The notes below the pieces were generated by a model. That model was not told where the DNA came from and ran no database searches. It saw only the letters and a list, made by a program, of their open reading frames with translations. 42,751 bases of DNA, taken from NCBI GenBank assembly GCA_902525585.1, contig CABZHQ010000014.1, positions 1-42,751 of the forward strand. Direction: 5' to 3'. Below are positions 1-42,751 of this stretch, piece after piece; the first letter of the stretch is position 1, and each line of letters opens with the position of its first letter. The position numbers were made by a program, and so were the translations under genes. Source of the DNA: an uncultured Prochlorococcus sp. (GTDB lineage: Bacteria; Cyanobacteriota; Cyanobacteriia; PCC-6307; Cyanobiaceae).

Positions 1-598
1 CCCTTGGCATCATAAAAGTTTCAGCCAGTATTGATGACTCAATTGCAGACAATTCCTCTAACCTTTTGAAAGTTTGATTTTTAGAGAATTTAGTTTGCGC
101 TAGTTTCCAGTAAACTCCAAAATGTCTTGCCTCACTCTCTAGTAGAGACTCATAAAGGGATTTAAACGATTTATCTTCAGAATTCAGCGCAAGCAAGCTT
201 AATCTTTCATGACTTCTTGCTTCAATAAGTCCTGCTATTAAGAAACTATCAAGCATTCTATTGGGCTCTTCCTTTCTTATATTCTTAGACAATTCAGCTC
301 CATATGGAGGCGGTTTTAAGGACTCAAGAGAATGTCCAAGATCCTTTAAAAAATAAAGTATTTTTTCAAAATGCTCTAATTCCTCTCTCGCTATTGGACT
401 TAGAACTTCTGCCAGATTTGGTTCTGATGGATATCTAAACATCAATTGAATGGCTACTCCTGCTGCTTTTCTTTCACAATGAGCATGGTCAATAAGAATT
501 TCTATTGGATTAGATAATGCGAGTTTGATCCACTCATCTGAGGTAAATGAAGATAAATATTTAATATGAGAAGTGGGCCTTTTAAAATCGACTAGCAT
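1..598 (-). CDS. miaE: MiaE-like tRNA 2-methylthio-N6-isopentenyladenosine hydroxylase, 3' end outside window
   Basis: The gene reads leftward from ATG at 598 and leaves the window still open, so about 199 N-terminal residues are visible. Visible motifs are DHAHCERKAAG near residue 37, REELEHFEK near 70, IEARSHERL near 119 and ESEARHFGVYW near 150. These repeated E and ExxH motifs are the iron ligands of the ferritin-like diiron fold of MiaE. MiaE hydroxylates the isopentenyl group on A37 of tRNAs reading U-starting codons. The start codon directly abuts the aroQ stop (TAA then ATG), so the two genes are very likely co-transcribed. The family call is confident. The exact substrate is inferred from the family. 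Confidence 0.85.
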   Translation of the reverse strand, partial: MLVDFKRPTSHIKYLSSFTSDEWIKLALSNPIEILIDHAHCERKAAGVAIQLMFRYPSEPNLAEVLSPIAREELEHFEKILYFLKDLGHSLESLKPPPYGAELSKNIRKEEPNRMLDSFLIAGLIEARSHERLSLLALNSEDKSFKSLYESLLESEARHFGVYWKLAQTKFSKNQTFKRLEELSAIESSILAETFMMPR

Positions 599-1039
599 TT
601 AATCTTTACTACTTAAATATCCAATAATTCCTTCAAGAGCTAAGGAATAACTTGATATTCCGAATCCACTAATAATTCCTATAGCTTTATCTGTAAGAAA
701 AGATTCTTTACGAAAATCTTCTCTACTAAAAATATTTGAAATATGTAACTCTACAAAGGGAATTTTTGATCCAATTAAAGCATCACGAATAGAAATCGAG
801 GTATGAGTAAAAGCGCCAGCGTTTATAAGAATGCCTTGGATACTTTTTACAGAGTTTTGAATTTTATCTACTATTTCTCCTTCGTGATTACTTTGAAAAC
901 ATTCAAGATTAATACTTTTTTCTTTAGCAACTTTAGTTAAATCTTTTTCTATATCACTCAGTGTTTTATTACCATATATTTCAGGTTCTCTAGTGCCCAA
1001 AAGATTTAGATTTGGTCCATTTATCAATAAAATATTCAT
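599..1039 (-). CDS. aroQ: Type II 3-dehydroquinate dehydratase
   Basis: AroQ converts 3-dehydroquinate to 3-dehydroshikimate in the cytosolic shikimate pathway. Diagnostic motifs are NGPNLNLLG at residues 8-16 with the catalytic Tyr in [13 protein letters not shown] near 47, NAGAFTHTS near 76 and VELHISN near 97. The reading frame is open upstream to 1105, but the extra residues are hydrophobic and unrelated to the family, so I start at [10 protein letters not shown] (1039; a tandem Met lies at 1042). This gives 146 aa, the usual type II length. The stop is immediately followed by the miaE start. Upstream, the gene is divergent from the two tRNA genes. Confidence 0.93.
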
Positions 1040-1141
1040 CATCAATAAAGTCTTTTCTTTACAAATGCTATCTAGAAAGAAACAAAAAAACCAAAACAAT
1101 TTCACACAAAGTGTCCATTAACTGATAAGTTCAATTAGTGG

Positions 1142-1223
1142 GGGTCGGTGCCCGAGTGGTTAAAGGGGGCGGACTGTAAATCCGCTGGCTCTGCCTACGT
1201 TGGTTCAAATCCAACCCGGCCCA
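1142..1223 (+). tRNA. trnY: tRNA-Tyr (GUA)
   Basis: The acceptor strands GGGTCGG (1142-1148) and CCGGCCC (1216-1222) pair over seven positions with one G-U. The anticodon is GTA in the loop ACTGTAAATC, and a long variable arm marks a class II tRNA. The T arm carries GGTTCAAATCC. No CCA is encoded; the discriminator is A1223. The gene lies 10 bp before tRNA-Thr and the two are probably one transcript. Confidence 0.95.
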
Positions 1224-1233
1224 CTTTAAAATT

Positions 1234-1305
<72 letters not shown>

Positions 1306-1434
1306 TGAACAAGAAGTATCTCCATTAATGAGTTTATAAGAATTTGAAAAAATAAAATAATTTTAAGACCACTAAATATGAACGAATTAGAGCAGAAATT
1401 AGAGCATAATTATTTCTTATTAAAATTATTTACT

Positions 1435-1452
1435 TCCCTTGGTAAGGGAGAG
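1435..1452 (+). repeat. 18-bp duplicate of the tRNA-Thr anticodon arm (possible att remnant)
   Basis: Positions 1435-1452 are identical to 1260-1277 inside tRNA-Thr(GGU), covering nearly the whole anticodon stem-loop. The bases flanking the match differ on both sides, so this is a fragment rather than a second tRNA gene. Tyrosine-recombinase elements that insert into tRNA genes commonly leave such partial copies. No integrase remains nearby. The stretch between the tRNA and the copy (1306-1434) is AT-rich with no convincing ORF. Confidence 0.7.
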
Positions 1453-1551
1453 AACCTAAGTTGAGTTCTAGGCAAATTTATAGCCCAATAAAACCAATTA
1501 GTATTAAATAACATTTATATATTTTAGAATTTAAAAAAATTCTTTTAAGAA

Positions 1552-1728
1552 ATGGAATTATCGTCATACAGGATGCATAGAATATATCTTGCAGCGACCA
1601 TGAATTATGGTCTTGGTTCTGATGATCCAGAAGAGTTGGCATACTACAACAAAATCAGAAAAGAGATGGATGATATGAAAAAAAAGCCAGTAAAAAAAGG
1701 GATAACCCTTAATTGGGATAAACCCTAA
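1552..1728 (+). CDS. Small hypothetical protein, 58 aa
   Basis: This ORF runs from ATG to TAA just downstream of the tRNA-Thr fragment. The protein has a Tyr/Met-rich N-terminal half (residues 1-21), an acidic DDPEE stretch, then a basic segment with KKKPVKKG, ending in NWDKP. There is no hydrophobic helix and no recognised domain. The upstream TTTTAAGA is only a weak ribosome site. An in-frame Met at codon 8 or 17 could be the real start. Function is unknown. Confidence 0.5.
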   Translation: MELSSYRMHRIYLAATMNYGLGSDDPEELAYYNKIRKEMDDMKKKPVKKGITLNWDKP

Positions 1729-1739
1729 GAAATAGATAA

Positions 1740-1841
1740 ATGAATCTAAATACTTTTTTATTAATTGATGGGAGTCTTATGCTTGTTGGTCTGCCTTTAC
1801 TTATGATTTTTAAAGGGAAAAAAACCAATCGAAATCATTGA
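1740..1841 (+). CDS. Putative 33-aa single-helix membrane microprotein
   Basis: The ORF starts 11 bp after the preceding small gene. The peptide is short and hydrophobic (FLLIDGSLMLVGLPLLMIF, residues 6-24) followed by a basic tail, KGKKTNRNH. That pattern fits one membrane-spanning helix with a cytoplasmic positive end. No homologous family is recognised, and an ORF this short could occur by chance. Confidence 0.4.
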   Translation: MNLNTFLLIDGSLMLVGLPLLMIFKGKKTNRNH

Positions 1842-1971
1842 TGATTTTAACCATATTCAAATTCGATTGTTGATCCTTTATCCGTATATAGAAGTACCTC
1901 AAACCGTACATATTTATTAGTCGAATGGCCTCTCTAACTAGTTAGAACATAGATGTAGTCGTCATGAGCAA

Positions 1972-2109
1972 ATGTCTACCAAATCCACTCTAAAGGAAGA
2001 ATATAAATCTGAGATTGAAGAAAGATCAGAAGAAGAACTTCTTGAGGAAGAAATCAGGAATCAGCAAACATTGGATAGCTTTGTTGAATCTGATAAAAAA
2101 TGGGGCTGA
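1972..2109 (+). CDS. Small acidic hypothetical protein, 45 aa
   Basis: The sequence is strongly charged and probably a single coiled helix. KSTLKEEYKSEIEERSEEEL is followed by LEEEIRNQQTL and a C-terminus ending DKKWG. There is no membrane segment. The gene precedes another short charged protein (2138-2323) on the same strand by 28 bp, so the pair may be co-transcribed. Function is unknown. Confidence 0.5.
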   Translation: MSTKSTLKEEYKSEIEERSEEELLEEEIRNQQTLDSFVESDKKWG

Positions 2110-2137
2110 TTAAATTTTATTTATTTAGGAGAAAGTT

Positions 2138-2323
2138 ATGAACTTAAAAAGATCACCATTCTCAATTCTAAACAAAGACAAAAGAGAAATGGACTATATC
2201 AAAGGAGTTTACAAGAGAAAAATTCAAGCTGAAATTGAATTTTATAAAGATCCCGAAGACGAAGATAAAAGAGATACAATCCAAGCTCAAGATGTATTGA
2301 TGCTTGATAGGATCTCAATTTAG
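2138..2323 (+). CDS. Small hypothetical protein, 61 aa
   Basis: The gene has the best ribosome site of the local microproteins (AGGAG 7 bases before ATG). The sequence is basic at the N-terminus, with KREMDYIKGVYKRKIQAEI (15-33), then acidic with DPEDEDKRD (38-46). It ends in LMLDRISI. It looks soluble and helical, with no recognised domain. Its TAG stop overlaps the TAA stop of the converging gene in a shared TTAG tetranucleotide. Confidence 0.65.
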   Translation: MNLKRSPFSILNKDKREMDYIKGVYKRKIQAEIEFYKDPEDEDKRDTIQAQDVLMLDRISI

Positions 2324-2622
2324 TTATTTTTTTTCTTCTTCTTCTTATCTTTCTTTTTCTTCTTTACTTTTTCATAAACCTCATCAGCTTTCTTTTCAAT
2401 ACTGTCCAGCTCATTTGAAAGTTCCTTGATAGTTTCTGCTTTTCCCTCTTTAGATACTGTATCTTTTACCTCAATAATTTTAACTGGCTCTTCATGAACT
2501 AAAGTTTCTTTTGCCTTTTCAGTTTTAATTACAAACTTACCTTTGATAAAATTGGCTATAAAAATAAGAACAGGAACATGAGCTAGACCGCCTATTACTA
2601 TTCTTGTTTCTGAATAAACCAT
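2320..2622 (-). CDS. Hypothetical protein with N-terminal hydrophobic helix and polylysine tail, 100 aa
   Basis: Residues 8-28 form a moderately hydrophobic segment (IVIGGLAHVPVLIFIANFI). An acidic/basic helical stretch with likely coiled-coil character follows (AETIKELSNELDSIEKKADE, 63-82). The last 16 residues are almost all lysine. The architecture suggests a small protein anchored at one end with a charged tail that could bind nucleic acid or anionic lipid. The tail is encoded by a low-complexity AAR run, so slippage could change its length. Function is unknown. Confidence 0.6.
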   Translation of the reverse strand: MVYSETRIVIGGLAHVPVLIFIANFIKGKFVIKTEKAKETLVHEEPVKIIEVKDTVSKEGKAETIKELSNELDSIEKKADEVYEKVKKKKKDKKKKKKNN

Positions 2623-2763
2623 TTAATAGTTATGAGAACTGAGATATTTAAGCATAAATTTAGTTTTTAAATTCCTTTTATTAAGCCAATAAACATTTGT
2701 AATCATCTCTTGATTCGTAGATCAAAAATCTTGCTATTAATTTAATAGAGACTTTTTTAAAAA

Positions 2764-2853
2764 ATGCCATTAGACGTTTTTCTAATGAACATGTGTGTTG
2801 TGGTAATAGCGTTGCTTATCAGAAGAGAAATCAAACTTAAGAAGGCGAGATAA
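2764..2853 (+). CDS. Putative 29-aa membrane microprotein
   Basis: A short hydrophobic peptide (DVFLMNMCVVVIALLI, 4-19) is followed by a basic tail, RREIKLKKAR. It sits 3 bp before a second microprotein (2857-2976). The tight spacing makes both more believable as a bicistron. No family is recognised. Confidence 0.4.
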   Translation: MPLDVFLMNMCVVVIALLIRREIKLKKAR

Positions 2854-2856
2854 ATT

Positions 2857-2976
2857 ATGAAAACACAAATTTTAAAAGAGCATTACATTCCAAATATCCA
2901 TGCTATTACTCTTTTACTAATGCTTCTTCTATGCCTGTGGTTTCCGCTTGCACTCAGATTCTTATTAATAATTTAG
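2857..2976 (+). CDS. Putative 39-aa membrane microprotein
   Basis: The ATG lies 3 bp after the preceding stop. Residues 16-39 are almost entirely hydrophobic (AITLLLMLLLCLWFPL, then FLLII), enough for one transmembrane helix. A short polar N-terminus KTQILKEHYIPN precedes it. It could be a small subunit of a membrane complex, but none of the known short photosystem, cytochrome b6f or NDH-1 subunits matches it on sight. Confidence 0.45.
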   Translation: MKTQILKEHYIPNIHAITLLLMLLLCLWFPLALRFLLII

Positions 2977-3100
2977 TCGAACTAATTAGTTAATACTCTT
3001 ATCTTTAAACTCAGCTATATCCTAATTTAGTTTTAAAGATCTTATATGGGATTCCTGTTACGCATTAAACTTGTATAAGTTTGCATAGTTACTTTTTCGA

Positions 3101-3385
3101 CTAATCAGAAACCCAACTTGTGATTTTCGTTGTGCTATAAATATGTCCTCCAGATTCTATATTCTTAATGGTTTCAGGATCTGAAAAAACATGCTTAGCC
3201 ACACCTTCCTCAGCTTGATGAATAACAATAACTTCTTTTGGATCAATTAAACTTTTGCCACGATATAGAGGAGTAAGTCCTACCGTTTTATGAAATGCAT
3301 CTATCTCTGGGCTATCAAACATTTTTACCCATTCCTCAAATGTATTTGAAAGTTTAAAGGTGAAAACAGTAGTTTCAATAGTCAT
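3101..3385 (-). CDS. DUF3764-like small protein, 94 aa
   Basis: The opening TVFTFKLSNTFEEWVKMFDS, an internal LTPLYRGKSLIDP and VIVIHQAEEGVAKHVFSDPE resemble the DUF3764 family, which I know mainly from marine picocyanobacteria. The alternation of beta strands with an amphipathic helix suggests a ferredoxin-like or dimeric alpha-beta-barrel fold. There is no signal peptide. It is the last of three same-strand small genes (4262 to 3101) that all look like one-domain alpha/beta proteins. Function is unknown. Confidence 0.65.
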   Translation of the reverse strand: MTIETTVFTFKLSNTFEEWVKMFDSPEIDAFHKTVGLTPLYRGKSLIDPKEVIVIHQAEEGVAKHVFSDPETIKNIESGGHIYSTTKITSWVSD

Positions 3386-3412
3386 AAAAAAAACTAATTG
3401 CTATTTATTTTA

Positions 3413-3427
3413 GATCGACTGTCAATA
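3413..3427. repeat. 15-bp direct repeat, copy 1 (second copy 3881-3895)
   Basis: GATCGACTGTCAATA occurs here and again at 3881-3895 in the same orientation. Both copies sit just beyond the stop codon of a minus-strand gene (stops at 3429 and 3909). The second copy is followed on the minus strand by a terminator hairpin; this one is not. The repeat could be a trace of segmental duplication or a shared 3' UTR element. Confidence 0.6.
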
Positions 3428-3428
3428 A

Positions 3429-3776
3429 TCAAGAAAAAACTGGTGGATAAGGTGTTTGTCCATTCATTAATGATGTATCAATTGGTTTACAGATATTCAT
3501 CAGAGCATCTTGTCCGAACCCTGGACCAGAGGGTCCATCTATAAACTCCTGAAAATCTTCAGCAGAAATACCCTCTTTTACTTCCCAAAAACAATACACA
3601 GGACCAGTTTTAGTTACGGCATTTGCAGAATGGTTAAAAAATCCTTTTTCTTTATTAGCTGCTACCGCATCATCCCATCCACCACCTGGCGACATTGCCG
3701 CATAAGCTGTTTCCCACCATTTTTCAGCTTTGCCTGCCTTAAATTCATGATGAACAATATAAAAAGTTGATGCCAT
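3429..3776 (-). CDS. Conserved-looking small hypothetical protein, 115 aa
   Basis: It starts with MASTFYIVHHEFKAGKAEKW, a beta strand then a helix, as in stress-response/ABM-type alpha-beta barrels. A Gly/Pro-rich region (AAMSPGGGWDD, 26-36) follows, then a second strand pair (GPVYCFWEVKEGISAEDFQE) and a loop, DGPSGPGFGQDA. The C-terminus is NGQTPYPPVFS. There is no signal peptide or membrane segment. Its base composition is less AT-rich than its neighbours, suggesting stronger constraint or expression. Function is unknown. Confidence 0.6.
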   Translation of the reverse strand: MASTFYIVHHEFKAGKAEKWWETAYAAMSPGGGWDDAVAANKEKGFFNHSANAVTKTGPVYCFWEVKEGISAEDFQEFIDGPSGPGFGQDALMNICKPIDTSLMNGQTPYPPVFS

Positions 3777-3860
3777 AAAAATAATATTTAAGCTGATAAT
3801 AAAGTTACTTTATAAAAGTAAAGGGAAGATTAATTTATTTTGAATTCCTAAATAAAAGAA

Positions 3861-3877
3861 GGGGGCTAAAAGCCCCC
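3861..3877 (-). terminator. Rho-independent terminator of the 3909-4262 gene
   Basis: GGGGGCT and AGCCCCC form a GC-only 7-bp stem around a three-base loop. On the minus strand it is followed by a T-rich stretch (TTCTTTTATTT). It lies about 30 bp past the stop of the minus-strand gene. In such an AT-rich genome this stem stands out. Confidence 0.8.
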
Positions 3878-3908
3878 AGCGATCGACTGTCAATATATAC
3901 AATCTAAA

Positions 3909-4262
3909 TCAAAATCCAGATATTGCTTCATAGAAATCAGCGTCAGGCAGTATTTCCTTCAAGGGTTCAATCTCCTTGGCAGGGCCTTGGACCTGCACAG
4001 TAATATCTGACACTTCAAAAAGCTTAGGAATCATATGTCCCATATTTTTGAGATGAAATAAAGCAGCGGCACCATCTTTATATGCCTCTCTTACATAAGC
4101 CTTATCTGACCCGCATGTAGTGATATTAAAAAAAAGGCAGTCTGGTTCATTAGCTTTTGTTAGTGCCAAAATTTCTTCTAAAAGAGCTATGCACTGGTCC
4201 ATCTTCCCATCCTTGATTGTGAAGTGGGGATGGATAGAAACCATGGATGTATCGAGAGACAT
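3909..4262 (-). CDS. Antibiotic-biosynthesis-monooxygenase (ABM)-like protein, 117 aa
   Basis: The sequence has the ABM pattern: a first strand with VSIHPHFTIKDGK, a helix MDQCIALLEEILALTKANEP (20-39), a strand CLFFNITTCG, an AYVREAYKDGAAALFHLKN motif and a closing strand ITVQVQGP. This family forms dimeric alpha-beta barrels and includes quinol monooxygenases such as YgiN. It is followed by its own terminator (3861-3877). The fold call is reasonable. The substrate cannot be told from sequence. Confidence 0.6.
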   Translation of the reverse strand: MSLDTSMVSIHPHFTIKDGKMDQCIALLEEILALTKANEPDCLFFNITTCGSDKAYVREAYKDGAAALFHLKNMGHMIPKLFEVSDITVQVQGPAKEIEPLKEILPDADFYEAISGF

Positions 4263-4402
4263 GAATTTATAGATATTTCTCCTCTCTTTTTAGCAACTAA
4301 TCTTGATAAACAAGTTAAAAATATAGATTATCTAAAAATTAAGAATTTTAATTTGGTATAGCATGTACCGTTTATACGTTTTTTGAAAGCTATTAATTGG
4401 AT

Positions 4403-4585
4403 ATGAGTTATTTTGCTGAACCAAACCATATTGAATATGATGCATGGTTCGATGAAAACATCGACCCAGTGGATCTTGTGAGTTACTCAGATGAAAAGGA
4501 GTTCAGTGATTCGGTACACTTTAAGTTCCATAAGATGTCGACTAGAAATTTAACGATTGGTTCTTCAGATAATTTTCACTGGTAA
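4403..4585 (+). CDS. Small acidic hypothetical protein, 60 aa
   Basis: The ORF is open from a TTG at 4397, but the ATG at 4403 gives MSYFAEPNHIEYDAWFDENI, the likelier start. The protein is acidic in its first half and has SVHFKFHKMSTRNLTIG in the second. No helix is long enough for a membrane. It lies alone between two minus-strand genes. Function is unknown. Confidence 0.5.
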   Translation: MSYFAEPNHIEYDAWFDENIDPVDLVSYSDEKEFSDSVHFKFHKMSTRNLTIGSSDNFHW

Positions 4586-4621
4586 ATAAAAGATTTTTCA
4601 CTTCGTAGATATTTATGAATC

Positions 4622-4999
4622 TTACGCAGAATATGTTCCATCACTTTCTCTTCTTGCCTTAGCTAATACGATTTCATCTACAACTTTTTCAATCATGTAA
4701 GCACTTTTTTTACCAAAACATTTTTCTTTTTTAATACTCTCAAAATCATTTGGGATTAAATCTTTATATTCACAACAGTCGCATTTAATATCAATTTTCT
4801 TACCTCTGAAAACCTCTAAAGCTCTAGAAAAAATCCATTGCTGAACTGAAATACTTTCCCAACTATCAAAATTCGACCATTCATCAAAATCCCTATTAAG
4901 AATGCCTTTTAATCCATCAGCCTGATTTACATATACTAAGTATGAATCTTTTCTTGGTTCATCATTAATACCAATTGTTTTGACAGAATTTTGATTCAT
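4622..4999 (-). CDS. Hypothetical protein with a CDCC motif, 125 aa
   Basis: This is a soluble alpha-helical protein. Residues 44-65 include WESISVQQWIFSRALEVF, followed by KKIDIKCDCCEYKDL with three closely spaced cysteines near residue 75. A further Cys occurs in KKEKCFGKK. The four cysteines could bind a metal, but no known zinc-finger spacing is recognised. The basic C-terminal helix is KVVDEIVLAKARRES. Unknown family. Confidence 0.6.
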   Translation of the reverse strand: MNQNSVKTIGINDEPRKDSYLVYVNQADGLKGILNRDFDEWSNFDSWESISVQQWIFSRALEVFRGKKIDIKCDCCEYKDLIPNDFESIKKEKCFGKKSAYMIEKVVDEIVLAKARRESDGTYSA

Positions 5000-5069
5000 T
5001 AAATATAGATTAATTGAGTAGTCTTATAAATCTAGAGGATAATTTCAAAAATATAAACAAAAAAATATC

Positions 5070-5537
5070 TCAAATAAGATCATTAATTGCTTTATCCAAT
5101 CTAGAAGTATGATTTGTATTTTTGAGTAATTCAAAATCCTTAAAATCAAAGCCCGGGCCAACACAACAACTCACTAATGTAAATTCGCCTGTACTTTTTG
5201 CAGCTTGCCAATATCCAGATGGGATCATTTCTACAGGATTATTGGAATCTAAAATTAAATTTCTTATTAACTTATTATCATTATCGAGGCACCATAAATT
5301 CAGAGGATCGCCCCTTAAATAAATCCAAATTTCATCAGCATTATTTACTCTGTGCCAAGCACTTTTTGCATCTCTCTCCAAAAGATAATAAATTCCCGTA
5401 ATAAAGTTTCTACTTTGGCCATCTTCCCTTATTAGAGAATTCTCACTTCTTACTATCTCTCTAAACCATCCACCCTCAGGATGAGGAGATAAATTAAATT
5501 GTTTAATTATTTCTATGTTTTTTTTATTAGGATTCAC
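5070..5537 (-). CDS. Cupin (DUF985 family) protein, 155 aa
   Basis: DUF985 cupins are small beta-barrel proteins related to sugar epimerases and yeast YML079w. Diagnostic features are LSPHPEGGWFREIVR (residues 16-30), ITGIYYLLERD (47-57), SAWHRVNNADEIWIYLRGDP (60-79) with the cupin His and Glu, and SCCVGPGFDFKDFELL near the end. Length is typical of the family. The substrate is not established for the family. It stands alone on the minus strand, about 70 bp downstream of the gene at 4622-4999. Confidence 0.85.
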   Translation of the reverse strand: MNPNKKNIEIIKQFNLSPHPEGGWFREIVRSENSLIREDGQSRNFITGIYYLLERDAKSAWHRVNNADEIWIYLRGDPLNLWCLDNDNKLIRNLILDSNNPVEMIPSGYWQAAKSTGEFTLVSCCVGPGFDFKDFELLKNTNHTSRLDKAINDLI

Positions 5538-5617
5538 AACACAAAATATCTTTTAAATTTCTCATATAATTAAAAGCTAACTGAAAAAAATCAAAATAAA
5601 CTATATTTTCTAAAAAC

Positions 5618-5761
5618 TTAAGCACAAATAACTGACAAATCTACAAAATTTTTATTTTCATCTGCCAGCTCAGTAATGATTCTATTCAGCCATTCAGAGG
5701 TGGTTTCACAATACCCTACATTTAAAATAGTTTTTTGCTTTGATGTTTCTTCTTTATGCAT
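5618..5761 (-). CDS. Putative 47-aa hypothetical protein
   Basis: The ORF occupies an otherwise empty gap. The peptide begins with a basic stretch (MHKEETSKQK), then NVGYCETTSEWLNRIITELA, probably one amphipathic helix, and ends VDLSVICA. There is no membrane segment. Its amino-acid mix looks protein-like rather than random AT translation. No family is recognised. Confidence 0.45.
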   Translation of the reverse strand: MHKEETSKQKTILNVGYCETTSEWLNRIITELADENKNFVDLSVICA

Positions 5762-5943
5762 AGTTAAAGTATTTTTATATAAATTAGTCTTTAATTAAAT
5801 CTATGTGAATAAGTCTTAATTACTATCTATTTTAAAAAGTTGTATTTAATACATATTTAAGAACTGCTAGTAAACAAATAAAATTAAATCGTTGACAAGA
5901 AAATGTATACAAGTAAGAGTAGAAAAAATTTATTATTTAACCT

Positions 5944-6129
5944 ATGAATAACATCAAGATTGAGGAATTGATGAAAGTAAGGTTCGATGGTATTGCTAAT
6001 AGAATTGGGCAATTAAGCAAAAGGGAAAGTGAGTCTTTATTGCTTGAGCATCTTGAGTGGTTGGAGGGAGGATGGGAGACTGAAGAAATCTTATTTTTAA
6101 AAAAGCCCTACAGAAAATGGTGGTTCTAA
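5944..6129 (+). CDS. Small hypothetical protein, 61 aa
   Basis: Predominantly helical and charged: KIEELMKVRFDGIANRIGQL, then SKRESESLLLEHLEWLEGGW. It ends with the aromatic/basic KKPYRKWWF. It resembles a helical hairpin. A TTGACA sits at 5892-5897, about 50 bp upstream, and could be a -35 element, but no good -10 follows at the right spacing. The gene converges on thiD. Function is unknown. Confidence 0.55.
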   Translation: MNNIKIEELMKVRFDGIANRIGQLSKRESESLLLEHLEWLEGGWETEEILFLKKPYRKWWF

Positions 6130-6147
6130 CTCCACTTCTATAAATAA

Positions 6148-6927
6148 TTAATGATGGCCTAAGGGACCAGGGCCAGAGCCTATTTTATAAGAATTGTCTA
6201 AAGATTTCTCAACAAATAATTTTGCTTTTTTTATGGAATCAAATAGATCAAAACCTAAAGCCTTGTAACCACAAATAGCAGCACTCAAAGTACAGCCGCT
6301 ACCGTGGGTATTTTTTGTATTTATAAAATTATTAAATAGCCACTCTTTTCTACCATTTAAGTCAAGGAAAAAATCCTTCCCTTTCATATCTTTTAAACCG
6401 CCACCTTTTATAAGTACCGCTTTAGCTCCAAGACCAATAATTTTTCTTGCTGAATTTTCGATATCTTCTTTCCTCCTTATTTCTAAACCAGAAAGTAGAT
6501 TTGCTTCATAAATATTTGGAGTTACCAAATCAGCAATTGGTAATAAGAGTTTTTTATAAGCATTAATAGCAGAATCTTCCAGTAATTTAGAACCAGTTCT
6601 TGTAACCATTACTGGGTCAATAATTTTGGTTATTTTGTAAGTTTTTAATTTTGAAGCAGTATCAATGATTATCCTTTCATTTAATAACATTCCAGTTTTT
6701 AAGGCATCAATACCAAAATCAGCAAATAAAGTATCTAACTGATTTAATAAAGTATTCTTCTCTACTGGTTGAACGCATGTAACCTCTATACTATTTTGTG
6801 CGGTAATACATGTAATAACAGAACATCCATGTACTTTAATGGCCATGAAAGTTCTTAAGTCAGCCTGTATGCCTGCTCCACCCCCTGAGTCACTACCGCC
6901 TATTGAAAGTGCAATTTTAGAATACAT
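6148..6927 (-). CDS. thiD: Hydroxymethylpyrimidine/phosphomethylpyrimidine kinase
   Basis: ThiD phosphorylates HMP and HMP-P to HMP-PP for thiamin synthesis. Family signatures are LSIGGSDSGGGAGIQADLRT (residues 7-26), DPVMVTRTGSKLL near 103, TPNIYEANLLSG near 135, VLIKGGG near 171 and the anion-hole/catalytic motif NTHGSGCTLSAAI near 206. The length of 259 aa is normal. It lies about 50 bp downstream of tenA on the same strand, so the pair probably forms a pyrimidine-salvage operon for thiamin. Confidence 0.95.
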   Translation of the reverse strand: MYSKIALSIGGSDSGGGAGIQADLRTFMAIKVHGCSVITCITAQNSIEVTCVQPVEKNTLLNQLDTLFADFGIDALKTGMLLNERIIIDTASKLKTYKITKIIDPVMVTRTGSKLLEDSAINAYKKLLLPIADLVTPNIYEANLLSGLEIRRKEDIENSARKIIGLGAKAVLIKGGGLKDMKGKDFFLDLNGRKEWLFNNFINTKNTHGSGCTLSAAICGYKALGFDLFDSIKKAKLFVEKSLDNSYKIGSGPGPLGHH

Positions 6928-6976
6928 AATTTATTAACTTGTTTTGGAAAGTAATATAAGTAAATTTTAATTTAAA

Positions 6977-7600
6977 TCAGAAATCTGAATATGCATTAAA
7001 AAAATCTAACTCCAATTCCATAGCTCTCCTGTATAAATATTTGGCCTGATTAATATCATATGTTTCTTTATTAGTCTCAATAAGATTTTCAAGTGAATCT
7101 GCTAACTTTTCAAAGCTCTCATCAGAATAAGTAATTATCCATTCTTTATATTTAATGTCAAAATCCTCCTCATACAAACTTTTTCCTATCCAAGAATAAA
7201 GTCTCATACATGGAGTCATTGCAAACATAATTTCAACGGAGCTAAGTCTTTTAGAAGTATCATCAAGAAAATCTGTATAATTTTTAGTGGCTTTTTTTAT
7301 ATAGTTATTAGACAAATCAATATCCCATTCTTTTGAATACGTTTCATGAAGTATTAACTCCTCTGAAACACCCATTAACAGTTCACTTAACTTCCTTATT
7401 GAGTACTTATCTTTTGATTTGGAAACAGCAAGACCATAAGCCTTAGCAAAAGTCTCTAAAAAGAAATAATCTTGAGCTAAATATTCTTGAAATATATTTT
7501 TAGGGAGACTTCCATTCTTTAAACCTTGAACAAATTTTGTATTTAAACTTAGTAAAGCAATCTCATAATTTTCCTGCCAAAGTTTTTTTGTTATTTTCAT
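6977..7600 (-). CDS. tenA: TenA-family thiaminase II / aminopyrimidine aminohydrolase
   Basis: TenA hydrolyses thiamin breakdown products to HMP, which ThiD then phosphorylates. Features are LWQENYEIA at the N-terminus, LAQDYFFLETFAKAYG with Asp44, AMTPCMRLYSWIG with the nucleophile Cys131 and Tyr135, and AMELELDFFNAYSDF at the C-terminus supplying the catalytic Glu. The position matching B. subtilis Tyr47 appears to be Phe here, judged by counting rather than by an alignment. At 207 aa it is slightly short of the usual 220-235. It is the first gene of a tenA-thiD unit. Confidence 0.92.
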   Translation of the reverse strand: MKITKKLWQENYEIALLSLNTKFVQGLKNGSLPKNIFQEYLAQDYFFLETFAKAYGLAVSKSKDKYSIRKLSELLMGVSEELILHETYSKEWDIDLSNNYIKKATKNYTDFLDDTSKRLSSVEIMFAMTPCMRLYSWIGKSLYEEDFDIKYKEWIITYSDESFEKLADSLENLIETNKETYDINQAKYLYRRAMELELDFFNAYSDF

Positions 7601-7686
7601 TTTTTTGATTTTTAGTTATTCTAAAATTTTTTATATTTTTTACCTACAAACTTAATCTTATTTTTCTAGGATTAAAAGAAAAAATT

Positions 7687-9183
7687 ATGAAAGAAGTAAA
7701 TATCTTATGGTTTAAGAAAGATTTAAGAATTTTTGATAACGAAGCTCTCTTTGAGGCTATAAAAGACAATGATATTTTACCTATTTATATTATTGAGTTA
7801 GATATTTGGAACCAAAATACTCATTCAAATAGACAATGGCAATTTTGCAAAGAAAGTTTAATCGATTTAAGAAATGCACTTGCTGAGATTGGACAACCAT
7901 TAATTATTAGGACTGGGAATGTTATTAATATATTTGATGAAATTAGTTCAAAATTTAAAATCAAAGGTATATATAGCCATCAAGAAACAGGAGATTGGCT
8001 TACATATAAAAGAGATCAAAAAGTAAGAGAATGGGCTTTAAGCAAAAATATTATTTGGAAGGAATTTCTACAATTTGCAGTTTTTAGAGGAAATTTAGAT
8101 AGGAATAATTGGTCTAAAAAGTGGCAAAAAAATTCCGAAAAAAACTTACTTAAAGCCCCATTAAGAATTAATCCTATTAACTTTAATATTGGAGAAATAC
8201 CCTCAGACGAAATTTTTTCCTTTAAAAAAGAAACTTGTCCAGGAAGAATGCAAGGTGGAAGAAAGAAAGGTTTAGAGAGAATGCAATACTTCTTTAATAA
8301 TAAATTAGATTCTTATTCAAAAGATATATCTAGCCCAGAAAAATCATTTGATAGTTGTACAAGACTATCCCCATATATTTGTTGGGGATGCATTTCATTA
8401 AAAGAAATTTTTAAAAAGGCAGATATATCAAAAAACAAAAATTCTACAATGTTAAAAAGCAGATTAACTTGGCATTGTCATTTTATTCAGAAACTTGAAA
8501 GTGAACCAGAACTAGAGTTTAGGGAATACCATCCTTTTTTTAAAAATATTAGAGAAAAAAATAATGAATTACTTTATTCATGGAGTTCAGGTAATACTGG
8601 CTTTCCTTTTGTAGATGCATGTATGCGTTCATTAAATTTCAATGGATGGATTAACTTCAGGATGCGTGCGATGTTAATGTCTTTTGCTAGCTATAATTTA
8701 TGGCTACCATGGCAAGATTCAGGTTCTGAATTAGCAAATAAATTTGTAGATTATGAGCCTGGAATACATTGGAACCAATGCCAAATGCAATCTGGAACTA
8801 CGTCTATAAATACGAATAGAATTTATAATCCTATTAAGCAGGGAAAAGATCATGATCCTCAAGGAAAATTTATAAAAAAATGGATACCAGAATTAAAAGA
8901 TATATCACTTAATTTCATTCATGAACCATGGCTATTATCTAGATTTAATCAAGAAGAATATGAACAAATTAATTACATAAGACCAATAATTGACATCCCA
9001 ATTAGCACTAAAACTGCAAAGAAGAAAATTCAGGAAATCACTAAAAAGGATGGATATTGGGATATCTCAAAAGAAATTTATTTAAAGCATGGCTCTAGAA
9101 AAAGGCCTAGAAAAAACATAAATAATAAAAAAAATGTTTCTAAGGAAAAGGAAAAACAATACGAACTGAAATTAGATTTCTAA
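7687..9183 (+). CDS. DNA photolyase / cryptochrome family protein
   Basis: This blue-light flavoprotein of 498 aa is expected to repair UV pyrimidine dimers or sense light. The N-terminal Rossmann domain shows the photolyase signature NILWFKKDLRIFDNEALFEA. The FAD domain contains RLSPYICWGCISLKEIF, GNTGFPFVDACMRSLNFNGW, RMRAMLMSF and TNRIYNPIKQG, in which the flavin-facing Asn of class I enzymes is retained. The stretch PGIHWNQCQMQSG replaces the usual class I wording, so a non-classical subgroup is likely. The C-terminal 30 residues are lysine-rich (KRPRKNINNKK). It is divergent from tenA with an AT-rich spacer of 86 bp. Confidence 0.9.
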   Translation: MKEVNILWFKKDLRIFDNEALFEAIKDNDILPIYIIELDIWNQNTHSNRQWQFCKESLIDLRNALAEIGQPLIIRTGNVINIFDEISSKFKIKGIYSHQETGDWLTYKRDQKVREWALSKNIIWKEFLQFAVFRGNLDRNNWSKKWQKNSEKNLLKAPLRINPINFNIGEIPSDEIFSFKKETCPGRMQGGRKKGLERMQYFFNNKLDSYSKDISSPEKSFDSCTRLSPYICWGCISLKEIFKKADISKNKNSTMLKSRLTWHCHFIQKLESEPELEFREYHPFFKNIREKNNELLYSWSSGNTGFPFVDACMRSLNFNGWINFRMRAMLMSFASYNLWLPWQDSGSELANKFVDYEPGIHWNQCQMQSGTTSINTNRIYNPIKQGKDHDPQGKFIKKWIPELKDISLNFIHEPWLLSRFNQEEYEQINYIRPIIDIPISTKTAKKKIQEITKKDGYWDISKEIYLKHGSRKRPRKNINNKKNVSKEKEKQYELKLDF

Positions 9184-9310
9184 ATTTTATTGTCAGAAAT
9201 TTCAAGATTACTTTTAGCGCCTAGGAAAGTTTTTTAAATTTTGAAATTAAATATATAATTCCACGATGAACTAATGCAAGCTTTAATGTATTTATTTGAT
9301 TTTATTAATT

Positions 9311-9484
9311 ATGTCTGAAAGATTTGAATGGGACGATACCAATAGTTCTGGTATATGGTGGAGTACTAATGTAAGTATTAGAGACGAGTGCATTTTGCTC
9401 AAAGAAGATACTCAATGCGAAGATTCTGATATCGTCGAACTTCTTAGGAGTATTGCACAAAATATTGAAGATAATGGCCTTTAA
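9311..9484 (+). CDS. Small acidic hypothetical protein, 57 aa
   Basis: The frame is open from a TTG at 9296, but ATG at 9311 gives MSERFEWDDTNSSGIWWSTN, the more natural start. The rest is acidic: EDTQCEDSDIVELLRSIAQN, ending EDNGL. It is soluble, with one predicted C-terminal helix. It converges on pip with a gap of about 23 bp. The family is unknown to me. Confidence 0.55.
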   Translation: MSERFEWDDTNSSGIWWSTNVSIRDECILLKEDTQCEDSDIVELLRSIAQNIEDNGL

Positions 9485-9507
9485 TTTTTAAAGGAATATT
9501 CTCTCTT

Positions 9508-10458
9508 TTAGAGATTTTGAATTCCTTTTACAGCTTTTATTAATTCTTTAGTAATGCCCTTTTCACTCATTGAATGACCAGCATCATTAACAATAATTAA
9601 TTCAGAATTCTTTAATTTCTTATTTAGATCCCAAGCGCTCCTAACAGGGCAAACAACGTCATACCTACCTTGAATTATTTTTGTTGGAATCGATTCTATT
9701 GTTTTTATATTTTTCAAAATAAAATCATCTTCTAAGAAAATATTATTAATAAAATAATGACATTCGATCCTTGCAAATGCATCTGAAAAAGAATTAACTT
9801 CAGACTTATCAAAATCGAATTTTTTGTTTATTAAATGACTAGTTGAGAGTTCCCATTTTGTCCAAGCTGCTGCTGCTTTTGATCTAACATTTGCATCTGA
9901 TGATATTAGATATTTATAAAAAGAACTTATCAAATCATTTCTTTCTTCTTTTGGTATCACAGAAATATATTCTTCAAATTCATCTGGGAATATCTCACTT
10001 GCACCATATTGATAGAACCACAATAATTCAAACTTTCTACATAAAAATATTCCTCGCAAAGTTAAGCTTATAACTCTTGAGGGATTTTTAATTGCATATA
10101 TAAGTGAAAGTGTTGAGCCCCAAGATCCACCAAACAAATGCCAACTATCTATCTTTAAAAGGATCCTTAATTTTTCAATATCATCAACTAAATGATTAGT
10201 CGAATTTTCTTTTAATTCGGAGAAAGGAGTTGAAGAACCGCAACCTCTTTGGTCAAATTGAATAATATCGAATTTATCTGGGTCAAAGTATCTTCTATAT
10301 CTTGGTTGACTTCCTCCACCTGGACCTCCATGAATAACAAGAATTTTTTTGCCATTTGGATTACCAGATCTTTCCCAATAAATAGTATGAATATCACTTA
10401 CTTGTAAAAAACCCTTTTCACGTACTGCAATTTTCGGAAACAAGACTTGATCTTTCAT
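9508..10458 (-). CDS. pip: Proline iminopeptidase (alpha/beta hydrolase, S33)
   Basis: The enzyme releases N-terminal proline from peptides in the cytosol. It has the S33 oxyanion motif VIHGGPGGGSQPRYRRYFDP (46-65) and FDQRGCGSS near 73. The nucleophile elbow is FGGSWGSTLSLIYA with Ser near 115. A late RYDVVCP supplies the acid Asp and NDAGHSMSEKG the His. The length of 316 aa is typical. The start ATG at 10458 matches the family's usual N-terminus. About 75 bp upstream of it lies the terminator at 10534-10563. Confidence 0.93.
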   Translation of the reverse strand: MKDQVLFPKIAVREKGFLQVSDIHTIYWERSGNPNGKKILVIHGGPGGGSQPRYRRYFDPDKFDIIQFDQRGCGSSTPFSELKENSTNHLVDDIEKLRILLKIDSWHLFGGSWGSTLSLIYAIKNPSRVISLTLRGIFLCRKFELLWFYQYGASEIFPDEFEEYISVIPKEERNDLISSFYKYLISSDANVRSKAAAAWTKWELSTSHLINKKFDFDKSEVNSFSDAFARIECHYFINNIFLEDDFILKNIKTIESIPTKIIQGRYDVVCPVRSAWDLNKKLKNSELIIVNDAGHSMSEKGITKELIKAVKGIQNL

Positions 10459-10533
10459 TTTTAAATATTTTTAATCACTTTATTAATCTATATTATCCAA
10501 AAATAAGTCTAGTTTAGATGAATTTTGTTTAAC

Positions 10534-10563
10534 AAAAAAAGGACTGCTTGTACAGTCCTTTTT
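10534..10563 (-). terminator. Strong Rho-independent terminator ending the 10565-10850 transcript
   Basis: GGACTG and CAGTCC (10541-10546, 10553-10558) form a 6-bp GC-rich stem with loop CTTGTA. It is flanked by seven A on the left and five T on the right. Read on the minus strand, the stem is followed by seven T, so it works best leftward, though it may be bidirectional. No protein gene ends here on either strand, which implies a non-coding transcript. Confidence 0.8.
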
Positions 10564-10850
10564 AATATTTGATTTCCTTCTTACAGGATATAAATTACAT
10601 ATTTTAAAGTCTATTTACTCATAAACCTAGAATACGTGAATTCGGGGATTTCTCTCGATAATTTCAGTCCCTATTGTCGCTAGTAATTATAAAGCGAAGT
10701 CTTATCAGACTAATTGATTGAACTTTAATTTTCGAATAATCCCATTCTCAGGAATACGCTTCCTATATTTTGGAATTTGCTAAATTTCAGGCGGACTATC
10801 AATCATTTAGATTGCCTCCGAACTCAACATTTATAAATTACTCCTTTTTA
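10534..10850 (-). ncRNA. Candidate non-coding RNA, about 300 nt
   Basis: The 10459-10967 gap has no ORF longer than about a dozen codons on the minus strand, yet its middle is unusually GC-rich for this genome. Reading leftward, it contains the inner hairpin AATC-TAAAT-GATT (10801-10813) flanked by AGGC/GCCT. It also contains AGGAA-GCGTA-TTCCT (10750-10764) and AGTCT-GATA-AGACT (10698-10711), then the terminator at 10534-10563. Several perfect short hairpins ending in an intrinsic terminator are what a stable small RNA looks like. It does not match tmRNA, RNase P RNA, SRP RNA or Yfr1 as I know them. 6S RNA is not excluded. The 5' end is a guess. Confidence 0.5.
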
Positions 10851-10967
10851 TATTTTCAGTAAATCCGTAAATATGCTGATTTACTTTTTTCTTAATTTGT
10901 AAGAGGATTTTAATGATCCTTTGTTTTTTATAGATAAATATAAAAATTAAAATCTATGATCCCTTAT

Positions 10968-11150
10968 TTATTCAGATTCATAGAGCAAAATAGATTCAAT
11001 TATTCTTTTATCACTATCAGAAAGTTTATAATCTTCTAATTTCCACTCAACAAATTTTACACACTCATCAATAGAAGGATTCTTGTTCCGGCACTTACGC
11101 CACTCTCTAATCCAATCTGCCAAGGCAAAAGTTATTTTTGTAGTAAGCAT
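10968..11150 (-). CDS. Small hypothetical protein, 60 aa
   Basis: The protein starts at MLTTKITFALADWIREWRKC (ATG at 11150). The frame extends three codons further to a GTG/ATG pair, but those would overlap the upstream frame. It is helical, with RNKNPSIDECVKFVEWKLED in the middle and a final KRIIESILLYESE. It follows 2 bp after the restored end of the frameshifted gene 11153-11292, so the two look like a two-gene operon. Function is unknown. Confidence 0.65.
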   Translation of the reverse strand: MLTTKITFALADWIREWRKCRNKNPSIDECVKFVEWKLEDYKLSDSDKRIIESILLYESE

Positions 11151-11152
11151 AT

Positions 11153-11292
11153 TTACCAATCAGGGTAATTAAAATCTCCGCCAATAGGTTCTTCATAAAT
11201 TCCCCTTCTTTTATACCTTTATCATATTTTTCAATAATCTTTTTATAAGAAGCTATTGAGGGAAATAAATCTCCTATATAAATGGGTTCCAT
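11153..11292 (-). pseudogene. Small hypothetical gene with an apparent single-base frameshift
   Basis: The ATG at 11292 opens MEPIYIGDLFPSIASYKKII and continues in frame to about 11210. From there the natural-looking ending RRGIYEEPIGGDFNYPDW lies in the -1 frame and stops at 11153, 2 bp before the next gene's ATG. The crossing point is a run of four A after GGTAT; a fifth A would join both parts into one protein of 46 aa. Without it, the first frame runs on into the next gene to 11107. It could be a real mutation, a sequencing error in the homopolymer, or slippage on AAAA during expression. Confidence 0.6.
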
Positions 11293-11366
11293 TGTAATTG
11301 TTATAATAATTTTGATTATTTATTATTTTATATAAGAATTTAATAAATAGATTATTAATATGCATT

Positions 11367-11462
11367 ATGGATTTCATCAAAAAGAACAAGATCTTAACAC
11401 TAATGGCTGTAATTGCAGTTTTATCATTTGCATTAGAAAAAGTAGGCATAATACACCCTTAA
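11367..11462 (+). CDS. Putative 31-aa single-helix membrane microprotein
   Basis: A basic start, MDFIKKNKI, is followed by a clean hydrophobic helix (LTLMAVIAVLSFALEKVGI, residues 10-28) and ends IHP. The positive-inside pattern suggests the N-terminus is cytoplasmic. No known short photosynthetic subunit matches. An overlapping ORF of similar size in another frame begins at 11360 but is hydrophilic and less convincing. Confidence 0.45.
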   Translation: MDFIKKNKILTLMAVIAVLSFALEKVGIIHP

Positions 11463-11490
11463 ATTAATTAAGTTTATTTGTAAATACTTC

Positions 11491-11580
11491 CTAATGAAAT
11501 AAGTAAACAGATACTATTACTGCAAAAATAAGTAATGGAGATAATAATGTAAAAACTAAAGTTGAAAGATTAATCAGCAT
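11491..11580 (-). CDS. Putative 29-aa membrane microprotein
   Basis: A hydrophobic peptide with almost no charge (LSTLVFTLLSPLLIFAVIVS, residues 5-24, then VYLFH). It would span the membrane once, like the very small photosystem or cytochrome subunits, but the sequence does not match psaM, psbT, psbY, petG, petL or petN. Chance is possible in AT-rich DNA, where T-rich frames code for hydrophobic residues. Confidence 0.35.
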   Translation of the reverse strand: MLINLSTLVFTLLSPLLIFAVIVSVYLFH

Positions 11581-11669
11581 AAATTTTAAATATATACACA
11601 AATTTAATAAACATCACTTTTAAGCATTTGCAATAAGTAAAATTTAAATTATTACGATATAAAAAAAAT

Positions 11670-11867
11670 TTGAATAAAGAAAGATATAAAGAAGAATATG
11701 AAGAGGGCTCACACTTACTATGGCCTAGTGATAAAGAAGATAAAATAACTCGGCAATTTTATAAAGATTTATCTAATATTTCAAAAAACATAAATTATAG
11801 TAAAAAGAAAAAGCTAAAATTTTTTGAACAAGTATTTAGAATAATAAAAGGCAAAGGCTGGGGTTAA
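11670..11867 (+). CDS. Small basic hypothetical protein, 65 aa, TTG start
   Basis: There is no in-frame ATG near the start, so TTG at 11670 is used (a poly-A stretch precedes it, with no clear ribosome site). The protein is charged and helical: KERYKEEYEEGSHLLWPSDK, QFYKDLSNISKN and the basic KKKKLKFFEQVFRIIKGKGWG. It precedes the CPBP protease by 17 bp on the same strand and is probably co-transcribed. Function is unknown. Confidence 0.55.
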   Translation: MNKERYKEEYEEGSHLLWPSDKEDKITRQFYKDLSNISKNINYSKKKKLKFFEQVFRIIKGKGWG

Positions 11868-11884
11868 TTAATATTCAAACTAAA

Positions 11885-12745
11885 ATGAAAAATGTAATGA
11901 TACTAATTAGAAGTTTTTTTCTTTTAAGACCAAGATTTTTATCCACTATATTTTTTATTCCTATTCTTTATGGCATTGGCTGGGCTTTATCTCAGCCACT
12001 TTTATTGTTTAATTTTGAAAAAGAAAATTTATCCTTAATTGGTACTATTATTACTTTCTTACTTTTTATCTTTTTACTACCATATTGGTTTTATATCAAA
12101 CGAAATAAATCAAGTGCTTGGATGATTCTTGGGATAACAAAAGACAAATTCTTGAAAAACTTTTTCAATTTTTCTCAAGGTATTTTATTTGCTTTAGTTT
12201 TAGTAATTCTAATTCTGGTACCACTATTGCAAAAAAATTATATTTCTTGGATAGGTGAATTCTCGCCAATAATATTGATCAATTCTATTTTACTGGGATT
12301 AGGTGTTGGATTCGCAGAGGAAATAATTTTTAGAGGCTGGTTACTAGAAGAATTAAAATTTGAATATGGTACAAAAATATCAATAGCTTTACAAGCTATA
12401 ATTTTTAGCTTCGTTCATAATTTATCAAATGAGATCTTTTGGAACATACTAGGATTACGTTTGGGATTTATTTTACTTGGGATATTTCTATCATTAATAA
12501 AAATTAGAAATAAAGGTTCTTTATGGAATTGCATAGGAATTCATGGAGGACTTGTGGGTATTTGGTTTTTATTAAATAATGGATTAATAGAATTCAAAGA
12601 AAATACACCTTCTTTTTTAGCAGGGCCTTTTACACAAAATATTCCAAACCCAATCGGAAGCTTTAGTGCAATTTTAATATTATTTTTGTTATGTATTTTT
12701 TATATAGCAAAATCAAAAAAAATTTTTACTAGACGTTTTAATTAG
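11885..12745 (+). CDS. CPBP-family intramembrane metalloprotease
   Basis: CPBP (CAAX protease / Abi) proteins cleave substrates within the membrane. The catalytic motifs are present: AEEIIFRGWLLEEL (about 143-156), with the paired Glu and Arg; FSFVHN, with the first His near 178; and IGIHGGLVGIWFLL, with the second His near 219. Seven or eight hydrophobic segments are visible. The length of 286 aa is normal for cyanobacterial members. The substrate is unknown; roles in prenyl-protein processing, peptide maturation or acclimation have been reported in the family. It follows a small charged gene closely. Confidence 0.9.
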   Translation: MKNVMILIRSFFLLRPRFLSTIFFIPILYGIGWALSQPLLLFNFEKENLSLIGTIITFLLFIFLLPYWFYIKRNKSSAWMILGITKDKFLKNFFNFSQGILFALVLVILILVPLLQKNYISWIGEFSPIILINSILLGLGVGFAEEIIFRGWLLEELKFEYGTKISIALQAIIFSFVHNLSNEIFWNILGLRLGFILLGIFLSLIKIRNKGSLWNCIGIHGGLVGIWFLLNNGLIEFKENTPSFLAGPFTQNIPNPIGSFSAILILFLLCIFYIAKSKKIFTRRFN

Positions 12746-12807
12746 ATATAAATACCGATTGATTTTCAATTTGTAATTGTCAGATTAGAATAAAGCTTAA
12801 TACTCAT

Positions 12808-12972
12808 ATGAACTTAGAGGCAGGAATAAGATTTATTATGTTTTTAATAATTTTTGGAGTTACTAACTATCTAATGATGTTGAGAAGATATGAAAACGAC
12901 ATCAAAAAAAAGAAATATTTGCAAAAAGAAAAAATTTCCAGGCTATACCCTAAAGGTTCATTTATTTTCTGA
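12808..12972 (+). CDS. Putative 54-aa membrane microprotein with basic tail
   Basis: One hydrophobic helix (FIMFLIIFGVTNYLMML, residues 9-25) is followed by a strongly basic stretch, KKKKYLQKEKISRLYPKG. This fits a single-pass protein with a cytoplasmic tail. It stands alone after the CPBP gene, 62 bp downstream. No family is recognised. Confidence 0.5.
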   Translation: MNLEAGIRFIMFLIIFGVTNYLMMLRRYENDIKKKKYLQKEKISRLYPKGSFIF

Positions 12973-12997
12973 AATAAAAAATTTTTGTAGAATTCCC

Positions 12998-13246
12998 TCA
13001 CCATTTTTTATTAGTTTTTTGCCAACCTTCATTTAACAATTTTTGCCATAATAATCTTGCTTCTTCAATAACAATTTTTTTTCTTGTTTTCATTAATGGA
13101 GGATTTTCTCCATGAATTCCCATAATAATTCCTTCTTCAATAATTATATAATCAATAGATTTATCAGAATAATCTCTATCTTTGTAGAAACGCATCACCC
13201 CTACAAAATTAGGATCAATTAACCAGAAATCATTAGTTGAATTCAA
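12998..13246 (-). CDS. DUF1651 family protein, 82 aa
   Basis: DUF1651 proteins are short and largely restricted to Prochlorococcus and marine Synechococcus, often in many copies. Matching features are an early FWLIDPNFVGVMRFYKDRDY, a central HGENPPLMKTRKKI and the terminal EARLLWQKLLNEGWQKTN followed by a Trp. No biochemical function is known. Family members are common in genomic islands and respond to stress in some strains. Confidence 0.75.
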   Translation of the reverse strand: MNSTNDFWLIDPNFVGVMRFYKDRDYSDKSIDYIIIEEGIIMGIHGENPPLMKTRKKIVIEEARLLWQKLLNEGWQKTNKKW

Positions 13247-13318
13247 TAAACCAAAATAAAATTAAATTTATCACATGCTTTGATTGCAGTCTGCGATGAA
13301 AATATTTATTTAGTTTAT

Positions 13319-13747
13319 TCATATTTGATATATTTTTTCTTTTTGTCTACTTTTTTTCAATTCGCCACGTTTTTTCTTAACCTCAACTCTTTTCTTTTGT
13401 GATGCTTTAGTAGGTTGTGTAGATTTTCTTAATTTAAATGGTTTATTTAAAGCATTTTTTATGATTGAACTAAATTTCATTAAAGCTAGCTGCCTATTTA
13501 ATAATTGATTTCTGTGTTCTTGAACCGCTAAACGCAAGCTATTATTTACTAATTTTTTTTTCAAGTTTCTTTTAAGAATTTCTTTCTGATAATCATTTAA
13601 TACTTTGGAATCTTCTAAATCAAAAATAATCTCTACTCTGCTTTCGATTTTATTTACATTTTGCCCTCCAGGACCGGAGGATCTGGAAAATCGCCACTTA
13701 ATTTCGTTGGATGGGATTACTAATGTTTTAGTAATTTTTAAATCCAT
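13319..13747 (-). CDS. arfB: Alternative ribosome-rescue factor ArfB (YaeJ/ICT1-like)
   Basis: The protein frees ribosomes stalled on mRNAs lacking a stop codon by hydrolysing peptidyl-tRNA. It has the release-factor GGQ motif in RSSGPGGQNVNKIESRVE (residues 23-40) but no codon-recognition domains. It ends in a long basic tail (KASQKKRVEVKKKRGELKK) that would sit in the empty mRNA channel. The length of 142 aa is typical. It complements the tmRNA system expected in these cyanobacteria. Confidence 0.93.
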   Translation of the reverse strand: MDLKITKTLVIPSNEIKWRFSRSSGPGGQNVNKIESRVEIIFDLEDSKVLNDYQKEILKRNLKKKLVNNSLRLAVQEHRNQLLNRQLALMKFSSIIKNALNKPFKLRKSTQPTKASQKKRVEVKKKRGELKKSRQKEKIYQI

Positions 13748-13837
13748 TTTTAGTTCTTTTTGATTTAAATTTTTAGGATCATCTCCTTAATACTTTAAAA
13801 CATACCTTAAAATTCGATCGGTAAATACTGGGCGGTT

Positions 13838-14188
13838 ATGTTAGGTAAACCGAAATTCGGTGTATTTGCCGTATCAATATCTTCGGTATTTATCCTTTCA
13901 TATTCCAAAGAATTATCAGATATTGAGTTTGTACTAATTCAAAGGTCACTTATGTATTCAATGTTTGATCTTCTTTTTGAAACACCTTCATATCGTCCTG
14001 TATATGTTATTTCCGATAGTGAAATGAAGGAGTTAAAGAAAAACCAACATCAAGAAGAGCTTGATGAAATTACAACACAAAAAGTAAGACTTGAAGATGC
14101 TTTTAAAGCTCAACTAAAACATCTTGAAGAGAGAGAAAAAGAAGTAAAAAAAGAACTTAAATTACTCTCAGTCTCAAAAGGTAAATAA
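13838..14188 (+). CDS. Hypothetical protein with C-terminal coiled coil, 116 aa
   Basis: Residues 7-24 are moderately hydrophobic (FGVFAVSISSVFILSYS) and could be a signal anchor. A middle segment, FDLLFETPSYRPVYVISDSE, follows. From residue 66 the protein is a charged heptad-like helix (KNQHQEELDEITTQKVRLED, then KHLEEREKEVKKEL). It could be an envelope- or thylakoid-anchored coiled-coil protein. It is followed by a terminator at 14215-14240. Family unknown. Confidence 0.6.
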   Translation: MLGKPKFGVFAVSISSVFILSYSKELSDIEFVLIQRSLMYSMFDLLFETPSYRPVYVISDSEMKELKKNQHQEELDEITTQKVRLEDAFKAQLKHLEEREKEVKKELKLLSVSKGK

Positions 14189-14214
14189 TTTATTTTTAGA
14201 AAATTACTTTTTTC

Positions 14215-14240
14215 AAAGACGGTTTTAAACCGTCTTTTTT
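14215..14240 (+). terminator. Rho-independent terminator of the 13838-14188 gene
   Basis: AAAGACGG (14215-14222) pairs perfectly with CCGTCTTT (14230-14237) around a seven-base T/A loop. A run of six T follows. It lies 27 bp past the stop of the preceding gene. Confidence 0.88.
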
Positions 14241-14306
14241 AATTCTTCTAGTTTTAAGGTATCTATAAAATCCACAGATTTTAAAAATATTTTCCATAAT
14301 TAAAAA

Positions 14307-14411
14307 ATGAATAATAATAAAGAAAAAATAAGAATGTTCTTACCCTTTAGTTGGGTAATTTGCGCAGCAATATCTTTTGCTTATATAAATTCACATTTAA
14401 TAAATACCTAA
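14307..14411 (+). CDS. Putative 34-aa microprotein upstream of the 14417 membrane gene
   Basis: A basic N-terminus MNNNKEKIRM is followed by a hydrophobic stretch, FLPFSWVICAAISFAYINS, enough for one helix. The stop is 5 bp before the ATG of the next gene, which suggests translational coupling and makes this ORF more credible than an isolated one. No family is recognised. Confidence 0.45.
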   Translation: MNNNKEKIRMFLPFSWVICAAISFAYINSHLINT

Positions 14412-14416
14412 CGTAA

Positions 14417-14761
14417 ATGTCTTATCCCTCAAGAGACGAAATACTCGCATCTTCAAAAGGGTGGGTAGCATCTTTTTTAAATTTTCTTCCTGGTTTAGGA
14501 TCAGGTTACTTATATCAAAGAAGATGGAAACCATACTTTTTTACCATCACTGCTAGTACTGCATGGCTCGCTTTAGGTTTTTTTTTACAAGGAGATTCAG
14601 AACCCTCTCAAAGTGAACAAATAATTGGAATTTCTGGTCTTTTTTTTATATCGATAGTTACAGTTATAGAAGCCAACTTGGCATTCAAAAAAGCAAGTGA
14701 TAAAACAAAAGCTGAAAAAGAGAAAATAATTTCCTCTAAAAAAAAAGGATGGTTTAAATAA
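14417..14761 (+). CDS. Small cyanobacterial membrane protein, TM2-like, 114 aa
   Basis: There are two hydrophobic segments: a Gly-rich first one (SFLNFLPGLGSGYLYQRRWK, 19-38, then FFTITASTAWLALGFFL) and a second, IGISGLFFISIVTVIEANLA (70-89). The PGLGSGYLYQRRW stretch recalls TM2-domain proteins, where a G-rich turn lies between helices. The C-terminus is lysine-rich and probably cytoplasmic. Function is unknown. Confidence 0.65.
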   Translation: MSYPSRDEILASSKGWVASFLNFLPGLGSGYLYQRRWKPYFFTITASTAWLALGFFLQGDSEPSQSEQIIGISGLFFISIVTVIEANLAFKKASDKTKAEKEKIISSKKKGWFK

Positions 14762-14863
14762 TTCAAAAAATTAGATTTAAAAAAATATTTAATTAGTTCT
14801 CAGTTTCTTAATTTAAATAAATAATTACCATAAATGATTTTTAAGATAATTAAAAATTTTTTT

Positions 14864-15136
14864 TTATTTATAAAAAAATAAAATTTCCTTTTCTTTAAGA
14901 CCTTCCCATCCCGAATCTATTAATAATTGATTCAATGTTTCTTTATCAAAATGCTTAGAACCCGTTTTGACGCATCTATTTCTCATTGATTTTTTAACAC
15001 CACTCCTTTGTCTTTTATTCTCCTCATCCATAATTCTATTGTATAGATCTAGCATTTTTTGAGGGATTGGAGTACCGTCAAGATCCACTCCATTTTGAAT
15101 AGCAAGATCAACAGCCTGCATTCCCATTTTCTTCAT
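14864..15136 (-). CDS. Conserved-looking hypothetical protein, 90 aa
   Basis: The protein begins MKKMGMQAVDLAIQNGVDLD, with three possible Met starts in the first six codons. A helical region GTPIPQKMLDLYNRIMDEEN and a basic middle KRQRSGVKKSMRNRC follow. The end contains LNQLLIDSGWEGLKEKEI. The basic patch could bind nucleic acid, but no HTH or other motif is clear. Its GC content is slightly higher than its surroundings. Function is unknown. Confidence 0.6.
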   Translation of the reverse strand: MKKMGMQAVDLAIQNGVDLDGTPIPQKMLDLYNRIMDEENKRQRSGVKKSMRNRCVKTGSKHFDKETLNQLLIDSGWEGLKEKEILFFYK

Positions 15137-15203
15137 ATATTAAAAAAAAGCTGCAACCATAATAAAACAAAAGTTATTAATCTCAAATTCTTTGAAGAAT
15201 AAT

Positions 15204-15653
15204 TTATTGATTTTGAATTTCCTTAAGTACTCTAATAGCCTCTTTAATGTGTTCAGGACCATTCAATAAATCTCTAAAAATATGCCTAACGGTCCCTTTG
15301 CGATCAATAACGTAAGTTACCCTACCATCCATAAAACCTAATACTTTAGGAACTTTAAAAGTTTTCCTAAGAGCGTCATTTGTATCACAAAGTAGTGGAT
15401 ATTGTAATTTATTTTTATTAGCAAATGCCAAATGACTTGAGGCACTTCCGTTACTTACTCCCCAAACTTGCGCACCCAATACTTTAAATAAGTCATATTT
15501 ATCTCTAAATCCGCAAACTTCTATAGTGCAACCTGGCGTATCATCTTTTGGATAAAAAAACAAAACAAGGGGATTTTTTAATCCCTTATTTGATCTTTTA
15601 ACTCCATTTTGATCCAGTAAAGAAAATTCTGGAATTTTATCTCCAATCTGCAC
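15204..15653 (-). CDS. bcp: Thioredoxin-dependent peroxiredoxin, PrxQ/BCP type
   Basis: The enzyme reduces peroxides with electrons from thioredoxin. The active-site strand is LVLFFYPKDDTPGCTIEVCG (29-48). The peroxidatic Cys in TPGC is followed five residues later by the resolving Cys, the hallmark of atypical 2-Cys PrxQ. Other features are an early PEFSLLDQNG, VWGVSNGSASSH and the late VTYVIDRKGTVRHIF. The length of 149 aa is standard. In cyanobacteria PrxQ protects photosynthetic membranes from H2O2. Confidence 0.94.
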   Translation of the reverse strand: MQIGDKIPEFSLLDQNGVKRSNKGLKNPLVLFFYPKDDTPGCTIEVCGFRDKYDLFKVLGAQVWGVSNGSASSHLAFANKNKLQYPLLCDTNDALRKTFKVPKVLGFMDGRVTYVIDRKGTVRHIFRDLLNGPEHIKEAIRVLKEIQNQ

Positions 15654-15802
15654 AACAGTTCTTATAAAGCTCCATATTAGAGGTTAATATGTTTTTTTTG
15701 TGGCCTTAAAGTAAATAACTGATATTAAAGTCAGTTTTTTTGTTTTAAAAGATACTAAAAAATTTTTGAAATAAACTAGGGTGAATTTATTAATTCAATA
15801 AT

Positions 15803-15937
15803 ATGGAATTAATAATTTATATTTTTTTATTTCTTATTCTTTTTTTGGGAGTAATTTTTAACTTAAAAATAACTAATTTTAAAAAAGTTAAAGAAATACG
15901 AAACAAAGCTAAAGATTATTCAAAAAAGAATAATTAA
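15803..15937 (+). CDS. Putative 44-aa membrane microprotein
   Basis: A 20-residue hydrophobic helix at the very start (MELIIYIFLFLILFLGVIFN) is followed by a basic tail, KKVKEIRNKAKDYSKKNN. This is a typical small single-pass protein. It lies in the 300-bp gap between the peroxiredoxin and the next minus-strand gene and converges on the latter with 16 bp between. No family is recognised. Confidence 0.5.
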   Translation: MELIIYIFLFLILFLGVIFNLKITNFKKVKEIRNKAKDYSKKNN

Positions 15938-15953
15938 ATATGTGTTGCTAAGA

Positions 15954-16184
15954 TTAAAATTCAATTTTTTCATTTGGAGTAAATACTGAGCAATATTTTT
16001 TTACTAGGTCCTTTGGCTGACTAGTGGAAGAATTCGTTAATTTTAGTTTTTCTATAGCCTCATTAGGATTAATCTCACCGAGTCGATATCTTGCACACGT
16101 ATCCAATACTTTGAACATTTTTGTTGTAACTGCTTCAGCTGGATAAATTAGAAAAAGGTAAAAAACAACAAATAAGTACTTCAT
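15954..16184 (-). CDS. Small exported protein with two cysteines, 76 aa
   Basis: It has a clear Sec signal peptide (MKYLFVVFYLFLIYPAEA, cleavage likely after the AEA). The mature part of about 58 aa contains FKVLDTCARYRLGEINPNEA and LVKKYCSVFTPNEK. The two Cys could form a disulphide in the periplasm or thylakoid lumen. It is helical and unknown otherwise. It resembles short secreted proteins common in picocyanobacteria. Confidence 0.65.
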   Translation of the reverse strand: MKYLFVVFYLFLIYPAEAVTTKMFKVLDTCARYRLGEINPNEAIEKLKLTNSSTSQPKDLVKKYCSVFTPNEKIEF

Positions 16185-16347
16185 TTTTTTTTAAATAGTA
16201 AATATTTAGCGAATAGTTTCAATAATTTAGAAAAAAATTAAAATTTAATAGAATAATCTAATTTAATTAGAACCTAGAATAGCTATAAAATAATAATAAA
16301 AGAAATTAAGATAAAATAAGTGATAGTAATAAATAATCTCGGTGCAA

Positions 16348-16485
16348 ATGAGAAAATTAATTGATAGACATAAAACTCTTATAAATTGGTACAAAAAAAA
16401 ATTCAAATTGAGTGATTATCAATTACTTTGGTTAGTTTTCTTTAAAGGAGTATTAATAACAATAATATTTTTCAAAATTTTTTAA
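16348..16485 (+). CDS. Putative 45-aa single-pass protein
   Basis: A basic N-terminal half (RKLIDRHKTLINWYKKKFKL) is followed by a hydrophobic C-terminal helix, LLWLVFFKGVLITIIFFKIF, running to the last residue. This arrangement resembles tail-anchored microproteins. An in-frame GTG lies two codons upstream at 16342. The gene is 90 bp before tatA. Family unknown. Confidence 0.45.
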   Translation: MRKLIDRHKTLINWYKKKFKLSDYQLLWLVFFKGVLITIIFFKIF

Positions 16486-16575
16486 TATTAAAAAAGCTCT
16501 TCCGAGAATGAAATTTTCAGATGATTTGACTATATTTAATAGTAGATTTCCTAATTAGTTAAATAGTTATCAGTT

Positions 16576-16842
16576 ATGAATATTTTTGGTGTAGGTTTGC
16601 CTGAAGTTACTGTAATACTTATCTTAGCTCTTTTAATTTTTGGTCCAAAAAAGCTTCCAGAATTAGGAAAACAGCTTGGTAAAACTTTGAAAAGTCTTAA
16701 AAAAGCGTCGAATGAATTTCAAAATGAAATCGATCAAGTTATGAGCGAAGAAGATAAAGATGAATCTCCTAAATCTATAGAAAGCAATCAAAACAATGAA
16801 ATTAATCAAGAAAAAATAGATTCAGAAAACAGAAACAACTAA
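16576..16842 (+). CDS. tatA: Twin-arginine translocase subunit TatA/E
   Basis: TatA forms the size-adapting pore of the Tat system, which exports folded, often cofactor-bearing proteins across the plasma and thylakoid membranes. The family signature is complete: a short N-terminal helix (VTVILILALLIFGPKKLPEL), the hinge FGPKKLPELGKQLGK near residue 22 and an amphipathic helix with LKKASNEFQNEI. The C-terminus is acidic and Asn-rich. The length of 88 aa is normal. It is followed after 4 bp by the next gene. Confidence 0.93.
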   Translation: MNIFGVGLPEVTVILILALLIFGPKKLPELGKQLGKTLKSLKKASNEFQNEIDQVMSEEDKDESPKSIESNQNNEINQEKIDSENRNN

Positions 16843-16846
16843 TATT

Positions 16847-17239
16847 TTGGATAGGCCCATAACCCCCATAGAAGAATTTGAAAGAGCATTAGATAAAGCA
16901 GCTCTTACTAAAGAAGAATATGAATTAATAGACTACATTCGCTATACAAGTGTTTTTACACAACCAAGTCTTATTAAAGATTTAAAAAGGCCATCAAAAC
17001 CTCCTCTTTTGTCAGTTCTATGCCAAATATGCAGAAAAATTGGTTCGGAGATGCCAGATCATTTCAAAAAAGTAATTGAGTGGTCAATTGAAATAAGTGA
17101 TCACGATACAAAATGGGATGCTCATTTAATTTGCGCAGAAGCATTGAATATAGACAAGATCCCATTAAGTCCTATTCATGGAACAACTTTATTTGATGTT
17201 CTTGTTGTACACAAAGAATTATTTCTTGGATTTGATTAA
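16847..17239 (+). CDS. Conserved-looking hypothetical protein, 130 aa, TTG start
   Basis: The TTG at 16847, 4 bp after tatA, gives MDRPITPIEEFERALDKAAL. It is soluble and helical, with ELIDYIRYTSVFTQPSLIKD, a Cys pair in LCQICRKIG, and IEISDHDTKWDAHLICAEAL. Asp and His residues cluster in SDHDTKWDAH, which could bind a metal, but no known motif is matched. It is probably co-transcribed with tatA. Function is unknown. Confidence 0.65.
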   Translation: MDRPITPIEEFERALDKAALTKEEYELIDYIRYTSVFTQPSLIKDLKRPSKPPLLSVLCQICRKIGSEMPDHFKKVIEWSIEISDHDTKWDAHLICAEALNIDKIPLSPIHGTTLFDVLVVHKELFLGFD

Positions 17240-17240
17240 A

Positions 17241-17558
17241 TTAATCATCTAAAGGAACGGAATCAGTATCTATAACTTCCGAATCATCATAATTATTTAT
17301 TTTATTTTCAATCCAGTTATTTATATAACTAACTAAAGGCAATGAACCTCTAAAGATAAAAATAGAGGTAGGCAAAGCGCTTAATAAACCGACTACAGGA
17401 CTTTTAAAGAGTAATCTTCCCGCTTTTATGTTAAATAAAATAATAAGCGTTGAGGGAACTATAACTTTAACTACTGTTTTGAGCGCCTCAAGCCAACCGA
17501 CACGATATGTCCACCATATTAAAATTATGCCAACTATATATAGGAATAAGTAAGTCAT
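17241..17558 (-). CDS. Membrane protein with acidic C-terminus, 105 aa
   Basis: There are two or three hydrophobic segments (FLYIVGIILIWWTYRVGWL, 5-23; VVKVIVPSTLIILFNI; PVVGLLSALPTSIFIF), then a short loop. The C-terminus is acidic (DDSEVIDTDSVPLDD). It converges on the preceding gene with 1 bp between stops. No recognised domain. It could be a thylakoid or plasma-membrane accessory protein, but nothing in the sequence says so. Confidence 0.6.
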   Translation of the reverse strand: MTYLFLYIVGIILIWWTYRVGWLEALKTVVKVIVPSTLIILFNIKAGRLLFKSPVVGLLSALPTSIFIFRGSLPLVSYINNWIENKINNYDDSEVIDTDSVPLDD

Positions 17559-17649
17559 AAAAATAGTATAATAATTATCTATTTATCTTGTTCTTGCTAA
17601 GAAAAAGATTTTATAAATTTCTTTAACATTAACCAATCAAATTCTAGTA

Positions 17650-17865
17650 ATGAGTTTTTCTGAAATAAGAAAATTTTTAATTAAGATGCAATCTGATGAA
17701 GAATTAAAAAAGCAGGTTACGACATCCTCTACAGCAGATGATGTAGCCTTAATAGGTCAACGCTTAGGTTATGACTTTTCAGGAGATGATCTCTTAAGAT
17801 TTAATGGACAAAAAGTTGATAAAGTTACCGTAAGAAAGGTAGATCATCCAGGAGAATACCACTAA
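17650..17865 (+). CDS. Nif11-like leader-domain protein, orphan, 71 aa
   Basis: The first about 50 residues fit the Nif11/N11P leader domain: MSFSEIRKFLIKMQSDEELK, then TADDVALIGQRLGYDFSGDD with the characteristic GY-F turn. In low-light Prochlorococcus such leaders precede prochlorosin core peptides modified by LanM. Here the region after the leader (RFNGQKVDKVTVRKVDHPGEYH positions) has no Cys and no Gly-Gly cleavage site, and there is no lanthionine synthetase in the window. It is therefore an orphan whose role must differ. Confidence 0.8.
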   Translation: MSFSEIRKFLIKMQSDEELKKQVTTSSTADDVALIGQRLGYDFSGDDLLRFNGQKVDKVTVRKVDHPGEYH

Positions 17866-17866
17866 A

Positions 17867-18352
17867 TTAAGACTTAACCCATATTGCAAGCCCTCCGCCC
17901 CTGCCTCGAGCACATAACCAATTATCTTTAGTGCTAATTCCTACAAGTGAGAAAAAAGGCATTTTTTTATCTTCTGGTTTTTTTAATTCCTTATTAAATA
18001 TAGGAAAACTACTAATACTAATTTTCAATTCTTCAAAATAGAAAGCCAATAAGGGTCTTATCCCTTTTAATTCTGCGCTGCCTATAAAAGTAATATTTAA
18101 TAATCCAAAATTAATTGAATTTTTTATTTCATAATTTATTTGATCTTCTTTATTTTTACTTATTAATTCGAGTCTTGCCGACAATACTTGAAGAATCGAA
18201 CTGGGTATATTTTTGATTTCATCTGACTCCTTTCCCCATACATACTTAAAATTCCATATTCCTAACAATTCCTCATATACAATTCCACTACCATTTTTTT
18301 GGGAATTTTTTTCTAATAGTTTTAACTCATGAATATCAGGAAAGTGTTTCAT
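17867..18352 (-). CDS. Hypothetical protein, possibly fibrillin/PAP-like, 161 aa
   Basis: I start at the Met eight codons into the open frame (18352), giving MKHFPDIHELKLLEKNSQKN. The frame is open to 18376. LLGIWNFKYVWGKE near residue 30 and SIPxx-type strands later recall lipid-associated PAP/fibrillin proteins, whose beta-barrel begins with a G-W motif. The end, DNWLCARGRGGGLAIWVKS, is also barrel-like. That fold is a tentative guess. It is divergent from the genes to its right and converges on the Nif11 gene with 1 bp between. Confidence 0.6.
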   Translation of the reverse strand: MKHFPDIHELKLLEKNSQKNGSGIVYEELLGIWNFKYVWGKESDEIKNIPSSILQVLSARLELISKNKEDQINYEIKNSINFGLLNITFIGSAELKGIRPLLAFYFEELKISISSFPIFNKELKKPEDKKMPFFSLVGISTKDNWLCARGRGGGLAIWVKS

Positions 18353-18525
18353 AATAGATTTTAATCTAAGAATCAAATACTAAGATAACTTCATAAAAAA
18401 TGTTCTTAGTTAAAAAATCTCTCCAAAAAGATTTCTTTGTTTCAATATATTTCCAAAAAAATAATTTTTTGGCACACATAAGGAACAACATCTTGTTAAT
18501 ATATTTACATAAAGTAACTAAATTA

Positions 18526-18636
18526 ATGGACTTCATCTCTAAAAGCCAAGGATACATACCCTTAAAAGCTGTCCCTTACATATTTTTCCTTGCTGTGGTT
18601 CTAAGTATTACAACTTCAACTAATACATTTGTCTAA
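18526..18636 (+). CDS. Putative 36-aa membrane microprotein
   Basis: The frame is open from 18400, but the part before ATG 18526 is low-complexity and AT-driven, so I start at MDFISKSQGYIPLKAVPYIF. A hydrophobic helix (VPYIFFLAVVLSITT) follows. The GC content rises at this ATG, which supports the internal start. It lies 40 bp before the carotenoid-isomerase-like gene and may be co-transcribed with it. Family unknown. Confidence 0.5.
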   Translation: MDFISKSQGYIPLKAVPYIFFLAVVLSITTSTNTFV

Positions 18637-18675
18637 AAAACATTAGTTTTACTAGAAGAGTAAAGTAAATATTTG

Positions 18676-20205
18676 ATGGACAAATACGATATTTTAATAG
18701 TAGGTAGTGGAATAGGTGGATTATGTTGTGGGTCAATTTTAGCTTTATCAGGCAAAAAAGTTCTTATATGTGAAGCACATTCACAACCAGGAGGTGTTGC
18801 TCACAGTTTCAAAAGAAAAGGTTACACTTTTGAATCAGGTCCGTCATTGTGGAGTGGAATAGGTAGATGGCCGACAACTAATCCTCTTGGGCAAATCCTT
18901 AAATTACTTGATGAAGAAGTTGAACTATTTCAATACAAAGGTTGGCAAGTAATTGTCCCTGAAGGCAATTTTAATCTTGATGTAGGGGAAGAACCTTTTA
19001 AACAAACAATTAAAACTTTAAGAGGTGAGAAATCTCTTAAAGAATGGGAATCATTTATTTCCGGAATCAAACCTCTTAGCCAAATAATAAATGAAATACC
19101 TTTACTCTCATTTTCTCCCGAATCATTAAATTTCTTAGATCTAATAAATTTAACCTCAAAATTTTTACCTAATATCAATCAAATACCAAAAATTAATAAA
19201 GGCTTTGGGAATTTAGTTAATAATCATTTAGAAGATCCTTTTCTCAGAAATTGGGTTGATTTATTAAGCTTTTTGATAAGTGGTATGTCAATGCATGATA
19301 CAAATACAGCGGCGATGGCTACTTTATTTAACGAATGGTTTGAACCAAATTCATACCTTGAATACCCCAAAGGAGGTAGTGAATCCATCGTAAAAGCCTT
19401 AATTAATGGATTTAAAAAAAATGGAGGAGAATTAATTCTTTCTTCGAGAGTAAAGACAATTAACTTCAATAAAAATTTAGCCACAGGTATAACTCTTGAT
19501 AATGGCTCTAGTTATAGTTGTGAATCTGTTGTCACGAATACTGATGTTTGGAATTTAAAAAAGTTAATTCCAAATGAAATTTCAAAAAAATGGAATACAA
19601 AAGTTTTGAACCCTAATAAATGTGATTCCTTCCTTCATATACATTTAGGTTTTGATGCTGATGGTCTTGAAAATTTGCCAATACATGCGATACATGTTGA
19701 TGAGTGGGAAAAAGGTATAACCGCAGAAAGAAATATAGCTGTATTTTCAATCCCATCTGTTTTAGATAAAAATATGGCCCCTGAAGGAAAACATGTTCTT
19801 CATGGATATACTCCCGCAAATGAACCTTGGGAAATTTGGGAAAACCTCAATCCAAAGGAATTAGAATATAGAAATTTGAAAGAAGAAAGATGTTCAATAT
19901 TCCTTAATGCAGTGCGAAAATTCATCCCTGATATAGATGAAAGGATTGATTTAAAGATGCTAGGAACCCCAATCACTCATAAAAAATTTACCAATACCTA
20001 TTGCGGTAGTTACGGCCCTGCATTATCTGCAGCAAAAGGTCTTTTCCCAGGCTGCAAAACTCCAGTGAAAAATTTATTTACTTGCGGTGCCAGTACATTT
20101 CCAGGTATTGGAATTCCTGCTGTTTCAGCAAGTGGCGCTTACGCAGCTGAAAAAATTATTGGTAAAAAAGAATTTAAAACTCTTCTTAAGAAAATAAATT
20201 TATGA
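18676..20205 (+). CDS. CrtISO/phytoene-desaturase-like FAD oxidoreductase
   Basis: This 509-aa flavoenzyme has an N-terminal dinucleotide-binding motif (ILIVGSGIGGLCCGSILALS, then the Glu of VLICEAHSQPGG). A typical carotenoid-isomerase-class continuation, GYTFESGPSLWSG, follows. The C-terminal FAD contact is LFTCGASTFPGIGIPAVSAS. The family includes carotene cis-trans isomerase CrtH, carotene desaturases and retinol saturases. The exact substrate is not clear, so I do not call crtH. The start is ATG 18676; a TTG lies one codon upstream. Confidence 0.88.
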   Translation: MDKYDILIVGSGIGGLCCGSILALSGKKVLICEAHSQPGGVAHSFKRKGYTFESGPSLWSGIGRWPTTNPLGQILKLLDEEVELFQYKGWQVIVPEGNFNLDVGEEPFKQTIKTLRGEKSLKEWESFISGIKPLSQIINEIPLLSFSPESLNFLDLINLTSKFLPNINQIPKINKGFGNLVNNHLEDPFLRNWVDLLSFLISGMSMHDTNTAAMATLFNEWFEPNSYLEYPKGGSESIVKALINGFKKNGGELILSSRVKTINFNKNLATGITLDNGSSYSCESVVTNTDVWNLKKLIPNEISKKWNTKVLNPNKCDSFLHIHLGFDADGLENLPIHAIHVDEWEKGITAERNIAVFSIPSVLDKNMAPEGKHVLHGYTPANEPWEIWENLNPKELEYRNLKEERCSIFLNAVRKFIPDIDERIDLKMLGTPITHKKFTNTYCGSYGPALSAAKGLFPGCKTPVKNLFTCGASTFPGIGIPAVSASGAYAAEKIIGKKEFKTLLKKINL

Positions 20206-20320
20206 ATCAAGTTTTTTTATAACTCTACAAATACTTAGTTAAGAAATAAGAATAAAGAAAGCAAAAACGTTCAATAATGATAATCTTTATCTGAACATAA
20301 ACTTAACTTATAGCTCTTAT

Positions 20321-20524
20321 ATGTTTTTCTTATCAATTCCTCAAGCCTGGCATTTAGTTGGCACTTGGTCAGAACAACTTCCAAACGAGTCAAATCTTAT
20401 AGGAATGAGTCAAACAGAATTAATGATGACTTTACATTCAATATTCGTTCCTCTCTTACTTGCAATTTCATATTACCTATTCATTAGACTTAATAAAAAC
20501 GAATCAAAGAAAATTAAAGGATGA
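20321..20524 (+). CDS. Small membrane protein, 67 aa
   Basis: The N-terminal part FFLSIPQAWHLVGTWSEQLP is aromatic and may lie at the membrane surface. A proper helix follows (LHSIFVPLLLAISYYLFIRL, 38-57), then a basic tail KNESKKIKG. Single-pass topology with the tail in the cytoplasm is likely. It follows the flavoenzyme by 115 bp. No family is recognised. Confidence 0.6.
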   Translation: MFFLSIPQAWHLVGTWSEQLPNESNLIGMSQTELMMTLHSIFVPLLLAISYYLFIRLNKNESKKIKG

Positions 20525-20535
20525 TCGTTTAAGGT

Positions 20536-20826
20536 TTATTTAGCTGAACTTCTTCTAACTACTTTTCTGCCTGTAGAAGTATCAACTCCGCTTGAATCTT
20601 TAGTTTGTGAATTAGTTTCAACATTATTAACATCACTTTTATCCATTTCTGCGCAAACACCTACTACCATGGCAGCTTGCATTTGATCTGGTAAATCTCC
20701 AATAGTTAATAAAGCCTTTAAAACTAATTGAAGTCGAGTTTGCCGATCTATTTCAGGTCTTAGTTTTTTTACGGTATTCCAAAGTTCTTGGGTAACTTCT
20801 TTTAAAAGTTCTCGATCAACAGCCAA
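20536..20826 (-). CDS. Conserved cyanobacterial-type hypothetical protein, 96 aa, TTG start
   Basis: The TTG at 20826 gives MAVDRELLKEVTQELWNTVK. The first 60 residues are a helical bundle with good complexity (PEIDRQTRLQLVLKALLTIG, LPDQMQAAMVVGVCAEMDKS). The C-terminal third is Ser/Thr-rich and basic at the end (KVVRRSSAK), probably disordered. Composition and codon use suggest a well-conserved protein. I do not recognise a characterised family. Confidence 0.65.
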   Translation of the reverse strand: MAVDRELLKEVTQELWNTVKKLRPEIDRQTRLQLVLKALLTIGDLPDQMQAAMVVGVCAEMDKSDVNNVETNSQTKDSSGVDTSTGRKVVRRSSAK

Positions 20827-20915
20827 ATTAAATCCTTCTTGTATTTCTACTAATCTAACAAAAAATTGGATCTCGTAAAATAATATTCAATAAAAAGATT
20901 TTTAGTTAATATTTT

Positions 20916-21122
20916 CTATCCGAATACAAGTTGCATTTGTTGGTGCAATTGATTCTTCTCTTGCAAAAGTTCATCTTTTTCAATCTTTTTGAGAGTAAAA
21001 GTTCTATAAAATTTTTTTTGAATCTTTATTGGAGTATTTTCAAACTTTGCATTTTTGCTAATTAGAGAATTCCACTCTTTTGAATTAAAAGGAGCATAAG
21101 GAGAAGATGAAATCACTTTCAT
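20916..21122 (-). CDS. Small basic hypothetical protein, 68 aa
   Basis: The sequence starts MKVISSSPYAPFNSKEWNSL and ends with the helix KIEKDELLQEKNQLHQQMQLVFG, which could form a short coiled coil. It is basic in the middle (KIQKKFYRTFTLKK). There is no membrane segment. Function is unknown. The gap to its right, 21123-21423, holds no ORF or structure I can support. Confidence 0.55.
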   Translation of the reverse strand: MKVISSSPYAPFNSKEWNSLISKNAKFENTPIKIQKKFYRTFTLKKIEKDELLQEKNQLHQQMQLVFG

Positions 21123-21423
21123 ATCTTAATAATACATCTGTACTAATATTAGTACATTTTTACTATGTTGCAACAACTGCGTCCACTTATCTTAATTTCA
21201 AAGTATCCTTAATGAATGGATTGTTTTTTTTAATGTGAGTTACAGGAATTATAAGTTTGATAAATGAATAAAAGTATCATTAGTAACTTATTGATCACTT
21301 TTTTTAGTGTCTTAAGACTTTTATTGCTTAAAACCCATTTAAAACATTGAATTTGTTGAAATTAACATTGACAAGATATATTTAGTAATCCTTCCTATAA
21401 ACAGAATAATGAATTGATCAAAA

Positions 21424-21732
21424 ATGCTTCTTAGTAATGCAAAAAGACTAAAGATCCAAGGAATAATTAAAAAAATTGCTCAAGATAAATCAATTACATT
21501 AGAAGAAAGAATATATGTTGATAAATTTGCACAACATAATTCGACAATTTCTCTTTGGCTGAAAAAAGCTAACAGCTTTAGAAGGAATGGCACAAAAAAT
21601 GATGGGGGAATTGATAACCTCTTACAATCATTTGGGATAGATGGTCTAGATAAAGAAAATCATTTCAACCCTAATGAAGATGATATATCAGACTGGTTTG
21701 GCGGAGCTCCTGGTTGGCTAAGGAGAAGCTAA
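21424..21732 (+). CDS. Hypothetical protein ending in a WFGGAPGWLRR motif, 102 aa
   Basis: The N-terminal two thirds are helical (NAKRLKIQGIIKKIAQDKSI, LEERIYVDKFAQHNS, ISLWLKKANSFRRN). The C-terminus is a distinctive acidic-aromatic tail (NPNEDDISDWFGGAPGWLRRS) that would suit a short docking motif. There is no membrane helix. It appears well conserved in amino-acid choice, but I do not recognise a function. Confidence 0.65.
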   Translation: MLLSNAKRLKIQGIIKKIAQDKSITLEERIYVDKFAQHNSTISLWLKKANSFRRNGTKNDGGIDNLLQSFGIDGLDKENHFNPNEDDISDWFGGAPGWLRRS

Positions 21733-21749
21733 ATTAATTAATTAATTAT

Positions 21750-21863
21750 TCAACTTATCCAGGCTATCTTACACAAACATATACTTATAAAAGATACAAA
21801 TACCCAAAAAAACCATGGTATAAATTTAATCGGAACCAAATAATTTTTTGAAAAGGTTTTCAT
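21750..21863 (-). CDS. Putative 37-aa membrane microprotein
   Basis: Starts MKTFSKNYLVPIKFIPWFFW and continues VFVSFISICLCKIAWIS. It has a basic N-terminus and a single helix, as in many microproteins here. It converges on the preceding gene within 17 bp. Chance remains possible at this length. Confidence 0.4.
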   Translation of the reverse strand: MKTFSKNYLVPIKFIPWFFWVFVSFISICLCKIAWIS

Positions 21864-22010
21864 ATATATTTTTCTTTTAGATTATTTCTTCCTTACCGCT
21901 TTTGAGAATAGGTTTAATTGCTCTATTTAAAAATTAAACAATATTCGAAACCTCAAAGATATTAAATCACTTTAAATAGATAAAAGTTAATTAGTCTTAA
22001 TCATCACAAT

Positions 22011-22151
22011 CTAAGCAACTATATTTTCAATATTCCTTGTAAAATTTATTATTTTTGCCTCATCATGGTCTGAATCATTCCAATATTCTATAAGTCTTTT
22101 TAATTCATCAATCCTCTTTCTGGCATTTGCAATTTTTTCAGTATTTGTCAT
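22011..22151 (-). CDS. Small charged hypothetical protein, 46 aa
   Basis: A soluble helical peptide: NTEKIANARKRIDELKRLIE, then YWNDSDHDEAKIINFTRN, ending IENIVA. The balanced composition and the absence of T-driven hydrophobics argue for a real gene. It is the only convincing ORF between 21864 and 22251. The rest of that gap is AT-rich and empty. Confidence 0.5.
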   Translation of the reverse strand: MTNTEKIANARKRIDELKRLIEYWNDSDHDEAKIINFTRNIENIVA

Positions 22152-22251
22152 ATAAAATTTTTATCTATCCAATTAATGCATGAAAAAAAAATATTTCAAT
22201 AGAAATAACAAATTTTAGACTATAAATATTAATTTTTGGTTAATTACTTAA

Positions 22252-22281
22252 ATGCATTATGGTCCTCCAGCCGCTGAGTAA
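22252..22281 (+). other. Possible 9-codon leader ORF upstream of the PTOX gene
   Basis: A self-contained ORF encoding MHYGPPAAE sits 26 bp before the PTOX start, with an in-frame stop just before its ATG. Its codons (GGT CCT CCA GCC GCT GAG) are far more GC-rich than the surrounding spacer, so the sequence may be under selection. It could be a leader peptide with a Pro-Pro stall point, or part of an untranslated regulatory element. Nothing proves translation. Confidence 0.3.
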
Positions 22282-22307
22282 TTATACTTAAAGAAAAACG
22301 AAAATTC

Positions 22308-22817
22308 ATGAAGAAATTAAATTCTTTGATTTTGAATAGTACTGTTAACTTCTTAGACTTCATATATTATGGTAGATCTTTACAAAGATTTTGGGTTTTA
22401 GAAGTAATAGCTAGATCACCTTATTTTGCATTTCTTTCAGTTCTTCATTTTAAAGAATCCCTAGGAATTAAAAATGAAATAACAATGATATTAATGAAAG
22501 AACATTTTTATCAAGCTATTAACGAAACTGAGCATCTTAAAGAAATGGAGAAAAGAGGAGGAGATAGGTTCTGGATTGATCGATTTTTTGCAAGGCATCT
22601 TGTGCTTGTCTATTACTGGATCATGGTTTTTTATTATTTCTTCTCTCCAGCTAATGCTTATGATGTCAACATAAAAATCGAAGAGCATGCATTTGAAACT
22701 TATTCCAAATATTTAATAGATAATCCAAATGATCAAAAAATAAAAGAAATTGCTCAAGATGAATTAAATCACGTCCAAGAACTTAACGAAGCTTTGTCAA
22801 TGCTTACTACATTTTAG
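22308..22817 (+). CDS. ptox: Plastoquinol terminal oxidase (PTOX, alternative oxidase family)
   Basis: PTOX oxidises plastoquinol with O2 to water and acts as a safety valve for the thylakoid electron chain. All six diiron ligands are visible: Glu in WVLEVIARSPYFAF, Glu and His in AINETEHLKEM, Glu in KIEEHAFETY, and Glu and His in QDELNHVQEL. FFARHLVLVYYWIMVFYYFF provides hydrophobic membrane-binding helices. At 169 aa it is compact next to plant PTOX. It converges on the 22814 gene, sharing the TTAG overlap. High-light Prochlorococcus and some cyanophages carry this gene. Confidence 0.93.
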   Translation: MKKLNSLILNSTVNFLDFIYYGRSLQRFWVLEVIARSPYFAFLSVLHFKESLGIKNEITMILMKEHFYQAINETEHLKEMEKRGGDRFWIDRFFARHLVLVYYWIMVFYYFFSPANAYDVNIKIEEHAFETYSKYLIDNPNDQKIKEIAQDELNHVQELNEALSMLTTF

Positions 22818-23248
22818 ATTAGTGCTGAAATATCTATTAGCAATATTGAGAGCATCACCGAAGAAGATATTAATCCTAGGCTAATCATCAATGAGACATA
22901 ACCTTTTTTTCTAGGCAATTTGTAAAAAGATATTCCAATAATGAATATCATTATTAATGAGAAAAAAATTATAATTTTTTCATTTACTAAATTGAGATGT
23001 ATAACTAAATCTTTTTCTTCAAAAAATTTGAGAAATTCAGATAAAACTAATTCTTCTTCTATTTTCTTAAAATAGTCAATTAAGCTTATAAAAGCAGAAC
23101 TTAATAAAGATAATGCCACCAGTGCAGTAACTGGTTTTGTTAACCTGTTAAGTGTTCTATTAAAACTTACTAATAAAATTAAAATAAATAAAGAGGTTGC
23201 TAAAGGTATTAGAGGTATAAGAGTTGTTGAATTTATGAAATTCCCCAC
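22814..23248 (-). CDS. Membrane protein resembling the N-terminus of NdhF (NDH-1 subunit 5), 144 aa
   Basis: The start STTLIPLIPLATSLFILILL and the following LNRLTKPVTALVALSLLSSA resemble the first helix and loop of NdhF/NuoL proteins. A middle region rich in Glu (KKIEEELVLSEFLKFFEEKD) and a further three helices complete the protein. It stops at 144 aa, while NdhF is over 600 aa, and nothing upstream or downstream continues the family. It may be a remnant, a paralogue reduced to a small subunit, or a chance resemblance. Its position beside PTOX, another plastoquinone-linked enzyme, is suggestive. Confidence 0.55.
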   Translation of the reverse strand: MGNFINSTTLIPLIPLATSLFILILLVSFNRTLNRLTKPVTALVALSLLSSAFISLIDYFKKIEEELVLSEFLKFFEEKDLVIHLNLVNEKIIIFFSLIMIFIIGISFYKLPRKKGYVSLMISLGLISSSVMLSILLIDISALI

Positions 23249-23395
23249 GAAAATAATATGTATCTAACTTAAAATTTTATATTATTTCGACGCGTTATTT
23301 TATTAAATAAGATTTTTAAAATCTTAAATGTAATTAGTACCTATTGCATTCTGTGTAAATTGATACCAAAATTAAATTTAGTATTGAAAAATAAA

Positions 23396-23497
23396 ATGTT
23401 AGCCATTTCTGAAATTATTATTGCAAGTGCTATCTTCCTAGGAATTGTATATTGGGAAGTTAAATTCCTATATGCCAAAACTACTGTAGCGAAATAA
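23396..23497 (+). CDS. Putative 33-aa membrane microprotein
   Basis: A hydrophobic helix at the start (MLAISEIIIASAIFLGIVYW) is followed by a mixed tail, EVKFLYAKTTVAK. It resembles small thylakoid subunits in size and pattern, but none matches. It lies between the NdhF-like gene and the polyglutamine gene. Confidence 0.45.
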   Translation: MLAISEIIIASAIFLGIVYWEVKFLYAKTTVAK

Positions 23498-23613
23498 CTT
23501 CACTCAAAACAGGAAAATTAAAAACATAGAAAATTTAAATAAAATTTAAGAATTTAAGTTGACAAAAAAAGCTGTAAATATGAGAGAATAAACACAAATA
23601 TTCAGGCCCTCTT

Positions 23614-23751
23614 ATGAGCGAAGTCCAAAATCCTAATACCAACTCTACTCAGCAGCAGCAGCAGCAGCAGCAGCAATCCTATTCAGACAGCAAAATTAAT
23701 TCTGCTGAGAGCGAGAGACTTTATCTTGAGATGAAAGAAGCTTGGCTTTAA
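23614..23751 (+). CDS. Small protein with nine consecutive glutamines, 45 aa
   Basis: The protein reads MSEVQNPNTNST, nine Gln, then SYSDSKINSAESERLYLEMK and EAWL. Eight CAG triplets and one CAA (23650-23676) encode the tract, a simple repeat that is very unusual in an AT-rich genome. The C-terminal ERLYLEMKEAWL is helical and probably the conserved part. TTGACA at 23559-23564 may be a -35 element, but the -10 is unclear. Repeat length is likely to vary between strains. Function is unknown. Confidence 0.6.
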   Translation: MSEVQNPNTNSTQQQQQQQQQSYSDSKINSAESERLYLEMKEAWL

Positions 23752-23852
23752 GTTTAATTCGTATTTGAAATAATATTTCTATAAATTTTTCTAAAATTTC
23801 TTTTTAATTTTGAAGTAATCAATACTTTTTTATTTTCTACACCGTCTAAATT

Positions 23853-24008
23853 TTGTCTAATCGCAGAATTAATTTGTTTAAAAAACTTCAGCAGTTAGAG
23901 AAAATTAACGGAAGACTCGCAATGGGAGGGTTAATATATTTAGTTTTTACAAAATTAGTTTCCAGCCGGGCCGACATATTAGACCAGCTTAAATCTTATT
24001 TGATTTAA
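23853..24008 (+). CDS. Divergent high-light-inducible (Hli/HLIP-like) protein, TTG start
   Basis: The frame has no ATG before the key motif. Start candidates are TTG 23853 (51 aa) and TTG 23874 (44 aa, MFKKLQQLEKINGRLAMGGL). EKINGRLAMGG matches the chlorophyll-binding ExxNGRxAMxG motif of Hli and LHC proteins. A hydrophobic continuation, LIYLVFTKLVSS, completes one helix. Hli proteins bind chlorophyll and zeaxanthin and protect PSII under light stress. The helix lacks the usual GQG ending, so it is a diverged member. Gene calling by ATG only would miss it. Confidence 0.6.
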   Translation: MSNRRINLFKKLQQLEKINGRLAMGGLIYLVFTKLVSSRADILDQLKSYLI

Positions 24009-24025
24009 AAAATGAATTGGAAGTA

Positions 24026-24118
24026 TTATCTAGGAATATTTCTTTCTATATAAGCTTCAGTTAAAGCTAAAATTAACCCCAATAATGTTGAAAATAGAGC
24101 AATCTCAGTTGATTCCAT
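24026..24118 (-). CDS. Putative 30-aa membrane microprotein
   Basis: Reads MESTEIALFSTLLGLILALT, then EAYIERNIPR. The helix is flanked by an acidic N-terminus and a basic C-terminus, typical of small thylakoid subunits such as PsbM, which it does not match closely. It converges on the Hli-like gene with 17 bp between. Evidence is limited to pattern and position. Confidence 0.45.
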   Translation of the reverse strand: MESTEIALFSTLLGLILALTEAYIERNIPR

Positions 24119-24184
24119 TTTATTTTTGAACTACCCCTAGCTTGCTAAATAACTCAAAGTTCGGCAAACAAACTAATAACTTAC

Positions 24185-24204
24185 TATAGTACGTATATAC
24201 TATA
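24185..24204. promoter_or_regulatory. 7-bp inverted repeat before the DUF3104 gene
   Basis: TATAGTA (24185-24191) and TACTATA (24198-24204) are perfect inverted copies separated by six bases. They end 11 bp before the GTG at 24216. The right arm includes TATACT, a good -10 sequence. The repeat could be an operator overlapping a promoter, or simply an AT-rich symmetry. Confidence 0.4.
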
Positions 24205-24215
24205 AGCTATTTATT

Positions 24216-24464
24216 GTGAGCTCGGCAACTCCTGAGTTTCTTTTCGTTAGGCCTGGTGATTATGTCGCAATTAAACAAGAAAATTGCGAAAATACTAACG
24301 AAAAGAATAAAAATTATTGGGTCGGTCAAGTTATCGACTGTATTGGAGGAGCTAGAAATCCAAATTCATGGACCTTGTTTCAAGTTGCCAATATTGATAA
24401 TGGAGAGATCACTATAATCAACGCGGATATTGTAGAAAAAATTTTGAAATCCTCTGAAAGTTAA
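24216..24464 (+). CDS. DUF3104 family protein, 82 aa, GTG start
   Basis: DUF3104 is a short family of marine picocyanobacteria. Matching features are PEFLFVRPGDYVAIKQEN (6-23), NYWVGQVIDCIGGARNPNSW and TLFQVANIDNGEITIINADI. It looks like a small beta-barrel. The GTG start at 24216 gives the full family N-terminus; no ATG is available. Function is unknown. Confidence 0.78.
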   Translation: MSSATPEFLFVRPGDYVAIKQENCENTNEKNKNYWVGQVIDCIGGARNPNSWTLFQVANIDNGEITIINADIVEKILKSSES

Positions 24465-24536
24465 GCTTATTGATAATCAAACAAACTTCCTTCAGTATTA
24501 CAATAACAAAAGGCAAAATGCTCGCTTTAAAGGGAA

Positions 24537-25427
24537 TTACCCCAGTTCCAAACAGGCAAGTCCATATACTTGATTCATTGGGCAGGGAGGTTGAATGCCT
24601 TTATACATTCTGTAAGTTTTTGATATTTCCTCAAATCCCAAACTTGATAAAAGATAATTTGCATATGGATTCAGATTAGAGCAATCCAATAAGATTTGGG
24701 CATCCAAATCACCAACTAACTCCCTTATTAACAATTCAGCAAGTGGTGGAGTATCCGCTAAAAGAGGTCCGATTCTCCAGCCTTGCTCATTATCCTCCAA
24801 TACACAAGGTCTTATTCTGCCAAATCCATGGCACATCCCATTATTATCGACAATTGCACTGACATTACCATGAGAATTTTTCAACCAGTCATTTAGAAAA
24901 TGTGGTCTGGGACTAGGTTCTCTTTGATCATCATAAATTAAGACCACTTCAGAGGAAATTTTATTACCTGGGACAACTTTAAAAGAATGAAATTCATCTT
25001 TATAGAAATTTCTCAATGGCAAATCTTGAGAACCATTCAATTTCCATCGATTTGTAATAGAAGATTTTCTAAACCCCCACTTTGAGTAATCATTCAATCT
25101 ATCTGGGGCAGCCTCAAGACCAATACAATCAACATTTTTCAAATATTCGAGGGCATGTTTCCATAATCTCACTCCATATCCATTATTTCGGAATTCTTTT
25201 TTAACGATAAATAAACCTATAAAACCATACGAGGAATTGTATTTTATACACGCAATAGAGCCTATAGGATTATTGTCTAGACAAGCTACCCATACCCCTT
25301 GTTTATCTGTATTTCTATAAATTGATAAATCATCCATTCCAGGAGAAAATCCTTCTAACCTTGCCCAGTTTGTGACTTCTGGTATTTCATTTATAGATAT
25401 CAATCTAATTGAAAATTTTTCCCTCAT
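24537..25427 (-). CDS. GNAT-family N-acetyltransferase with a second C-terminal domain
   Basis: The N-terminal 140 residues form a GNAT domain. The opening FSIRLISINEIPEVTNWARL is followed by the acetyl-CoA loop KKEFRNNGYGVRLWKHALEY near residue 76. GLEAAPDRLNDYSKWGFRKS is the usual follow-on motif. The C-terminal half (from about 160; GFGRIRPCVLEDNEQGWRIG) resembles the Acetyltransf_18-type domain found in two-domain GNATs. The substrate is unknown. The length of 296 aa fits this architecture. Confidence 0.85.
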   Translation of the reverse strand: MREKFSIRLISINEIPEVTNWARLEGFSPGMDDLSIYRNTDKQGVWVACLDNNPIGSIACIKYNSSYGFIGLFIVKKEFRNNGYGVRLWKHALEYLKNVDCIGLEAAPDRLNDYSKWGFRKSSITNRWKLNGSQDLPLRNFYKDEFHSFKVVPGNKISSEVVLIYDDQREPSPRPHFLNDWLKNSHGNVSAIVDNNGMCHGFGRIRPCVLEDNEQGWRIGPLLADTPPLAELLIRELVGDLDAQILLDCSNLNPYANYLLSSLGFEEISKTYRMYKGIQPPCPMNQVYGLACLELG

Positions 25428-25583
25428 AGAATTATACTAACCAAGAAAATTTTGAATTTTTAAACGCAATATTAATAAATTTGATTATTTCTAATAAATC
25501 ATTCGCTTTGATTTAACTGCCTAAAAACCTTTTTTATTTACAATTTATCCTCTGATATATTTAATACTATTCAAAGGTAAAAA

Positions 25584-26975
25584 ATGAAAATTTCTGATAA
25601 ATTTCATTTAGAAGACATCTATAAATTAAAAAATACAGTTCTCACTGGTAAAACTGAAGATATAAAATGGCGGATCCATCATATCAATATAGTTTCTAAA
25701 CTTTTGGATAAAAATAAAAAAGAGATAATTAAATCACTTTTTGTTGATCTCGGCAAATCTGAAATTGAAGGGCTTTCAGAAATCCTTTTAGTGAAAGAAG
25801 AAATTTCACTCATAAAAAAGAAACTCAATTCTTGGATGCGACCAAAAAAGATTGATACCCCTTTTTATCTTTTCCCATCATCCTCCAAAGTTATTCATGA
25901 ACCTCTTGGATGTGTCTTAATTCTTGGTCCTTATAATTATCCATTACTTTATATTTTAAAGCCATTGGTAAATATTTTCTCAGCAGGAAATACTGCAGTT
26001 ATAAAACCATCAGAGAAATGTCCTGCGACCTCAAAGCTTATTAAAAAGCTTACTTCCAAATATTTCCGTAAAGATGTCCTAATCACGGTAGAGGGGGATA
26101 ATAAACAATCCATAAAATTAATTGAACAAAATTTTGACCACATTTTTTTTACAGGAAGTACTGAAACTGGAAAATCTATAATGAAATTAGCTTCAAAAAA
26201 CTTAACTCCATTAACTCTTGAGTTAAGCGGAACAAATCCTGTAATTGTTTTCAAGAATGCAAATTTAGAAGTGGCTGCAAAAAGAATTGTTTGGGGAAAA
26301 TTTTTTAATTCTGGTCAATCCTGCATGGCTCCGAATCATATCTTTGTAGATAAAGAAATTGAAAATATTTTTATAGAAAAATTAAAGAAATACATAGTAA
26401 GTTTTTACGGAGATAATCCAATTATTTCCGAAAACCTATCAAAATTGGAGAAAAAACAATTTACATCAACTGTAGGAATTCTCAAACAATATGAAAAAGA
26501 AAAAAGAATTTTATTTGGGGGGAATTTTAGTAAAAAAAAGTTGAAAATATCTCCTACAATTTTGAGAACTAAATTGAATGAAACAGATATTTTGCAGAAA
26601 GAATTATTCAGTTCACTACTTCCTGTAGTTGGAATTAATGATAAGGAATCAGCTTTAAAACAGATTAGTCAAACATCAAAACCCTTAGCAATCTACTTAT
26701 TTGGAGGCAATAAAAAAATCCATAATCATATTTCAAAAGTAACGAGCTCAGGAACAATTTGTATAAATGATGTGATGTTGCCAGTCCTTATTCCAAATTT
26801 ACCGTTTGGAGGCGTTGGGCAAAGTGGTATAGGTAAATTTCATGGAGAAGAAGGGTTTCGAAATTTTTCAAATCAAAAATCTATTACTTTTAAAGGTTTT
26901 TTATTTGATTTAAATCTGCGGTATCCTCCCTACAAAAGAGTAAAGAAATTTTTAAAGTTTATTTTTCAGGTTTAA
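25584..26975 (+). CDS. Aldehyde dehydrogenase, ALDH3-like
   Basis: This NAD(P)-dependent oxidoreductase of 463 aa converts aldehydes to acids. Conserved elements in order are EPLGCVLILGPYNYPLLYIL (102-121), the coenzyme loop FFTGSTETGKSI, LTLELSGTNPVIVF with the general-base Glu, NSGQSCMAPNHIFV with the nucleophile Cys, and FGGVGQSGIGKFHGEEGFRN near the end. The length is that of the ALDH3 branch, which acts on fatty or apocarotenoid aldehydes. The C-terminus has a short hydrophobic tail (FLKFIFQV). In cyanobacteria it could detoxify lipid aldehydes. Confidence 0.93.
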   Translation: MKISDKFHLEDIYKLKNTVLTGKTEDIKWRIHHINIVSKLLDKNKKEIIKSLFVDLGKSEIEGLSEILLVKEEISLIKKKLNSWMRPKKIDTPFYLFPSSSKVIHEPLGCVLILGPYNYPLLYILKPLVNIFSAGNTAVIKPSEKCPATSKLIKKLTSKYFRKDVLITVEGDNKQSIKLIEQNFDHIFFTGSTETGKSIMKLASKNLTPLTLELSGTNPVIVFKNANLEVAAKRIVWGKFFNSGQSCMAPNHIFVDKEIENIFIEKLKKYIVSFYGDNPIISENLSKLEKKQFTSTVGILKQYEKEKRILFGGNFSKKKLKISPTILRTKLNETDILQKELFSSLLPVVGINDKESALKQISQTSKPLAIYLFGGNKKIHNHISKVTSSGTICINDVMLPVLIPNLPFGGVGQSGIGKFHGEEGFRNFSNQKSITFKGFLFDLNLRYPPYKRVKKFLKFIFQV

Positions 26976-27047
26976 ATTACTTAAATTGTTTTCAAAAACC
27001 TAGCGATTTTAAATTTAAAGATTATCTTTAAATAAATAGTGAGTTTT

Positions 27048-27809
27048 ATGAAATTTGCATTTTTAGTAATTGCCATATTTATTAATTTTTTTAATCACTC
27101 ATTGATAAAATCAGAAGAAAAAATATTTTCAGAAAAAAACAAAATTGAGAATATCGCTAAAAAAGAATCAATTACTGAAGAAAAAACTGAAATAAAAAAA
27201 ATTCATATTGTAAAAAGTGGGGATACAATATCAAGTATTTCAAAATTCTATTCGATAAATAAAGATTTAATTATTAAATTCAATAACTTAAAAGATGAAG
27301 ATTATATATTTGTAGGCCAAAATCTTATTATTTCTGAATCTAATGATAATCTTACAAAACAATCAGATTTAATAAATAATTATCATATTGTTCAAACTGG
27401 TGAAAATCTTACTGAGATATCAAACAAATATAATTTAAAATTAATCGATCTCATAGAGATTAACAATCTCAATAATCCTGATTCAATAAAAGTTGGTCAA
27501 AAACTCATTATTAGAAAAAAGAACACAATTAATTCAGAAAATTTTGAAAAAACTGAAAATAAAAAAAATAACGACTTACTTGTTTTTGATAAAAAAAATT
27601 ATGGTCCTATAATTATCCAAAGTAATTCATATAAAGATATTAAAGGTAGAAAAGTTTTAAATGTATTAAATCAAGAAAATAAAAAACTGATTCTTTCAAT
27701 CAATTGTGAAACAAATGAATTAGATGTAAGAATACCTGGTAGGAAATGGATGGGAAGTAAGCCTGCTAAAGAAGAATTCGAAAATAATTTAATAAATGAT
27801 TTTTGTTAA
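27048..27809 (+). CDS. Secreted protein with two LysM domains, 253 aa
   Basis: I start at ATG 27048 (the frame is open from a GTG at 27039). Residues 1-22 form a signal peptide or anchor (MKFAFLVIAIFINFFNHSLI). Two LysM repeats follow: IHIVKSGDTISSISKFYSIN with FVGQNLII, and YHIVQTGENLTEISNKYNLK with KVGQKLII. LysM binds peptidoglycan glycans. The C-terminal about 90 residues (KNYGPIIIQSNSYKDIKGRK, LSINCETNELDVRIPGRKW) are an unassigned domain, so it is probably a cell-wall protein rather than a hydrolase. Confidence 0.88.
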   Translation: MKFAFLVIAIFINFFNHSLIKSEEKIFSEKNKIENIAKKESITEEKTEIKKIHIVKSGDTISSISKFYSINKDLIIKFNNLKDEDYIFVGQNLIISESNDNLTKQSDLINNYHIVQTGENLTEISNKYNLKLIDLIEINNLNNPDSIKVGQKLIIRKKNTINSENFEKTENKKNNDLLVFDKKNYGPIIIQSNSYKDIKGRKVLNVLNQENKKLILSINCETNELDVRIPGRKWMGSKPAKEEFENNLINDFC

Positions 27810-27889
27810 AACTTTTAATTAATATGTGTGAATAATTTGTCTAAGAATATTAATGATGGGTTATTCTACAAAGAGTTAAATTAATTGTA

Positions 27890-28099
27890 ATGGCTATTTC
27901 AAGAGGAGATCTGGTAAGAGTAAAAAGACCAGAATCATATTGGTACAATGAAATAGGTAAAGTTGCTTCAGTTGATACCTCAGGCATTAAATATAACTGT
28001 GTAGTCAGATTCGATAAAGTAAATTACGCTGGGATTAGCGGCACTGATGGTGGAGCAAATACAAATAATTTCGCTGAAAGTGAATTAGAGAAAGCTTAA
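27890..28099 (+). CDS. psaE: Photosystem I reaction-center subunit IV (PsaE)
   Basis: PsaE is a stromal SH3-like subunit that helps dock ferredoxin and flavodoxin to PSI and supports cyclic electron flow. The sequence is canonical: [20 protein letters not shown] (3-22), [17 protein letters not shown] and [20 protein letters not shown]. Its length of 69 aa is standard. It is followed by fpg after only 4 bp, so fpg is probably transcribed from the psaE promoter. Confidence 0.97.
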
Positions 28100-28103
28100 A
28101 TAA

Positions 28104-28979
28104 TTGCCTGAATTACCTGAAGTAGAGACTGTTCGGAGAGGTTTAGAGCAAAAACTTAATAACTTTATTATTAAAAAAGTAGTAGTTTGCAGGAATTCAA
28201 CTGTTGCATTCCCTTCAAAAGAAGAATTTATTAAAGGACTTCGGAACTCACTTATTTATAAATGGGATAGAAGAGGAAAATATTTAATAGCTCAATTGAA
28301 AGAAGTTCACAATGAAAATGCTCAATTTTCTATAGAAAATTCACAAATTAAAGGATTTCTTGTAGTTCATCTAAGAATGACTGGATATTTCAAATTTATT
28401 GAAAACTCAACTCATCCTTGTAAACATACAAGAATAAGATTTTTCGATAATAATAATAATGAGCTTAGGTACATTGACGTAAGAAGTTTTGGTCAAATGT
28501 GGTGGATTAACAAAGACCTTTCGCTTAACAAAATAATTAAAGGATTAGGTTCGTTAGGACCAGAGCCATTTTCTAAAGACTTTGATGCAAATTACCTTAA
28601 GAAAGTTATTTCAAAAAGAACAAAATCTATAAAAGCTATTTTATTAGATCAAACAATAGTGGCAGGTATAGGTAATATTTATGCAGATGAAAGCTTATAC
28701 TCTGCTGGTATCTCTCCTTTTAGGGAAGCTCGAACAATAAAAAAGAATGAGTTAATCAAGCTCAAAGAATCAATAGTAACTGTTTTAAAAAAAAGTATAG
28801 GTTCTGGGGGTACTACATTTAGCGATTTTAGGGATTTGGAAGGAGAGAATGGGAATTTTGGTTTACAGACAAATGTCTATAGGAGAACGGGAAAAGAATG
28901 TCGTAAATGTGGAAATTTAATTGAAAGACAAAAAATTACTGGAAGAAGTACTCATTGGTGTCCTAGATGTCAAAAATAA
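28104..28979 (+). CDS. mutM: Formamidopyrimidine-DNA glycosylase (MutM/Fpg), TTG start
   Basis: The enzyme removes 8-oxoguanine and other oxidised bases and cuts the DNA backbone. The mature N-terminus [14 protein letters not shown] contains the catalytic Pro and Glu. [31 protein letters not shown] and the C-terminal zinc finger (CRKCG, then CPRCQK) complete the family. The initiation codon must be TTG at 28104, since Pro has to be residue 2. The gene sits 4 bp after psaE and is followed by a terminator shared with the converging 5S gene. The length of 291 aa is normal. Confidence 0.96.
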
Positions 28980-29012
28980 AAAAGGGCTTACTCAAAAAGA
29001 ATAAACCCTTTT
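28980..29012 (+). terminator. Terminator hairpin after fpg (probably bidirectional)
   Basis: AAAAGGG (28980-28986) pairs with CCCTTTT (29006-29012), with an extended imperfect inner stem. T-rich sequence follows on the plus strand and A-rich sequence precedes, so it can end both the psaE-fpg transcript and the converging rRNA transcript, whose 5S ends at 29023. Confidence 0.75.
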
Positions 29013-29022
29013 AAATATTTTT

Positions 29023-29140
29023 ACCTGGCATTGAGCTATTTTCTCAAGGGGCTACCCCCTAAATATTTTCGCCGCTGATGCGTTTCACAACCGAGTTCGA
29101 GATGGATCGGAGTGGTTCCACATCGCCATGAACACCAGGA
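29023..29140 (-). rRNA. rrf: 5S ribosomal RNA
   Basis: Reading leftward, the 5' end TCCTGGTGTTCATGGCG pairs with the 3' end CCAGG. CCACTCCGATCCATCTCGAA and the GAAACGC region are typical of cyanobacterial 5S. The length of about 118 nt is correct. It is the last gene of the rRNA operon. The ends are good to a base or two. Confidence 0.93.
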
Positions 29141-29147
29141 TAGTATG

Positions 29148-29166
29148 AACCTTGAGAACTGCATAG
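29148..29166 (-). other. 3' strand of the 23S rRNA processing stem
   Basis: This 19-base segment (AACCTTGAGAACTGCATAG on the plus strand) is complementary, with one mismatch, to 32185-32203 on the other side of the 23S gene. In the precursor the two sides would form a long helix bringing the 23S ends together, the normal target of RNase III-type cleavage. Confidence 0.8.
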
Positions 29167-29205
29167 AAAATTATATATATTAAAAACAATAAATTAAGTT
29201 TATTT

Positions 29206-32080
<2,875 letters not shown>

Positions 32081-32184
32081 ATAACTTCAAAATTGAAGCA
32101 TCAGCTTAATAGAATTGTTATTAATGCATTCGCACAAATAATAAATCTGCATCATTAAAGATGCTTATTGTCTTTAAAAATAAT

Positions 32185-32203
32185 CTATGCAGTTGTCAAG
32201 GTT
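32185..32203 (-). other. 5' strand of the 23S rRNA processing stem
   Basis: Complementary to 29148-29166 over 19 bases with one mismatch. Together they bracket the 23S gene. The rest of the 32081-32335 spacer contains no ORF and no tRNA. Confidence 0.8.
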
Positions 32204-32335
32204 CTCTGAAAACAATGAAATTAATTCAATGAGTCCAGCATCTTAATGATTACATTAGGAAGCTAGATTCTTTCAGAATTTGATCACAACTCAAAATATT
32301 TCCTTTCTACCGGCTATGGAAGAGGTGGTAATCAG

Positions 32336-32408
32336 TGGAGGTAAGCGGACTCGAACCGCTGACATCCTGCTTGCAAAGCAGGCGCTCTACCAACTGAGCT
32401 ATACCCCC
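32336..32408 (-). tRNA. trnA: tRNA-Ala (UGC)
   Basis: Lies in the 16S-23S spacer. Reading leftward, the acceptor GGGGGTA pairs with TACCTCC, the anticodon loop CTTTGCAAG reads UGC, and the T arm has GGTTCGAGTCC. No CCA is encoded. The order tRNA-Ile then tRNA-Ala is standard for this operon. Confidence 0.95.
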
Positions 32409-32420
32409 AACATAGAGATA

Positions 32421-32494
<74 letters not shown>

Positions 32495-32620
32495 AGGAAA
32501 AATAATGGGTGTGACCTAGAAAAACTTAGGAAATGAAATTCTTAATAAATTAAAAACGTGAGATACCGATCGACCTAAGGTGACAAAATAATAATATTAA
32601 ACATTTTGTTGTCTCCCTGT

Positions 32621-34103
<1,483 letters not shown>

Positions 34104-34706
34104 TGTTCAAATCCTTTTGTAGATAAATCTACTCAAATTGAATTGCTTTATCCAAATAAAAACTTCAGTTTTTGAATTTAGTTTCAGCCTCCTTAAATTT
34201 TAAGGATTACATTGAGTGCACGTTAAAAATATTTTTAAAGTGACTTTCCAAGATCTCAGATCCGTTTGCATCAAAGCTAAAAGTTAGCAATTGATGACAT
34301 TTTTATATATTCTTGACGGGACCTCACACCTTTATTGCATATACATCTTGAAATAACTAAAAAAAATTTAGTTGATCTTGACGCAATAAAAGCATCAGTT
34401 CCTAAGTTTTTAAATTTTCTAGGTGCAGAGTTAAACAACTAGTGGTTAACTCATTTCGAAGGTAAAAACCTTCTTCTGGCTGAAAATAATGATCGAAATC
34501 AAATCTCCAAAAAATTCATTTATTTACCAAAAATTAGATTTAAGATAATTTCCTGAATAATGCAAAAAGAATATTTCTGCCCAGAAGAAAATACTAAACC
34601 ATCCAACAGTAATTGTGCAACCTTTTATACAAAAATTTTTTATTAATTTTTTATTTGATTAAAGTCTCGTTAAACAACTAGGCTTAAATAAAGGGATATA
34701 AATGAA
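34104..34706. promoter_or_regulatory. Divergent spacer: rRNA leader/promoter side and invertase upstream region
   Basis: This 600-bp spacer has no credible ORF. The left part is the 16S leader, with a palindromic CCTTAAATTTTAAGG at 34191-34205. TTTATTGC (34332-34339) and GCAATAAA (34383-34390) form an inverted repeat in the middle. A GAGTTAA/TTAACTC stem (34428-34452) and two copies of a 13-bp repeat lie to the right. The rRNA promoter must be here, but I cannot fix its -35 and -10 with confidence. Confidence 0.5.
34430..34442. repeat. 13-bp direct repeat, copy 1 (copy 2 at 34669-34681)
   Basis: GTTAAACAACTAG occurs exactly at 34430-34442 and again at 34669-34681, the latter 26 bp before the invertase ATG. 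The first copy overlaps an inverted repeat (GAGTTAA at 34428, TTAACTC at 34446). Repeated operator-like sequence upstream of a single gene suggests a binding site, but could also be an AT-rich coincidence. Confidence 0.5.
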
Positions 34707-36146
34707 ATGGCAGAAAGATTTAGTCAAAAAAATTTAAGAGTAAGACCAAGTTCTGATGAGGAAAAAATTGTAACAAATGCAAAAAAACACTTTGAGAAGA
34801 CTTTGGTTGAGATATCAGGCGAGTTAGTGGGAAGTGTCGCTGCACTAGAACACCCAACAAAAAATAAAAAATTAAATTACGGAGAAATATTTTTAAGAGA
34901 CAATGTTCCTGTAATGATTTACCTCATTACCCAAAAACGTTACGAAATTGTCAAAAAGTTCCTAAGTGTATGCCTTGAGTTACAAAGCTCTAATTACCAA
35001 ACGCGTGGTGTATTTCCTACTAGTTTTGTTGAAGAAAATGGACAGCTCATTGGAGACTATGGACAGAGATCAATAGGGAGGATTACTTCTGCTGATGCAA
35101 GTTTATGGTGGCCCATTTTATGTTGGTATTATGTCAATAAAAGCGGTGATTATGCCTTTGGAAAAAGTCAAAGCGTTCAAAGAGGTATTCAACTTCTACT
35201 AGATCTAGTTCTACATCCAACATTTGAGGGTACTCCAGTACTTTTTGTTCCAGATTGCGCATTTATGATTGATAGACCTATGGATGTATGGGGAGCACCA
35301 CTAGAAGTTGAAGTTTTACTTCATGGATGTTTAAAAAGTTGCATTAACTTAATGGAATTAAGTAGAGCGGATCATGTTAGTAGACTTTTAGACCAAAGAC
35401 TTATTCTTACAAATCAATGGGTTAAGGATTTAGGAAGTTTTCTTTTAAAGCATTATTGGGTTACCAGCCAAACAATGCAAATTTTAAGAAGAAGGCCAAC
35501 TGAGCAGTATGGTGATGATCAACACTTCAATGAATTTAACGTTCAACCTCAAGTGGTTCCCTCATGGCTACAAGATTGGTTAGAGAATAGAGGTGGTTAC
35601 TTAATAGGAAATATTAGGACAGGAAGGCCTGACTTTCGATTTTACAGTTTAGGCAATTCTTTAGCATGTATGTTCGGAGTTCTGCCTCCTGAAGAACAAA
35701 GAGCTTTATTTAGATTAGTTTTACATAACAGACAGCATTTGATGGCTCAAATGCCTATGAGAATTTGTCATCCTCATATGGATGTCGAGGAATGGCAAAA
35801 TAAAACTGGATCCGATCCAAAGAATTGGCCTTGGAGTTACCATAACGGTGGTCATTGGCCAAGCTTACTATGGTTTTTTGGTACAGCTGTCCTATTACAT
35901 CAAAAACACTATGGTTCAGACGATGTGATCCTCATGGAAGAAATGAAATCTTTAATAGAGGAATCATATTGGTGTCAACTTAATCAATTGCCTAAGCAAG
36001 AATGGGCAGAATATTTTGATGGTCCTACAGGTACTTGGGTTGGACAACAATCTAGAACATATCAAACGTGGACAATTGTTGGATTTTTATTAATGAATCA
36101 TTTTTTAAGGAATGAGTATAACGATTTAGATATGTTTAAAATTTGA
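34707..36146 (+). CDS. Neutral/alkaline invertase, GH100
   Basis: The enzyme hydrolyses sucrose to glucose and fructose in the cytosol. GH100 features are NYGEIFLRDNVPVMIYLITQ (51-70), TSADASLWWPILCWYYV with the catalytic Asp, VWGAPLEVEVLLHGCL, WPWSYHNGGHWPSLLWF, and EWAEYFDGPTGTWVGQQSRT with the second acid and the Tyr/Trp that follow. The length of 479 aa matches Anabaena InvA. Prochlorococcus makes sucrose as a compatible solute, so this gene would mobilise it. It converges on petD with 2 bp between stops. Confidence 0.93.
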   Translation: MAERFSQKNLRVRPSSDEEKIVTNAKKHFEKTLVEISGELVGSVAALEHPTKNKKLNYGEIFLRDNVPVMIYLITQKRYEIVKKFLSVCLELQSSNYQTRGVFPTSFVEENGQLIGDYGQRSIGRITSADASLWWPILCWYYVNKSGDYAFGKSQSVQRGIQLLLDLVLHPTFEGTPVLFVPDCAFMIDRPMDVWGAPLEVEVLLHGCLKSCINLMELSRADHVSRLLDQRLILTNQWVKDLGSFLLKHYWVTSQTMQILRRRPTEQYGDDQHFNEFNVQPQVVPSWLQDWLENRGGYLIGNIRTGRPDFRFYSLGNSLACMFGVLPPEEQRALFRLVLHNRQHLMAQMPMRICHPHMDVEEWQNKTGSDPKNWPWSYHNGGHWPSLLWFFGTAVLLHQKHYGSDDVILMEEMKSLIEESYWCQLNQLPKQEWAEYFDGPTGTWVGQQSRTYQTWTIVGFLLMNHFLRNEYNDLDMFKI

Positions 36147-36148
36147 GT

Positions 36149-36631
36149 CTAAAATAGTCCTAAGGTTAGTGATTTATCAATTGGCAAACATGCCCCAATA
36201 CCTAGGTATATTGTTAGAAAAGTTCCAAATAAGAAAACAGACATTGCTATTGGTCTTCTAAATGGATTAGAAAATTTATTAACGTTTTCGATAAAGGGTA
36301 AGATCATTAATCCAAGTGGGATTAATGTTTGAAGTGCAATACCCAAAAGTTTATTAGGAACAACTCTAAGTATTTGAAAAACTGGGTAAAGGTACCATTC
36401 AGGAAGTATTTCAAGGGGTGTTGCGAAGGGATTAGCTTTGTCTCCCAACATTGCAGGATCAAGAACTGCTAATCCAACTACACAGGCAATAGTTCCTAAG
36501 ATGACTACCGGGAAGATATATAGTAAATCATTTGGCCAAGCTGGTTCGCCATAATAATTATGACCCATACCTTTAGCTAACTTTGCTCTCAATTTTGGAT
36601 CAGTTAGATCGGGCTTTTTTAAAGTAGACAT
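36149..36631 (-). CDS. petD: Cytochrome b6-f complex subunit IV
   Basis: PetD is a thylakoid membrane subunit of the plastoquinol-plastocyanin oxidoreductase. [20 protein letters not shown] at the N-terminus, the PEWY-containing [20 protein letters not shown] near the quinol site, and three hydrophobic helices are typical. The length of 160 aa is standard. It follows petB by about 33 bp on the same strand and the pair is one operon. Confidence 0.97.
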
Positions 36632-36664
36632 ATGGAAAACTAATGATGTTTTAAGTATAAGAGT

Positions 36665-37321
36665 TTATAAAGGACCTGAAATACCCTGTTTACGAATCAT
36701 TAAAAAGTGCATCAACATGAAGACTGCTAATGACCATGGCAATACAAAAGTGTGAAGACTATAAAATCTGGTTAAAGTGGATTGCCCAACACTTTCTCCA
36801 CCTCTAAGTAATTCAACCATAAAGTCACCTATTACTGGAATTGCAGCAGGAACACCTGAAACAATCTTAACTGCCCAATAACCCACCTGATCCCAAGGTA
36901 GGGAGTATCCAGTCACTCCAAAAGCGACAGTTATAACTGCCATTACAACACCTGTAACCCAAGTTAATTCTCTTGGCCTCTTAAAACCTCCAGTAAGATA
37001 AACCCTAAAGACATGAAGGATTAACATCAATACCATCATTGATGCACTCCATCTATGTACAGATCTTATTAACCACCCAAAACTTACATCGGTCATTAAA
37101 TAACTTACTGAACTATAAGCTTGTGTAACTGTTGGCTTATAGTAAAAAGTCATTGCAAAACCTGTTGCAAATTGAATTAGGAAGCATACTAAAGTTATGC
37201 CTCCTAAACAATAAAAAATATTTACGTGAGGGGGTACGTACTTGGAAGTTACGTCGTCAGTTATGTCCTGGATTTCAAGTCTTTCTTGAAACCAGTCATA
37301 AACAGATGAAGAATTCGCCAT
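36665..37321 (-). CDS. petB: Cytochrome b6
   Basis: PetB carries the low- and high-potential hemes of the b6f complex. The sequence contains [20 protein letters not shown] at the N-terminus, the heme-ligand His residues in [20 protein letters not shown] and [20 protein letters not shown], and the quinol-side [20 protein letters not shown]. Four hydrophobic helices are visible and its 218 aa are standard. It is first of petB-petD and divergent from ctpA. Confidence 0.98.
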
Positions 37322-37391
37322 CCAAAAAAAATTAGCTTTGATATAAAGAGCTTACTTAAAATTCTTATACTTGGTGTTAACACTTAACCCA

Positions 37392-38687
37392 ATGGATTCA
37401 TCTTTTAACAAACTTTTAACATTCAAAACTTTGATCACTGCATTAATGATCATCGTTTTTTCTATCAATCTTTTAATGATGGAAAGAGTTGATGCTCTCA
37501 GTGATAGCAGGCAATTAGTACTTGACGCTTGGACCTTGGTAAACGAAGGTTTTTATGATCAAGAAAAGTTTGATGAAATCCAATGGAAAAGAATTAGACA
37601 AAAAACGTTACAGAAACAAATTGAAACAAGTGAAGAGGCTTATTCCGCAATTGAAGATATGTTAAGACCCCTAGACGATCCCTACACGAGAGTTTTACGC
37701 CCCAAAGATTATGAGCTACTGAAATCAAGTAATTTTGGGAGTGAAATTAATGGTGTTGGGCTTCAATTAGGTGAAGATGATAACAATAAAGTTAAAGTTA
37801 TTTCTACTCTTGGGGGGTCGCCAGCTGAAGAAGCTGGAATAGTGAGCGGGGACATTATCGAGACAGTGGATGGAATCTCATCAGAAAAATTAGGGCTTGC
37901 AAGTACCGCCTCTAAGTTAAGAGGTGAATCAGGGACAAAAGTTTTAGTTGAATTATCTACGGAATCAGGAGAAATTAGGGAAGTTGATTTAGAGAGGAGA
38001 TCAGTAGATCTCAGACCAGTTAGAACAAAAAGATTAAGAGACGATTCTCACACAATAGGATATTTAAGGATAACTCAATTTAGCGAAAGCGTACCCAAAA
38101 AAGTTGAAGAGGCTCTTCAAGAGTTAAAAGAGAAAGAGGTTGAGGGCTTAATCTTGGATCTTAGAAATAATTCGGGGGGGCTAGTAAGCTCAGGTATTGC
38201 AGTTGCAGACTCATTATTGAGTGAGAAACCCGTTGTCGAGACAAAAGATAGGAATGGCATCAAAGATGCAATTATTTCTCAAAATGAGACATCTTTTAAT
38301 GGGCCAATGGTGACTTTAGTAAATAAAGGCACTGCAAGTGCTAGTGAAATACTTGCTGGTTCTTTACAAGATAATGAGAGGTCAATTCTTATGGGAGAAC
38401 AAACTTATGGTAAAGGTTTAATTCAATCCCTAAAAAGTTTGGGAGAAGATAGTGGTATTGCTATAACAGTGGCTAGTTACTTAACACCAGATGGTAAAAA
38501 TATTCAAGGCCAAGGTATAACACCTGACAAGTTACTTGATCTACCGGATGCAAGTGATTTTGGAAGTGCTGATGATAAATGGGTGAGGAATGCGGAATTA
38601 TTTTTAGGGTCGCTTCTGGAAAAAGAAGAAGTTCCAGTTCAAACAATTGAATTAAACAATGAAGAAATTAAATCTTTAAATGACTAA
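37392..38687 (+). CDS. ctpA: Carboxyl-terminal processing protease (CtpA)
   Basis: CtpA trims the C-terminus of D1 in the thylakoid lumen, a step needed for assembly of the oxygen-evolving complex. From ATG 37392 (TTG 37371 and GTG 37374 are also in frame) the 431-aa protein has a signal sequence, LLTFKTLITALMIIVFSINL. A PDZ domain lies near 130-185 (GVGLQLGE, GSPAEEAGIVSGDIIETVDG). The Ser-Lys dyad is in GTASASEILAGSL and TYGKGLIQS. LDLRNNSGGLV precedes it. It lies divergent from petB. Confidence 0.94.
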   Translation: MDSSFNKLLTFKTLITALMIIVFSINLLMMERVDALSDSRQLVLDAWTLVNEGFYDQEKFDEIQWKRIRQKTLQKQIETSEEAYSAIEDMLRPLDDPYTRVLRPKDYELLKSSNFGSEINGVGLQLGEDDNNKVKVISTLGGSPAEEAGIVSGDIIETVDGISSEKLGLASTASKLRGESGTKVLVELSTESGEIREVDLERRSVDLRPVRTKRLRDDSHTIGYLRITQFSESVPKKVEEALQELKEKEVEGLILDLRNNSGGLVSSGIAVADSLLSEKPVVETKDRNGIKDAIISQNETSFNGPMVTLVNKGTASASEILAGSLQDNERSILMGEQTYGKGLIQSLKSLGEDSGIAITVASYLTPDGKNIQGQGITPDKLLDLPDASDFGSADDKWVRNAELFLGSLLEKEEVPVQTIELNNEEIKSLND

Positions 38688-38714
38688 AGATTGAAAATAA
38701 AAAATCTTAAAAAT

Positions 38715-39971
38715 ATGAGTATTAAAAGAATTTTTCATGACCCAATTCATAAAGAAATAGTATTTGATGCAGGAAAGCCAGAAGAATTAATGATTATGGA
38801 ATTAATTGATACAGTCGCTTTTCAAAGACTTAGAAGAATAAAACAACTTGGAGCGGCATCATTACTTTTTCATGGTGCAGAATCGAGTAGATTTACTCAC
38901 TCAATTGGTGTTTTTTGTATAGCTAGAAAAATTTATAAGAGACTAATTGAAAGTAAATCTTCTTTTAGTGAAAATAAATTTGTTCTTTATGGAGCAGCTC
39001 TACTACATGATTTAGGTCATGGACCTTTAAGCCATACCAGTGAAACAATATTCATGCATGATCACGAACAATGGTCTGAAAACTTAGTGACAAATTATTC
39101 CCCAATAAATTCAATCCTCAAAAAGTATGACAACGAATTACCCAGAAAAATTGGTGAATTATTTCAATCAAAACAACTATTTTCAAAACCTTTAAGAACA
39201 TTGATAAGTAGTGAGATAGATTGCGATCGTCTTGATTATCTTTTACGCGATAGTTACAACACAGGGACTAATTATGGCTTAGTAGATTTAGAGAGAATAA
39301 TTTCAGCTCTAACCTTTTTACCTGATGGAAATATCGGAATCAAACCAAAAGGAGTGATCGCTATTGAGCATTTCCTTGTTCTTAGAAACTTGATGTATAG
39401 AACAATCTACAATCACAAAATAAACGAAATATCAACATGGATTCTTGGAAAAATATTACACACAATAAAACATAATTGTGAAAAGAATATTTGGTTAGAT
39501 AATTCTCTTCATAAATGGATTTTTTCACCATCAAAGGTTGATTTTGATGATTTCATAAGAAATGATGATGTAACTTTTTATTATCATTTGATTAGATGGA
39601 AAGATGAATCTTTTGAACCACTTTCTACATTATGCAAAATGTTTATTGACAGGAATTTATTGAAGGCATCAGACATAAGTTTTTTAAGTAAGATAAATAG
39701 ATTAAAAATCCTTGCATTTGCCACAAAATTATGTGAAAAGAATGGTTATGATTCAGAAGTATTTTGCGGGATTAAGGAAAGGTCTTTCAAAGGTTTTGAA
39801 TCTAATAATGCTCTAAAAATATGGGACGGCACTTATCAAAGCGCATTAGAAAATAGTTCCGCATTAATAAAAACTTTAATGAGATCCGATGAAACCTCTT
39901 TTATTATTTATCCAGCTATCATCAAAAATGAAATTAAAAATGAAATTTCATTAATAAAAAACAATTCCTAG
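38715..39971 (+). CDS. HD-domain phosphohydrolase (dNTPase/SAMHD1-like)
   Basis: The metal site of HD hydrolases is complete: RFTHSIGVFCIARKIYKRLI gives the first His, YGAALLHDLGHGPLSHTSET the HD pair, and SSEIDCDRLDYLLRDSYNTG the late Asp. These are the features of the dGTPase/SAMHD1-like group. The ATG at 38715 gives MSIKRIFHDPIHKEIVFD, the normal family start; the frame is open from TTG 38691. The protein is 418 aa. The natural substrate in cyanobacteria is not established. It sits between ctpA and minC, 10 bp before the latter. Confidence 0.87.
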   Translation: MSIKRIFHDPIHKEIVFDAGKPEELMIMELIDTVAFQRLRRIKQLGAASLLFHGAESSRFTHSIGVFCIARKIYKRLIESKSSFSENKFVLYGAALLHDLGHGPLSHTSETIFMHDHEQWSENLVTNYSPINSILKKYDNELPRKIGELFQSKQLFSKPLRTLISSEIDCDRLDYLLRDSYNTGTNYGLVDLERIISALTFLPDGNIGIKPKGVIAIEHFLVLRNLMYRTIYNHKINEISTWILGKILHTIKHNCEKNIWLDNSLHKWIFSPSKVDFDDFIRNDDVTFYYHLIRWKDESFEPLSTLCKMFIDRNLLKASDISFLSKINRLKILAFATKLCEKNGYDSEVFCGIKERSFKGFESNNALKIWDGTYQSALENSSALIKTLMRSDETSFIIYPAIIKNEIKNEISLIKNNS

Positions 39972-39981
39972 ATTTAATTCA

Positions 39982-40644
39982 ATGGAAATCGTTTTAAAAA
40001 ACAGTAAAAGTAAATATTTAGAAATTTTTTCTTTGTTAGATTTAGATAATCTCCATGAAACTTTCAAAAGATTTTCATCCATCAAGGAACCTTTAGAAGC
40101 AAAAATTTTCGCAGTCAATGAGTCAATAAGTTCTCATCAATTATTAAAATTAAAAAATCATTTTGACAAAATTAATATTCGTTCCTTATGCATTTACTCA
40201 AATAAGAGAGATACAATAATAAGCGGAAAGTCCTTAAAAATAGATTCAGCCTATATAAAAGAGCAAAAGATAAAAAAACAGTTGCTATTATTCAATTCAA
40301 AAAAGAAAGACGATATTCTTCACAAAGGAACAGTAAGATCGGGTGAAAGAATATCTTCAAATGGAAACCTATGTATTATCGGAGACGTTAATCCAGGAGC
40401 AATAGTTTCCGCTAAGAAAAATATTTACGTTTGGGGTAAATTACTAGGGATCGCATTCGCAGGGAAAAGTGGAAATAAAAATGCCTCTATTGCATCACTT
40501 TATCTAAACCCTTTACAGTTAAGAATTGCAGATGTGATAGCAATTGGGCCAAAGGAGAAGCCCAAAAATTGCTATCCAGAAATTGCAGTAATAGATAAAC
40601 AAACAATAATTATCAAACCACACATAATCGAAAATAAAAATTAA
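39982..40644 (+). CDS. minC: Septum-site determining protein MinC
   Basis: MinC inhibits FtsZ polymerisation away from mid-cell and is activated by MinD. The N-terminal half is diverged. The C-terminal beta-helix domain is clear: LHKGTVRSGERISSNGNLCI, GDVNPGAIVSAKKNIYVWGK, then GIAFAGKSGNKNASIASLYL and QLRIADVIAIGP. The length of 220 aa is normal. It is followed by minD after 111 bp and minE, the usual order. Confidence 0.92.
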   Translation: MEIVLKNSKSKYLEIFSLLDLDNLHETFKRFSSIKEPLEAKIFAVNESISSHQLLKLKNHFDKINIRSLCIYSNKRDTIISGKSLKIDSAYIKEQKIKKQLLLFNSKKKDDILHKGTVRSGERISSNGNLCIIGDVNPGAIVSAKKNIYVWGKLLGIAFAGKSGNKNASIASLYLNPLQLRIADVIAIGPKEKPKNCYPEIAVIDKQTIIIKPHIIENKN

Positions 40645-40755
40645 TCAATAATTTGCAATAAATAAATTCAAACTAGATAAATTTAAGAATTACTTAATCT
40701 TTAAAATATTTAACTTTCTGCAAGTGGCTTTATTATTTGTAAAATCTTAAAAAAC

Positions 40756-41571
40756 GTGGGGAAGAATACTCGCACAATATTAATCTGTTCAGGTAAGGGA
40801 GGAGTTGGTAAAACAACTTTAACTGCAAACCTAGGAATAGCACTTGCTAATAGCGGAGCAACAACTGCTGTATTAGATGCTGATTTTGGCTTAAGAAATT
40901 TAGATCTTCTTCTAGGATTAGAAAATCGCATCATTTATACGGCTCAAGATGTTCTAGACAAGAACTGTCGTCTCGACCAAGCATTGGTTAGACATAAAAA
41001 GGAGCCTAATCTTGCTCTTCTACCTGCTGGAGATCCAAGGATGTTGGATTGGATGAAGCCCGAAGATATGAAAAAAATTAGTGAGCTACTTAGCGAGAAC
41101 TTTGATTTTGTCTTAGTAGATTGTCCCGCTGGTGTAGAAGATGGCTTTAAAAATGCCCTTGCTGCCTGTAAAGAAGCTATTGTTGTCACTAACCCAGAAT
41201 TATCCGCAGTGAGGGATGCAGATAGAGTAATAGGGATTCTTAATACTTCCGATATTGAGCCTATTCAACTTGTAATCAATAGAGTTCGCCCTAACATGAT
41301 GGCTAGTCAAGAAATGTTATCCATCGAAGATGTTCAAGGGATCCTTTCTTTGCCTTTATTAGGTATTGTTTTAGAAGATGAACAGGTAATAATAAGTACA
41401 AATAGAGGAGAGCCACTGACACTTTCAGATAGTAGATCTCCTGCAAAAAAATGTTATTTAAATGTTTCTCAAAGACTTACAAATAAAGATGTACCAATTA
41501 TCGATCCCAAAAAAGAAGGCAAAAGTCTTAAAGATAAATTCATGAGATTAATGCAAACAAAGGTTTTTTAA
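40756..41571 (+). CDS. minD: Septum-site determining ATPase MinD, GTG start
   Basis: MinD binds ATP and the membrane and recruits MinC. The deviant Walker A is [20 protein letters not shown] (13-32). [18 protein letters not shown] is the Walker A' region, and [15 protein letters not shown] is Walker B. A C-terminal amphipathic helix ([13 protein letters not shown]) is the membrane-targeting sequence. GTG at 40756 gives the family N-terminus [10 protein letters not shown]. The length of 271 aa is normal. minE starts 1 bp after its stop. Confidence 0.97.
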
Positions 41572-41572
41572 A

Positions 41573-41899
41573 ATGATGACTCTCAGAGATCTTATAAATA
41601 AATTACTAGGCAGAGAAACGTCTAGTGCTAATACAGCAAGAGAAAGATTACAACTTGTACTGGCTCATGACAGAGTTGATATGAGTTCTTTAACTACTGA
41701 TCTTTTAGATAAAATGAGGAAAGAGATTCTTGATGTTGTTGCTAAATATGTTGAAATTGATTTTGATGAGGTGGCAGTAAGTTTAGAGACTGAGGATAGA
41801 ATGACTGCATTAGTTGCCAATTTACCAATCAAAAGAACTATTTCAGGAGAAATAAAATTCAAAAAAACTGATAAAGCTAATAAAGATATCAAAAAGTAA
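41573..41899 (+). CDS. minE: Cell division topological specificity factor MinE
   Basis: MinE stimulates MinD ATPase and drives its pole-to-pole or wave movement. The family signature is complete: an amphipathic N-terminus ([20 protein letters not shown]), [20 protein letters not shown] with the MinD-contact helix, and the topological-specificity domain [20 protein letters not shown]. The length of 108 aa is slightly longer than E. coli MinE. Two tandem Met (41573, 41576) are possible starts. Confidence 0.96.
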
Positions 41900-41964
41900 T
41901 AAATTTAAAAAAAGCTAAAAAAATACTGATAATTGACCCTTCCTGATTGTAAGATGAAGAGATT

Positions 41965-42036
41965 GCCGGCTTAGCTCAGCGGTAGAGCAGCGCTTTTGTA
42001 AAGCGAAGGTCATCAGTTCAAATCTGTTAGCCGGCA
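41965..42036 (+). tRNA. trnT: tRNA-Thr (UGU)
   Basis: The acceptor GCCGGCT (41965-41971) pairs with AGCCGGC (42029-42035), with discriminator A. The D arm is AGCTCAGCGGTAGAGC. The anticodon loop CTTTTGTAAAG reads UGU, and the T arm has AGTTCAAATCT. No CCA is encoded. It is the second tRNA-Thr of the window, distinct from the GGU gene at 1234. Confidence 0.95.
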
Positions 42037-42047
42037 TTTTGATTTAT

Positions 42048-42215
42048 TTAATTCTGTTCAATATTCTTCGCTGAAAATAAAAAGACTAAACCTATCAAAG
42101 CAATAATAGGAATAAATCTTATTTCGAGAACATACTCTAAAAAAGATGCAAGGGGTTCAAATATCCAATAACTAAAAGATTGAATCAATAAAACAAAAAA
42201 TAATAATAAAAACAT
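42048..42215 (-). CDS. Putative 55-aa two-helix membrane protein coupled to the YrdC gene
   Basis: The ATG overlaps the upstream YrdC stop (TAATG), a classic coupling arrangement that makes this small gene credible. The protein has an N-terminal hydrophobic stretch (MFLLLFFVLLIQSFSYWIFE), a short polar turn with FLEYVLEIR, then FIPIIALIGLVFLFS and a polar end. Function is unknown. Confidence 0.65.
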   Translation of the reverse strand: MFLLLFFVLLIQSFSYWIFEPLASFLEYVLEIRFIPIIALIGLVFLFSAKNIEQN

Positions 42216-42751
42216 TAATACAATTCCCTTACTAATACTTCTCCTTCTCTAATCAGCCTCCAATCTCCACTTTTCTCCCAAATTATAATAGTACTTGCTT
42301 TTCCACTTCTTTTTCCCCAGGGGATAGGACCCAAAATTTTTACAGAGGGGAAGTCTAGAGCAATACCTTCAAGTGTGATAGATCCTTTAAAACCTGAAAT
42401 ATTTGCACTTGAAGTTAACAATGGACCTGTTTCTCTCATGAGAGATTGAGCCATATATGAATTTGGAACCCTCAACCCAAGGGTAAGATCATTGCTTGTG
42501 AGGGTTGTAGTCTGCTTTTCTGAAGCAGGAATAACCATTGTCAGAGCTCCAGGCCAATATTTTGAAGCTATATTTTCGTAATCTTCTTTAGCTGATTCAT
42601 GAACATAATCAATTAATTGTTTATGTTCTGAACCCATAAGAATTAAGGGTTTATCTTTATCCCTTTTTTTAAACTCATAAATAATATTTGAAAATTTTGG
42701 CAAGCATCCAATCGCAGGTAATGTGTCAGTTGGGAAGATTATAGGTAAACC
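42215..42751 (-). CDS. YrdC/Sua5-family threonylcarbamoyl-AMP synthase, 5' end outside window
   Basis: TsaC/Sua5 proteins make threonylcarbamoyl-AMP for the t6A modification of tRNAs reading ANN codons. The frame is open to the right edge: reading leftward it enters with LPIIFPTDTLPAIGCLPKFS, the family N-terminal motif. So the gene begins before the window. Later features are KYWPGALTMVIPAS, LGLRVPNSYMAQSLM, GPLLTSSANISGF and GKASTIIIWEKSGDWRLIRE. About 178 residues are visible. It ends in TAATG with the next small gene. Confidence 0.9.
   Translation of the reverse strand, partial: GLPIIFPTDTLPAIGCLPKFSNIIYEFKKRDKDKPLILMGSEHKQLIDYVHESAKEDYENIASKYWPGALTMVIPASEKQTTTLTSNDLTLGLRVPNSYMAQSLMRETGPLLTSSANISGFKGSITLEGIALDFPSVKILGPIPWGKRSGKASTIIIWEKSGDWRLIREGEVLVRELY

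What the first reader, a model, noticed from the sequence alone, without database searches (positions are those of the whole stretch)
10534..10850. Structured, ORF-free block with terminator: candidate new small RNA
Between pip and the next gene lies about 500 bp without a coding frame, yet with a GC-enriched centre, three perfect short hairpins and a strong leftward terminator that no gene uses. This is the best non-coding RNA candidate of the window. I cannot match it to a named cyanobacterial RNA.
Basis: partly seen in the sequence, partly recalled or inferred. Interest (0 to 1): 0.7.

Follow-up and report, generated by a model that had tools for sequence, protein, structure and literature searches.

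The report
Known antisense small-RNA pair Yfr8/Yfr9
The block is a pair of overlapping small RNAs, Yfr8 and Yfr9, read from opposite strands and already described in the marine cyanobacterium Prochlorococcus; it is real and strongly conserved, but it is not a new RNA, and its exact job is still unknown.

Summary
Window 10603-10828 matches Rfam RF02360 (Yfr8/9) end to end: 264.6 bits, cut-off 40. In strain MED4 two 290-nt RNAs on opposite strands were mapped there by Northern blot and 5' RACE (PMC2518516).

The pair is found in 62 of 68 genomes of the genus and 0 of 332 others. The overlap is 94.7% identical on average, against 70.6% at fourfold sites of neighbouring pip.

Two points go beyond the passages I read. 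The structural evidence is stronger on the Yfr8 strand, whereas Rfam's model runs along Yfr9. The longest Yfr9-strand frame of MED4 is closed in 44 of 62 genomes, this one included, which counts against the published peptide-toxin idea. Most likely Yfr9 is a phage-induced antisense RNA acting on structured Yfr8; this is inferred.

The parts
10539..10828 (-). Yfr8 RNA, 290 nt in MED4, the more strongly structured partner (ends transferred from MED4, good to a few bases)
   Evidence: MED4 coordinates 339952..340241 placed through the G152 match at 339952-340177 and the alignments; fold z -5.72 in the window; covariation
   Evidence: perfect 11-bp stem; hairpin plus T run found in 61 of 62 genomes by a strict test, the exception (L048) has one stem mismatch
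10604..10893 (+). Yfr9 RNA, 290 nt in MED4, antisense to Yfr8 (ends transferred from MED4)
   Evidence: MED4 complement(339887..340176); same placement as Yfr8
10858..10885 (+). terminator hairpin of Yfr9, followed by TTTTTT
   Evidence: inverted repeat I7; hairpin plus T run in 61 of 62 genomes, the exception (L062) has a short T run
10604..10828 (.). 225-bp overlap of the two RNAs; 10603-10828 is the Rfam RF02360 match, drawn on the plus (Yfr9) strand
   Evidence: 264.6 bits, model positions 1-226 of 226
10809..10819 (.). AGATTGCCTCC, one of four runs of 10 or more bases identical in 62 of 62 genomes (others 10698-10711, 10780-10794, 10797-10806)

Best explanation
This is the Yfr8/Yfr9 locus of Prochlorococcus: two 290-nt RNAs made from opposite strands, overlapping by 225 nt, each with its own terminator (this identity alone: about 0.97 likely). 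The conserved fold is chiefly that of Yfr8, the minus-strand RNA, and Yfr9 is its antisense partner. On phage attack Yfr9 rises while Yfr8 stays constant; the two pair along 225 nt, the duplex is probably cut by RNase III, and free Yfr8 falls. Yfr8 probably acts as a structured RNA on other RNAs or on a protein, not through a peptide. Shown, in MED4 and by others: both transcripts, their sizes and 5' ends, the rise of Yfr9 after infection, the decay times. Shown here: placement, terminators, conservation, stronger structural signal on the Yfr8 strand, no conserved Yfr9 peptide frame. Inferred: duplex formation in the cell, RNase III cleavage, Yfr8 as the acting partner. Unknown: its targets.
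For: Rfam match end to end. MED4 coordinates agree with the match to within one base and both 3' ends fall on terminators. Yfr9 raised 1-3 h after phage infection with Yfr8 constant; decay 19.7 min for Yfr8 and 6.9 min for Yfr9. Both RNAs give bands of 180, 220 and 290 nt; a 220-nt band would fit a trimmed 225-bp duplex (my inference). Fold z below -3 in 15 of 15 genomes for Yfr8 and 2 of 15 for Yfr9. Covariation on the Yfr8 fold: 8 pairs changed on both sides, shuffled mean 3.1, reached by 1 of 500. Overlap 94.7% identical on average against 70.6% at fourfold sites of pip. RNase III-like sequence in 4 of 4 genomes searched.
Against: No RNA data from the window's organism. No sign yet that Yfr8 falls when Yfr9 rises: in the passages read Yfr8 is described as constitutive in that time, which does not favour destruction of Yfr8. 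In 2 of 15 genomes (MED4 and L062) the Yfr9 z-score is slightly the lower. The Yfr9 fold also beats most controls on covariation score (6 of 500 shuffles reach it; 0.046 against at most 0.021 when slid) and on cells paired (0 of 500), although not on pairs changed on both sides. Four of the eight double-change pairs of Yfr8 lie in its terminator or 3' tail, outside the overlap. The RNase III matches are all below the family's curated cut-off. No target was sought.
Confidence: 0.5

Rival explanations
1. Type I toxin-antitoxin pair, as the 2008 paper suggested: Yfr9 carries a small toxic peptide (44 aa in MED4) and Yfr8 is the antisense antidote.
For: Overlapping RNAs of unequal stability, one induced by phage; the paper reports a 44-aa frame in Yfr9 in MED4 and three other strains; the 40-aa frame I found is open in 18 of 62 genomes.
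Against: The frame is closed in 44 of 62 genomes, the window included, with TAA at 10726-10728 in 43 of them, while the RNA is nearly unchanged; the paper itself notes loss in two strains. I could not find a 44-aa frame in MED4; the longest with a start on that strand is 40 aa from TTG, so the frame tested may not be exactly the published one. The stable RNA is Yfr8, not the proposed toxin RNA.
Confidence: 0.12
2. Yfr9 is the main regulator: its invariant GCCUCC stretch, which resembles the anti-Shine-Dalgarno end of 16S rRNA, pairs with ribosome binding sites of mRNAs after phage attack, and Yfr8 is the sponge that keeps it silent.
For: AGATTGCCTCC (10809-10819) is identical in 62 of 62 genomes; Rfam drew its model on this strand; Yfr9 is the partner regulated by phage. 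The likeness to 16S rRNA is recalled, from no call.
Against: Fold energy and pairs changed on both sides favour the other strand; the same bases form the invariant 5' stem of Yfr8, which explains their conservation as well; no target search was made.
Confidence: 0.15
3. Yfr8 is the 5' leader of pip with a terminator that acts as an attenuator or riboswitch, and Yfr9 is an antisense RNA to that leader.
For: Yfr8 lies on the pip strand, and its terminator ends 77 nt before the pip start codon; pip is beside the block in 62 of 62 loci and in 114 of 118 named loci.
Against: MED4 shows discrete RNAs of up to 290 nt. The stretch 10493-10535 between terminator and pip is 74.9% identical on average, little above the fourfold sites of pip at 70.6%. 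G390 keeps an intact pip without the block. No antiterminator was sought systematically.
Confidence: 0.08

Closest known systems
Yfr8/Yfr9 of Prochlorococcus MED4, Rfam RF02360 (Steglich et al. 2008, PMC2518516)
   Same: Full-length Rfam match; same antisense arrangement, both terminators, same neighbour on the pip side by position.
Type I toxin-antitoxin systems with antisense RNA (hok/sok is the example named in the paper)
   Same: Antisense RNA pair from one locus with different stabilities.
   Different: No conserved toxin frame: closed in 44 of 62 genomes; no toxicity data.
Yfr6/Yfr14 of MED4 (PMC2518516)
   Same: The other overlapping RNA pair of MED4 with one partner raised early in phage infection.
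   Different: According to the paper the 33-aa Yfr6 peptide is highly conserved; not examined here.

Membership tests
Rfam RF02360 (Yfr8/9) | Covariance-model score at or above the gathering score | tested here: met
   264.6 bits against 40, model 1-226 of 226
Rfam RF02360 (Yfr8/9) | Transcribed on both strands, about 290 nt each | not testable with these tools
   Known for MED4; in the window only terminators at the expected ends
Rfam RF02360 (Yfr8/9) | Conserved secondary structure | tested here: met
   Yfr8 fold: 98.7% of cells paired, 8 pairs changed on both sides, 1 of 500 shuffles (35 of 62 loci). The Yfr9 fold, the strand of the Rfam model, has 1 such pair, 338 of 500
Type I toxin-antitoxin system | Conserved small peptide frame on one RNA | tested here: not met
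   Yfr9-strand frame closed in 44 of 62 genomes, the window included; the published 44-aa frame itself was not identified
Type I toxin-antitoxin system | Antisense RNA overlapping the toxin RNA | tested here: inconclusive
   The antisense arrangement follows from the MED4 coordinates; no RNA data for this genome
Type I toxin-antitoxin system | Toxicity relieved by the partner | not testable with these tools
   Needs expression experiments
   At E up to 1 the only other match is STnc540, 16.3 bits against a gathering score of 38, E 0.94, taken as chance

The most novel reading that the evidence does not exclude
An RNA-only phage-response switch: Yfr8 is an ultraconserved structured RNA that holds some host function in check or keeps it running, and Yfr9, induced within the first hours of infection, pairs with it and takes it out of action. 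It is confined to one genus, needs no protein partner at the locus and works without a toxin peptide.
Probability: 0.15. Interest if true: 0.65.

Novelty: already known. Interest (0 to 1): 0.3.

Why it matters
The locus is already in Rfam and in print, so the find itself is ordinary. What matters is the open question of function. An intergenic stretch nearly as conserved as the first and second codon positions of the gene beside it, present in most genomes searched of a very abundant ocean phototroph, with one RNA raised by phage, deserves a functional test. The results here narrow that test: look at the Yfr8 fold rather than at a Yfr9 peptide, and re-examine the strand on which the Rfam model is drawn.

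Tried and rejected
New RNA family: rejected by the full-length RF02360 match.

Mobile origin: no match in 50,697 phage and 72,556 plasmid records by blastn, and none in IMG/VR for two patterns of conserved bases; exact patterns would miss diverged copies.

Conserved Yfr9 peptide: closed in 44 of 62. A first frame count failed on five loci where its anchor was not found; one search replaces it.

Spread beyond the genus: 0 of 332 genomes of 58 other genera (strict filters; 318 of these are not listed by name and are taken as other genera from the kinship order of the list). A laxer search of 20 of the 338 non-matching genomes found nothing above the cut-off, best 23.8 bits, on a contig other than that of pip. 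Nine further genomes of the genus, drawn as relatives of G390, all match; the 7 of other families drawn with them do not.

The six genomes of the genus without a match: in four (G179, G306, G386, G396) pip was not found either and in G331 it is cut at what looks like a contig end, so these may be assembly gaps; G390 has a full pip (76% identical) with the next gene's match starting about 220 bases from the pip start and no block between.

Of the 80 listed by title (L075-L154) 77 are titled Prochlorococcus and 3 uncultured Synechococcaceae (L101, L128, L136); the titles of the other 38 were not shown.

Limits of my own tests: the z-score run on all 62 loci timed out and was repeated on 15 chosen by eye with 40 shuffles each. 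The counts use 35 of 62 loci, chosen by eye to leave out near-duplicates; an earlier count on all 62 gave 9 doubly changed pairs for Yfr8 and 1 for Yfr9, without controls. No target prediction, tree or search of the pip promoter was made.

Full report
What was checked. The gap 10459-10967 lies between pip (minus strand, 9508-10458) and a 63-aa frame (minus strand, 10968-11159) and holds one ORF of 30 aa as its longest. Six perfect stems of 5 bp or more lie in 10534-10893, against a mean of 0.94 in 200 dinucleotide shuffles, none of which reached six. The GC-rich centre is rich only relative to its flanks.

What it is. Rfam gives a full-length match to RF02360, "Cyanobacterial functional RNA 8/9", at 10603-10828 plus strand, 264.6 bits; it is the only match in the window's genome, which is 76% complete. 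In the family search one genome, G152, has its match at 339952-340177 on the minus strand, on a contig of 1,657,990 bases, which I recall as the length of MED4. The paper that described the RNAs (PMC2518516; passages and section 7 seen) lists Yfr8 at 339952..340241 and Yfr9 at complement(339887..340176), each with bands of 180, 220 and 290 nt, lengths from Northern blots verified by 5' RACE. The Rfam match is thus the overlap of the two RNAs (to within one base), and the Rfam model reads along the Yfr9 strand.

Placing both RNAs in the window. Through the alignments Yfr9 runs from about 10604 to 10893 on the plus strand and Yfr8 from about 10828 to 10539 on the minus strand. Each 3' end falls on a terminator: AGTAAATC...GATTTACTTTTTT from 10858 for Yfr9, and CAGTCCTTTTTTT read leftward at 10563-10536 for Yfr8. 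A strict hairpin-and-T-run test finds each in 61 of 62 genomes; the two exceptions are a stem mismatch (L048) and a short T run (L062). The terminator "that no gene uses" is the end of Yfr8.

Distribution. Of 400 genomes of the family searched, 62 match, all of one genus: 62 of 68 there and 0 of 332 elsewhere (strict filters). Twenty of the non-matching genomes were searched again with laxer filters, and none passed the cut-off. Nine further genomes of the genus all match. pip is next to the block in 62 of 62 loci and in 114 of 118 loci from named records; the other four loci end at or close to the block. Of the six genomes of the genus without a match, G390 has a full pip and no block; in the others pip is not found or is cut at what looks like a contig end. 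No match was found in phage or plasmid records or, for two exact patterns, in viral contigs.

Conservation. Over the 1891 pairs of the 62 genomes, mean identity is 94.7% in the overlap, 94.3% in the Yfr9 tail and 88.3% in the Yfr8 tail before its terminator. This compares with 95.5% at first and second codon positions of pip, 70.6% at its fourfold sites, and 74.9% in 10493-10535 between the Yfr8 terminator and pip. The overlap is more conserved than the fourfold sites in 1890 of 1891 pairs, and more than first and second positions of pip in 739 of 1891.

Which strand is structured. Full-length Yfr8 has fold z-scores below -3 in 15 of 15 genomes tested (mean -4.2; the window -5.7), Yfr9 in 2 of 15 (mean -2.3). 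For the overlap alone the means are -2.8 and -1.7, with 7 and 2 of 15 below -3. In 2 of 15 genomes, MED4 and L062, the full Yfr9 z-score is slightly the lower. On 35 of the 62 sequences the Yfr8 consensus fold (78 pairs, -60.8 kcal/mol) has 98.7% of cells paired, 8 pairs changed on both sides (shuffled mean 3.1, reached by 1 of 500) and 25 such cells (0 of 500); with partners slid the most is 6 pairs and 7 cells. The Yfr9 fold (64 pairs, -38.2 kcal/mol) has 1 such pair (338 of 500 shuffles reach it; slid versions have up to 4). In its favour, its cells paired (0 of 500), double-change cells (6 of 500) and covariation score (6 of 500; above every slid version) do exceed most controls. Many helices are the same stretches read on the other strand, so some echo is expected. 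Shuffles ignore relatedness. Three of the eight Yfr8 pairs lie in its terminator and one in its 3' tail. I conclude that Yfr8 carries most of the structural selection, in line with the RNAz values printed in the paper (0.9996 for Yfr8, 0.68 for Yfr9), but the Yfr9 signal is not nil.

Peptides. The paper proposed a toxin-antitoxin system with a 44-aa frame in Yfr9, noting its loss in two strains. I could not find a 44-aa frame in MED4; the longest with a start on that strand is 40 aa from TTG, at window-equivalent 10714-10836. This frame is open in 18 and closed in 44 of 62 genomes, the window among the closed ones. On the Yfr8 strand an 8-codon frame (MID-x-PPEI) follows GGAGG at 8 or 9 nt in 180 of 180 sequences. 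But 118 of these were picked with a pattern that fixes most of it, the sets may share genomes, and the three variants seen all change the amino acid, so this is not evidence of coding.

How it may work. Published for MED4: Yfr9 is raised 1-3 h after phage infection while Yfr8 is constitutive; decay times are 6.9 and 19.7 min (PMC2897979, passages). With 225 nt of full complementarity, duplex formation is expected, and the shared 220-nt band would fit cutting of the single-stranded tails. RNase III-like sequence exists in 4 of 4 genomes searched, all below the curated cut-off, and as two pieces on different contigs in the window's assembly. I therefore favour Yfr9 as an antisense regulator of Yfr8 on infection. 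The constant level of Yfr8 in the published data does not favour its outright destruction, so masking by pairing is as possible as cleavage. These steps are inferred, and the targets are unknown.

Literature. Searches for Yfr8 and for Yfr9 with Prochlorococcus returned three papers and one; one of the three is unrelated physics. Of the two relevant ones, PMC2897979 states that the functions of Yfr1 to Yfr21 are unknown and PMC2518516 offers the toxin-antitoxin suggestion. Two wider searches were seen as listings only, apart from passages of PMC7368042, none of which, as shown, deals with this pair. The library lacks most subscription papers, so later functional work may exist.

Noticed in passing
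window 10603-10828 and Rfam RF02360: The Rfam family is named Yfr8, but its model reads along the strand that the 2008 paper calls Yfr9 and covers only the overlap of the two RNAs.
   Followed up: partly
window about 10782-10818, minus strand: Near the 5' end of Yfr8, GGAGG is followed at 8-9 nt by an 8-codon frame (MID-x-PPEI, stop) in 180 of 180 sequences held, with GGAGG inside a predicted stem; partly true by construction of the search pattern.
   Followed up: partly
L073 (G390), pip locus: A genome of the same genus keeps pip (76% identical) but has no Yfr8/Yfr9 between it and the next gene: loss, or the state before gain.
   Followed up: partly
window 10968-11159, minus strand: A 63-aa frame beside the block, matched in 55 of 62 loci by tblastn, in some only partly or elsewhere in the locus; product unknown.
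   Followed up: no
window 29023-34104, minus strand: The window carries a 16S, two tRNA, 23S and 5S rRNA cluster; ordinary.
   Followed up: no
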